Assembly (NCBI GenBank): GCA_016787605.1 | Contig: JAEUUE010000121.1 | Location: 1-40,624 of the forward strand | Length of the DNA: 40,624 nt | Reading direction: 5' to 3' | Origin: Cyclobacteriaceae bacterium | GTDB taxonomy: Bacteria > Bacteroidota > Bacteroidia > Cytophagales > Cyclobacteriaceae | Shown here: one piece after another, positions 1-40,624 of the stretch | Numbering within the stretch: the first letter of the stretch is position 1 | How the letters are laid out: every line of letters starts with the position of its first letter | Program-made: the position numbers and the translations under genes | Notes under the pieces: model-generated | What the model was told of the DNA's origin: nothing | What the model saw: only the letters and a program-made list of their open reading frames with translations | Databases searched by the model: none

Positions 1-1293
1 CTCATTCATTATCGCTACCTCCACCATTGCATCGATGTACTTCGCGGAAAGTATCACAACCCCAACGACCCGGGACAGATTTCTCCGTACGAAGCCCTCT
101 CCACTGCCTTGGCTTCCACGGTCGGCATGGGCAACATCGCCGGGGTTGCTGCCGCCATTGCCCTCGGTGGACCGGGGGCCTTGTTCTGGATGTGGGTGAC
201 GGCGTTCATCGGCATGTCTACCAATTTCTTCACCAGCACGCTGTCGGTGATGTACCGCGGCAAAGATTCCGAAGGCGTTATCCAGGGAGGCCCGATGTAC
301 GTCATCCGCGAAGCCCTGGGTAAACGGTGGATGCCGCTCGCCGTACTCTTCAGCGTCTGTTGCATGATCGGTTGCCTGCCCATCTTCCAGGCGAACCAGT
401 TGACGCAGGCCATCATCGACATTGGCATCGACTCTCCCGAAGCCAGGGCGTGGTCGTTCGGTTTTCTCGGCTACGATGTCAACACGCTGAAGTTCAGCAT
501 TGGTTTCGTACTGACGGTAATCTCGGGTATTGTCATCCTGGGGGGCATTCAACGTATCGGCAGCTGGGCCGGCAAGATGGTCCCGTTGATGATTGTCATT
601 TATTTTGGCTGTGTGATTACCATCCTATTCATTCACATCCAGCAGGTGCCCGACATCCTTTGGATGATTGTCACCGACGCGTTTAAAGGCGAGTACTCTA
701 CAGCGCCTCCTGCCTTAGGAGGTGTCGTGGGAGGACTTATTGTAGCCGGCGTGCGTCGCGCCTCGTTCTCCAATGAGGCCGGCATCGGCACGGCCCCGAT
801 GGCGTTGGGCGCTTCGCAGAGCAAGGAGCCCATCCGTGAAGGTTTGGTTTCCATGATGAGCCCCGCCATTGACACCCTGGTCGTCTGCACGCTTACGGCG
901 CTTGCCATCCTGGCGACAGGCGTTTGGCGCAACGATGCCACCGGGGTCACCGTCACGGCCATGGCCTTCGAAACCTCTCTTGGAGTAGCTGGCAAATATC
1001 TACTCCTGTTGTGTGCCTTCTTCTTTGCCGTGACTTCGCTCTTCTCCTACTCGTATTATGGCAGCAAGGCGCTATCGTTTCTCATCGGCGTGAAATACAG
1101 CAGATACTACGACTACTTCTACCTCTCGACGATTGTGATTGGTGCCGTGTCTTCCATGGGGGACGTCATCAATGTGATTGATATTGCCTATGCCCTCATG
1201 GCGATTCCTACCATGCTGTCCGGGCTTGTCCTCGCTCCCCGTGTGATGGCGGAAGCCAAGGGTTATTTTGCGCGCCTGCGGCAGGAGCGCTGA
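1..1293 (+). CDS. AGCS-family alanine/glycine:Na+ symporter (5' truncated)
   Basis: This is an inner-membrane secondary transporter that should import alanine or glycine with Na+ (AGCS family). The reading frame is open from base 1 to the TGA at 1291-1293, so the gene begins outside the window; about 430 residues are present and only the N-terminal segment is missing. Family hallmarks are visible: a TVGMGNIAGVAAAIALGGPG segment followed by FWMW, a YRGK motif after the next helix, ASFSNEAGIGTAPMA in the middle, and repeated hydrophobic helices to the C-terminus (at least eight). An internal ATG at about 109 lies inside the conserved GNIAG region and is not a start. The stop codon directly abuts the stop codon of the convergent gene at 1294, leaving no intergenic terminator. 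Substrate specificity is inferred from the family only. Confidence 0.9.
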   Translation, partial: LIHYRYLHHCIDVLRGKYHNPNDPGQISPYEALSTALASTVGMGNIAGVAAAIALGGPGALFWMWVTAFIGMSTNFFTSTLSVMYRGKDSEGVIQGGPMYVIREALGKRWMPLAVLFSVCCMIGCLPIFQANQLTQAIIDIGIDSPEARAWSFGFLGYDVNTLKFSIGFVLTVISGIVILGGIQRIGSWAGKMVPLMIVIYFGCVITILFIHIQQVPDILWMIVTDAFKGEYSTAPPALGGVVGGLIVAGVRRASFSNEAGIGTAPMALGASQSKEPIREGLVSMMSPAIDTLVVCTLTALAILATGVWRNDATGVTVTAMAFETSLGVAGKYLLLLCAFFFAVTSLFSYSYYGSKALSFLIGVKYSRYYDYFYLSTIVIGAVSSMGDVINVIDIAYALMAIPTMLSGLVLAPRVMAEAKGYFARLRQER

Positions 1294-2733
1294 TTACTTG
1301 GGCTGATTGACCACCGTACGGTCGCTGACGTACGGGTAGTCGAATAATCCGTGCTCCTTGATGGCGGACTCCACTTTGTGGGGAACAAATTTTTCCCACC
1401 CGATCTCCCCCTTGCGGATCATCGCGAGCACGTTATCCGAGATGATGTGCAGATGGCTGGTGTTGGCATCGCGAATATCCTCGAGCTTCCCGTTCTTCAT
1501 CAGGAATCGGAAGAGGTCACGGGTATTTTCCGGGAGCTCGGCCTCGAAATCCTTCAGGGTGAAGAGTTCCTTCGTGTCCTTTTTCCACGCCGGGTAGATG
1601 TAGAGCTTGATGTTGGTACCGAACAATGTGCCAAAACTCTCCAGCAATCCGCCGCGCAGGTTCTCATAGGTTTTCTCCTCGAAGATCTTCTGCAGCGCAT
1701 AGATGCCCAGGATGATCGCGATCTTCTTTCCTTTCGTGGTCCGGGAGAGGTAATCGGTCAGGCGGTAGTACTCGTAGTAGTTGGAGATGAGCACTGTCTG
1801 CCCGAGAGAGCAGATGATATCGGCGCGGTGCAGGAAGTCTTTCTCGTCGATGTTCCCGTCGGCCCCCAGGTCATTGAGGGTGAGCTCGGTCAGGACGACA
1901 ATCTTCGACCGATCGACATCTGGCTCATTTTTGAAGTGACGCCGGGCCGTCAGCAGCATGTCCACGTTGACATGGGTGACCGGGCGGAAGCGGCCCCGCA
2001 GCACCAGTACATTCTTCTTGTAAAGCGCTTCCGACGGCTGAAGTACCGTGCCGTCGGGTCCAAACATGGCGGCTTTCGTCAGGCCGTTCTTCACAAGCTT
2101 CATCGCCATGAGGCGGTTGTCGACATGCTTGAAGTCCGGGCCGCTGATCCGGAGCATGTCAATTTCAATGCGCCGGGTAGTCAGCCCGTCGAGGAGCGAC
2201 ATCATGATCTTTTCGGGATCACTGAAGAACATGCACGCGTACAGCATGTTTACACCCACGGTACCGACCGCAAACTGCTGCTGGAGCTGGTCGTTGTCGT
2301 GCATCTTGATGTGGGCGACGCAGTCGTTGTACGGACCGAGTGGCTGCGTTTGGAAGCGAAGGCCCACCCAGCCATGGCCCTGGTTGGTGCGGTTATAGTT
2401 GAGGATTTCGATGGTGTCGGCAAAGGCGAAGAAGCGTACTTTGTCGGCACGATGCGGTAGTCGCTCATGAAGCAGCGCATACTCCTTCTCGAGCATGCTC
2501 AGCAGCCGGTCTTCCGATACATAGCGGTCGCAGACGCCGTAGATGGCATCGGAGAACTGCATGTCGTAGGCGGAGATGGTTTTGGCCACGGTGCCCGAGG
2601 CTCCGCCCACCTTAAAGAAACTGGCGGCAACCTCCTGCCCTGCGCCGATCTCGGCGAAAGAACCATAGATGGACTTGCTGAGATTGATCTGTAGGGCCTT
2701 TTCCTGGGTAGTGAGTTTCTTCTCCTCCGTCAT
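1294..2733 (-). CDS. Conserved Bacteroidota protein of unknown function, 479 aa
   Basis: I do not recognise a catalytic domain. The protein is soluble, without signal peptide or membrane helices. Conserved-looking stretches include KSIYGSFAEIGAGQEVAASF and GGASGTVAKTISAYDMQFSD near the N-terminus, GPDFKHVDNRLMAMKLV in the middle, and GQTVLISNYYEYYRLTDYL with YENLRGGLLESFGTLFGTNI towards the C-terminus. I recall relatives in other Bacteroidota carrying inconsistent transferred names such as nicotinate-nucleotide adenylyltransferase, but no HxGH-type nucleotidyltransferase motif is present, so I assign none. The start MTEEKK at 2733 is preferred over an upstream ATG at 2802, because the 23-residue extension looks like untranslated leader and contains a -7-like box. 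It is monocistronic and convergent with the AGCS gene with zero spacing. Confidence 0.85.
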   Translation of the reverse strand: MTEEKKLTTQEKALQINLSKSIYGSFAEIGAGQEVAASFFKVGGASGTVAKTISAYDMQFSDAIYGVCDRYVSEDRLLSMLEKEYALLHERLPHRADKVRFFAFADTIEILNYNRTNQGHGWVGLRFQTQPLGPYNDCVAHIKMHDNDQLQQQFAVGTVGVNMLYACMFFSDPEKIMMSLLDGLTTRRIEIDMLRISGPDFKHVDNRLMAMKLVKNGLTKAAMFGPDGTVLQPSEALYKKNVLVLRGRFRPVTHVNVDMLLTARRHFKNEPDVDRSKIVVLTELTLNDLGADGNIDEKDFLHRADIICSLGQTVLISNYYEYYRLTDYLSRTTKGKKIAIILGIYALQKIFEEKTYENLRGGLLESFGTLFGTNIKLYIYPAWKKDTKELFTLKDFEAELPENTRDLFRFLMKNGKLEDIRDANTSHLHIISDNVLAMIRKGEIGWEKFVPHKVESAIKEHGLFDYPYVSDRTVVNQPK

Positions 2734-2758
2734 AGCCAGATGAAAAAATGGGGTTTTA

Positions 2759-2766
2759 CAAAGGTA
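2759..2766 (-). promoter_or_regulatory. Bacteroidota -7 box for the unknown gene at 1294-2733
   Basis: Read on the minus strand this is TACCTTTG, a full match to the Bacteroidota -7 consensus TAnnTTTG, 25 bases upstream of the chosen ATG at 2733. The -33 element is weak: the nearest TTG (2782-2784) sits 15 bp away instead of about 20. The box falls inside the longer alternative reading frame, which supports the downstream start. Confidence 0.4.
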
Positions 2767-2820
2767 GCTTTTCTTTTCGATCAATTTCTGTACCATCCCC
2801 ATCCGGCAAGCCTACCCCCC

Positions 2821-2852
2821 TTTTGATTATTGACGACATTCCGTCTATTTTG
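2821..2852 (+). promoter_or_regulatory. Putative promoter of the NSS symporter gene
   Basis: TTTTG at 2821-2825 is followed after 20 bp by TATTTTG at 2846-2852. The spacing matches the -33/-7 arrangement of Bacteroidota promoters, although the -7 box is one base shorter than TAnnTTTG. The ATG lies 25 bases downstream at 2878. Confidence 0.45.
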
Positions 2853-2877
2853 CGCCCTTTGTTTTAATGAATAACCT

Positions 2878-4311
2878 ATGAGCAGCAGGGGTAACTTCTC
2901 CGGAAGAATCGGATTCATTCTGGCTGCCGCCGGTTCGGCCGTCGGCTTGGGCAACATCTGGCGCTTCCCCTACCTGGCGGGAGCCAACGGCGGCGCCATC
3001 TTCCTTGTCGTTTACCTGGCCTGCATCCTCCTGCTCTGCTACCCGGTGATGGTCGGGGAAATCGCCATCGGCCGGGCCGCCAACAGCGATGCCTTCGGCT
3101 CCTACTCCAAGTTGGGCACACGCCGGTGGGGATACCTCGGGTTGTTCGGGATCATGGCCGGCGTTTTCATCCTCTCCTTTTATAACGTAGTGGCCGGATG
3201 GGCCTTCGGGTATTTCCTCCACATCTCCTTTGGGGACCTCCTCAATCACCAGGATTTCGGCGGGTTCTTCGGCGCCTACGTCAACGACATCATCGACGTG
3301 AGTTCGGCGTCCGGTCTCGCCAATTCCAACCTGATCTTCTCCCTGATCTTCATGGCCGTCACGGCGATTATCGTAAGCCAGGGCATCCAGAAAGGAATCG
3401 AAGCAGCCAATAAAATCATGATGCCGTCACTGTACCTGATACTGCTCGGCATCATTGTTTATTCACTTTCCCTGCCCAATGCCATGTCAGGCGTACGGTT
3501 CTACCTGGTCCCCGACTTCAGTGAACTGAATGTTGGTACGGTCGTCAATGGCCTGAAGCAGGCGTTCTTCTCGCTCTCCCTGGGTATGGGTGCCCTGATC
3601 ACCTATGGCTCCTACCTGAGCAAGAAGGAGAACATCGCTTCCTCAGCCATTGTGATCTCGATCGCCGATACCTCTGTGGCCTTCTTCTCGGGCCTGATGG
3701 TTTTCCCGCTGGTCCATTTCCTGGCCTTCAAACTCAACATCGATCCCACCCAAATTGGCACGCAGGGCCCGCCGCTGATCTTTGTCGTTCTCCCTCAGAT
3801 CTTCAGTGAAATGGGCGCCATCCTCGGCCGAGTCGTGGGCGGAGCCTTTTTCCTCCTGGTTTGCTTTGCGGCCCTTACCAGTACCATTTCCCTGCTGGAG
3901 GTACCAGTGGCTTACCTGGTCGACCAAAAGAAGATGAATCGCAAAGTAGTGGTTTGGGGTCTTGCCCTCCTGATCTTCATCCTCGGCCTCCCAAGCATGA
4001 TGAGCCAGGGCATGATCGCTTCGCTGAACAAACTGACTTTCTATCGCGGACAGGACTTTCTGACGTTTATTGCCGACATGTGCGACATCTCCCTGACGGT
4101 TGGCGGCGCGCTGATGTGCATCTTTATCTCCCGCCAGTGGGGAATTGACAAGATGGATGCCGAACTGGTCAATGGCAACGAGGGGTACATGCAGTCACGG
4201 ACAAGATCCTATCTGCACTTTACGATCCGCTGGGTGGCCCCTGTCCTGCTGGGGGTCCTCTCCTTGCTGATCATTGTGGAGAAGTTCTTCGGCGTAGAGA
4301 ATCTACTATAG
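2878..4311 (+). CDS. NSS-family sodium-dependent symporter (SNF type)
   Basis: This is a 477-residue inner-membrane transporter of the neurotransmitter:sodium symporter family; bacterial members import amino acids or related compounds with Na+. The signature sits at the first helix: GRIGFILAAAGSAVGLGNIW followed by RFPYLAGANGGAIF at residues about 6-39, containing the unwound Na+/substrate-binding region. About twelve hydrophobic helices follow, with QAFFSLSLGMGALITYGSYL (the TM6 region with its GxG break) and a TM8-like segment VCFAALTSTISLLEVPVAYL. Length suits the shorter bacterial branch. It is preceded by a plausible promoter and followed by a hairpin terminator shared with the convergent gene. 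It is the second Na+-coupled amino-acid-type transporter within 4.3 kb. The substrate cannot be read from sequence. Confidence 0.93.
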   Translation: MSSRGNFSGRIGFILAAAGSAVGLGNIWRFPYLAGANGGAIFLVVYLACILLLCYPVMVGEIAIGRAANSDAFGSYSKLGTRRWGYLGLFGIMAGVFILSFYNVVAGWAFGYFLHISFGDLLNHQDFGGFFGAYVNDIIDVSSASGLANSNLIFSLIFMAVTAIIVSQGIQKGIEAANKIMMPSLYLILLGIIVYSLSLPNAMSGVRFYLVPDFSELNVGTVVNGLKQAFFSLSLGMGALITYGSYLSKKENIASSAIVISIADTSVAFFSGLMVFPLVHFLAFKLNIDPTQIGTQGPPLIFVVLPQIFSEMGAILGRVVGGAFFLLVCFAALTSTISLLEVPVAYLVDQKKMNRKVVVWGLALLIFILGLPSMMSQGMIASLNKLTFYRGQDFLTFIADMCDISLTVGGALMCIFISRQWGIDKMDAELVNGNEGYMQSRTRSYLHFTIRWVAPVLLGVLSLLIIVEKFFGVENLL

Positions 4312-4331
4312 TCCCAAAGCCTGAGACTGGA

Positions 4332-4359
4332 GTGTCCTACACCTTACGATGTAGGACAC
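4332..4359. terminator. Bidirectional hairpin terminator between convergent genes
   Basis: A perfect 10-bp inverted repeat, GTGTCCTACA at 4332-4341 and TGTAGGACAC at 4350-4359, encloses an 8-base loop. It lies in the 54-bp gap between two convergent stop codons (4311 and 4366). T-tracts are poor on both sides, so it is a hairpin-type terminator rather than a textbook Rho-independent one. Confidence 0.7.
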
Positions 4360-4365
4360 CCTTAA

Positions 4366-5433
4366 TCACTCAACCCAGTCGGCCACGAAGAGATTGGTAT
4401 CCCGGGTACCCTGGTTGTTCCGGTTAGAGGAAAATACCAGCTTCTTCCCGTCGGGTGAGAACATGGCAAAGGAGTCAAACACTTTGTCGTAGGTGATCTG
4501 CTCCAGCCCGGTCCCGTCTTCATTGATCATGAAGAGATTGAATTCAAAGCCTCGTGTGCCCTTGTGGTTGGAACTGAAGATGATCTTCTTACCGGAGGGA
4601 TGATAGAAGGGTGCCCAGTTGGCTTTGCCCAGCTTCGTCACCTGGCGCAGGTTGCTTCCGTCCACATTGCAGACAAAAATTTCCATGGAAGTAGGCGCCA
4701 CCAGGCCATTCTTCAGGTTCTCGCGGTATTCCTGCTTCTCCTCTTCGGTGCTGAAGCGTGAAGCGCGGAAAACGATTTTCGAACCATCCGGAGAAAAGAA
4801 GGCTCCACCATCATAGCCCAACTCGTGGGTAATCTGCTTTACGTTGGATCCGTCAATGTTCATGACGTAAAGATCCAGGTCGCCATTGCGCGTGGAGGTA
4901 AACACAATCTTGTCCTTCTTCGGAGATACGGTGGCCTCCGCATCGTAGCCGGGTGTATCGGTAAGACGTTTGATCATCTTCCCGTTCAGGTCGGCAATGA
5001 AGATGTCATACGAATCATAGATAGGCCACAAGTACTTTCCGCCCGGGCGACGTTCCGGTTCCGGGGGGCATGCCTCGCCACCCAGGTGGGTCGACGCGTA
5101 GAGAATGGACTTTCCATTCGGCATGAAAAAGGCGCAGGTGGTTCTCCCCTTCCCGGTGCTGATGAGCGTGGGCATGTGGCCGTCGCTGAGGTCAAGGCCA
5201 TCCACCGGCATATAGAAAATCTGGTCGCACCCCAGGCCCCACTTCTTGTTGTTGGACTGAAAGCTCACCATTTTACTGTCGAAACTCCAGTAGGCTTCGG
5301 CGTTGTCCCCACCGAAAGTCAGCTGGCGGACGTTGGATAAGTGCTTCTCTTCCGGGTAGCGGAGGATCGGTTGCGCGGTAACCGGTGCCACGAGCGGCAG
5401 AAGGGCGAGGAGGGCAACGAAACGGTTCATCAT
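4366..5433 (-). CDS. Secreted TolB-like (PD40/WD40-like) beta-propeller protein
   Basis: This 355-residue protein starts with a clear signal peptide (MMNRFVALLALLPLVAPVTA, cleavage near AQ-P), so it should act in the periplasm or at the cell surface. The mature part consists of repeated propeller blades with TolB/PD40 hallmarks: SFDSKMVSFQSNNK, MPNGKSILYAST, SPKKDKIVFTSTRNGDLDLY, SPDGSKIVFRASR, HPSGKKIIFSSNHKG and SPDGKKLVFSSNRN, about six blades. It lacks the separate N-terminal domain of true TolB and has no tol/pal neighbours, so it is a TolB-like propeller of unknown partner rather than TolB. Either of two tandem ATGs at the start (5433 or 5430) could be used. It appears to be monocistronic. 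Confidence 0.85.
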   Translation of the reverse strand: MMNRFVALLALLPLVAPVTAQPILRYPEEKHLSNVRQLTFGGDNAEAYWSFDSKMVSFQSNNKKWGLGCDQIFYMPVDGLDLSDGHMPTLISTGKGRTTCAFFMPNGKSILYASTHLGGEACPPEPERRPGGKYLWPIYDSYDIFIADLNGKMIKRLTDTPGYDAEATVSPKKDKIVFTSTRNGDLDLYVMNIDGSNVKQITHELGYDGGAFFSPDGSKIVFRASRFSTEEEKQEYRENLKNGLVAPTSMEIFVCNVDGSNLRQVTKLGKANWAPFYHPSGKKIIFSSNHKGTRGFEFNLFMINEDGTGLEQITYDKVFDSFAMFSPDGKKLVFSSNRNNQGTRDTNLFVADWVE

Positions 5434-5514
5434 AGGGTTCTTGGAGCGGTTAATGGAAATCCGGGCTCAAAATAAGGATATGCAAAGGACATGCCGTACC
5501 CGCACAGGGAAGAA

Positions 5515-7197
5515 TTATGCCCGCGCCGCGTGTTCTTCCTTCAGGGCCCGGCGTAGGATCTTTCCCACGTTGGTCTTGGGCAACTCCTTTCGGAACTCGA
5601 AATGCCGGGGAACCTTGTAATTGGTCAGGTTTTCATGGCAGTAGGCCTTCAACTGCTCCTCGGTGAGGGAGGCATCCCGCTTTACGACAAAGACCTTGAT
5701 GGCTTCCCCCGACTTTTCATCGGGAACGCCAATCGCCGCCACTTCCATCACCTTGGGATGCATAGCCAGGATATTCTCAATCTCGTTGGGAAATACGTTG
5801 AACCCGGAAACTTTGATCATGTCCTTCTTCCGGTCGACAATCTTGAAGAAACCTTCCGAATCCATAATGCCGATATCGCCGGTGCGGAACCACTCCCGGT
5901 GAAAGAAGACTCCATCGTTGTCTTTTTGCCAATACCCGCGCATCACTTGCGGGCCACGGGCACAAATTTCCCCTGGCTGTCCCTGGGGCAGCCGGTTTCC
6001 ATGGTCATCAAAGATGGCCAACTCCGTGGAAGGCATCGGCAGGCCGATGGTTCCGCGCTTGTGCTTTCCGTCCAGCGGGTTGCAGGTTAAAACGGGTGAC
6101 GTCTCGCTCAGCCCGTAGCCTTCCACAATGGGTTTGCCGGTGACCTGCTCCCACCGGATAGCTACGGCGTCCTGTACGGCCATGGCGCCGCCGATAGCGC
6201 CGTGCAATTGAGAGAAGTCGCAGGTTTGGAACTCTTCATTGTGCAGCAGCGCGTTGAAAAGCGTATTCACCCCGGTCAGGATGGTAAACCGGTGTTTTTT
6301 AAGTTCCTTGACAAAGGCCGGGATGTCGCGGGGGTTGGTGATCAGCACATTCTTCACTCCCGACGCATACATCAGGAGCCCGTTGACGGTCAGGCCGAAA
6401 CTGTGATACATGGGAATGGCCGTGATCATGATGTCTTCCTTGAAACCCGCCATGAGGTAGGGTCTGAACCAGTGGGTGACCATCATGTTATGCGCCACCA
6501 GGTTGCGGTGCGACAATTGGGCGCCCTTGGATACCCCCGTTGTTCCGCCGGTATATTGAAGAACAGCAAGGTCTTCGGCGTCAACATGCGGTTTCTCCAG
6601 GCGCATCGACCTGCCTTCCCTGAGTGCCTGCCTGAATGATATGGCACCCGGCAATTGATACGGGGGCACCAGCTTCTTCACATTCCGAACAACAAAATTT
6701 ACCACCGTGCCCTTAATTGGTCCAAGCATATCGCCAAGACTGGTGAGGATGATATGGCGGGCCGGTATCCGGCTCCTGATACTCTGCAAATTCTCTGCGA
6801 AATTCTCCAGGATGACGATGGCCGACACGCCAGCGTCATTAAACTGGTATTCCATCTCGCGCGGCGTGTAAAGCGGGTTGGTGTTAACGACGATCAGGCC
6901 TGCCTTCCAGCACCCGAAGAGCGCAACGGGAAACTGAAGCACATTGGGCAACTGGATGGCTACTCGTTCCCCTTTGGTCAACCCCAGGCCAAACTGCAAG
7001 TAGGCCGCGAATTGCGTCGACAACTGGTCGATCTCGGCGAACGTGAGGGAGCGCCCCATATTCACATAGGCGACGCGGGGTGCGTATTTCTCCACCGCCA
7101 CCTCCAGGAGTTCAATGACATTTTCGTATTCCAGCGGACCAATCGTGGCCGGAATGCCGTAAGGATAACGCGAGACCCAGGGAAAACCGTTTGACAT
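5515..7197 (-). CDS. Long-chain fatty acid--CoA ligase (AMP-binding, FadD-like)
   Basis: This 560-residue member of the ANL superfamily activates fatty acids to acyl-CoA through an acyl-adenylate, at the inner face of the membrane. Visible motifs are the P-loop YTGGTTGVSKG (residues 215-225), the A5 motif YGLSETSP (361-368), FRTGD (437-441), the hinge region IVDRKKDMIKVSGFNVFPNE (453-472) and the C-terminal catalytic lysine K546 in PKTNVGKILRR. Length matches FadD. I chose MSNGFPWV at 7197; an in-frame ATG at 7284 would add 29 residues but runs into the strong hairpin at 7249-7282 and is unlikely. No fad operon genes are adjacent. Chain-length specificity is inferred from the family. Confidence 0.9.
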   Translation of the reverse strand: MSNGFPWVSRYPYGIPATIGPLEYENVIELLEVAVEKYAPRVAYVNMGRSLTFAEIDQLSTQFAAYLQFGLGLTKGERVAIQLPNVLQFPVALFGCWKAGLIVVNTNPLYTPREMEYQFNDAGVSAIVILENFAENLQSIRSRIPARHIILTSLGDMLGPIKGTVVNFVVRNVKKLVPPYQLPGAISFRQALREGRSMRLEKPHVDAEDLAVLQYTGGTTGVSKGAQLSHRNLVAHNMMVTHWFRPYLMAGFKEDIMITAIPMYHSFGLTVNGLLMYASGVKNVLITNPRDIPAFVKELKKHRFTILTGVNTLFNALLHNEEFQTCDFSQLHGAIGGAMAVQDAVAIRWEQVTGKPIVEGYGLSETSPVLTCNPLDGKHKRGTIGLPMPSTELAIFDDHGNRLPQGQPGEICARGPQVMRGYWQKDNDGVFFHREWFRTGDIGIMDSEGFFKIVDRKKDMIKVSGFNVFPNEIENILAMHPKVMEVAAIGVPDEKSGEAIKVFVVKRDASLTEEQLKAYCHENLTNYKVPRHFEFRKELPKTNVGKILRRALKEEHAARA

Positions 7198-7248
7198 ATC
7201 CCCGAAGATGGCACAGAAAACGTGGGCAAAAAAGAGGCGTCCAAATAA

Positions 7249-7282
7249 GAACGGGAAATTGCCGGACGACAATTTCCCGTTC
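7249..7282 (-). terminator. Strong hairpin 3' of the tRNA-like RNA / in the ligase leader
   Basis: GAACGGGAAATTG (7249-7261) and CAATTTCCCGTTC (7270-7282) form a perfect 13-bp stem with an 8-base loop. On the minus strand it begins 3 bases after the 3' end of the candidate RNA at 7286-7479 and is followed by TTATTT, as expected for an intrinsic terminator. It also lies 52 bp upstream of the acyl-CoA ligase ATG, so it could instead attenuate read-through into that gene. Confidence 0.6.
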
Positions 7283-7285
7283 ATG

Positions 7286-7479
7286 CTGTAGAGGAAGGGC
7301 TCGAACCTTCACGGGGCAGTTAGCTGCAGGACAAGGAATTCACTTGAGTGGTCAATCCTGGTCCGCCGAGACGGACACTATCCTGAGTTTATCCCGTGTC
7401 CGAGATTCCGCTTCGGGCCTCCCGGACTTCCCCACCCCCGAGACAGGAGGGCTTGTCTGCCAATTTCAACACCCTACAG
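7286..7479 (-). ncRNA. Candidate structured RNA with tRNA-like ends and giant variable arm
   Basis: Read on the minus strand, 7479 to 7286 forms class-II tRNA-like arms. The acceptor pairs TGTAGGG (7478-7472) with CTCTACA (7293-7287), and one more C-G pair is possible. The D-arm is TTG / AAATTGGCAGA / CAA (7469-7453) with the invariant GG and flanking A residues of leucine-type tRNAs. An anticodon-like arm CCCTC / CTGTCTC / GGGGG spans 7451-7435. The T-arm is GAAGG / TTCGAGC / CCTTC (7310-7294). Between the last two arms, GGGG (7433-7430) pairs with CCCC (7316-7313) to close an insert of about 113 nt. The insert contains further hairpins: a 7-bp stem 7372-7378/7396-7402, and a long interrupted stem 7329-7337/7356-7364. 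No CCA is encoded. The loop would read GUC with U at position 37, so a conventional decoding tRNA is unlikely. Function is unknown. Confidence 0.5.
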
Positions 7480-7499
7480 TTTGTGCCTGATTGGTGGTT

Positions 7500-7531
7500 C
7501 AAAGTAACGCCGAAGTGCACCCTGAATTCAA
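7500..7531 (-). promoter_or_regulatory. Possible promoter of the tRNA-like RNA
   Basis: On the minus strand TTG (7531-7529) is followed after 22 bp by TACTTTG (7506-7500), resembling the Bacteroidota -33/-7 pair with one base missing in the -7 box and spacing 1-2 bp long. Its start site would be near 7493, about 14 bases upstream of the 5' end of the candidate RNA. The rest of the gap up to the Lrp gene at 7597 is AT-rich and shows nothing else I can name. Confidence 0.3.
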
Positions 7532-7596
7532 TACAACTACAGAAACTTTACATTTATTTAAGTTTTCTGCCTAGTATTGGAGTCAATACTATACAC

Positions 7597-8076
7597 ATGA
7601 TTAAAAGAACATCAAATAATTACATTTTTGACAAAACAGACCTTGCCATCCTGGATGTTTTGGTAAAGGACGCCAAGAAGCCCTACACCGAGGTGGCCCG
7701 CTTGGTACACGTTTCACAAGGAACTGTCCACATCCGAATGAACAAGCTGCTGGAAGCAGGGATTGTAGAACGAACCACCCTGAAAATCAACTATGCCAAG
7801 CTGGGGTACGACATCACCGCTTTTATTGGTATTTACCTGGAAAAGAGCGCGTTATACGATCAAGTGCTGGAAAGACTTAAAGAGATTCCTGAGATCACCA
7901 GCATCCACTACACGACCGGCAACTACTCCATGTTTGTAAAGATCCATTGCCGGGACACCAACCACCTCCGGGAAGTCCTGCACGACCGGATGCAACAGGT
8001 TTCGGGGATTGAACGGACCGAAACGATGATCAGCCTGGAGGAAAGCCTGGACCGGAACCTGAGCCTCTCGCGTTAA
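7597..8076 (+). CDS. Lrp/AsnC-family transcriptional regulator
   Basis: This is a 159-residue DNA-binding regulator. The N-terminal winged helix-turn-helix covers about residues 10-65 (FDKTDLAILDVLVKDAKKPY, then TEVARLVHVSQGTVHIRMNK), followed by the RAM ligand-binding/dimer domain (residues about 70-150, with AFIGIYLEKS, ITSIHYTTGNYSMFVKI and IERTETMISLEES). Length and architecture are standard for the family. The start MIKRTSNN at 7597 is chosen because the 67-residue upstream extension, from an ATG at 7396, has no family resemblance and runs through the structured RNA locus. It lies 82 bp upstream of sufB in the same orientation, so it may sense an amino acid and influence the SUF genes. 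That link is only inferred; Lrp/AsnC control of suf is not something I know as established. Confidence 0.88.
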   Translation: MIKRTSNNYIFDKTDLAILDVLVKDAKKPYTEVARLVHVSQGTVHIRMNKLLEAGIVERTTLKINYAKLGYDITAFIGIYLEKSALYDQVLERLKEIPEITSIHYTTGNYSMFVKIHCRDTNHLREVLHDRMQQVSGIERTETMISLEESLDRNLSLSR

Positions 8077-8118
8077 TTAATATTGAGTATCCCTGAACCT
8101 TGCGGGGGGATTATTGTT

Positions 8119-8126
8119 TAATTTTG
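8119..8126 (+). promoter_or_regulatory. Putative -7 box of the suf operon promoter
   Basis: TAATTTTG is an exact match to TAnnTTTG, 33 bases upstream of the sufB GTG. The upstream -33 element is not well formed: TTG at 8100-8102 gives a spacer of only 16 bp. It would initiate the suf transcript downstream of the Lrp gene. Confidence 0.45.
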
Positions 8127-8158
8127 GAGCCTATTTGAAATTAGTCTAAATACAGTAA

Positions 8159-9604
8159 GTGGCTAAGGATGACCATATTATACAGGAAATAACCACCAAG
8201 GAGTATGAACATGGGTGGGTGGCAAACCTGGAATCGGAGTCGGCTCCCAAAGGGCTGAGCGAAGAGATTGTTCGATTCATCTCCCAGCGGAAGTCAGAGC
8301 CCGAATGGCTCCTGGAGTGGCGCCTCAAGGCCTATCGTCACTGGCTGACGATGGAAGAGCCGAAATGGCCCAATGTGACCTATCCGGCCATTAACTACCA
8401 GGACATCATCTACTATTCTGCGCCCAAGAAGAAGGCCAGCCCGAAAAGCCTCGACGAGATCGATCCCGAGCTGCTCAAGACCTTCGAAAAACTGGGCATT
8501 TCCCTCACCGAACAGAAACGACTCACCGGCATCGCCGTTGATGCGGTACTGGACAGCGTTTCCGTGGCCACCACCTTCAAGGAGAAGCTTGGCGAACTCG
8601 GAATCATCTTCTGCTCGTTCAGCGAGGCCGTGCACGAGCACCCCGACCTGGTCAAAAAGTACCTGGGCTCCGTAGTACCCGCCACCGACAACTATTTTGC
8701 CGCCCTGAACTCGGCGGTATTCTCCGACGGCTCATTTTGTTACATCCCTGCGGGCGTGCGCTGCCCCATGGAGCTCTCCACCTACTTCCGGATCAACGCC
8801 GCCAACACCGGCCAGTTTGAGCGCACCCTGATCGTGGCCGAAGAGGGAAGCTATGTCAGCTACCTGGAGGGTTGCACAGCCCCCATGAGAGACGAGAATC
8901 AACTTCATGCCGCCGTGGTGGAAATCTACGCCATGAAGAATGCCGAGGTGAAGTATTCCACCGTGCAGAACTGGTATCCCGGCAACAAGGAGGGCGTGGG
9001 CGGCATCTACAACTTTGTTACCAAGCGCGGACTTTGCGCCGGCGACCATTCGAAGATCAGCTGGACGCAGGTGGAGACCGGATCGGCCATCACGTGGAAG
9101 TATCCGTCGTGCGTGCTGAAAGGAGATTACTCGGTCGGCGAATTTTACTCGGTCGCCGTAACCAACAATTTCCAGCAGGCAGACACCGGCACGAAAATGA
9201 TTCACCTTGGCAAGCACACGAAGTCACGGATCGTGTCGAAAGGTATCTCCGCTGGGAAGTCCCAGAACAGCTACCGGGGCCAGGTGCACATCCACAAGCG
9301 GGCCGTCAATGCCCGGAACTTCTCGCAGTGTGACTCCCTCCTGCTCGGCGACAAGTGCGGAGCACATACCTTCCCCTACATTGACGTGGAGAACGACTCG
9401 GCCCGGGTGGAGCACGAAGCCACCACATCCAAGATCGGGGAAGACCAGATTTTCTATTGCCAGCAGCGCGGCATCGACGAAGAAGCCGCCGTTGCCCTCA
9501 TTGTCAACGGCTATGCCAAGGAAGTGCTCAACCAGCTTCCCATGGAGTTTGCTGTTGAAGCCCAAAAGTTGCTCGCCCTCACGCTGGAAGGCAGCGTAGG
9601 ATAA
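8159..9604 (+). CDS. sufB: Fe-S cluster assembly scaffold SufB
   Basis: SufB is the scaffold subunit of the SufBC2D complex on which [4Fe-4S] clusters are built in the cytoplasm. The protein is 481 residues, the normal length. Family landmarks include [80 protein letters not shown] and the C-terminal beta-helix core ending [20 protein letters not shown]. The start is GTG at 8159; it gives the expected N-terminus ([19 protein letters not shown]), and no nearby ATG would preserve it. It is the first gene of a tightly packed operon, 10 bp before sufC. Confidence 0.97.
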
Positions 9605-9614
9605 ACGTAACGAT

Positions 9615-10370
9615 ATGCTGAAGATTCAGAACCTGCACGCTCAAATCGAAGACAAGCCGATCCTCAACGGGATCAACCTGACGGTCAACGCCGGGGAAGT
9701 TCATGCCATCATGGGACCGAATGGTTCGGGCAAGAGCACCCTGGCCGCCACCCTCTCGGGTCGCGAGGAATATACCGTTACCGACGGAACGGTGGAATTC
9801 ATGGGCAAGAACCTCCTCGAGATGGCCCCCGAGGAGCGCGCCCGCGAAGGCGTCTTCCTGGCTTTTCAATATCCCGTGGAGATCCCCGGTGTCAGTACGA
9901 TCAACTTCATGAAGACGGCCCTGAACCAGATCCGCACCCACCGCGGTGAAGCCCCTCTCGACGCCGTCGCGTTTCTCAAACTGATGAAGGAGAAAATGAA
10001 ACTGGTTGAAATCGACCAGTCGCTCCTCAATCGCTCCCTCAACGAAGGATTTTCCGGCGGCGAAAAGAAGCGCAACGAAATCTTCCAGATGGCCATGCTG
10101 GAGCCTCGCCTCGCCATCCTTGACGAAACGGATTCCGGCCTCGACATCGACGCCCTCCGGATCGTAGCCAACGGCGTGAACGCACTGCGCTCCAAGAACA
10201 ACGCCATCATCGTGGTCACGCATTACCAGCGCCTCCTCGACTACATCGTTCCGGATTTCGTACACGTGCTCTACAAGGGACGCATTGTCAAATCGGGGAC
10301 CAAGGAACTGGCCCTTGAACTGGAAGAAAAGGGTTATGACTGGATCAAAGCGGGTCTTGCAACGGTCTGA
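9615..10370 (+). CDS. sufC: Fe-S cluster assembly ATPase SufC
   Basis: SufC is the ABC-type ATPase of the SufBC2D scaffold; its ATP hydrolysis drives conformational change in SufB-SufD during cluster assembly. The protein has 251 residues with Walker A GPNGSGKST (residues 34-42), ABC signature FSGGEKKR (146-153), Walker B LAILDETDSGLD (166-177) with D170/E171, and the H-loop histidine H203. These are the SufC-specific variants of the motifs. It is soluble, without transmembrane helices. It starts 10 bp after sufB and ends 3 bp before sufD. Confidence 0.97.
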   Translation: MLKIQNLHAQIEDKPILNGINLTVNAGEVHAIMGPNGSGKSTLAATLSGREEYTVTDGTVEFMGKNLLEMAPEERAREGVFLAFQYPVEIPGVSTINFMKTALNQIRTHRGEAPLDAVAFLKLMKEKMKLVEIDQSLLNRSLNEGFSGGEKKRNEIFQMAMLEPRLAILDETDSGLDIDALRIVANGVNALRSKNNAIIVVTHYQRLLDYIVPDFVHVLYKGRIVKSGTKELALELEEKGYDWIKAGLATV

Positions 10371-10373
10371 GGT

Positions 10374-11630
10374 ATGCCAGCGACAACCACCAGGAAAGAT
10401 CTTCATGCCCAGCTGACGGAAGCATTCCACACCCGCGGCTTTGAACAACACCCTGCGCGCCGGAAGGCCATGGAATTGCTGTCCGAGAAAGGGCTTCCCA
10501 CCTCCCGGTCGGAAGAATACCGCTTCACCCCCGTGGTGCGAAACCTCGAAGGGATTTTCAGCGGCGCGCCGGCTCCCGCCGCGCCGATCACCGCATCGCT
10601 TGACCTGATCCCGGGAATCTCCGCCAACCTTCTCGTCTTTGTCAATGGGCGCTACTCCCCTAACCACAGCAAGGTCATCGACAACTCGTTGACCGTGAAG
10701 ACGGCCGCAACACCGGCGCCCAAGGCAGATCAGGATCCCTTTGATCTTCTCAACCAGGCATTCGCTGACGAGCTTATTGAGATCCAGGTACCGGATCATC
10801 AACAACTGGTTCATCCTGTCGCCATCGTATATTATATCGATCATTCCCAGTTCGTATTTGCCAACCCGCGTTGGTCGCTGCGCCTCGGCACCGGCAGCCG
10901 GTGCACCGTACTGGAATACACCGTGGCATCCTCCGCGGCCTCGTTCTTCAACAACAAACAGTCGACCATCGAAGTCAGGGAAAACGCCCGGTTGGACTAT
11001 ATCCTGATCCAGCGTGGCAGCCGCGACGAAGTGATGGTTAACAACACTGCTGTCTGGCTGTCTTCGTCCGCCCAGGCGCTGTGCTACACCTGCACCCTGG
11101 AAGGAAAGCTGGTCCGCAACAACCTCTCCCTCATCCTCGATGGTGAAGGAATCGATGCGCATCTGCACGGACTCTACCTGGTCACGGGGCAATCCCTGGT
11201 GGACAATCACTCGGTCGTCGATCACCGCAAGCCGAATTCATTCAGCAACGAACTGTACAAGGGCGTGATGGACGACAACGGGAAAGCCGTATTCAATGGG
11301 AAGATCTTTGTGCGCACGGACGCACAGAAGACCAACGCTTTCCAATCCAACCGCAATATTTTGCTCAGCGAGAACAGCAACATTCACACCAAGCCACAGC
11401 TGGAAATCTGGGCCGACGACGTGAAGTGCTCGCACGGATGCACCACGGGCCAGCTCGATGAAGAAGCTCTCTTCTACCTCCGGTCAAGGGGCATTCCGAA
11501 GGACGCCGCCAAAGGACTCTTGCTCACGGCCTTCGCCGGCGAGACCCTGGAGGGCATACACGACGAAGCCATCCGCGGTTTTGTCGAGAGCCTGATCCTC
11601 GAGAAACTGCATACCGCTCACCTGCAATGA
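10374..11630 (+). CDS. sufD: Fe-S cluster assembly protein SufD
   Basis: SufD is the second scaffold subunit, paralogous to SufB, and is involved in iron acquisition and complex stability. The protein is 418 residues. The N-terminal half is variable (with GLPTSRSEEYRFTPVVRNLE typical of the family), and the C-terminal half has the shared SufB/SufD beta-helix, including FNGKIFVRTDAQKTNAFQSN, ADDVKCSHGCTTGQLDEEAL and FYLRSRGIPKDAAKGLLLTA. The conserved KCSHGCT motif carries the functionally important Cys/His residues of SufD. Its TGA overlaps the sufS ATG (ATGA), indicating translational coupling. Confidence 0.96.
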   Translation: MPATTTRKDLHAQLTEAFHTRGFEQHPARRKAMELLSEKGLPTSRSEEYRFTPVVRNLEGIFSGAPAPAAPITASLDLIPGISANLLVFVNGRYSPNHSKVIDNSLTVKTAATPAPKADQDPFDLLNQAFADELIEIQVPDHQQLVHPVAIVYYIDHSQFVFANPRWSLRLGTGSRCTVLEYTVASSAASFFNNKQSTIEVRENARLDYILIQRGSRDEVMVNNTAVWLSSSAQALCYTCTLEGKLVRNNLSLILDGEGIDAHLHGLYLVTGQSLVDNHSVVDHRKPNSFSNELYKGVMDDNGKAVFNGKIFVRTDAQKTNAFQSNRNILLSENSNIHTKPQLEIWADDVKCSHGCTTGQLDEEALFYLRSRGIPKDAAKGLLLTAFAGETLEGIHDEAIRGFVESLILEKLHTAHLQ

Positions 11631-12868
11631 GACCCGAAGCCTCTTTCATGGAACTGGACATTCTTTCCCTCCGGAAGGAGTTCCCGGTTCTTGATCAGGC
11701 TGTGAACGGGCATCCGCTGGTCTACTTTGACAATGCGGCCACGACTCAGAAACCGAAATCGGTCATCCAGTCGTTGGTGGACTATTATTCCGGGTACAAC
11801 GCCAACATTCACCGGGGCATTCATACGCTGGCGGAAAAAGCGACGCGTGCTTTCGAAGAAACCCGGGAAAGCGCCCGTCAATTCCTGAACGCCGCCGAAC
11901 GCGAAGAGATCATCTTTGTCCGTGGCGTAACCGAAGCCGTGAACCTGGTGGCCAGCTCCTTCGGAAAGATGGTTCTCCGTCCCGGCGACGAAATCCTGGT
12001 TTCCGGCCTGGAACATCACTCGAACATTGTCCCCTGGCAATTGGCAGCCGAAGCACTCGGCGCCCAATTGCAGGTGATCCCGGTTACCGAGGAAGGAGAA
12101 CTTGATCTCCAGGCATTCGAACAACGGCTGAGTAAGAAAACCCGGCTGGTCGCTGTAAACCATGCTTCGAACAGCCTGGGAACCATCAACCCGGTGAAAC
12201 ACATTGTCGAGCGGGCTCATGCCTTTGGCGCCTACGTACTGGTTGATGGCGCTCAGGCAGCGGCACACCTCGATATCGATGTCCGTGACATGGACTGTGA
12301 TTTCTACTGCCTCTCCGGCCACAAGATGTATGGTCCCACCGGGGTAGGCGTTCTGTATGGAAAGCGTTCGCTCCTGGAGAAAATGCCACCTTACCAGGGC
12401 GGCGGTGAGATGATCAAGGAGGTCACTTTTGAAAAGACGACTTTTAACGACCTGCCCTACAAGTTTGAGGCGGGCACGCCCAATATCGCCGATGTGATTG
12501 CGCTGAATGAAGCCATCCGGTTTATCCAGCGGAATGGCAAGGCTGCCATCCGGCATCATGAGAACGAATTATTGGGTTACGCAACAACACGCCTGCAGAA
12601 GGTAGAGGGCGTCAGGCTGATCGGGACGGCACGCGAGAAAGTGAGCGTTCAGTCCTTCCTCCTGGAGGGAATGCACCCCTTCGATGTGGGGCAGCTGCTG
12701 GATGCGCGCGGCATCGCCGTTAGGACGGGGCATCACTGCACCCAGCCCCTCATGGATCGGTTCGGAATCGAAGGAACTGTCAGGGCCTCCTTTGCTGTTT
12801 ACAATACACGCGACGAAATTGACCGGATGATTGAAGCCCTGGAACGGATAAGCTCCCTACGCCGATGA
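11627..12868 (+). CDS. sufS: Cysteine desulfurase SufS
   Basis: SufS is a PLP-dependent group II cysteine desulfurase that takes sulfur from cysteine as an active-site persulfide and passes it to SufE. The protein has 413 residues. The PLP Schiff-base lysine is K233 in CLSGHKMYGPTGVGVLYG, H130 in GLEHHSNIVPW stacks on the cofactor, and the persulfide cysteine is C371 in AVRTGHHCTQPLMDRFG, preceded by the RTGHHC motif of SufS rather than the long flexible loop of IscS. The start at 11627 overlaps the sufD stop as ATGA; an alternative ATG at 11648 (MELDILSL) would remove seven residues and is also plausible. It overlaps sufE by 4 nt. Confidence 0.96.
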   Translation: MRPEASFMELDILSLRKEFPVLDQAVNGHPLVYFDNAATTQKPKSVIQSLVDYYSGYNANIHRGIHTLAEKATRAFEETRESARQFLNAAEREEIIFVRGVTEAVNLVASSFGKMVLRPGDEILVSGLEHHSNIVPWQLAAEALGAQLQVIPVTEEGELDLQAFEQRLSKKTRLVAVNHASNSLGTINPVKHIVERAHAFGAYVLVDGAQAAAHLDIDVRDMDCDFYCLSGHKMYGPTGVGVLYGKRSLLEKMPPYQGGGEMIKEVTFEKTTFNDLPYKFEAGTPNIADVIALNEAIRFIQRNGKAAIRHHENELLGYATTRLQKVEGVRLIGTAREKVSVQSFLLEGMHPFDVGQLLDARGIAVRTGHHCTQPLMDRFGIEGTVRASFAVYNTRDEIDRMIEALERISSLRR

Positions 12869-13299
12869 CCATCGAAGAGACACAGAAGGCCATTATCGAA
12901 GAGTTTTCCCTGCTCGACGGAGACCGGGAGATGTCGGTCATGTACCTCATGGATCTCGGCGAGAAATTGCCTCCCCTGGCCGACGAGCATAAGGTCGACT
13001 TTAACCTGGTGAAGGGATGCCAATCGAAGGTTTGGCTGATCGCCGAGCTGAAGAAAGACCGCGTTTACTTCAGCGCCGACAGCAATACGGCAATCACCAA
13101 AGGCCTGGTAAGCCTGCTGATCCGGGTATTCAACGGGCACCTGCCGGAAGAGATCGTTTCCGCTGACCTCTTCTTCATGAAGGACATCGGCATGGATCGT
13201 TTCATCGGCACGCAACGGTCCAATGGCTTTGCTGCCATGATTCAACGCATGAAGCAGCATGCACGAAGTTTTCAACCTCAAAGCGACGTAAAGGCATGA
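12865..13299 (+). CDS. sufE: Sulfur acceptor protein SufE
   Basis: SufE receives persulfide sulfur from SufS and transfers it to the SufBCD scaffold. The 144-residue protein shows the SufE fold signature: LMDLGEKLPPLADEHK near residue 30, then VKGCQSKVWLIAEL with the acceptor cysteine at C52, followed by SADSNTAITKGLVSLLIRVF and NGHLPEEIVSADLFFMKDIG. Its ATG overlaps the sufS TGA by 4 nt, and its own TGA overlaps the next ATG the same way, so sufS, sufE and the MIP18-like gene should be translationally coupled. Confidence 0.95.
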   Translation: MTIEETQKAIIEEFSLLDGDREMSVMYLMDLGEKLPPLADEHKVDFNLVKGCQSKVWLIAELKKDRVYFSADSNTAITKGLVSLLIRVFNGHLPEEIVSADLFFMKDIGMDRFIGTQRSNGFAAMIQRMKQHARSFQPQSDVKA

Positions 13300-13634
13300 G
13301 CGAAACGCCCCCCGTATCGAACCCCTCTGCCGGCGACCTGCGTGAAAAGGTCATCGCCGCACTGAAGACCGTCTATGACCCGGAGATACCGGTGGACATT
13401 TACGAACTGGGACTTATTTACGAGATCACCATTTACCCCGTAAATAATGTACACATCCTCATGACGCTGACCTCTCCCAGCTGTCCCTCGGCGGAAGTGA
13501 TCCCCAGCGAAGTGAAACAACGCGTGGAAGACATTGACGAAGTGAACGAGGTTAATGTCGAGATCACCTGGGATCCACCTTACTCGCAGGACATGATGAG
13601 CGAAGCCGCTAAGCTGGAACTTGGATTCCTTTAA
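13296..13634 (+). CDS. DUF59/MIP18-family SUF-associated protein (SufT/PaaD-like)
   Basis: A 112-residue member of the MIP18 family, which takes part in Fe-S cluster maturation or transfer. The diagnostic segment DPEIPVDIYELGLIYEI lies at residues 28-44, and the conserved cysteine is C63 in LTSPSCPSAEVIP. The end of the protein (VEITWDPPYSQDMMSEAAKL) is typical: bacterial homologues are commonly the last structural gene of SUF operons. Its start overlaps the sufE stop as ATGA. It might be named SufT by analogy, but I leave the symbol blank because it lacks any fused extra domain and the name is applied loosely. Confidence 0.93.
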   Translation: MSETPPVSNPSAGDLREKVIAALKTVYDPEIPVDIYELGLIYEITIYPVNNVHILMTLTSPSCPSAEVIPSEVKQRVEDIDEVNEVNVEITWDPPYSQDMMSEAAKLELGFL

Positions 13635-13675
13635 CTGTGTTATTTTCCAATTGAATAACGAAAAACGAATAAACT

Positions 13676-14098
13676 ATGAGCATGTATCCCGAACAACTGG
13701 TTGCCCCGATGCGGACCGATCTGACGAGTGTGGGCTTCAAGGAACTGAAGACACCGGCCGAAGTGGACCAGCAGATTCTGAACGAAAAAGGCACCACGCT
13801 GCTGGTGATCAATTCCGTGTGCGGATGTGCCGCAGGAGCCGCCCGCCCGGGGGTTAAGTGGGCGCTGCAGATGACCAAGAAAAAGCCCGACCACCTGGCT
13901 ACCGTATTTGCCGGCATGGACACCGAGGCCGTTACCCGCGCCCGGCAGCTGACCTTGCCTTACCCCCCCTCTTCGCCTTCCATCGCCCTTTTTAAAGACG
14001 GCGAGTTGCTGCACTTCATCGAGCGCCATCATATCGAAGGCCGCAATGCCCAGATGATCGGCGAGCACCTGCTTGAGGTGTTTGAAGAGTACTGTTAG
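13676..14098 (+). CDS. BrxA/BrxB-family bacilliredoxin
   Basis: This is a 140-residue thioredoxin-fold protein of the YphP/YqiW (BrxA/BrxB) family, which reverses bacillithiol mixed disulfides on oxidised proteins. The N-terminus MSMYPEQLVAPMRTDLTSVG and the segment LLVINSVCGCAAGAARPG are diagnostic; the redox motif is C49-G50-C51. It begins 41 bp after the MIP18-like gene and ends just before a strong terminator, so it closes the suf transcript. A thiol-redox protein here fits protection of Fe-S assembly under oxidative stress, which is an inference from position. Bacillithiol use by this organism is implied but its biosynthetic genes are not in the window. Confidence 0.93.
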   Translation: MSMYPEQLVAPMRTDLTSVGFKELKTPAEVDQQILNEKGTTLLVINSVCGCAAGAARPGVKWALQMTKKKPDHLATVFAGMDTEAVTRARQLTLPYPPSSPSIALFKDGELLHFIERHHIEGRNAQMIGEHLLEVFEEYC

Positions 14099-14116
14099 TC
14101 CTTACTATCTCAAGAG

Positions 14117-14140
14117 AGCCCGGCCTGTCCGGGCTTTTTT
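14117..14140 (+). terminator. Rho-independent terminator of the suf operon
   Basis: AGCCCGG (14117-14123) pairs with CCGGGCT (14129-14135) around a 5-base loop and is followed by a run of six T residues (14135-14140). It lies 18 bp after the bacilliredoxin stop codon. Confidence 0.93.
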
Positions 14141-14206
14141 GTCATTAGCTGGACATAACTTTAGATGGCTTTTGAACCATTCCGGGCTAACCTTGTTTAT
14201 ACTTCC

Positions 14207-14617
14207 ATGAGAGTCGCCGTGTACCGAGAAGAGCATTTCAACGCCGCCCACCGGCTCTACAACCCGGCGTGGTCCGACGAAAAGAACGACTCCGTCTTCG
14301 GCAAGTGCAACAACCCCAATTTCCACGGGCACAACTACCGGCTCATTGTGCGTGTTACGGGAGAACCCGACCCGGAAACCGGCTACGTGATCGAATTCAA
14401 GACACTCAGCGATCTAATTAAAGAGCACGTGCTGAGGCACTTTGACCATAAAAACCTTAACTTGGATACTCCCTGGTTTCGCAACCTGAATCCTACGGCT
14501 GAAAACATCGCCATCGTCATCTGGAACATTTTGCGGAAGCAACTGGACAACCGACTCGATCTAACCGTCAGACTCTATGAGACAGAAAGAAATTTCGTCG
14601 AATATCCGGCCGCTTAA
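14207..14617 (+). CDS. 6-pyruvoyltetrahydropterin synthase-like protein (PTPS/QueD family)
   Basis: A 136-residue T-fold enzyme acting on dihydroneopterin triphosphate, the product of the downstream FolE. Zinc ligands are H15 in FNAAHRL and H40/H42 in NFHGHNY; the proposed catalytic cysteine is C34 in FGKCNNPN, and PTAEN plus the C-terminal YETERNF are also family features. The spacing GKCNNPN-x-HGHNY is that of classical eukaryotic-type PTPS, unlike the shorter CxxxHGH of E. coli QueD. It may therefore feed tetrahydrobiopterin-type pterins or queuosine precursors; sequence alone does not decide. The start MRVAVYREEH at 14207 is chosen over an ATG at 14165, which adds only unconserved residues. 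Its 3' end overlaps folE by 41 nt. Confidence 0.9.
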   Translation: MRVAVYREEHFNAAHRLYNPAWSDEKNDSVFGKCNNPNFHGHNYRLIVRVTGEPDPETGYVIEFKTLSDLIKEHVLRHFDHKNLNLDTPWFRNLNPTAENIAIVIWNILRKQLDNRLDLTVRLYETERNFVEYPAA

Positions 14618-15248
14618 GCCGCTGGATGCCGCTTCCGAGACGCATTGGAACACGCCGCTGCGGGCCGATGCCTTCGACCTCTCCGACGACGAGAAGATCG
14701 AGCGCATCGAAAAGCATATCCGCGAGATCATGCTTACGCTCGGCCTGGACCTTACCGACGACAGTCTCAACGGCACGCCCAAACGGGTGGCCAAGATGTA
14801 TGTGAAAGAGGTATTTAGCGGGCTTAACCCTAAGAACCGCCCTCACGCACGGCTGTTTGAAAACAAGTACAACTATGACCAGATGCTGGTGGAGAAGGAC
14901 ATCACCTTCTACTCCCACTGCGAGCATCACCTGGTCCCCATCTACGGACGGGCCCATGTAGCCTACATCTCCGGCGGCAAGGTAATCGGGCTGTCAAAGA
15001 TCAACCGGATCGTCCAGTACTACGCCAAGCGCCCGCAGGTACAGGAGCGCCTCACCGTTCAGATCGGCAAGGAACTCGAAGCCATCCTCGAAACCCAGGA
15101 CGTCGGCGTGGTGATCGACGCCAACCACATGTGCGTCGCCATGCGCGGAGTAGGCGACACCAATTCCAAGACCGGCACGGCGTATTTCAATGGCAAGTTC
15201 AAGGATGAGAATGTGAAGAGGGAGTTTCTGAACTTCATCAACAGTTAG
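14577..15248 (+). CDS. folE: GTP cyclohydrolase I
   Basis: FolE converts GTP to 7,8-dihydroneopterin triphosphate, the entry step to folate, biopterin and queuosine-type pathways. The 223-residue protein has the zinc ligands C115 and H118 in FYSHCEHHLVP and C186 in DANHMCVAMRG, matching C110/H113/C181 of the E. coli enzyme, plus GLSKINRIVQYYAKRPQVQE and the C-terminal TSKTGTAYF-like region. The variable N-terminus (about 25 residues before TPLRADAFDLSDDEKIE) is similar to other Bacteroidota FolE. The only plausible start (14577) lies 41 nt inside the upstream PTPS-like gene, so the two are probably translationally coupled and act in sequence. Confidence 0.95.
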   Translation: MRQKEISSNIRPLKPLDAASETHWNTPLRADAFDLSDDEKIERIEKHIREIMLTLGLDLTDDSLNGTPKRVAKMYVKEVFSGLNPKNRPHARLFENKYNYDQMLVEKDITFYSHCEHHLVPIYGRAHVAYISGGKVIGLSKINRIVQYYAKRPQVQERLTVQIGKELEAILETQDVGVVIDANHMCVAMRGVGDTNSKTGTAYFNGKFKDENVKREFLNFINS

Positions 15249-15275
15249 CACCCCCTACTATCTGTTCAGCTTGGT

Positions 15276-15293
15276 ATACTCATTGACGAGTAT
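15276..15293. terminator. Small hairpin downstream of folE
   Basis: ATACTC (15276-15281) and GAGTAT (15288-15293) form a 6-bp stem with a 6-base loop, 27 bp after the folE stop. There is no T-tract, so a role in termination is only possible. Confidence 0.3.
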
Positions 15294-15317
15294 GCTCCTG
15301 ATGGCGTTTGGGCAATT

Positions 15318-15405
15318 CACCGCAAAGGCGCAAGGTGACGCTGAGTGATTCCTTTCAGTGAACAACTTTCATTACGAACCTTTGCGCCCTGGCGTCTTTG
15401 CGGTG
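15318..15405. repeat. REP-like imperfect inverted repeat
   Basis: CACCGCAAAG (15318-15327) is the exact inverse complement of CTTTGCGGTG (15396-15405). Just inside, GGCGCAAGG (15327-15335) nearly mirrors CCTTTGCGCC (15379-15388), giving two registers in which the 88-bp element can fold. The arms resemble the common 'cgcaaagrcgcaaagg' type of bacterial intergenic REP element. It occupies the 325-bp gap between folE and the aconitase gene. The remainder of that gap (15406-15573) holds a T-run at 15532-15538 and no clear promoter consensus. Confidence 0.65.
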
Positions 15406-15573
15406 GTCACCCGCCTTTTATTCGAAGCACTCAGCACAACATACCACTCGGTATAAGGACGCTATTGACTTCACCGGAATCAGAATTTCAGACTGCCCTT
15501 TGAGGACGATGGGGCCCTCGTACGTAAGCACTTTTTTTGTAGTTTAGGGCTCGACTTAAACCCTAACAATCCC

Positions 15574-17958
15574 ATGGTCTTCGATCTGGACATGATCAAA
15601 AAACTCTACGCCGCCATGCCGGGGCGTATTGAAAAAGCGAGAAAAATGGTGGGTAAACCCCTTACCCTGTCCGAGAAAATATTGTACTCCCACCTGTTTC
15701 CCAGCCAGAAGCTGGAGAACTTCGGGCGCGGCAAGTCGTACGTCGACTTTGCCCCCGACCGGGTAGCCATGCAGGACGCCACCGCGCAGATGGCCCTGCT
15801 GCAGTTCATGTCGGCCGGCAGGCCCAAAGTAGCCGTTCCCAGCACCGTGCATTGCGACCACCTCATCGTGGCAAAGAGCGGCGCCAAAGACGACCTCACG
15901 AATGCCAACAAAGAGAGCAAAGAGGTATTTGACTTCTTGTCGTCTGTGTCCAACAAATACGGCATCGGCTTTTGGAAGCCCGGCGCTGGCATCATCCACC
16001 AAGTGGTCCTGGAAAACTACGCCTTCCCCGGCGGCATGATGATCGGCACTGACTCGCACACCGTGAACGCCGGCGGCCTGGGCATGGTTGCCATCGGTGT
16101 AGGCGGAGCGGATGCCGTGGACGTCATGGCCGGTATGGCCTGGGAACTGAAATTCCCCAAGCTGATCGGCGTAAAACTCACCGGCAAACTCAATGGATGG
16201 GCTTCTGCGAAAGACATCATCCTGAAAGTAGCCGGCATCCTCACCGTGAAAGGCGGCACCGGGGCCATCGTAGAATACTTCGGCGAAGGCGCCCAGTCCC
16301 TCAGCTGTACCGGTAAAGGAACCATCTGCAACATGGGCGCAGAAATCGGCGCCACTACCTCCACGTTCGGCTACGACAGCTCCATGGAGCGTTACCTCAT
16401 ATCCACGGGACGTACCGAAGTGGCCAAGATGGCCAACAAGATCAAGCAGCACCTTACGGCCGACCCGGAAGTGTATGCCAACCCCGAGAAATATTTCGAT
16501 CAGATCGTGGAGATCAACCTCTCCACGCTGGAGCCCCACCTCAACGGTCCGTTCACGCCCGACCTGGCCACCCCCATCTCGAAGATGAAGGAAGAAGCCG
16601 CCAAGAACGGCTGGCCCACCAAGGTGGAAGTCGGGTTGATCGGCTCGTGCACCAACTCCTCCTATGAAGACATCTCCCGTGCGGCCAGCCTCGCCGAGCA
16701 GGTGGCTAACAAAGGCCTGAAGACCAAAGCCGAGTTCACCATCACCCCCGGCTCCGAGCAAGTGCGCTACACCATTGAGCGCGACGGCTTCATCAAGACG
16801 TTTGATCGGATAGGTGCCACCGTGTTTGCCAACGCCTGCGGACCCTGCATCGGGATGTGGAGCCGCATGGGCGCCGACAAGAAGGAGAAGAATACCATCG
16901 TGCATTCCTTCAACCGCAACTTCCAGTCGCGCAACGACGGCAACCCGAACACGTATGCGTTTGTGGCTTCACCCGAACTGACCACCGCCCTGGCCATCGC
17001 CGGCGATCTTACGTTCAACCCGATCACCGACTACCTGACCAACGAGCGAGGCGAAAAAGTGAAACTCGATCCGCCCAAGGGTGACGAACTTCCCAAGAAG
17101 GGCTTTGACGTGAAAGATCCCGGGTACCAGGCTCCGGCCAAAGACGGCAGCAAGGTGCAGGTCAAGGTGAGCCCCACCTCCGACCGACTTCAGCTCCTCA
17201 CGCCCTTTGCAGCGTGGGATGGCAAAAACTACACGGGTCTGCGCCTGCTGATCAAGGCCAAGGGCAAGTGCACCACCGACCACATTTCCATGGCCGGCAA
17301 ATGGCTCAAGTACCGCGGACACCTGGACAACATCTCCAACAACCTGCTCATCGGCGCTACCAACTTCTTCAACGAGAAGCAGAACAGCGTCAAGAACCAG
17401 TTAAACGGACAGTATGACGAAGTGCCCAAGGTGCAGCGCGCCTATAAGGCCAAAGGCATCGGATCCATCGTGGTCGGCGACGAAAACTACGGCGAAGGCT
17501 CGTCGAGGGAGCATGCCGCCATGGAACCGCGTCACCTGGGTGTTAAGGCTATTCTCGTGAAATCCTTTGCGCGTATCCACGAGACCAACCTCAAGAAGCA
17601 AGGGATGCTGGCGCTGACGTTTGCCAACAAGGACGATTACAACAAGATCCAGGAAGACGACAGCATCGACTTCACCGACCTGACGGCTTTTGCCCCTGAT
17701 CGTCCCCTGACCCTCGTGCTTAACCACAAGGATGGCAGCAAAGACACGATCAAAGTCAATCACACCTACAACGCCAACCAGATCCTGTGGTTCAAGGCCG
17801 GTTCGGCGCTGAACCAGATGGGCCAGGGCAAAAAGGCGGCGAAGAAGAAACCTGCGGCAAAGAAGAAAGCCGTGAAGAAGCCCGCCAAGAAGGTGGTGAA
17901 GAAGGCTTCAAAGAAGAAGGTCGTTAAGAAAGCCAAGAAGGCCAAGAAGAAAAGGTAG
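15574..17958 (+). CDS. acn: Aconitate hydratase (mitochondrial type) with lysine-rich tail
   Basis: Aconitase interconverts citrate and isocitrate in the TCA cycle using a [4Fe-4S] cluster. The 794-residue protein matches the mitochondrial-type family, not AcnB or the IRP-like AcnA. Cluster ligands are C359 in [13 protein letters not shown] and C422/C425 in [11 protein letters not shown], one residue off the pig numbering; [33 protein letters not shown] and [16 protein letters not shown] supply substrate-binding residues. The normal enzyme ends near residue 751 ([12 protein letters not shown]). Residues 752-794 (from 17827) are an added tail made almost entirely of K, A, V and P, in KKPAKK/KKAxKK repeats like histone H1. 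The codons of the tail stay in frame and end at a TAG just before a strong terminator. Confidence 0.96.
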
Positions 17959-17986
17959 ACGCCTTCCTACCTTCCATCCATTAAGC

Positions 17987-18024
17987 AGCAGCGTGACGGT
18001 ACCGATCACGCTGCTTCTTTTTTT
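17987..18024 (+). terminator. Rho-independent terminator after aconitase
   Basis: AGCAGCGTGA (17987-17996) pairs perfectly with TCACGCTGCT (18006-18015); the 9-base loop contains the palindrome CGGTACCG. A T-rich tract follows at 18016-18024. It lies 28 bp after the aconitase stop and 10 bp before the stop of the convergent galK. Confidence 0.92.
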
Positions 18025-18033
18025 CCAACAAGC

Positions 18034-19197
18034 TTAAAGGCGAACAACTTCCGTCCCATTTTCAATGGACGCGACGTAATGCGTGAGGGGTAGCTTCATC
18101 TCCCTCTCATAGGCGGGCTTGATCGACGCGATCAAATCTTCCAGACCTTCCTCCTTCACCAGGTTGATGGTGCAGCCCCCGAATCCACCGCCCATCATGC
18201 GGGCACCGATCACCGACGGGTTGTCACGCACCCGGTCGACAAGCCAATCCAATTCCCTGCAGCTTACTCCATACATCGTGCTCAAGCCATCATGAGTGGC
18301 GAACATCTTCTTGCCCAACGCTGATAGGTCATTTCTACGGAGGTCCTCACAGCCGGACTGCAGGCGGGTTATCTCCTGCACGACAAAGCGGCTGCGCATA
18401 TCCACCGTTTTGTCTTGGGGCAAGACATAACGGTCGAGCATGTCTTCGGTAACGTCCCGAAGCGAATTCACCCCTGCCACGTGTGCCCGTACCCACTCTA
18501 CGGCCCTCTCGCACTCCTTCCTTCGGGTGTTGTACTCCGAGGAGGCCAGGGAATGCTTGACATTGGTGTTCAGGAGAAGCACCTTCACCCCTTCCAGCCG
18601 GAAAGGGACGTACTCAAACGCCAGCGAGCGACAGTCCAGTTTAATTACATGATCCTTTTTGCCCATCATGGAAGCAAACTGATCCATGATTCCGCACATC
18701 ACACCCGCAAATTCATGCTCGGCTTTTTGGGCCATCTGCACCATGGTGAGACGGTCCACATTGGACTTTAGCAATTCATTAAGTGCAAATACCGTGGCGC
18801 ATTCTACGGCCGCCGAAGAGGACAACCCTGCCCCCATGGGCACGTCGCTTGTCAGCACGGCGTTAAAGCCGGGTAATTTTACTCCTCGCTTGATGAATTG
18901 CGCAGCCGCCCCCAGCATGTAGTTGGGCCAACTGACATCACCCACAGGTCTCAGATCACGGATGGAAACAGAAAAACTTTCCTGGAGATCCAAAGCCCTT
19001 AAATGAATCTCATCATCTTCACGCAAGGAAACCGCCACATAGGCAGCCTTGTCGATGGCGGCGGGAAGTACAAAACCCTCATTATAGTCAGTGTGCTCAC
19101 CAATGATGTTCACTCGCCCTGGGGAACGGACGATCAGGGGTTTCTGATGAAACTCGTCCTCAAAGGCTTTCGCCAAACGGTCTGCCGGGCTAATCAT
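18034..19197 (-). CDS. galK: Galactokinase
   Basis: GalK is a GHMP-family cytosolic kinase that phosphorylates galactose to galactose-1-phosphate, the first Leloir step. With the start at 19197 (MISPADRLAKAFEDEF) it has 387 residues, the normal size. The galactokinase signature GRVNIIGEHTDYNEG is at residues 27-41, the ATP-binding motif PMGAGLSSSAA at 119-129, the catalytic aspartate is D171 in GIMDQF, and the third GHMP motif GGGFGGCTINL is near the C-terminus. A longer frame starting at 19284 would overlap the upstream gene and adds no conserved sequence. It begins 23 bp after the ThuA/PQQ-type gene, so it is probably co-transcribed as the last gene. galT and galE are not adjacent. Confidence 0.95.
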   Translation of the reverse strand: MISPADRLAKAFEDEFHQKPLIVRSPGRVNIIGEHTDYNEGFVLPAAIDKAAYVAVSLREDDEIHLRALDLQESFSVSIRDLRPVGDVSWPNYMLGAAAQFIKRGVKLPGFNAVLTSDVPMGAGLSSSAAVECATVFALNELLKSNVDRLTMVQMAQKAEHEFAGVMCGIMDQFASMMGKKDHVIKLDCRSLAFEYVPFRLEGVKVLLLNTNVKHSLASSEYNTRRKECERAVEWVRAHVAGVNSLRDVTEDMLDRYVLPQDKTVDMRSRFVVQEITRLQSGCEDLRRNDLSALGKKMFATHDGLSTMYGVSCRELDWLVDRVRDNPSVIGARMMGGGFGGCTINLVKEEGLEDLIASIKPAYEREMKLPLTHYVASIENGTEVVRL

Positions 19198-19220
19198 TAT
19201 CTCTTGATCTGAACAGACTG

Positions 19221-21341
19221 TTACTGCGGCCGGGGCTTGTAGTCGATCCGGGCCAACCCCGCGTCGGGATTCTGGGTAAACCACCCTGTACCATATTCCA
19301 GCACGTACAACCTCCCGTCGGGACCCACTTCAAGATCAATCATGTAGTTGGTCTTGATCGTTGGCGCGAAGGGCTCCATCTTGTCGAAGTCGCCATTGGG
19401 GAGCAGGGTAACCACTTTCGTCCAGCCTCGCATCCACTCGTAAAAGAACAATTTGCCATTGTAGTAGTCCGGCAGCCTGGTCGCTTCGGGGTACAAGTCA
19501 TTGTAGTAAACCGGGCCAGCCATGGCCGTCCGCCCGCCGTTCCCTACTTGAGGAAAATCGGGCGAGGGACCGTATGGATACCAAATAAAGGCGGGTGAGA
19601 CCGGCGGCAGATCACGCAGTCCCGTGTTGTTCCTCGACTCGTTGACCGGGTGGAGCGGATCGAAAGGCTCACCGCTCTGCCCGGTTACGTAGTTGTAGCG
19701 GTGGTAGGGATAATTGTTGCCCACAAAAAGCGGCCAGCCGAAGAAACCGGCCCGGCGTGCCTGGTTCAATTCATCGTATCCCCGCGGTCCCCGCGTTTCC
19801 AGGCTGTCGGCAGAAGCATCGGGTCCGACCTCTCCCCAATAGAGATAGCCGTTCTTCTGATCGACGGAAATCCGGAACGGGTTTCGGAGGCCCATGGCAT
19901 AAATTTCCGGGCGAGCCTTTGGTGTTCCAGGAGGAAAGAGATTCCCTTCGGGGATTGAATATGTCCCATCCGGATTTATGCGAATCCGCAGGATCTTCCC
20001 TCTCAAGTCGTTGGTATTTCCCGACGAACGACGGGCGTCATACTGCTCGTGTCCGGGCGTGTCATTCAGCGGGCCGAAGCCACGGTTGACGTACTTCTGT
20101 CCCGGTTCATCAAAAGGCGTGGCGTTGTCGCCGGTGGAAAGATACAGCAGCCCGTCCGGACCAAAGGCAATGGAACCACCGGTATGGCAGCAGATCTCGC
20201 GTTGGGACTTCACGTCGAGTATGACTTTCTCGGTAGAGAGCAGTATCGTGTCGTTCTCCAGTGTGAACCGGGACAAGCGGTTAGCGGCTTCGGTAGCGTG
20301 GCTGTAATACAGGTAGACCCAATGGTTCTTCTCAAACTGAGGATCCTTTGCTACACCCAGCAGTCCTTCTTCCGCATTGACGCCCTTTGCGCGGGCCTTG
20401 TGATAGACCTTGAGGAAGCCCACCGGCTTGACCTTGCCCGTCTCCGACTTATACAACAGGATCTGGCCGCGTCGCTGGACGATGAGTACGTCGAGGTTGG
20501 GCAGCACCGTCATTTCCATCGGCTCCACAAAAAGACCACCCGAAGCCAATTGGGTTTTCACGAACAGGTCGTCGTCAGGGGGAAACTGGGAACGCGCCTT
20601 GCTGTAGTCCAGCGGCTTGTTCTCTCCCATAGCGTATTGAATACCTCCCAGCAGGTGTTTCAGGAATTGCTCATCCTGGTAAACCTCCACTTCATGCCCC
20701 ATTGCCGTATAAAACGACCGGCCGCCGTCATACTCATGATACCAGCTCATCGGGTGAACGTCGCCGTTGGTTCCACCCCGGTAGGAACGTTCATCGATGG
20801 TGATGAGCACCTGGAGGTCATCGGCCATCTTCTTGAAATTGTAGTGCTCATCCTTCCGTTGCCAGGAAGAGTCGGTGAAGAAGGACGTCGACGGATGGTT
20901 CTGGTTACGGATCACAAAGCGTGCCTCCTGCGGGGCCGGGTGCGAATCAAAGTACGCACCCACCAGGCGACCATACCAGCCCCAGTCGTACTCGGTATCG
21001 GAGGCAGCATGAACACCGACAAATCCCCCGCCCGCCTGGATATAGCGTTCAAACGCCGCCTCCTGGCGGTGATCCAGGACGTCGCCGGTCGTACTCAGGA
21101 ATAGAACCGCGCTGTAGTTAGCCAGGTTCGTCTCGGTAAATAGCGATGCGTCTTTTGTGGTGTCCACCTGAAATCCATGCTCCGCACCCAACTTCTGAAT
21201 GGCCGCCAGGCCAGCCGGGATGGATTGATGCACGAATGCCGCAGGCCTGGAAAAGACAAGGACACGTGGCTTGCTATGCTGTCGAGTACCACACGACTGC
21301 AAGAAAATACAAAGGGCAAGGAAGTATGGGAGTATACGCAT
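19221..21341 (-). CDS. Lipoprotein fusing a ThuA-like domain to a PQQ-type sugar dehydrogenase propeller
   Basis: This 706-residue protein begins with a lipoprotein signal (MRILPYFLALCIFLQSCGTR, lipid-modified cysteine C17), so it should be anchored in the envelope facing outward or in the periplasm. Domain 1 (about residues 25-245) is a ThuA/trehalose-utilisation-type domain: FLSTTGDVLDHRQEAAFERY, GGGFVGVHAASDTEYDW and PMSWYHEYDGGRSFYTAMGH. Domain 2 (about residues 265-706) is a glucose/sorbosone dehydrogenase six-bladed propeller: EEGLLGVAKDPQFEKNHWVY, GGSIAFGPDGLLYLSTGDN, GKILRIRINPDGTYSIPEGN, EIYAMGLRNPFRISVD and a C-terminal blade ending GPDGRLYVLEYGTGW. No cytochrome c domain follows. 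An upstream ATG (21458) is rejected because it hides the signal peptide. Sugar oxidation is inferred; substrate unknown. Confidence 0.9.
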   Translation of the reverse strand: MRILPYFLALCIFLQSCGTRQHSKPRVLVFSRPAAFVHQSIPAGLAAIQKLGAEHGFQVDTTKDASLFTETNLANYSAVLFLSTTGDVLDHRQEAAFERYIQAGGGFVGVHAASDTEYDWGWYGRLVGAYFDSHPAPQEARFVIRNQNHPSTSFFTDSSWQRKDEHYNFKKMADDLQVLITIDERSYRGGTNGDVHPMSWYHEYDGGRSFYTAMGHEVEVYQDEQFLKHLLGGIQYAMGENKPLDYSKARSQFPPDDDLFVKTQLASGGLFVEPMEMTVLPNLDVLIVQRRGQILLYKSETGKVKPVGFLKVYHKARAKGVNAEEGLLGVAKDPQFEKNHWVYLYYSHATEAANRLSRFTLENDTILLSTEKVILDVKSQREICCHTGGSIAFGPDGLLYLSTGDNATPFDEPGQKYVNRGFGPLNDTPGHEQYDARRSSGNTNDLRGKILRIRINPDGTYSIPEGNLFPPGTPKARPEIYAMGLRNPFRISVDQKNGYLYWGEVGPDASADSLETRGPRGYDELNQARRAGFFGWPLFVGNNYPYHRYNYVTGQSGEPFDPLHPVNESRNNTGLRDLPPVSPAFIWYPYGPSPDFPQVGNGGRTAMAGPVYYNDLYPEATRLPDYYNGKLFFYEWMRGWTKVVTLLPNGDFDKMEPFAPTIKTNYMIDLEVGPDGRLYVLEYGTGWFTQNPDAGLARIDYKPRPQ

Positions 21342-21433
21342 GTTTTCAAGATAGGAAAAATTGGTGCACTCAGGTGGTCCAGTGTGCGCAGCGGCAAGAA
21401 GCGGATTTGAAAAAGGCCCTACGAAGGCAACTA

Positions 21434-21955
21434 CTACTTGTCCACACGACTTTCCCATGTTGCCCTTGAGAGTTGATACACCCGGCAGGCATCCTCATCA
21501 AACATCCGGTCCTCGACAAATTCGAAGCCAAGCCGCTCGTAAAACCGACAGGCGCCGGTATTGGATTGCAGGGGGTCAACCAGGACCGTGTGCACATCGG
21601 CCGGTGCAAAGCATCGTTTTAGCGCCTCTCGCATCATGGCCGTGCCCATCCCCCTATTGCGCCAGGCCGGTGAGCCAATCCAAATGTCAATGGCCCGGAA
21701 GCCGGGTCCTATGTCTCCCCAATAGTGCGTCTCCTCGAGCCCCGGGTCGATGATTTGCAGAAAACCGATCGGCACACCCTCCGCCTCCGCCATCAGGAAT
21801 TCCCTCCAGTCCGGATCTTTTGCCAGTTCAGCTTCCCAATTCCACTCCCCCATCGGATCCGAATCAATCACAGAGGGATCTTCATCCCATTGCTTCAAAA
21901 CAGCAAGGTCGTTATGCGTTGCTTTCCTAAACTGGATCCTCACCTGATCGCTCAT
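21434..21955 (-). CDS. GNAT-family N-acetyltransferase
   Basis: This 173-residue protein has the GNAT fold: an N-terminal IQFRKATHNDLAVLKQWDED, a central beta4-beta5 region, and the acetyl-CoA pyrophosphate loop SPAWRNRGMGTAMMREALKR (residues about 98-117) followed by VLVDPLQSNTGACRFYERLG. The arrangement, including EETHYWGDIGPGFRAIDIWI, resembles aminoglycoside 6'-N-acetyltransferase-like proteins. Such chromosomal homologues often have other or unknown substrates, so no resistance role is claimed. It lies 40 bp after the NUDIX gene and 92 bp before the ThuA fusion gene on the same strand. Confidence 0.88.
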   Translation of the reverse strand: MSDQVRIQFRKATHNDLAVLKQWDEDPSVIDSDPMGEWNWEAELAKDPDWREFLMAEAEGVPIGFLQIIDPGLEETHYWGDIGPGFRAIDIWIGSPAWRNRGMGTAMMREALKRCFAPADVHTVLVDPLQSNTGACRFYERLGFEFVEDRMFDEDACRVYQLSRATWESRVDK

Positions 21956-21995
21956 TGGGGTTCAGACTGACGGGCTCTCGGGGTATCCTCAGGTC

Positions 21996-22643
21996 CTAAT
22001 GCACGGTAATCAGGTTCCTGACTACCATCCTCAGTTCATTCAACATCATTGCCGTTGCACCCCACACCACCTCGTCCTCGATAAGAAAATGAGGTGCCTG
22101 AAGCCGGTATACTCGTGCGGCGGTAATTTCCTTCACCGCGACGGCATCCTCCCTCATAAGGTCTCTCACTGTTCCCTCCAGCACGCGCACGACCTCCACC
22201 GGATCAGGTGTGAAGAGTGGCCTGTTCCGTTGGATGCCGACCACCGGCGTGACCATGAAGTTGCTGGGGATAACGAAAAAATTGCTGAGGGTGCCAATCA
22301 CCTCGATGTCACTCGCCCTCACGCCGATCTCTTCTTCCCCTTCACGCAAGGCCGTTTCGATGGGAGTCTCGCCAGGCTCCGCCTTGCCTCCCGGAAGACT
22401 TACCTGCCCGCTGTGGGCGCCCAAGTACTCGGGTCTTTTGGTCAGCGGAAAACGGATCTCCCCGCGATCCGGGTACAGGAGGATCAGCACACTGCCGGGT
22501 TTCGGGGGCGACTTATGTTCAAATATGGGCCGCACTTCGCCCACCGGAACGGCACGCAGGGGTTCATGAGCCGTTGCGCCCGGCAACGGACCCTTGAGCA
22601 TGTTACGGAGCTCTTCAGCCCAACGATCGAAGTCTAGGGACAT
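21996..22643 (-). CDS. NUDIX hydrolase (CoA pyrophosphatase-like)
   Basis: A 215-residue NUDIX enzyme that should cleave a nucleoside diphosphate linked to another moiety. The Nudix box GKAEPGETPIETALREGEEE followed by IGV conforms to GX5EX7REUXEEXGU except for G at the first U position. Upstream, PLTKRPEYLGAHSGQVSLPG is the NuCoA motif-like region of CoA diphosphatases (NudL/YeaB type), which supports that subfamily. Its start codon at 22643 overlaps the last 10 nt of the TPR gene, so the two are translationally coupled. Preferred substrate is inferred. Confidence 0.92.
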   Translation of the reverse strand: MSLDFDRWAEELRNMLKGPLPGATAHEPLRAVPVGEVRPIFEHKSPPKPGSVLILLYPDRGEIRFPLTKRPEYLGAHSGQVSLPGGKAEPGETPIETALREGEEEIGVRASDIEVIGTLSNFFVIPSNFMVTPVVGIQRNRPLFTPDPVEVVRVLEGTVRDLMREDAVAVKEITAARVYRLQAPHFLIEDEVVWGATAMMLNELRMVVRNLITVH

Positions 22644-23659
22644 GCTTTCATCAATGCTGAAGTCACCATTTGATCCCCGGCCTTGTCCGACAACTCAAAC
22701 TGCTCGCAGGCTTCCTTTTGCTGTCCGCTCTTCAGGTAGGCCATCCCGAGATAGAAGTGGACGCGCTCGATGAAGCTGTCCATGTCGGCGGCCTGACGGA
22801 GCAATTTGACTGCCCTCCCGTAATCGCCATTCAGCAAATAGTAAACACCCTTATTTCGATAAGCCCAACCATTATCGGGATCCATAAGGATACTGCGGTC
22901 GATTTCGGTAAGTCCTTCAGGCAATTTGCTTTGCATGAGGAGGATGAACCCCCGGTTATTGACGAAGTAAGGCTGATCGGGGTCGATGCGAAGCGCCTTT
23001 TCAATTTCGGCATAGGCCGTCGCATGGTCGCCGCGCTGCACGGCTATCATGGAGCGCGTGTTGTAGATATTTCCCTCCGCCGGGTTGATGCGCTCCGCCT
23101 TCCGCAGGTCCGCCTCTGCCTCATCGTACTGGCGCCGGTAATAATTCACAGTACCCCGGTTGACCAGGAATTCGGCGTTTGTTGAATCCAGGGCAATGGC
23201 CTTGTCGAAGGCACTCAGGGCGGCGTCATAGTCGCGCACCTTGGTAGCCACCAGGCCTTCGGCAAAGTGGACGATCGCCGTATCCGGCTTCGATTTCTTT
23301 ATACGCTGGATGTCCTTCCGGGCGTTATAGTATTGCTTGAGTTCATAGTACGTGTTGACCCGGTTGAAGTAGGCGGGGAGGTAGTCGGCATTGCATTCGA
23401 TGGCTTTGTCGTAATACCCCAGGGCCTCCTCCCAATTCCGGCTTTGGAAGGCGATGGTTCCCAGGTTGTTGAGCGCTTCGACATAGCAGGGGTCCAGGCG
23501 CAGGGCCTCCTTGAAATAACGGGTCGCCTCGACCGTATTCTGTTCCTTGAGCGCCCCGTTGCCCTTCAGGAGAAACTGCTGGAGACGCACTTCCGTAGAA
23601 GGAGTACACGACACCAGCACTAGAAAAAGCGCTATTTTGACTATCGAATGAAACGGCAT
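22634..23659 (-). CDS. TPR-repeat lipoprotein
   Basis: The 341-residue protein starts with a lipoprotein signal (MPFHSIVKIALFLVLVSC, lipid-modified C18), so it should sit in the envelope. The rest is a run of about eight tetratricopeptide repeats: VEALNNLGTIAFQSRNWEEA, LPAYFNRVNTYYELKQYYNA, AIVHFAEGLVATKVRDYDAA, AEFLVNRGTVNYYRRQYDEA, GNIYNTRSMIAVQRGDHATA, PYFVNNRGFILLMQSKLPEG, WAYRNKGVYYLLNGDYGRAV and VHFYLGMAYLKSGQQKEACE. These mediate protein-protein contacts; no enzymatic domain is seen. It leads the minus-strand gene string and is divergent from the gene at 23687 with only 27 bp between the start codons. A longer frame from 24052 is rejected because it is antisense to that gene. Confidence 0.9.
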   Translation of the reverse strand: MPFHSIVKIALFLVLVSCTPSTEVRLQQFLLKGNGALKEQNTVEATRYFKEALRLDPCYVEALNNLGTIAFQSRNWEEALGYYDKAIECNADYLPAYFNRVNTYYELKQYYNARKDIQRIKKSKPDTAIVHFAEGLVATKVRDYDAALSAFDKAIALDSTNAEFLVNRGTVNYYRRQYDEAEADLRKAERINPAEGNIYNTRSMIAVQRGDHATAYAEIEKALRIDPDQPYFVNNRGFILLMQSKLPEGLTEIDRSILMDPDNGWAYRNKGVYYLLNGDYGRAVKLLRQAADMDSFIERVHFYLGMAYLKSGQQKEACEQFELSDKAGDQMVTSALMKACP

Positions 23660-23686
23660 TGAACCTAAAAAAGACCGGTTAAAGCT

Positions 23687-24145
23687 ATGAAGAAAACGTC
23701 GCTCCTCCTCAGTTTGTTCCTGGTCTTGTTCGCACTGACCTCCAACGGCCAGCAATACCGGACGGTGGAACTCAAGCCCATTACCCAGCAAGGATGGAGG
23801 TACTATTACGACCTGAAGAAGGTGACCTCTCCCGTTGCCCTGGAGGTGCCACTCCTCGCCGTCAACGACGATGAAGTGAACCGGTACCTTAAAGGATACA
23901 AGAACTGGACTTCTGCCGCCAGCTTTGTCACCATCGTGCCGCTGATCTACTTCCTCAGCCTGCCGAAAAGCGGCTACGTGGACCAGGAAACCTTTTGGTG
24001 GGTATTTGGCGGCACGATCGCCGCTCAGCTGGGTATGACGGCCGTCAGCCACATCAAGCTGGGCAAGTCGATCGATCGCTATAATATGCTTATTCTACAG
24101 CCCAGCGGACGAAGCCTGGGCCTCTCGGTGACCTATAAATTCTAG
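23687..24145 (+). CDS. Small membrane protein of unknown function
   Basis: A 152-residue protein with a signal peptide (MKKTSLLLSLFLVLFALTSN, cleavage near NGQQ) and two later hydrophobic segments, AASFVTIVPLIYFLSL and WWVFGGTIAAQLGMTAVSHI, so it is likely an envelope membrane protein. I recognise no family. The last residues (LGLSVTYKF, aromatic C-terminus) resemble the terminal strand of an outer-membrane protein, but the length and two hydrophobic helices do not suit a barrel. It lies upstream of the his leader in the same direction, 100 bp before the leader peptide. Confidence 0.75.
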   Translation: MKKTSLLLSLFLVLFALTSNGQQYRTVELKPITQQGWRYYYDLKKVTSPVALEVPLLAVNDDEVNRYLKGYKNWTSAASFVTIVPLIYFLSLPKSGYVDQETFWWVFGGTIAAQLGMTAVSHIKLGKSIDRYNMLILQPSGRSLGLSVTYKF

Positions 24146-24245
24146 TCACGGTCCCAGGAATCATGAAAATGAGTTAAACAAAACCACTTTTTTCGCCCAA
24201 GCCTTTTGAATTTTTGCCGGCATAGCCTTTCTTCGCCCCTGTAAG

Positions 24246-24317
24246 ATGAAAACGAAGCAAAACATCCACCTGCACCATCATCATTCCCACCACGGGCATG
24301 GCAGGCTATTGTTTTGA
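24246..24317 (+). CDS. hisL: Histidine-rich leader peptide of the his operon
   Basis: A 23-codon reading frame encodes MKTKQNIHLHHHHSHHGHGR followed by LLF and a stop. Eight of the 23 residues are histidine, clustered at positions 8-18. It sits just upstream of a terminator and of hisG, the classic layout of an attenuation leader: ribosomes stalling on His codons when histidyl-tRNA is scarce should favour the antiterminator. The peptide itself probably has no other role. The sequence between 24146 and 24245 is AT-rich and contains no convincing -33/-7 pair that I can identify. Confidence 0.9.
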   Translation: MKTKQNIHLHHHHSHHGHGRLLF

Positions 24318-24373
24318 TTGAATACCATTGAATTCCATCAGGAGGCTTGCCAGACCGGCAGGCCTCTTTTTTT
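24299..24373 (+). promoter_or_regulatory. his attenuator: competing antiterminator and terminator hairpins
   Basis: The terminator is GAGGCTTGCC (24342-24351) pairing with GGCAGGCCTC (24357-24366, one G-T wobble) around a 5-base loop, followed by seven T residues (24367-24373). The competing pairing is TGGCAGGC (24299-24306), inside the end of the leader peptide frame, with GCTTGCCA (24345-24352), which would consume the 5' arm of the terminator. Together with the His-rich peptide this is a complete attenuator. The hisG ATG follows 26 bases after the T-run. Confidence 0.88.
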
Positions 24374-24398
24374 ACCCCATGACCCATTCCACTTAATT

Positions 24399-25259
24399 AT
24401 GAGCACACGTTTAAGAATTGCTGTACAGAAATCCGGAAGGCTCCGGGACGGATCCCTTCGTCTCCTGGAAGACGCCGGCATTGCCTTCCGTTCCGGGAAA
24501 GACCAGCTCAAATCACCCTCCTCCAACTTCCCGCTGGAAGTGATTTTCCTGCGCGACGACGACATCCCCCAATACGTGGAGGATGGCGTGGCCGACGTGG
24601 GGATCGTGGGAGAAAATACCGTCCTGGAAAAGAAACGCAAGAACAACCCGATCAAGAAACTGGGCTTTGCACACTGCCGGCTATCCATCGCCGTGCCGCG
24701 CGGAACAAACTATAGCGGTACCGGCTGGCTGGAGGGAAAAAACATCGCCACCTCCTACCCGGCCATCGTCCGCCAGTTCCTCGAACGCAGAAACGTCAAC
24801 GCCGGCATACATGAGATCAGCGGTTCGGTGGAAATTGCCCCCGGCATCGGGCTGGCCGACGCCATCGCCGACATCGTGAGCACCGGGAGCACGCTGCAAA
24901 GCAACGGGCTGCAGGAAGTGGAGCACATCATGGACAGCGAAGCCATCCTGATTGCCGGGCCGCAACCGTCGAATGGCACCAAAGACATCCTCGACCAGTT
25001 GCTGTTCCGGATCGACGCCGTCCATTCGGCACGCAACAACAAGTACATTCTCCTTAATTGCCCCGATGAGGCGATCCCGAGAATCACCAACATTATCCCC
25101 GGGATGAAGAGCCCGACCATCATGCCGCTGGCCCGCCCAGGTTGGTCATCGCTGCACTCCGTCGTCAATGAAAATGACTTCTGGAACCAGATCGGACAGC
25201 TCAAGGCCGCCGGGGCCGAGGGTATCCTGGTGATCCCCATCGAGAAAATGATTGCTTAA
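24399..25259 (+). CDS. hisG: ATP phosphoribosyltransferase, long form
   Basis: HisG condenses ATP with PRPP, the first committed step of histidine synthesis and the usual site of feedback inhibition. The 286-residue protein is the long (hexameric, HisZ-independent) form: catalytic domains in residues 1-205 with GVADVGIVGEN (63-73) and the PRPP loop ADIVSTGSTLQSNGL (157-171), then a C-terminal regulatory domain (about 206-286, with IPGMKSPTIMPLARPGWSSL) that binds histidine. The start MSTRLRIAVQKSGRL at 24399 is the family N-terminus; an upstream in-frame ATG at 24318 lies within the attenuator and is rejected. Confidence 0.97.
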   Translation: MSTRLRIAVQKSGRLRDGSLRLLEDAGIAFRSGKDQLKSPSSNFPLEVIFLRDDDIPQYVEDGVADVGIVGENTVLEKKRKNNPIKKLGFAHCRLSIAVPRGTNYSGTGWLEGKNIATSYPAIVRQFLERRNVNAGIHEISGSVEIAPGIGLADAIADIVSTGSTLQSNGLQEVEHIMDSEAILIAGPQPSNGTKDILDQLLFRIDAVHSARNNKYILLNCPDEAIPRITNIIPGMKSPTIMPLARPGWSSLHSVVNENDFWNQIGQLKAAGAEGILVIPIEKMIA

Positions 25260-25269
25260 GCAAACCGTT

Positions 25270-26547
25270 ATGCGCGTTGTCACTAATCCTTCCCCCACAC
25301 AATGGACCGAACTGACCCGGCGACCTACCGACGACTCCGGGGCGATCACGGCCTCCGTACGGGAGATACTTAACCAGGTCCAGCGCCTCGGCGATGCGGC
25401 GGTGCGGGAGTACAGCCGACGGTTTGATCGTTGGCAAGGTGAAGACTTCCTGGTCTCCGAGCCGGAACTCCGGGAAGCGGAATCACAACTTCCACCTTCC
25501 CTCACCCAGGCGATGCTGCTTGCCGCCGACAACATCCGCCGATTTCACCAGGCCCGTATTTCCGGGGAGGTCACCGTGGAAACCATGCCGGGAGTAACCT
25601 GCTGGACCAAGCGCATTCCGCTGCAGCGCGTCGGCATTTATGTTCCTGGCGGAAGTGCGCCACTGTTCAGCACTGTACTAATGCTCGGTCTTCCCGCCGC
25701 ACTCGCCGGATGCCGCGAAGTGGTGCTGTGCTCTCCTCCTTCAGCCGATGGCACCATTGACCCGGCCATCCTTTTTGCCGCCCGGATCTGCGGAATACGG
25801 AAAGTCTTCCGCGTCGGCGGCGCCCAAGCGATCGCCGCCATGGCCTACGGCACTGAAAGCATCCCCGCCGTCGACAAAATCGTAGGACCAGGTAACCAGT
25901 ACGTCACGAAGGCCAAACAACTGGTGAGCAGCGAAGGGGTCGCCATCGACTTCCCAGCGGGTCCCTCGGAGGTGCTCGTGGTCGCCGACGAAACGGCAGA
26001 TCCCGCCTTCGTCGCCGCAGACCTGCTCTCACAGGCCGAACACGGTCCCGACAGCCAGGTCATCCTGGCAGCACTGGACCCGACTCTTGCTGACAAAGTA
26101 CTCGCCGAACTGAACAAACAACTGCCTGCGCTTCCCCGCCAGGAGATTGCCCGGCAGGCGCTGACCCATGGGTGGATCATCTCCTTCCCAAGCGAATCGC
26201 AGGCGATGGCATTCGTGAACGCCTACGCGCCCGAGCATTTGATCATCAATACGCAAAATCCCGTCACCTTGGCGGAGGCGGTTCTTCATGCCGGATCCGT
26301 CTTCCTCGGACCCTATTCACCGGAAGCCGCCGGAGACTATGCGTCAGGCACCAACCATACTCTTCCCACGGGTGGTTATGCCCGGCTGTACGGAGGAATT
26401 TCCTGCGACAGCTTCATGAAAGAGATCACCTTTCAGCAACTAAGCCTCGAGGGCCTTCAGAACCTCGGTCCCGCGGTAGCCGAGATGGCGGCCGCCGAAA
26501 AACTGGAAGGCCACCGGAAGGCCATCACGATCCGACTGCAGTCATGA
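25270..26547 (+). CDS. hisD: Histidinol dehydrogenase
   Basis: HisD carries out the last two oxidations, histidinol to histidinal to histidine, with NAD+ and zinc. With the start at ATG 25270 (MRVVTNPSPTQWTEL) it has 425 residues. Motifs include IPLQRVGIYVPGGSAPLFST, KIVGPGNQYVTKAKQLV, DFPAGPSEVLVVADE, LLSQAEHGPDSQVIL with the zinc/active-site residues, and the general base region NAYAPEHLII. A TTG at 25252 would give six extra residues and an 8-nt overlap with hisG; the ATG, leaving a 10-bp gap, gives the more typical N-terminus. Its TGA overlaps the hisC ATG. Confidence 0.96.
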   Translation: MRVVTNPSPTQWTELTRRPTDDSGAITASVREILNQVQRLGDAAVREYSRRFDRWQGEDFLVSEPELREAESQLPPSLTQAMLLAADNIRRFHQARISGEVTVETMPGVTCWTKRIPLQRVGIYVPGGSAPLFSTVLMLGLPAALAGCREVVLCSPPSADGTIDPAILFAARICGIRKVFRVGGAQAIAAMAYGTESIPAVDKIVGPGNQYVTKAKQLVSSEGVAIDFPAGPSEVLVVADETADPAFVAADLLSQAEHGPDSQVILAALDPTLADKVLAELNKQLPALPRQEIARQALTHGWIISFPSESQAMAFVNAYAPEHLIINTQNPVTLAEAVLHAGSVFLGPYSPEAAGDYASGTNHTLPTGGYARLYGGISCDSFMKEITFQQLSLEGLQNLGPAVAEMAAAEKLEGHRKAITIRLQS

Positions 26548-27584
26548 AAAGCTACGACATCTCCAAACTGGTCAGGCCCAATGTGCTGACCCTTCAACCG
26601 TACCGGTCGGCCCGCGACGAATTTCGCGGAGAAGCTTCGCTATACCTGGATGCGAATGAGAATCCTTTTCGTTCGGCATACAACCGGTACCCCGATGCTC
26701 AACAACAAAACCTCAAGCGGACGGTAAGCCGCCTGAAGAAGACGACTCCCGAGCAAACCCTGCTGACCCACGGCAGCGACGAGGCCATTGATCTTCTCCT
26801 TCGTGCCTTCTGCCGCCCGCAAGTCGACAACGTGATCATTCCACAACCCACCTACGGCATGTATGCCACTTGCGCGGCGATTAACGACGTGCCCGTCCGG
26901 GAGGTAGCGCTGACTGAAGACTTCTCCCTGGATAACTCCGCGATCCTGGAAGCCGTCGACGCACAAACCCGGATCATCTTCCTCTGCAGCCCAAACAATC
27001 CATCGGGCAATCTTCTTGACACGAGGAAAGTCAGCGCCCTGCTTAGGTCCTTCAAGGGCCTGGTAGTCATCGACGAGGCGTATGTCGACTATTCCTCCGC
27101 CCCGAGCTGGACAAGTGAACTGAAGAAGTTTCCCAACCTGGTCGTCCTTCAGACTTTTTCCAAAGCCTGGGGACTCGCCGGCATCAGGGCGGGCATTTGC
27201 ATGGCAAACCCCGAGTTGATTCGTATCCTGGAAAAGATCAAGCCTCCCTACAACATGAGCACCGCCGCAGAGAGGACCATTCTCCACGCCATCAATCGCC
27301 GGTACACAACCATCAGAAGCCAGACCACCATCCTGGTGCGGGAAAGAAGCCGGCTGAACAAGGCGCTGCAGAAGCTCTCATTCGTGAGGAAAGTTTACTC
27401 CTCCGAGGCAAACTTTCTCCTGATTCGTGTGACCGACGCCGTGACGATTTACCGGGCCTTGCTGGACAAGGGCATCGTCGTCCGCCTTCGGTCAGGAGCC
27501 TTACACTGCGATAATTGCCTGCGCATTACCGTGGGCACTCCGAGACAAAATGATCGCCTGATCTCCATTCTCAAGTCCTTATGA
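26544..27584 (+). CDS. hisC: Histidinol-phosphate aminotransferase
   Basis: HisC is a PLP enzyme that converts imidazole-acetol phosphate to histidinol phosphate with glutamate. The 346-residue protein has LYLDANENPF near the N-terminus, LCSPNNPSGN (147-156), VIDEAYVDY (175-183) and the PLP lysine K207 in TFSKAWGLAGIRAG; the phosphate-binding LRITVGTPRQND is at the C-terminus. The start MKSYDISKLVRPN at 26544 overlaps the hisD stop as ATGA; a much longer frame from 26172 is only the shadow of hisD. The stop overlaps hisB by 4 nt. Confidence 0.96.
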   Translation: MKSYDISKLVRPNVLTLQPYRSARDEFRGEASLYLDANENPFRSAYNRYPDAQQQNLKRTVSRLKKTTPEQTLLTHGSDEAIDLLLRAFCRPQVDNVIIPQPTYGMYATCAAINDVPVREVALTEDFSLDNSAILEAVDAQTRIIFLCSPNNPSGNLLDTRKVSALLRSFKGLVVIDEAYVDYSSAPSWTSELKKFPNLVVLQTFSKAWGLAGIRAGICMANPELIRILEKIKPPYNMSTAAERTILHAINRRYTTIRSQTTILVRERSRLNKALQKLSFVRKVYSSEANFLLIRVTDAVTIYRALLDKGIVVRLRSGALHCDNCLRITVGTPRQNDRLISILKSL

Positions 27585-28699
27585 AAAGAGTATTATTTAT
27601 TGACCGCGACGGAACCCTGATTGTCGAGCCCCCCGATCAACAAATCGACAGCCTGGAAAAACTGGAGTTTATTCCCGGCGCCATCACCGCCATGAGTCGC
27701 ATTGCTCAATCCGGGGTTTACGAACTCGTCATGGTCACCAACCAGGACGGCCTGGGCACCTCTCTTTTCCCGGAAGAAGCCTTCTGGCCGGCGCAGGAGA
27801 AATTGCTGCGGACCCTCCGGGGCGAGGGCGTGGAGTTTGCTGCCATCCATATCGACCGCTCGCTTCCGCAGGAACAGAAACCTACGCGCAAGCCCGGGAT
27901 TGACATGCTCAAAGGCTACCTGGATGGAAATTACGATCTCGCCAACAGCTACGTCATCGGCGACCGGATCACCGATCTTCAGCTCGCCCGCAATCTCGGA
28001 GCCAAAGGAATCCTCCTATCTCCCTCACCAGCGGGAAATCCCATCAACCTTGAGGGTCTCGAAGGCACGTGTGTCCTGGCGACCACCTCATGGGAAGACA
28101 TTCTCCAGCAGGTCCTGGGCCGCACCCGGAAGGCTACCATTCGGCGCACCACCCGGGAGACGGACGTGCAAATAGAACTCACGCTGAACAAACCCGGAAA
28201 CTCACACATCAAAACAGGCCTGGGATTTTTAGATCACCTCCTTGATCAGCTGGCCCGTCATGGCAACATGGAACTCCGCGTGGAAACCAGGGGCGACCTG
28301 CACATCGACGAGCACCACACCCTGGAAGACACGGCGCTGGCGTTGGGTGAAGCGTTCCGCCAGGCTCTCACCGACAAGCAAGGACTCGCCCGGTATGGCT
28401 TCTGCCTCCCTATGGACGATTGCCTGGCCCGTGTGGCCGTCGATTTCGGAGGCAGGCCGTGGCTGGTGTGGAATGCCGAATTCCGACGGGAGAAGATCGG
28501 CGATGTCCCCACGGAACTGTTCTTCCATTTCTTCAAATCCTTTTGCGATGCAGCACTTTGCAACATCAACGTCACCGTCGAAGGCACCAACGAGCATCAC
28601 AAGATTGAATCCGTATTCAAGGCCTTTGCCCGGGCGGTGAGAATGGCCGTCCAGGATGACCGCACCGGAACACTTCCAACCACCAAGGGGACATTATGA
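27581..28699 (+). CDS. hisB: Bifunctional histidinol-phosphatase / imidazoleglycerol-phosphate dehydratase
   Basis: The 372-residue protein fuses two enzymes of the pathway. Residues 1 to about 165 are a HAD phosphatase: LFIDRDGTLIVEPP holds the nucleophile D8 and acid D10, VMVTNQDGLG is motif II and YVIGDRITDLQLA motif IV; this domain removes phosphate from histidinol phosphate. Residues about 185-372 are the Mn-dependent dehydratase, with GLGFLDHLLDQLARHG, DLHIDEHHTLEDTALALGEA and EGTNEHHKIESVFKAFARA carrying the metal-binding histidines. The fusion is usual in Bacteroidota and enterobacteria. Both flanking junctions are 4-nt ATGA overlaps. Confidence 0.97.
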   Translation: MKRVLFIDRDGTLIVEPPDQQIDSLEKLEFIPGAITAMSRIAQSGVYELVMVTNQDGLGTSLFPEEAFWPAQEKLLRTLRGEGVEFAAIHIDRSLPQEQKPTRKPGIDMLKGYLDGNYDLANSYVIGDRITDLQLARNLGAKGILLSPSPAGNPINLEGLEGTCVLATTSWEDILQQVLGRTRKATIRRTTRETDVQIELTLNKPGNSHIKTGLGFLDHLLDQLARHGNMELRVETRGDLHIDEHHTLEDTALALGEAFRQALTDKQGLARYGFCLPMDDCLARVAVDFGGRPWLVWNAEFRREKIGDVPTELFFHFFKSFCDAALCNINVTVEGTNEHHKIESVFKAFARAVRMAVQDDRTGTLPTTKGTL

Positions 28700-29289
28700 A
28701 TACCGTGATCATCAAGTATCCGGGCGGAAACGTCCAGTCCGTCACGTTCGCCCTGCAACGGCTTGGCCTATCGCCTGTTATTTCCGATCAGCACGAAGTT
28801 ATCCAGGCCGCCGACCGGGTAATCTTCCCCGGCGTGGGTGAGGCCGCTACCGCGATGCGTCACCTTCGCGAGCGCCGCCTCGATGAATTGATCCCGCGGC
28901 TCCGCCAGCCCGTCCTCGGCATTTGCCTGGGCATGCAGCTGATGTGCCGTCATTCGGAAGAGCGGGACACGCCGGGGCTATCCATTTTTGATACCGAGGT
29001 GGTGCGGTTTACCGGCAAGTCAATAAAAGTACCGCACATGGGTTGGAACCAACTCTACAACACAAAAGACTGGCTCAAGACCGGCATAGAGGGTATATTT
29101 GCCTACTTTGTGCACAGTTACTTTGTACCCTTGAATTCCAATACTGTGGCCCAGACCACGTATGACCTGCCCTTCAGCGCCGCCCTCCGCAAGCAAAATT
29201 TCTTCGCCGTTCAGTTCCATCCTGAAAAGTCCGGTGAGGCCGGCGGACAGATACTGCAGCGTTTTCTCCAACAAGAATTTCAGCCATGA
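28696..29289 (+). CDS. hisH: Imidazole glycerol phosphate synthase glutaminase subunit
   Basis: HisH hydrolyses glutamine and channels ammonia to HisF. This 197-residue class I glutamine amidotransferase has the nucleophile C77 in PVLGICLGMQLM and the H175/E177 pair in FFAVQFHPEKSGE; FPGVGEAATAM supplies the oxyanion-loop region, and VPHMGWNQL is HisH-specific. Start and stop both overlap the neighbouring his genes by 4 nt. It should form a heterodimer with the HisF encoded one gene downstream. Confidence 0.96.
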   Translation: MNTVIIKYPGGNVQSVTFALQRLGLSPVISDQHEVIQAADRVIFPGVGEAATAMRHLRERRLDELIPRLRQPVLGICLGMQLMCRHSEERDTPGLSIFDTEVVRFTGKSIKVPHMGWNQLYNTKDWLKTGIEGIFAYFVHSYFVPLNSNTVAQTTYDLPFSAALRKQNFFAVQFHPEKSGEAGGQILQRFLQQEFQP

Positions 29290-29999
29290 AGATCATCCCA
29301 GCCATCGATATTATTAAGGGCAAATGCGTGCGCCTCACCCAGGGCGACTACGTGAAGATGAAAGTGTACCGCGAGGACCCCCTCGAAGTAGCCAAGGAAT
29401 TCGAAGACGCCGACCTGGAGTACCTCCACCTGGTGGATCTTGACGGGGCCCGGAAAGGAAGAGTGGTCAATTGGAGAATCATCGAGTCCATCCAGGAACA
29501 TACCGCCCTCAAGGTGGATTTTGGCGGAGGTGTCAAGTCGGAGGCCGAAGTGGAACACCTTCTCGACCTCGGCGTCGACCAGATCAACATCGGGAGCATC
29601 GCCGCCAGGGAACCTGAAATCTTCTCGCGCTGGTTGCGAAAATATGGCCCGGAAAACTTCATCCTGAGCGCCGATGTCAAGGACGAGATGGTCCTCTCCC
29701 ACGGTTGGACCGAACAGACCTCCATCACGATCTACGAACTGGCGGCGCGCTTCGAGCAGGACGGGCTCCAATACCTCACCTGTACCGATATCAACTCCGA
29801 CGGCATGCTGCAAGGACCCAACTTCGGCCTCTATAAAAAACTGAAGAAACGTCTCCCCAACCTGAAACTCATCGCCAGCGGGGGTATCAGCTCGACCGAA
29901 GACCTGGCCGAACTGGCCTACATCAATATGTACGGCGCCATCGTGGGCAAGGCGATTTACGAGAACAAGATCAAGCTGCAGGAACTCAAGAACCTCTGA
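29286..29999 (+). CDS. hisA: ProFAR isomerase
   Basis: HisA isomerises ProFAR to PRFAR in histidine synthesis. The 237-residue (beta/alpha)8-barrel starts [20 protein letters not shown], with catalytic D8, and has the second acid in the [16 protein letters not shown] segment; the phosphate-binding motifs are [10 protein letters not shown] in the first half and [13 protein letters not shown] plus [10 protein letters not shown] in the second. [18 protein letters not shown] is typical of Bacteroidota HisA. It overlaps hisH by 4 nt and is followed 5 bp later by hisF, its evolutionary paralogue. Confidence 0.96.
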
Positions 30000-30004
30000 T
30001 CACC

Positions 30005-30757
30005 TTGCTGACTAAACGCATTATCCCCTGTCTCGATGTCAAAGACGGGCGTACTGTAAAGGGAACCAACTTCACCCAGTTGCGAGACGCCGGCGACCCG
30101 GTCGAATTGGGCCGACTCTATGCCCAGCAAGGTGCCGATGAACTCGTCTACCTCGACATCTCCGCCACGCAGGAAGCTCGTCAGAACTTCACTTCCCTGG
30201 TGAGGGAAGTTGCCAGGCACCTGGATATCCCCTTTACGGTAGGCGGCGGCATTGGCTCCGTCTCCGACGTTGAGTCGCTACTGGAAGCCGGTGCCGACAA
30301 AGTGACCATCAACAGCGCGGCGGTAGCCAACCCGGATCTCATCGACGAACTGGCGAAACAATTCGGTTCGCAACTCGTCGTGGTGGCGGTCGACGCACGA
30401 CTGGTCGGCAACCAATGGACGGTTTTCACCCATGGCGGTACCCGGCAGACCGAACGGAAGCTGTTCAGCTGGGCGAAAGAAGTCCAGGACCGCGGCGCCG
30501 GCGAGATCCTGTTTACCAGCATGGACCACGACGGTACCAAGAGCGGGTATGCCATAGACCCCCTCAACAAACTTTCACAATGGCTTTCAATACCGGTCGT
30601 CGCCTCGGGTGGCGCCGGCAAAAGGGAAGATTTTCTCTCCCTCTTCCGGCTGACCCAGGTCGATGCCGCCCTTGCCGCCGGCGTATTCCATTTCGGAGAG
30701 ATCGCTCTCCCGACGCTCAAGACTTTCCTCGCCAAGAACGGTATTGCCGTTCGTTAA
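30005..30757 (+). CDS. hisF: Imidazole glycerol phosphate synthase cyclase subunit
   Basis: HisF forms imidazole glycerol phosphate and AICAR from PRFAR and the ammonia delivered by HisH. The 250-residue barrel has catalytic D11 in [17 protein letters not shown] and the second aspartate in [18 protein letters not shown]; phosphate-binding motifs include [31 protein letters not shown] and [14 protein letters not shown]. The start codon is TTG at 30005: it gives the near-universal [12 protein letters not shown]-terminus, and there is no ATG nearby. It starts 5 bp after hisA and ends 10 bp before hisIE. Confidence 0.96.
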
Positions 30758-30767
30758 CCCATTTGAC

Positions 30768-31367
30768 ATGAACCGTACACCTGACTTTACCAAATCCAAC
30801 GGACTACTACCCTGCGTGGTCCAGGACGCCGAAACCGGCAAAGTCCTCATGCTGGCCTTTATGAACCAGGAGGCATTCGAAAAAACCCAGGCCGAGAGGC
30901 GCGCCACCTTCTACAGCCGGAGCCGTCAGCAACTCTGGACCAAAGGCGAAACCTCCGGTCATTACCTCGACGTGATGGACATGATCCTGGATTGCGATCA
31001 GGATACCCTCCTGCTCAAGGTGCGCCCGAACGGACCGGTGTGCCACACGGGCCAGGACACCTGTTTCGATGAACAGAATGAGTACAGCGACCTGAGGTTC
31101 CTCGAGAAAATCATCCAGGAAAGAAAGCGAAATCCCAAAGAAGGATCCTATACGAACCGGCTGCTTTCGGGGGGAATTAATGGAATCGCGCAGAAGGTGG
31201 GCGAAGAGGCGGTGGAGCTGGTGATCGAGGCCAAGGATTCGAACCGGGAACGACTTTTAGATGAGGCGGCTGATTTGATGTACCATTTCCTGGTGTTGCT
31301 CGCAGCAAAGGAAGTGAAGCTTGACGACGTAACTTCCGTGCTCCGAAGCAGACACCGTGATCGGTAA
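30768..31367 (+). CDS. hisIE: Bifunctional phosphoribosyl-AMP cyclohydrolase / phosphoribosyl-ATP pyrophosphatase
   Basis: The 199-residue fusion catalyses steps 2 and 3 of histidine synthesis. Residues 1 to about 110 are the HisI cyclohydrolase: [33 protein letters not shown], the metal-binding [11 protein letters not shown] and the zinc cysteines in [12 protein letters not shown]. Residues about 115-199 are the HisE pyrophosphatase with [16 protein letters not shown] and [17 protein letters not shown]. The start [15 protein letters not shown] at 30768 is chosen; an upstream in-frame ATG at 30663 lies inside hisF. It is the last his gene, and its stop codon falls inside the first heptamer units of the adjacent repeat. 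Confidence 0.96.
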
Positions 31368-31375
31368 CCGGCCTG

Positions 31376-31402
31376 CCCCGAGGTAGTCTCACGGAGTCGG
31401 GG
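31376..31402 (+). terminator. Possible hairpin at the end of the his operon
   Basis: CCCCGA (31376-31381) and TCGGGG (31397-31402) form a 6-bp GC-rich stem with a 15-base loop, 8 bp after the hisIE stop. There is no T-tract after it, because the heptamer repeat begins immediately, so its efficiency as a terminator is doubtful. Confidence 0.35.
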
Positions 31403-31478
31403 TGACCGGTAACCTGTAGTCTGTAGTCTGTAATCGGTAATCAGTAATCAGTGACCAGTACCCAGAGCCCAGCACCCA
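31402..31478. repeat. Tandem array of eleven degenerate heptamers
   Basis: Reading in steps of seven from 31402 gives GTGACCG, GTAACCT, GTAGTCT, GTAGTCT, GTAATCG, GTAATCA, GTAATCA, GTGACCA, GTACCCA, GAGCCCA and GCACCCA, ending at 31478. Two more units in the same pattern, GTGATCG and GTAACCG, occur at 31357-31370 across the hisIE stop codon. The array fills the gap between hisIE and the next gene, whose ATG is only 6 bp further on at 31485. Confidence 0.85.
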
Positions 31479-31484
31479 AGAAAT

Positions 31485-32171
31485 ATGGAAGACACGAAAA
31501 CAATTGATGGATTTGACTTCATCCGGTATCGGCCGGAAGTCTTTAGCCCGGAAGAGACCCTGCAACGAAGCCGGGCGTTCTATGAGTCCATCAACCGGCG
31601 GCGGACGGTACGGGATTTTTCCGACCGGCCCGTCGACATCGAAGTCATCAACAACCTGATCCGTGCGGCGTCCTCCGCCCCGTCGGGTGCACACAAGCAG
31701 CCGTGGACGTTCTGCGTGGTCTCCAATCCTGCCCTCAAGAAACAAATTCGCGAGGCAGCCGAGAAAGAAGAATACGAAAGCTACCATGGGCGCATGACGC
31801 CAGAATGGCTGGAGGACCTGAAGCCCCTGCAGACCGACTGGAAGAAACCCTTCCTGGAAATCGCCCCTTACCTGATCGTTGTCTTTAAGAAGGCTTACGA
31901 CATCCTCCCTGATGGGACGAAGAAGAACAATTACTACGTCAACGAGTCGGTGGGACTGGCTTGCGGCTTTCTCCTGGCGGCCATCCATCACGCCGGGTTG
32001 TGCGCGCTGACCCATACACCCAGCCCGATGAATTTCCTGTCGAAGATCTTGCAACGACCGGAAAATGAACGACCATTCCTGCTGATTCCGGTTGGGTACT
32101 GCGCCGACGAGACGTATGTGCCCAAATTGGAGCGGAAAGATCTGGATGAAGTGGCCGTCTTCCTATCCTAA
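31485..32171 (+). CDS. Nitroreductase-fold flavoprotein, iodotyrosine-deiodinase-like
   Basis: A 228-residue FMN protein of the nitroreductase superfamily whose sequence follows the iodotyrosine deiodinase (IYD) branch closely. The FMN segment is INRRRTVRDFSDRPV (residues 36-50), then SSAPSGAHKQPWTFCVV and the C-terminal LLIPVGYCADETYVPKLERK. The active-site lid that defines IYD is present: E96, Y100 and K121 have the same spacing (4 and 21) as the E/Y/K triad that binds the iodotyrosine zwitterion in mammalian IYD. Family knowledge suggests reductive dehalogenation of halotyrosines, or a related reduction; the natural substrate in bacteria is uncertain. No halide or tyrosine genes are adjacent. 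It is convergent with the next gene. Confidence 0.9.
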   Translation: MEDTKTIDGFDFIRYRPEVFSPEETLQRSRAFYESINRRRTVRDFSDRPVDIEVINNLIRAASSAPSGAHKQPWTFCVVSNPALKKQIREAAEKEEYESYHGRMTPEWLEDLKPLQTDWKKPFLEIAPYLIVVFKKAYDILPDGTKKNNYYVNESVGLACGFLLAAIHHAGLCALTHTPSPMNFLSKILQRPENERPFLLIPVGYCADETYVPKLERKDLDEVAVFLS

Positions 32172-32211
32172 TACCACCCCTTCGGGGCTCGGAACGTCTT
32201 AGATGGGAGAA

Positions 32212-32239
32212 GTCATGCTGAGCGAAGTCGAAGCATGAC
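32212..32239. repeat. Palindromic REP-like element between convergent genes
   Basis: GTCATGCT (32212-32219) and AGCATGAC (32232-32239) form an 8-bp stem around a 12-base loop GAGCGAAGTCGA. This GTCATGCTGAGCGAAGTC type of palindrome is one I recognise as recurring between genes in many Bacteroidota genomes. It lies in the 77-bp gap between two convergent stop codons and may serve as a bidirectional terminator. A second small hairpin, CCCC-TTCG-GGGC, lies at 32177-32188. Confidence 0.75.
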
Positions 32240-32248
32240 GGCAGAAGA

Positions 32249-33727
32249 CTAGAACACAATATCCTTGTACTGGCCATTCACACAACTCCTGCAGGATAGC
32301 CTGCCGGAAAGTGCGCCCGGCTTCAGGGTCGACTTGCCCATCAGCATGCGCACGCACTCCTGGATGCCTTCCGTAATCGAAGGATGCGGGTGCACGCACT
32401 CGGCCAGCTCTTCAATGCCACGATTCATGGAAATCAGCACAGCCACCGCCTGGATGGCGCTGGAGGCGTGATTCCCCACGACCTTCATCCCAAGTATCTT
32501 CATGTCGCTGTCGTTGGTCACCAGCAACTTGATGAAGCCCTGTGTGTTTCGCTTGGCGATCGCCCGCGGGATGGTACTGTATTCCAGGGTAACTACTTTG
32601 TAATCCAGCCCTCGCTCCCGAGCATGGATCTCATTCATGCCGACCCCTGCCACTTCAGGGCTCAGGAACATGATGGTACTGATATTTTCGTAGACCAGCT
32701 TTCGCTCCGGCTTGCCAAACATGCGCTCCACAGCATACCGGCCTTCCAACTCGCCCACATTGACCAGCGAAATGTCTGCCGTGAGGTCGCCGATGGCAAA
32801 GATGTTGGGCACGTTGGTTTGCGTGTCGGTGTTCTCAATGCCCCGCTTGGAGATGTGTATCCCCACCTTATCCTCCCATAAGTCCTCCAGGTTGGGAATC
32901 CTGCCGACGGAAACCAGCGCTTTTTCGACATTGAATATTTGCCGGGTGCTGTCGGTGTACTCCAGTTCATACTCCACGCGGCCGTTCACCTTTTCCATGC
33001 GGACGAGGCGTGAATTGCGATGGATGAGCATCCCATTGTTTTCCATGTTCCGCTCAATGATGCGCACGACATCTTCATCTTCAAAGGGAAGAATCCGGTC
33101 GCCTTTGTCGATGAGATGGACTTTGGTCTTGCCGAAACCACTGAAGATGGTGGCGTACTCGCAGCCGATCACCCCGGCTCCCACGATCACCATGCTCTCC
33201 GGGAAATCGGTCATGTCTTCGATCCCCTCGCTGGTCATCACGATCTTCTCGTCGATGGGCAGTTCCGGGAGATAGCGCGGCCGGCTGCCAGTTGCCAGCA
33301 CGACATAGTCCGCCCAGACATCTTCCGTGTGCGCCCCGTTGGTAATCCGGATGGTATGGGAATCCAGCAGTCTCGCTTCGCCTTTTCTGAATTCAAACTG
33401 GTGACCAGGCGATGCGGAGAGCTTGGCCATCTGCTCCTCGAGGAGCGCCTTTCGTTCGGTAACCGCCCGCCTCACTTCTGCCTGGATCTCGGCATAGTTG
33501 ATGGAGGGCACGGGGATATTGTACCGCTTCAGGCTTTTACGGAAGGCCGACGCTTCCCGTGAAAGCTCCCACCAGGTCTTCGACGACAACGCGCCGTTGG
33601 TTATGCCGGCGCCTCCGACGCGGTTGCGTTCGATAATCAACACCTTCTTCTTAAAATCAAGTCCGCGCATGGCCGCCGCGTATCCGGAAGGGCCAGCGCC
33701 GATCACTACCAAATCGTATCTATTCAT
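32249..33727 (-). CDS. Lipoamide-dehydrogenase-like FAD/NAD oxidoreductase without redox disulfide
   Basis: A 492-residue class I pyridine nucleotide-disulfide oxidoreductase by fold. FAD binding: VVIGAGPSGYAAAMRG (residues about 7-22) and FAIGDLTAD; NAD(P) binding: MVIVGAGVIGCEYATIFSGF. The C-terminal dimerisation domain keeps the general-base motif HPHPSITEG with its His-Glu pair. The redox-active site is altered: the usual GGTCxNxGCxPSK reads GGAGITNGALSSK (residues 38-50), so both cysteines are replaced (G41 and A46). It therefore cannot be a normal dihydrolipoyl dehydrogenase or mercuric reductase; a soluble transhydrogenase-like or quinone-reducing role is possible. The C-terminus carries an extra CxxC (C479, C482). 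No pyruvate or 2-oxoglutarate dehydrogenase genes are nearby. Confidence 0.88.
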   Translation of the reverse strand: MNRYDLVVIGAGPSGYAAAMRGLDFKKKVLIIERNRVGGAGITNGALSSKTWWELSREASAFRKSLKRYNIPVPSINYAEIQAEVRRAVTERKALLEEQMAKLSASPGHQFEFRKGEARLLDSHTIRITNGAHTEDVWADYVVLATGSRPRYLPELPIDEKIVMTSEGIEDMTDFPESMVIVGAGVIGCEYATIFSGFGKTKVHLIDKGDRILPFEDEDVVRIIERNMENNGMLIHRNSRLVRMEKVNGRVEYELEYTDSTRQIFNVEKALVSVGRIPNLEDLWEDKVGIHISKRGIENTDTQTNVPNIFAIGDLTADISLVNVGELEGRYAVERMFGKPERKLVYENISTIMFLSPEVAGVGMNEIHARERGLDYKVVTLEYSTIPRAIAKRNTQGFIKLLVTNDSDMKILGMKVVGNHASSAIQAVAVLISMNRGIEELAECVHPHPSITEGIQECVRMLMGKSTLKPGALSGRLSCRSCVNGQYKDIVF

Positions 33728-33863
33728 GGATTAAAGCGAGTAATCCCTAAATATAGTCACCGGGAGATAACTGAACCTATTTTTAGTCTCCACCGCAGGC
33801 ACGGATGAAACCACAAGCAGGAACCTGGCTGTCTGGCTCCCCAACCATTTGCTATCTTGCGCC

Positions 33864-34445
33864 ATGCTTGAACAACTGGACACCTGGGACAAGCAAGCCC
33901 TCCTCTTTCTTAACGGGTTCCATGCCGACGTGCTGGACCCGGTGGTGTTCTACGCAACGAGGACGGATTTCTGGATACCGCTTTATGTGTTCCTGCTGTA
34001 TCTCATTTTCAAGAATTACGGGAAAGCCGGATGGCTGGTTGTCGTGGGCATCGCCGTCTCCATCCTGCTGACCGATCAGATCACCTCCGGCCTGATGAAA
34101 CCCTATTTTGAGCGCCTTCGGCCGTCGCAAGATCCGGAACTGGAAGGGATGCTGCACCTGGTCAACGGTTACCGGGGAGGACTCTACGGGTTTGCCTCCA
34201 GCCACGCCGCCAACACGACCGGTATCGCGCTCTTCGTCTTCATGCTTTTTAGGGGAACGTACCGCTCCATCGGCTGGATGTTCGGATGGGCCGCCATCAT
34301 GTGCTATACGCGCATCTATCTCGGGGTGCACTATCCGGGCGACATCCTGGCGGGAATTGCCGTGGGGTTGGCCGGAGGATACACGGCCTTCAAATTCTAC
34401 GAGTGGCTGAAAAGACGATACAACAAACCGAAGGCCGAAGCCTAG
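33864..34445 (+). CDS. PAP2-family membrane phosphatase
   Basis: A 193-residue membrane phosphatase of the PAP2 (type 2 phosphatidic acid phosphatase) family; members dephosphorylate lipid phosphates such as undecaprenyl pyrophosphate or phosphatidylglycerol phosphate. All three catalytic motifs are present: KPYFERLRP (KX6RP), GFASSHAANT (SSH in place of PSGH) and TRIYLGVHYPGD (SRX5HX3D type). Four to five hydrophobic helices surround them. The start MLEQLDTWDKQALLF at 33864 is chosen over an ATG five codons upstream. The 136 bp before it (33728-33863) separates divergent genes; it holds a minus-strand TATATTTA box at 33748-33755 without a clear -33 partner. The stop is one base from that of the convergent gene. 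Confidence 0.92.
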   Translation: MLEQLDTWDKQALLFLNGFHADVLDPVVFYATRTDFWIPLYVFLLYLIFKNYGKAGWLVVVGIAVSILLTDQITSGLMKPYFERLRPSQDPELEGMLHLVNGYRGGLYGFASSHAANTTGIALFVFMLFRGTYRSIGWMFGWAAIMCYTRIYLGVHYPGDILAGIAVGLAGGYTAFKFYEWLKRRYNKPKAEA

Positions 34446-34446
34446 G

Positions 34447-34935
34447 CTACTTCTTGCCGAAGAGCCTGTTGAATACCCCGCTGATACTTCCCACGGTGGT
34501 CTTCGTTGGAGGCAACATAGAAGAAATATCCAACTGATTATCGCCCGTCATGCCACGCAACATATGTTGCAGGTCGAAATCGATGTCATGGGGATCGTTG
34601 GTCTTCTTGATAACCTGGGCCATGACCTGCGGCACAATCTGGTCGGCCACGCCCTTCGCGACGTCAGGTGCCAGGTTAAACTTGGAGGCCAAATTACGCG
34701 TTACCGTATCGACAATAGAAGCAATGACCGGGCTTGGATGCTTTTTCACGCCCGTCTGAAAAAGAGAGATCACCTGGTCCATATGGCCTTGGGTGACCTG
34801 GCTCTTGATTCCGTTAAAAATCTGGTTGGTGACTTCCTTGATCGCCGCATTGTTCAGCTGGTCAGGGATAGCCCGGTTTTGCAGGATGGATTGCTGAGCA
34901 TTCTGCTCAACAAGCTTCAGTAGTTGATCCAACAT
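34447..34935 (-). CDS. Conserved helical protein of unknown function
   Basis: A 162-residue soluble protein, predicted mainly alpha-helical, with no signal peptide or membrane helix. The N-terminal part (MLDQLLKLVEQNAQQSILQN, then NNAAIKEVTNQIFNGIKSQV) and the middle (IVDTVTRNLASKFNLAPDVA followed by KGVADQIVPQVMAQVIKK) recall DUF937-like proteins, but I am not certain of the family. The C-terminal third is polar and low in complexity. The start at 34935 is chosen over an ATG nine codons earlier. It is convergent with the PAP2 gene, with a single base between the stop codons. Confidence 0.75.
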   Translation of the reverse strand: MLDQLLKLVEQNAQQSILQNRAIPDQLNNAAIKEVTNQIFNGIKSQVTQGHMDQVISLFQTGVKKHPSPVIASIVDTVTRNLASKFNLAPDVAKGVADQIVPQVMAQVIKKTNDPHDIDFDLQHMLRGMTGDNQLDISSMLPPTKTTVGSISGVFNRLFGKK

Positions 34936-35069
34936 CTTCGTATCCTCTGTTTGTCGGTGCAAAGTAACAGCAACCGAGTGGCTTTATTTTTACAATCTTG
35001 GACTAATTCTTACATGGAATTCCCGCGGGGCCACAACCCGAAGCCAATCACTCAAGGCGAGGGTCATCT

Positions 35070-35669
35070 TTAAGCGACCTTGGACTGACCGCTCAGCAAC
35101 CGCTGGATGTACTTGCCCAGGATGTCAAATTCGAGGTTAACCCGGCCGCCCAGCCGGGCCGTTCCCAGGTTCGTATGGGTATAGGTAAACGGGATGATGG
35201 CTACGGAGAAAGAATTTGGCGTACAATTGAAACAGGTCAGGCTGATGCCGTTCACGCAGACAGAACCCTTCTCAACCGTAAGGAAGGCCCCGCCGGCCGG
35301 GTGCTCAAAATCGAAGCGCCAGCTCCCCTTTTCGTCATGGATGGCCTTAATCACCGCGGTGGTATCGACGTGCCCCTGGACAATATGACCATCGAAGCGG
35401 CCGGAGGCGGGCATACTGCGCTCCAGGTTAACGGGATCGCCCGACTTCAGGTCGCCAAGGTTGGACTTTACGAGTGTCTCCTGGACTGCCGTCACCCAAT
35501 GACCTCCCGGTTCGAGCCGGGTTACGGTAAGACAAACCCCGTTGTGGCTCAGGCTTTGGTCCACACGCAACTCGTGACTGATCGGACTTTCGACTAAAAA
35601 ATGGCGATTGGTGCCTTCGGCTTCCATTCGCCTGACTACACCCATCGCCTCAACAATACCCGTGAACAT
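35070..35669 (-). CDS. ribE: Riboflavin synthase alpha subunit
   Basis: Riboflavin synthase dismutates two 6,7-dimethyl-8-ribityllumazine molecules to riboflavin. The 199-residue protein begins with the invariant MFTGIVEAMG and shows the internal duplication of the family: SLSHNGVCLTVTRLE in the first barrel and KGSVCVNGISLTCFN in the second, with GHIVQGHVDTTAVIK at the junction. A longer frame from 35921 is rejected, because it places unrelated sequence before MFTGIVE and overlaps the upstream gene. It starts 11 bp after the stop of the M20 gene, so it is probably co-transcribed with it. No FMN riboswitch (RFN element) is recognisable upstream, and no other rib genes are adjacent. The 134 bp between its stop region and the gene ending at 34935 hold nothing notable. 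Confidence 0.95.
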   Translation of the reverse strand: MFTGIVEAMGVVRRMEAEGTNRHFLVESPISHELRVDQSLSHNGVCLTVTRLEPGGHWVTAVQETLVKSNLGDLKSGDPVNLERSMPASGRFDGHIVQGHVDTTAVIKAIHDEKGSWRFDFEHPAGGAFLTVEKGSVCVNGISLTCFNCTPNSFSVAIIPFTYTHTNLGTARLGGRVNLEFDILGKYIQRLLSGQSKVA

Positions 35670-35680
35670 CGGCTGACAAA

Positions 35681-37324
35681 CTATTTCTTCTGATTCAACT
35701 TCATGACCGCCTCTTTCTGGTCGGGACGAACCGTGGGATACACAATGCCCAGCTGATCGAGGTACGACTTGTACTTGGCCGGGTTGTAGTACAGCGGCTT
35801 CAGTTTCGGGGCATACTCGGTCATGATCTTTTGGTTGAGGTAGATGGCCGGCTGGTCTTTCTCCCCGATCAACGGGATGTACTTCTGATCCCTGGTCTGC
35901 TCCGTACGGTAGTACTCCCATGCGTTCTTAATGATTTCGGGCTTCAGCAGCATGTCGAGCAAGGTCATCACTTCGGCCTTGGCGCCATACACGATTCCCT
36001 TGTGGGCAATGGGCGTGGCCATGGAGATGGCATTTGACCAATGGTGGCCCGGCAGCCCCGGGATATTCGAAGGATAGCGCAACACCACCGTAGGCAACGA
36101 CCAGCTGATATCCGCGATATCGTCGGAGCCACCACCCATGGACATTAACTGTCTGCCCATGACGTTGACTGAACCCACGGGAGCCGGCAATCCGATCGTG
36201 TCAATTTTGGTTGCCAGGCCATCCGCCTTGGGTGCTTTCAACTCAAGTTGGGTAGCCTTAGCCAGGAGCTGATCTTCTTCCGACCATTTCGGCAGACCGA
36301 CCTTCTTCATGTTCTCATACATCGCCTCGGCAATCGGCTTGTTGAAGTGACCCGGCCATGCGGAGCCAAGAACCTCGTAGGTGAACTTGGTATCGGTCAT
36401 CATGGCTGCTCCTTCGGCGATCTTCACCCCGATATCGAAGAGTTTCTTGATGTCGGGATAGGTGCGCTCACGGAAATAATACCAGACGGCAGCTTTTGAC
36501 GGCACCACGTTGGGCTGGTCGCCGCCGTCCGGGATGACGTAATGCGAACGTTGCGTTAGTTCCAGGTGCTCGCGGCGGAAGTTCCAACCAATGTTCATCA
36601 ACTCGACGGCATCGAGAGCCGAGCGGCCGCGCCAGGGGGCACCTGCGGCGTGAGCGGCGGCCCCTTCGAATGTGAAGCGAACACTCACCAGCCCGTTGCT
36701 GCCGGCGTCGCCGTAACCCACGCCGAGGTTATTGGCCACGTGGGTGAAGATGCAGGCGTCAACGTCTTTAAAGTATCCCGCGCGGACGTAGTAGGCTTTC
36801 GTACCCACGAGTTCCTCTGCAATACCGGGCCAAAGCATGATGGTTCCGGAGATCTTCTCCCGCTCCATGATTTTCTTGAGGGCTATCGCGGATATGATAT
36901 TCAACGCCTGGCCGGAATTATGGCCTTCCCCGTGACCGGGAGCCCCGTCAACGATGGGATCATGATAGGCTACGCCGGGTTTTTGCGAGGCCTTGGGAAT
37001 GCAGTCCACATCGGAACCCAGTGCAATCACCGGCTTGCCGCTGCCCCAGGTGGCGATCCATGCCGTGGGAATGCCGGCCACGCCTTTTTGGACTTTGAAG
37101 CCTTGCTTTTCGAGCAGGTTGGTCAGGTAGGTAAATGTCTCATATTCCTGGAAACCCAGCTCCGCAAAGCTGAACAGCATATCGTTGATCTGCTGGCCAA
37201 GGGCCGCGTTCTTCTCCACTTCCTGGGCCGCTTCAGCCTTAAGCTGTTCGAGCTTCTGGACTTCGGGCTGAGCCATCAGCAATGAGGTGGCCAGGAAACA
37301 GAGGGCAGTGCATAGGTACTTCAT
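35681..37324 (-). CDS. Secreted M20-family amidohydrolase (AbgB-like)
   Basis: This 547-residue metallo-amidohydrolase has a signal peptide (MKYLCTALCFLATSLLMAQP), so it should work in the periplasm. M20D-type motifs are visible: VIALGSDVDCIP, DGAPGHGEGHNSGQALNIIS with metal-binding histidines, MLWPGIAEELVGTKAYYVRA with the catalytic Glu pair, the dimerisation/lid domain after SVRFTFEGAAAHAAGAPWRG, and SMGGGSDDIADISW late in the protein. The closest known relatives by motif are p-aminobenzoyl-glutamate hydrolase subunit B and aminoacylases, which cleave amide-linked acyl groups from amino acids. The real substrate is unknown. A promoter with correct spacing lies upstream, and ribE follows in the same transcript. 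Confidence 0.9.
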   Translation of the reverse strand: MKYLCTALCFLATSLLMAQPEVQKLEQLKAEAAQEVEKNAALGQQINDMLFSFAELGFQEYETFTYLTNLLEKQGFKVQKGVAGIPTAWIATWGSGKPVIALGSDVDCIPKASQKPGVAYHDPIVDGAPGHGEGHNSGQALNIISAIALKKIMEREKISGTIMLWPGIAEELVGTKAYYVRAGYFKDVDACIFTHVANNLGVGYGDAGSNGLVSVRFTFEGAAAHAAGAPWRGRSALDAVELMNIGWNFRREHLELTQRSHYVIPDGGDQPNVVPSKAAVWYYFRERTYPDIKKLFDIGVKIAEGAAMMTDTKFTYEVLGSAWPGHFNKPIAEAMYENMKKVGLPKWSEEDQLLAKATQLELKAPKADGLATKIDTIGLPAPVGSVNVMGRQLMSMGGGSDDIADISWSLPTVVLRYPSNIPGLPGHHWSNAISMATPIAHKGIVYGAKAEVMTLLDMLLKPEIIKNAWEYYRTEQTRDQKYIPLIGEKDQPAIYLNQKIMTEYAPKLKPLYYNPAKYKSYLDQLGIVYPTVRPDQKEAVMKLNQKK

Positions 37325-37343
37325 AGCGGGATAGGTTTATACG

Positions 37344-37373
37344 GAAATATAGGAATTAAACGACCCCGGCCAA
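37344..37373 (-). promoter_or_regulatory. Putative promoter of the M20 amidohydrolase-ribE operon
   Basis: On the minus strand TTG (37373-37371) is followed after 19 bp by TATATTTC (37351-37344), seven of eight bases of the Bacteroidota -7 box at canonical spacing. The ATG lies 19 bases downstream at 37324. Confidence 0.5.
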
Positions 37374-37407
37374 GGCCATTTTCCGCGAATGGAGGGGTTT
37401 TCCACAC

Positions 37408-37441
37408 TTTTTGGTTCATAATATAAACTTATTTATGTTTG
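37408..37441 (+). promoter_or_regulatory. Canonical Bacteroidota promoter with overlapping operator
   Basis: TTTTTG (37408-37413), a 20-bp spacer and TATGTTTG (37434-37441) match the -33/-7 consensus exactly, with the ATG 17 bases downstream. An imperfect palindrome ATAAAC-TT-ATTTAT (37423-37436) lies in the spacer and overlaps the -7 box; the same arrangement recurs before the gene at 38374. Confidence 0.78.
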
Positions 37442-37458
37442 CATCGTAAACACATCCC

Positions 37459-38037
37459 ATGGAAACCAACGACGACCGGCTTAGTGCACAGCAAAGCCTG
37501 ACACTGATCGAATCGATGATCCGCCAGGCCAAAGGCAAGGCGAGCGGCAACAGCTTCTACTTCCTGCTCTGGGGATGGGTGATTGCCGTCTGCAATTTCG
37601 GCATGTACTACCTGATGAAGTTCTCTCCCTACCCCAACTATGCGCCGGCGGTGTGGATGCTCACCATCCCGGCGTGGGTGGTCACCATGATCTACGGTGC
37701 GCGGCAAGGGCGTTCACAAGGTATCATTTCACACCTTGATCAGGTCAACAAGTGGTTGTGGATTGCCATGGCCATCACCATCACACCGGCGTGGTTGTTC
37801 GGTGAGAAGATCAACTGGATGGTAAATGCCATCATCCTCATGCCGGTGGGTGCGGCCACCTTCGTGTCGGGGGTCATCCTCAAGTTTCTTCCGTTGCGCC
37901 TTGGCGGCATCGTATTCTGGGCAGCCGGGATCCTCTGTTACTTCCTGGATCCGGTAGACCAGTACCTGGTGGGTGGATTTGCGATCATCCTCGGCTACCT
38001 CTTCCCCGGCTACCTCCTTCGTTCAAGCCGCGAGTAA
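37459..38037 (+). CDS. Multi-pass membrane protein of unknown function
   Basis: A 192-residue protein with a short cytosolic N-terminus (SAQQSLTLIESMIRQAKGKA) and five to six hydrophobic helices, including FYFLLWGWVIAVCNFGMYYL, YAPAVWMLTIPAWVVTMIYG, WIAMAITITPAWLFG, AIILMPVGAATFVSGVILKF and GFAIILGYLFPGYLL. I do not recognise a named family. It is co-transcribed with the small winged-helix regulator 4 bp downstream, a pairing common for membrane proteins with self-regulating operons. It has a strong consensus promoter with an operator-like palindrome. Confidence 0.8.
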   Translation: METNDDRLSAQQSLTLIESMIRQAKGKASGNSFYFLLWGWVIAVCNFGMYYLMKFSPYPNYAPAVWMLTIPAWVVTMIYGARQGRSQGIISHLDQVNKWLWIAMAITITPAWLFGEKINWMVNAIILMPVGAATFVSGVILKFLPLRLGGIVFWAAGILCYFLDPVDQYLVGGFAIILGYLFPGYLLRSSRE

Positions 38038-38041
38038 GTCT

Positions 38042-38323
38042 ATGCTGAAGGAACTCGATCCGCTGCTGCATTCTCAACTCCGCCTGGGCGTGATGTCACT
38101 GCTCATGGGCGCCGAGTCGGCCGAGTTTACGTTTCTGAAAGAAAAGACCAACGCGACGGCCGGCAACCTGAGTGTCCAACTGGACAAACTCTCCGAAGCG
38201 GGCTACATCACGATCGAAAAGACGTTCCGTGGAAAGAAACCCCTCACCCGCTGCCGCATCACCCGCAAGGGGATCAAGGCCTTTGAAGAATATGTCCAGG
38301 CCCTGAAAGGCTATATCAAGTAA
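38042..38323 (+). CDS. Small winged-helix transcriptional regulator
   Basis: A 93-residue DNA-binding protein made of a single winged helix: LDPLLHSQLRLGVMSLLMGA, FTFLKEKTNATAGNLSVQLD (with the recognition helix), KLSEAGYITIEKTFRGKKPL, then TRCRITRKGIKAFEEYVQAL as the C-terminal dimerisation helix. The pattern fits the HTH_34/MarR-ArsR-like family of one-domain regulators. The start MLKELDPLLH at 38042 is preferred to an ATG 69 bases upstream inside the preceding gene. It is probably an autorepressor acting on the palindromes at 37423-37436 and 38357-38370; this is inferred from position and repeat similarity. Confidence 0.88.
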   Translation: MLKELDPLLHSQLRLGVMSLLMGAESAEFTFLKEKTNATAGNLSVQLDKLSEAGYITIEKTFRGKKPLTRCRITRKGIKAFEEYVQALKGYIK

Positions 38324-38339
38324 CCCACTCTTTTTTTTG

Positions 38340-38370
38340 TTCATATAGTTTATAACATAAACCAGTTTAT
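38340..38370 (+). promoter_or_regulatory. Operator-like palindromes upstream of the TPR/TonB receptor genes
   Basis: GTTTAT-AAC-ATAAAC-CA-GTTTAT occupies 38348-38370: three alternating half sites. The segment ATAAAC-CA-GTTTAT (38357-38370) is a perfect inverted repeat with the same 2-bp spacer as the site at 37423-37436. It follows TTCATA (38340-38345), which also follows the T-tract at 37415. A T-run ending in G (38331-38339) could be a -33 element, but no good -7 box is seen. The ATG is at 38374, four bases after the last half site. Confidence 0.65.
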
Positions 38371-38373
38371 ATC

Positions 38374-39120
38374 ATGAGAATCACAACCACACTCACCTTG
38401 TGCCTGGTGGCCTTCTTCGCCCTCGGGCAAGACGCAACCGACGAACGCATGTATCGTGCCTACCTCGCTCCGCAGAAAGCCACCGATGCCTGGAAGCAGG
38501 CGATCGCCGACCGGCAGGCAGCCGTGCAGTCCGATCCCAAAAACAGCCAGGCGGTATTTCAACTTGCCCTGGCTCAATTCGGGCTGCTCAGCGCCACCAT
38601 GCGCTTTCGCGATGAAGACCTCTTCGACGAGTACTACGAGGCCACGGTAGACAATCTCAAGTCGCTGACCGCTGCCTGCAAATCCTGGGGAGATCCGCAC
38701 GCCCTGCTCTCCGCCGTCTACGGGCTCAAAATGGGGTACAGTCCCATGCAGGGCATGTTCCTCGGTTCGAAAAGTAACTCGCTCACCGAACGCGCGAAGA
38801 AACTCAGCCCACAGTCACCGCTGGTATGGAAGGTGTATGCCAACTCAAAGTTCTTCACGCCGGAGATGTGGGGCGGCGACCTCGTCGAAGCCCTTGAAGC
38901 CTACGAAGCGTGCATCCGGTTCTACGAATCCAACCCGCCGCAACTGAAGTTCAACTGGATGTACCTCGATGCACTCGCCTTCCAGGGACAAGCGTACCTC
39001 AAGAACGGCGACACCGGGAAGGCTATCGCGTCCTACGAGAAGGCGCTTCAGGCGGAACCGAATTTTGGCTGGGTGCGCGACGTGCTGTTGCCGGCGGCCA
39101 GGAAACAGGCGAGCCGATGA
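38374..39120 (+). CDS. Secreted TPR-type protein
   Basis: A 248-residue protein with a signal peptide (MRITTTLTLCLVAFFALGQD), so it should be periplasmic. The body is alpha-helical, with weak TPR-like repeats: SDPKNSQAVFQLALAQFGLL, SPQSPLVWKVYANSKFFTPE, EALEAYEACIRFYESNPPQL and a clear final repeat DALAFQGQAYLKNGDTGKAI-ASYEKALQAEPNFGW. No enzymatic motif is seen. Its TGA overlaps the ATG of the TonB-dependent receptor by 4 nt, so the two are translationally coupled and probably work together at the envelope. Confidence 0.85.
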   Translation: MRITTTLTLCLVAFFALGQDATDERMYRAYLAPQKATDAWKQAIADRQAAVQSDPKNSQAVFQLALAQFGLLSATMRFRDEDLFDEYYEATVDNLKSLTAACKSWGDPHALLSAVYGLKMGYSPMQGMFLGSKSNSLTERAKKLSPQSPLVWKVYANSKFFTPEMWGGDLVEALEAYEACIRFYESNPPQLKFNWMYLDALAFQGQAYLKNGDTGKAIASYEKALQAEPNFGWVRDVLLPAARKQASR

Positions 39121-40624
39121 CCCGTTGGCCTTGCCTTATTCTGTTGATCTTCCTGGCGGTGGCCATCACCCATAGAGCCGACGCACAACCCTGCGGGTCC
39201 TACGCCGGCGTGGTCACTGATGCCGGCACGGGCGAAGCGCTGCCCGGTGCCAACGTACTGGTGCTCGGCAAACCGGGTGGGACCAGCACGGGTGTTGCCG
39301 GCGACTTTGTGATCCACGCTTCGGTCGGCGACACCCTTCGCGCAAGCTTCAGCGGCTTCACCCCCCAGCTCGTGACACTTTCCGACTCCTGTACCCTCGT
39401 CATTCGCCTCGCTCCTGCTTCGGACGAGTTGCAGACGGTAGTGATCCAGTCGGAGAAGCTGATCGCCGAGGAGTTCACCATCAGGAAGATCCGCAGGCTC
39501 GACATCTACAACAACCCCAGTGCCAAGGCCGATCCCATCCTCGCGGTGAATGCCACCCCCTCAGCGACCACCACCGATGAGTCGGCCAACATCAGCCTGC
39601 GGGGAAGCACGCCGGCTGAAACGGGCATCTTCTTCAACAACGTGCCCATTAACGATGCGGTCCGTTACGGCCAATTGAATGGCATCGGGACATTCAGTAT
39701 TTTCAATACAGCACTGGTGAACCAGGTGCAGGTCTATCCCGGCAACCCGCCGCTCGAGTATGGCGGCACCACCTCGGGCATGATCTCCCTCACCACCGAC
39801 GAGACACTGCCAGACCGGCCGACGAACACGGTGTCGTTCACGCTGGCCAGTTTCGGCGCCTACACCGCGCGACGGACCGGGAAACGATCGGCGCTCACGG
39901 CATTCTCCAACTATCAACCCTCCACGTTCATAAAGGCGCTCAACCCGAAGGCGCTCGAACGCATCACCAACTTTGAATCCATCGACCTGGGCCTGCATTA
40001 TATGCTGGCGCCCAGTACATCAACGCTGGTCAAGGTATTCACCTATGGCATCCGGGAATCGTACCAATACTTCTACAAGCATCCCACTTACCAGGGCAAC
40101 TTCACTCAGGCGAAGAACCGGATGTATACCGTCATCAATTTCCGTAAACGGTTTGCCCGATCGGAATTCACGGTCAACAACGGCTTCAGTTTTTCCTACG
40201 CCAACTACTTCAGCGGTCCGCTCGATGTGAACCTGTGGCAGCGCGACTTCTTTGGCGCGGTGAACTACCAGCACTTTGGCGGGCGTGCAGAATTCAAGGG
40301 CGGGCTCACTTACGACACACGATTCGCCAGGTACCAGGGCCAATTCCCGGCGTATCCCCATGCGTTTGGCGAGGCCTACCCGACCGACAGTGCCTCCTCG
40401 GCGCAGCGGTACCAGGTGCCTGAAGCGTATGCGTACGGCAAATATTTTCTCGCACCGCGCGTGACCATCGGGGGCGGGCTGCGCAAAAATGTCGTGGTCG
40501 GCGATACCCGCGACTACCTCAGCTACCAACTTAACGTCAGCTACCGGCCGTCGAAGTACGTCACCATCAACCTGTCGGGCGGACGATACAACAAGTACCA
40601 ACTCCCCCAAGACGAGCAGGCCCT
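39117..40624 (+). CDS. TonB-dependent receptor with carboxypeptidase-regulatory-like domain (3' truncated)
   Basis: An outer-membrane active transporter. The frame opens at ATG 39117 and stays open for 502 codons to the end of the window, so the C-terminal barrel is incomplete. After a signal peptide (MTRWPCLILLIFLAVAITHR, cleavage near ADAQ) there is a CarboxypepD_reg-like domain (CGSYAGVVTDAGTGEALPGA followed by NVLVLG, to about residue 95). The plug domain comes next, with ADPILAVNATPSATTTDESA, NISLRGSTPAETGIFFNNVP, QVQVYPGNPPLEYGGTTSGM and ISLTT. Barrel strands with alternating aromatic residues follow (SFTLASFGAYTARRTGKRSA, FTVNNGFSFSYANYF). No SusD gene is seen before the window end. 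The substrate is unknown; siderophores, oligosaccharides or peptides are all possible. Confidence 0.93.
   Translation, partial: MTRWPCLILLIFLAVAITHRADAQPCGSYAGVVTDAGTGEALPGANVLVLGKPGGTSTGVAGDFVIHASVGDTLRASFSGFTPQLVTLSDSCTLVIRLAPASDELQTVVIQSEKLIAEEFTIRKIRRLDIYNNPSAKADPILAVNATPSATTTDESANISLRGSTPAETGIFFNNVPINDAVRYGQLNGIGTFSIFNTALVNQVQVYPGNPPLEYGGTTSGMISLTTDETLPDRPTNTVSFTLASFGAYTARRTGKRSALTAFSNYQPSTFIKALNPKALERITNFESIDLGLHYMLAPSTSTLVKVFTYGIRESYQYFYKHPTYQGNFTQAKNRMYTVINFRKRFARSEFTVNNGFSFSYANYFSGPLDVNLWQRDFFGAVNYQHFGGRAEFKGGLTYDTRFARYQGQFPAYPHAFGEAYPTDSASSAQRYQVPEAYAYGKYFLAPRVTIGGGLRKNVVVGDTRDYLSYQLNVSYRPSKYVTINLSGGRYNKYQLPQDEQA

Follow-up and report, generated by a model that had tools for sequence, protein, structure and literature searches.

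A tRNA-like RNA family with a large variable domain in Bacteroidota and viral contigs, probably an aspartate-accepting carrier for GatCAB-dependent asparagine synthesis

The window analysed here is a stretch of 40,624 nucleotides from a Cyclobacteriaceae bacterium (contig JAEUUE010000121.1). A tRNA-like RNA of 193 nt is located on its minus strand at 7478-7286, numbered from nucleotide 1 at 7478 to G73 at 7286 according to a sequence check (Table 1). The tRNA-like arms of the original prediction were confirmed, with coordinates and sequence as described. The acceptor stem (UGUAGGG/CUCUACA) has 7 bp including one G-U, the anticodon stem (CCCUC/GGGGG) includes one U-G, the D stem is UUG/CAA, and G73 is followed by C74. 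A GGGG/CCCC stem at the position of the variable arm encloses 113 nt, in which the internal-loop core reads GGAUAAA ... GCUAAC. The absence of an encoded CCA was correctly described but fails as a clue, because ARAGORN finds CCA encoded in no more than 6 of the genome's 33 ordinary tRNA genes, a count in which the tRNA-Asp gene runs into a contig end and cannot be judged.

Table 1. Coordinates of the tRNA-like RNA, its parts and flanking sites in the window, and of a second kind of tRNA-like RNA in viral stretches
Feature	Position	Strand	Basis
tRNA-like RNA, mature part	7286..7478	-	R1 covariance model match and BLAST family
Acceptor 5' strand UGUAGGG (U1, G2), pairs with 7287-7293	7472..7478	-	helix 100% paired, n=43
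Leu-type D arm UUG-AAAUUGGCAGA-CAA; no U after G18G19, i.e. without U20a	7453..7469	-	pairing and alignment
Anticodon arm CCCUC-CUGUCUC-GGGGG, tRNA-Asp-type loop with U37 and C38	7435..7451	-	loop comparison
Giant variable domain	7313..7433	-	GGGG/CCCC stem 7433-7430 with 7316-7313, inner helix
T arm GAAGG-UUCGAGC-CCUUC	7294..7310	-	pairing and alignment
Acceptor 3' strand CUCUACA and discriminator G73	7286..7293	-	pairing, alignment, invariance count
Terminator-like hairpin, 15 bp	7249..7282	-	3 nt downstream of the RNA
Promoter-like site TTG ... TTACTTTG	7500..7531	-	one base off TAnnTTTG
Second kind of tRNA-like RNA	L270:7683-7830; L272:9980-10112; L272:4588-4706; L281:5065-5185; L281:5270-5412	-	viral stretches

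The flanking hairpin is terminator-like and lies 3 nt downstream, as predicted, with 15 bp rather than 13. At the suggested upstream promoter there is a Bacteroidota-like box at 7507-7500, one base off TAnnTTTG, which we take to be the Bacteroidota-type promoter motif. Exact TAnnTTTG occurs within 60 nt upstream in 84 of 224 family members (shuffled mean 7.5), and terminator-like sites are present downstream of 128/223 members versus 14/224 upstream control stretches. The 5' flank of the acceptor stem has a conserved A at -4 (199 of 225 members) and at -2 (195), and position -1 is C or U in 181/225, where pairing with G73 is possible. A strongly conserved tail, CAGGTTATTTTGGGTTTATTGTTAATTGACTAA, was also observed before the terminator-like hairpin in Algoriphagus and Echinicola loci (L062, L088, L102, L106 and L150, downstream of the first copy).

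Neither ARAGORN nor Rfam 15 explained the element: no tRNA was found in the window, and no Rfam family reached its gathering score there. A permissive Rfam scan turned up two unrelated matches at the locus, both at chance level and below gathering score, and similar scans of the loci of four relatives gave nothing reaching it. The folding energy of the single sequence is ordinary (z -0.16; 85 of 200 shuffles fold equally well), and the structure claim therefore rests on relatives. Several known identities were rejected. A Y RNA was dismissed, as the Ro60 family (PF05731) is absent from this genome (present in 15 of the 96 relatives searched); a tmRNA gave no RF00023 match at the locus, and a tmRNA substitute was discarded given the separate tmRNA in the genome. 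A missing decoding tRNA was likewise discarded, with 33 ordinary tRNAs found, including Asp(GUC), five Leu and four Ser.

A BLAST search with the element matched 73 of 96 relatives at E ≤0.1, weak matches included. From 57 distinct complete elements extracted, 43 were aligned, and pairs were counted over the named cloverleaf and variable arm (30 pairs, 1268 cells). Standard pairs occupy 96.8% of the 1268 cells, compared with 52-59% in slid controls. The covariance check proposed in the original prediction found two-sided changes at 20 of the 30 pairs against a shuffled mean of 12.2, a level reached by 0 of 500 shuffles. Based on these comparisons of related sequences, the tRNA-like structure is confirmed as real. 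Homologues and covariation, together with absence from Rfam 15, bear out the suggestion of a new RNA family, and homologues and covariation also back that of a non-decoding tRNA mimic.

The covariance model R1 was built from the 43 aligned members. It scores the window element at 115.3 bits (E 8e-33) in a search of its own genome, a score that is not independent, the element being one of the 43. Across 395 genomes of the phylum, members (108-195 nt) score at least 87 bits and other matches at most 64 bits; the only match in the gap, at 69 bits, is a short form in genome G069. tRNA-Leu genes score up to 64 bits, and all 20 of the 54-64-bit matches that were fetched were tRNA-Leu, so these were rejected as members. 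The RNA is present in 37 of the 98 sampled genomes that belong to the window's class and in three outside it (two unlisted genomes were identified by elimination as G424 and G483, both outside the class), in 69 of 96 relatives at E 1e-18, and in 5 of 149 genomes of another class. Within the window's genus, 45 of 58 genomes carry it by model, and several of the remainder are incomplete assemblies. Carriers among the matches listed from a pattern scan (at least 119 stretches) include Algoriphagus, Cyclobacterium, Echinicola, Dyadobacter, Emticicia, Aquirufa, Flammeovirga and Saprospiraceae. The family ranges over Cytophagales, Saprospiraceae, other Bacteroidota and 23 viral contigs, often within tRNA arrays. 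Two or more copies occur at 39 of 181 loci, often in close tandem.

The acceptor ends, D arm, anticodon loop and T arm are constant across the family. In the variable domain, the closing stem, the internal loop (RAUAAA opposite CUAAC in most members) and the inner helix are kept, and the remainder is very variable; long members span 108-199 nt. A short palindrome, TCCCGATAGCTATCGGGA, recurs with variants inside the variable domain in L016, L020, L024 and L252, with a related form in L013; this type of palindrome, which in L024 also sits in the D loop of an upstream, degenerate copy, looks like a small mobile repeat. The G069 short form has 76 nt without the variable domain (L246:339-414, minus strand) and is called tRNA-Asp(atc) by ARAGORN. 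It is likely misannotated, and some short copies elsewhere are probably also misannotated as tRNA-Asp, because ARAGORN calls the short forms tRNA-Asp. Short forms keep the UCUC loop end, and their acceptor ends are UGU/ACAG except in a 95-nt viral form (UGG/CCAG). An intron-containing tRNA, considered in the original prediction, does not agree with these data: the insert lies in the variable arm, where it has a conserved core and a covarying helix of its own, and it is normal-sized in three viral members and absent from the 76-nt form, with U37 kept.

The genomic context was little help in predicting function. ORF clustering gave lineage-specific neighbours alone, and neighbours were set aside as a guide. 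A link to the adjacent Lrp or acyl-CoA ligase genes did not hold up, with Lrp-like ORFs near 45 of 165 loci and ligase-like ORFs near 47 of 165, mostly in the window's genus. No conserved small gene was seen by eye between paired copies in Algoriphagus-type loci, and a plasmid search for the RNA gave no match. An apparently split RNA gene in G001 was explained by a contig break.

A degenerate pattern retrieved 23 IMG/VR contigs carrying the RNA, which are taken as phage on the basis of the IMG/VR collection. R1 scored 22 of them at ≥92 bits, with 19 distinct complete sequences; the remaining copy is cut by a contig end. Three copies are short forms with an ordinary variable arm, an identical 90-nt form on two contigs and a 95-nt form on one. 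At least three tRNA-type genes, and up to 22, were found by ARAGORN in 15 of the 23 fetched viral stretches, short forms counted too. A 636-kb phage record carries one RNA among tRNAs, identical to the copy on one IMG/VR contig. In four viral arrays an ordinary tRNA-Asp (CUGUCAC, G1) lies alongside the RNA (CUGUCUC, U1). One phage member has GGUAG in the D loop. Viral stretches also contain a second kind of tRNA-like RNA with the acceptor AGUCAGG/CCUGACU (GGUCAGG in one) and A73; it has a Leu-type D arm, a T arm and a long insert, and most copies are without a well-matched anticodon stem.

A script gathered members by requirements on stem pairing and on the D and T loops, leaving anticodon-loop bases, pairs 1-72 and 2-71 and positions 73-74 free. 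In 225 distinct members (270 with duplicates), U35, C36, C38, G2-C71, G73 and C74 never vary. More than half of these came from pattern searches containing the loop, so the count was repeated on the 106 members found by BLAST or the model, methods that themselves favour similar sequences. In this set U35, C36, C38, G2-C71, U1-A72, G73 and C74 are invariant (106/106), which argues against a decayed tRNA, another reading in the original prediction. G34 is found in 99/106 and U33 in 87/106, and position 37 is U in 98 members, C in six and G in two, never A.

The strong aspartate determinants are G73, G34, U35, C36 and C38, with G2-C71 as a minor one and G10 also listed (PMC9976931); determinants of tRNA-Asp for AspRS are also treated in PMC6523644. 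The loop of the RNA, CUGUCUC, differs from that of the ordinary tRNA-Asp in the window genome, CUGUCAC, by the change of A37 to U37. Two features count against reading the RNA as an AspRS substrate: G10 is found in just 14 of 225 members, and G1-C72, which is said to aid 3'-end positioning in E. coli AspRS, is replaced by U1-A72 in all 106. The window genome has an ordinary tRNA-Asp(GUC), a tmRNA and one AspRS above the family cut-off. A dedicated second AspRS was rejected: none of the listed genomes has two above-cut-off matches, and 89 of 96 have one. Weak second AspRS-family matches are presumably LysRS-like, judging by size. AspRS of RNA-positive genomes has Lys at E. coli position 81 in 51/51 rows, but Lys replaces Leu at position 30; these are anticodon-domain residues that we take to mark discriminating enzymes. 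In two genomes of 1.1-1.2 Mb (G078 and G093), the best AspRS-family matches are weak (E about 1e-30, frames of 460-470 aa); gatB is present there, and no tRNA-like RNA was found.

According to PMC9976931 and PMC4206432, GatCAB acts on Asp-tRNA-Asn through U1-A72 and is blocked on Asp-tRNA-Asp by G1-C72 and U20a. Among the 33 ordinary tRNAs of the window genome, U1-A72 occurs only in tRNA-Asn and tRNA-Gln. GGCAG, and thus a D loop without U20a, was found in 57/57 elements in a separate extraction, the 106-member set being unusable here because the script required GG(C/U)AG. GatCAB presence was scored by gatB alone, with a cut-off of E ≤1e-10 in the class sample; the gatB of the window genome matches at E 1.2e-148. 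Among 98 genomes of class Bacteroidia, 37 have the RNA and gatB, none the RNA alone, four gatB alone and 57 neither (Fisher p 7.5e-23, kinship ignored). The four with gatB alone are G069, which has the short form, G136, and G247 and G293, which belong to one genus and have weaker gatB matches (E about 1e-105). In 77 good relatives, the counts for both, RNA only, gatB only and neither are 61/1/10/5 by the model alone, and 64/1/7/5 once the short form and the halves at contig ends in G001 and G071 are included. G056 carries the RNA with no gatB match. Three good genomes of the window's genus (G005, G031 and G040) lack both RNA and gatB and have AsnB at 68-69% identity; on an AspRS tree of 60 relatives, this absence may be one loss.

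The association was also viewed on phylogenies. An AsnRS tree covered 37 of the 39 genomes searched for asparagine enzymes; among the 26 with GlnRS, to which the comparison was limited, RNA and gatB agree in 25, and five independent supported pairs are all concordant (sign test, median p 0.0625). For an AspRS tree of 60 relatives, the sign test was unable to reach significance. With so few independent transitions, neither sign test fell below 0.05. Beyond the class, gatB occurs commonly and the RNA only rarely, as seen from the three carriers in the 395-genome sample and the 5 of 149 in another class.

Asparagine enzymes were searched in 39 genomes picked by RNA and gatB state before their AsnB state was known (gatB was unsearched in G549). 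A close AsnB (61-69% identity) is present in 0/20 RNA-positive genomes, 9/12 genomes with neither RNA nor gatB, and 1/7 genomes with gatB only. AsnA was found in two of the 20 (G066, G086), one of the 12 and one of the seven, respectively, and GlnRS is missing from 5/20, 0/12 and 6/7. For the six gatB-only genomes without GlnRS, GatCAB would be needed for Gln-tRNA. GlnRS is present in 15 of the 20 RNA-positive genomes, with AsnRS in 14 of those, and 14 RNA-positive genomes have both enzymes and neither AsnA nor a close AsnB; GatCAB is therefore unneeded for either tRNA there. These 14 genomes match a class reported, in a 2014 survey (PMC4206432), as genera, Bacteroidetes among them, with AsnRS, GlnRS and GatCAB but without asparagine synthetase. 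An AsnRS-type match was found in 38 of the 39 genomes, distant (45-47%) in G373 and G549; at E 1e-25 the window's own genome (98.87% complete) gave none, owing to either an assembly gap or a real absence. Three genomes (G070, G112, G209) lack all of RNA, gatB, AsnA and close AsnB, and four (G058, G059, G063, G136) lack all of these except gatB; asparagine in such genomes must come by another route. Genomes of every kind also have more distant AsnB-like proteins (E 1e-25 to 1e-37), which might make asparagine.

Collectively, the structure, the conserved determinants, the co-occurrence with gatB and the lack of close AsnB suggest that the RNA is probably a dedicated, non-decoding, Asp-accepting tRNA for GatCAB-dependent asparagine synthesis. 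We would class it, as the likely assignment from its sequence features, as a GatCAB substrate RNA outside the tRNA-Asp family. In the proposed pathway, the cell's AspRS would read the Asp-type loop of the expressed RNA (U35, C36, C38 and usually G34) together with G73 and load aspartate. GatCAB would recognise U1-A72 and the missing U20a and amidate the RNA-bound aspartate to asparagine. U37, the large variable domain and the frequent absence of U33 would keep the RNA out of decoding, because Asn carried by an RNA with an Asp anticodon would be inserted at Asp codons. An enzyme would then release Asn, so that asparagine is made without AsnA or AsnB, and AsnRS would use the released Asn for ordinary tRNA-Asn. 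We know of no Asn-releasing enzyme here, and spontaneous hydrolysis is probably too slow for this step.

Other readings share part of this evidence. The RNA might be charged with Asp and amidated, with Asn passed to a non-ribosomal acceptor such as a lipid, a peptide or the cell envelope. This would draw on the same AspRS and GatCAB determinants and the same link to gatB, and the conserved core of the variable domain could bind a dedicated enzyme; it is unlikely all the same, since it leaves unexplained why close AsnB is missing from 20/20 RNA-positive genomes and present in 9/12 genomes with neither RNA nor gatB. We consider equally improbable a regulator or scaffold of AspRS and GatCAB (a decoy, charging sensor or transamidosome scaffold) that carries no amino acid. 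tRNA has a scaffold role in synthetase-amidotransferase complexes, and determinants for both enzymes are present in the RNA. Ternary complexes of synthetase, tRNA and amidotransferase are described in PMC9976931. Against such a role, the invariant acceptor end, with G73 and C74 in 106/106, suggests a reactive 3' end, and a regulator need not replace AsnB. The decoy or charging sensor of the original prediction stands as a weaker reading than a GatCAB substrate, given the gatB co-occurrence and the AsnB pattern.

That the RNA decodes as a tRNA-Asp variant with an enlarged variable arm is very improbable. G34, U35 and C36 would fit this, ARAGORN gives the label tRNA-Asp to the 76-nt form and to the three viral forms of 90-95 nt, and viral copies often lie within tRNA arrays. 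A decoding tRNA-Asp would be expected to have A37 and an invariant U33, neither of which is seen; U1-A72 replaces G1-C72, and an ordinary tRNA-Asp (CUGUCAC) is present in the host and in four viral arrays. Least probable of all is a tRNA mimic in phage-host conflict, for example an anticodon-nuclease decoy: its presence on viral contigs would agree with this, but most of the host genus has the RNA, which follows the gatB and AsnB pattern.

Compared with known systems, the proposed carrier RNA combines features of several tRNAs. It shares with tRNA-Asp (GUC) the loop CUGUCNC, G73 and G2-C71, but has U37 instead of A37, U1-A72 instead of G1-C72, no U20a, a Leu-type D arm and a large variable domain. 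The D arm and the position of the variable arm resemble class II tRNA-Leu, from which it differs in its Asp-type loop, in the length of its long forms and in having G73, not the A73 of tRNA-Leu. The non-proteinogenic tRNA-Gly of Staphylococcus serves peptidoglycan and is likewise used outside translation; it has no large inserted domain and works with another enzyme system. Allo-tRNAs and selC* tRNAs are unusual tRNAs with long variable arms, some with a GUC anticodon, and have 8/4 or 9/3 stems (PMC7609411), whereas the RNA here has 7/5. The closest system is tRNA-dependent Asn synthesis by a non-discriminating AspRS and GatCAB on tRNA-Asn in Deinococcus, Thermus and Bdellovibrio, in which Asp is likewise placed on a U1-A72 RNA and amidated by GatCAB; PMC4206432 also proposes this route where GlnRS and AsnRS exist without AsnA or AsnB. 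There the carrier is ordinary tRNA-Asn with a relaxed AspRS, whereas here a distinct RNA, non-decoding and bearing an Asp loop, would take that part. No literature on this RNA or on a dedicated carrier was recognised in titles and abstract openings, with most subscription papers and all bioRxiv preprints outside the search. The pathway is already known, and the dedicated non-decoding carrier, for which we found no description, would be the new element.

If this proposal is true, the roles of tRNA as decoder and as biosynthetic carrier, thought to belong to one molecule, would sit on separate molecules, and an RNA gene would have its sole role as a carrier in amino-acid biosynthesis. It would explain how asparagine could be made with one AspRS in Bacteroidota that have AsnRS and GlnRS and no close asparagine synthetase, and the retention of GatCAB in genomes with both synthetases would become directly testable. 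A large RNA family would be added beyond Rfam 15, and phages would be shown to carry a metabolic RNA. We see even chances that a large part of Bacteroidota makes asparagine on a translation-incompetent tRNA, and that large phages carry its gene within their tRNA arrays as a non-protein metabolic booster.
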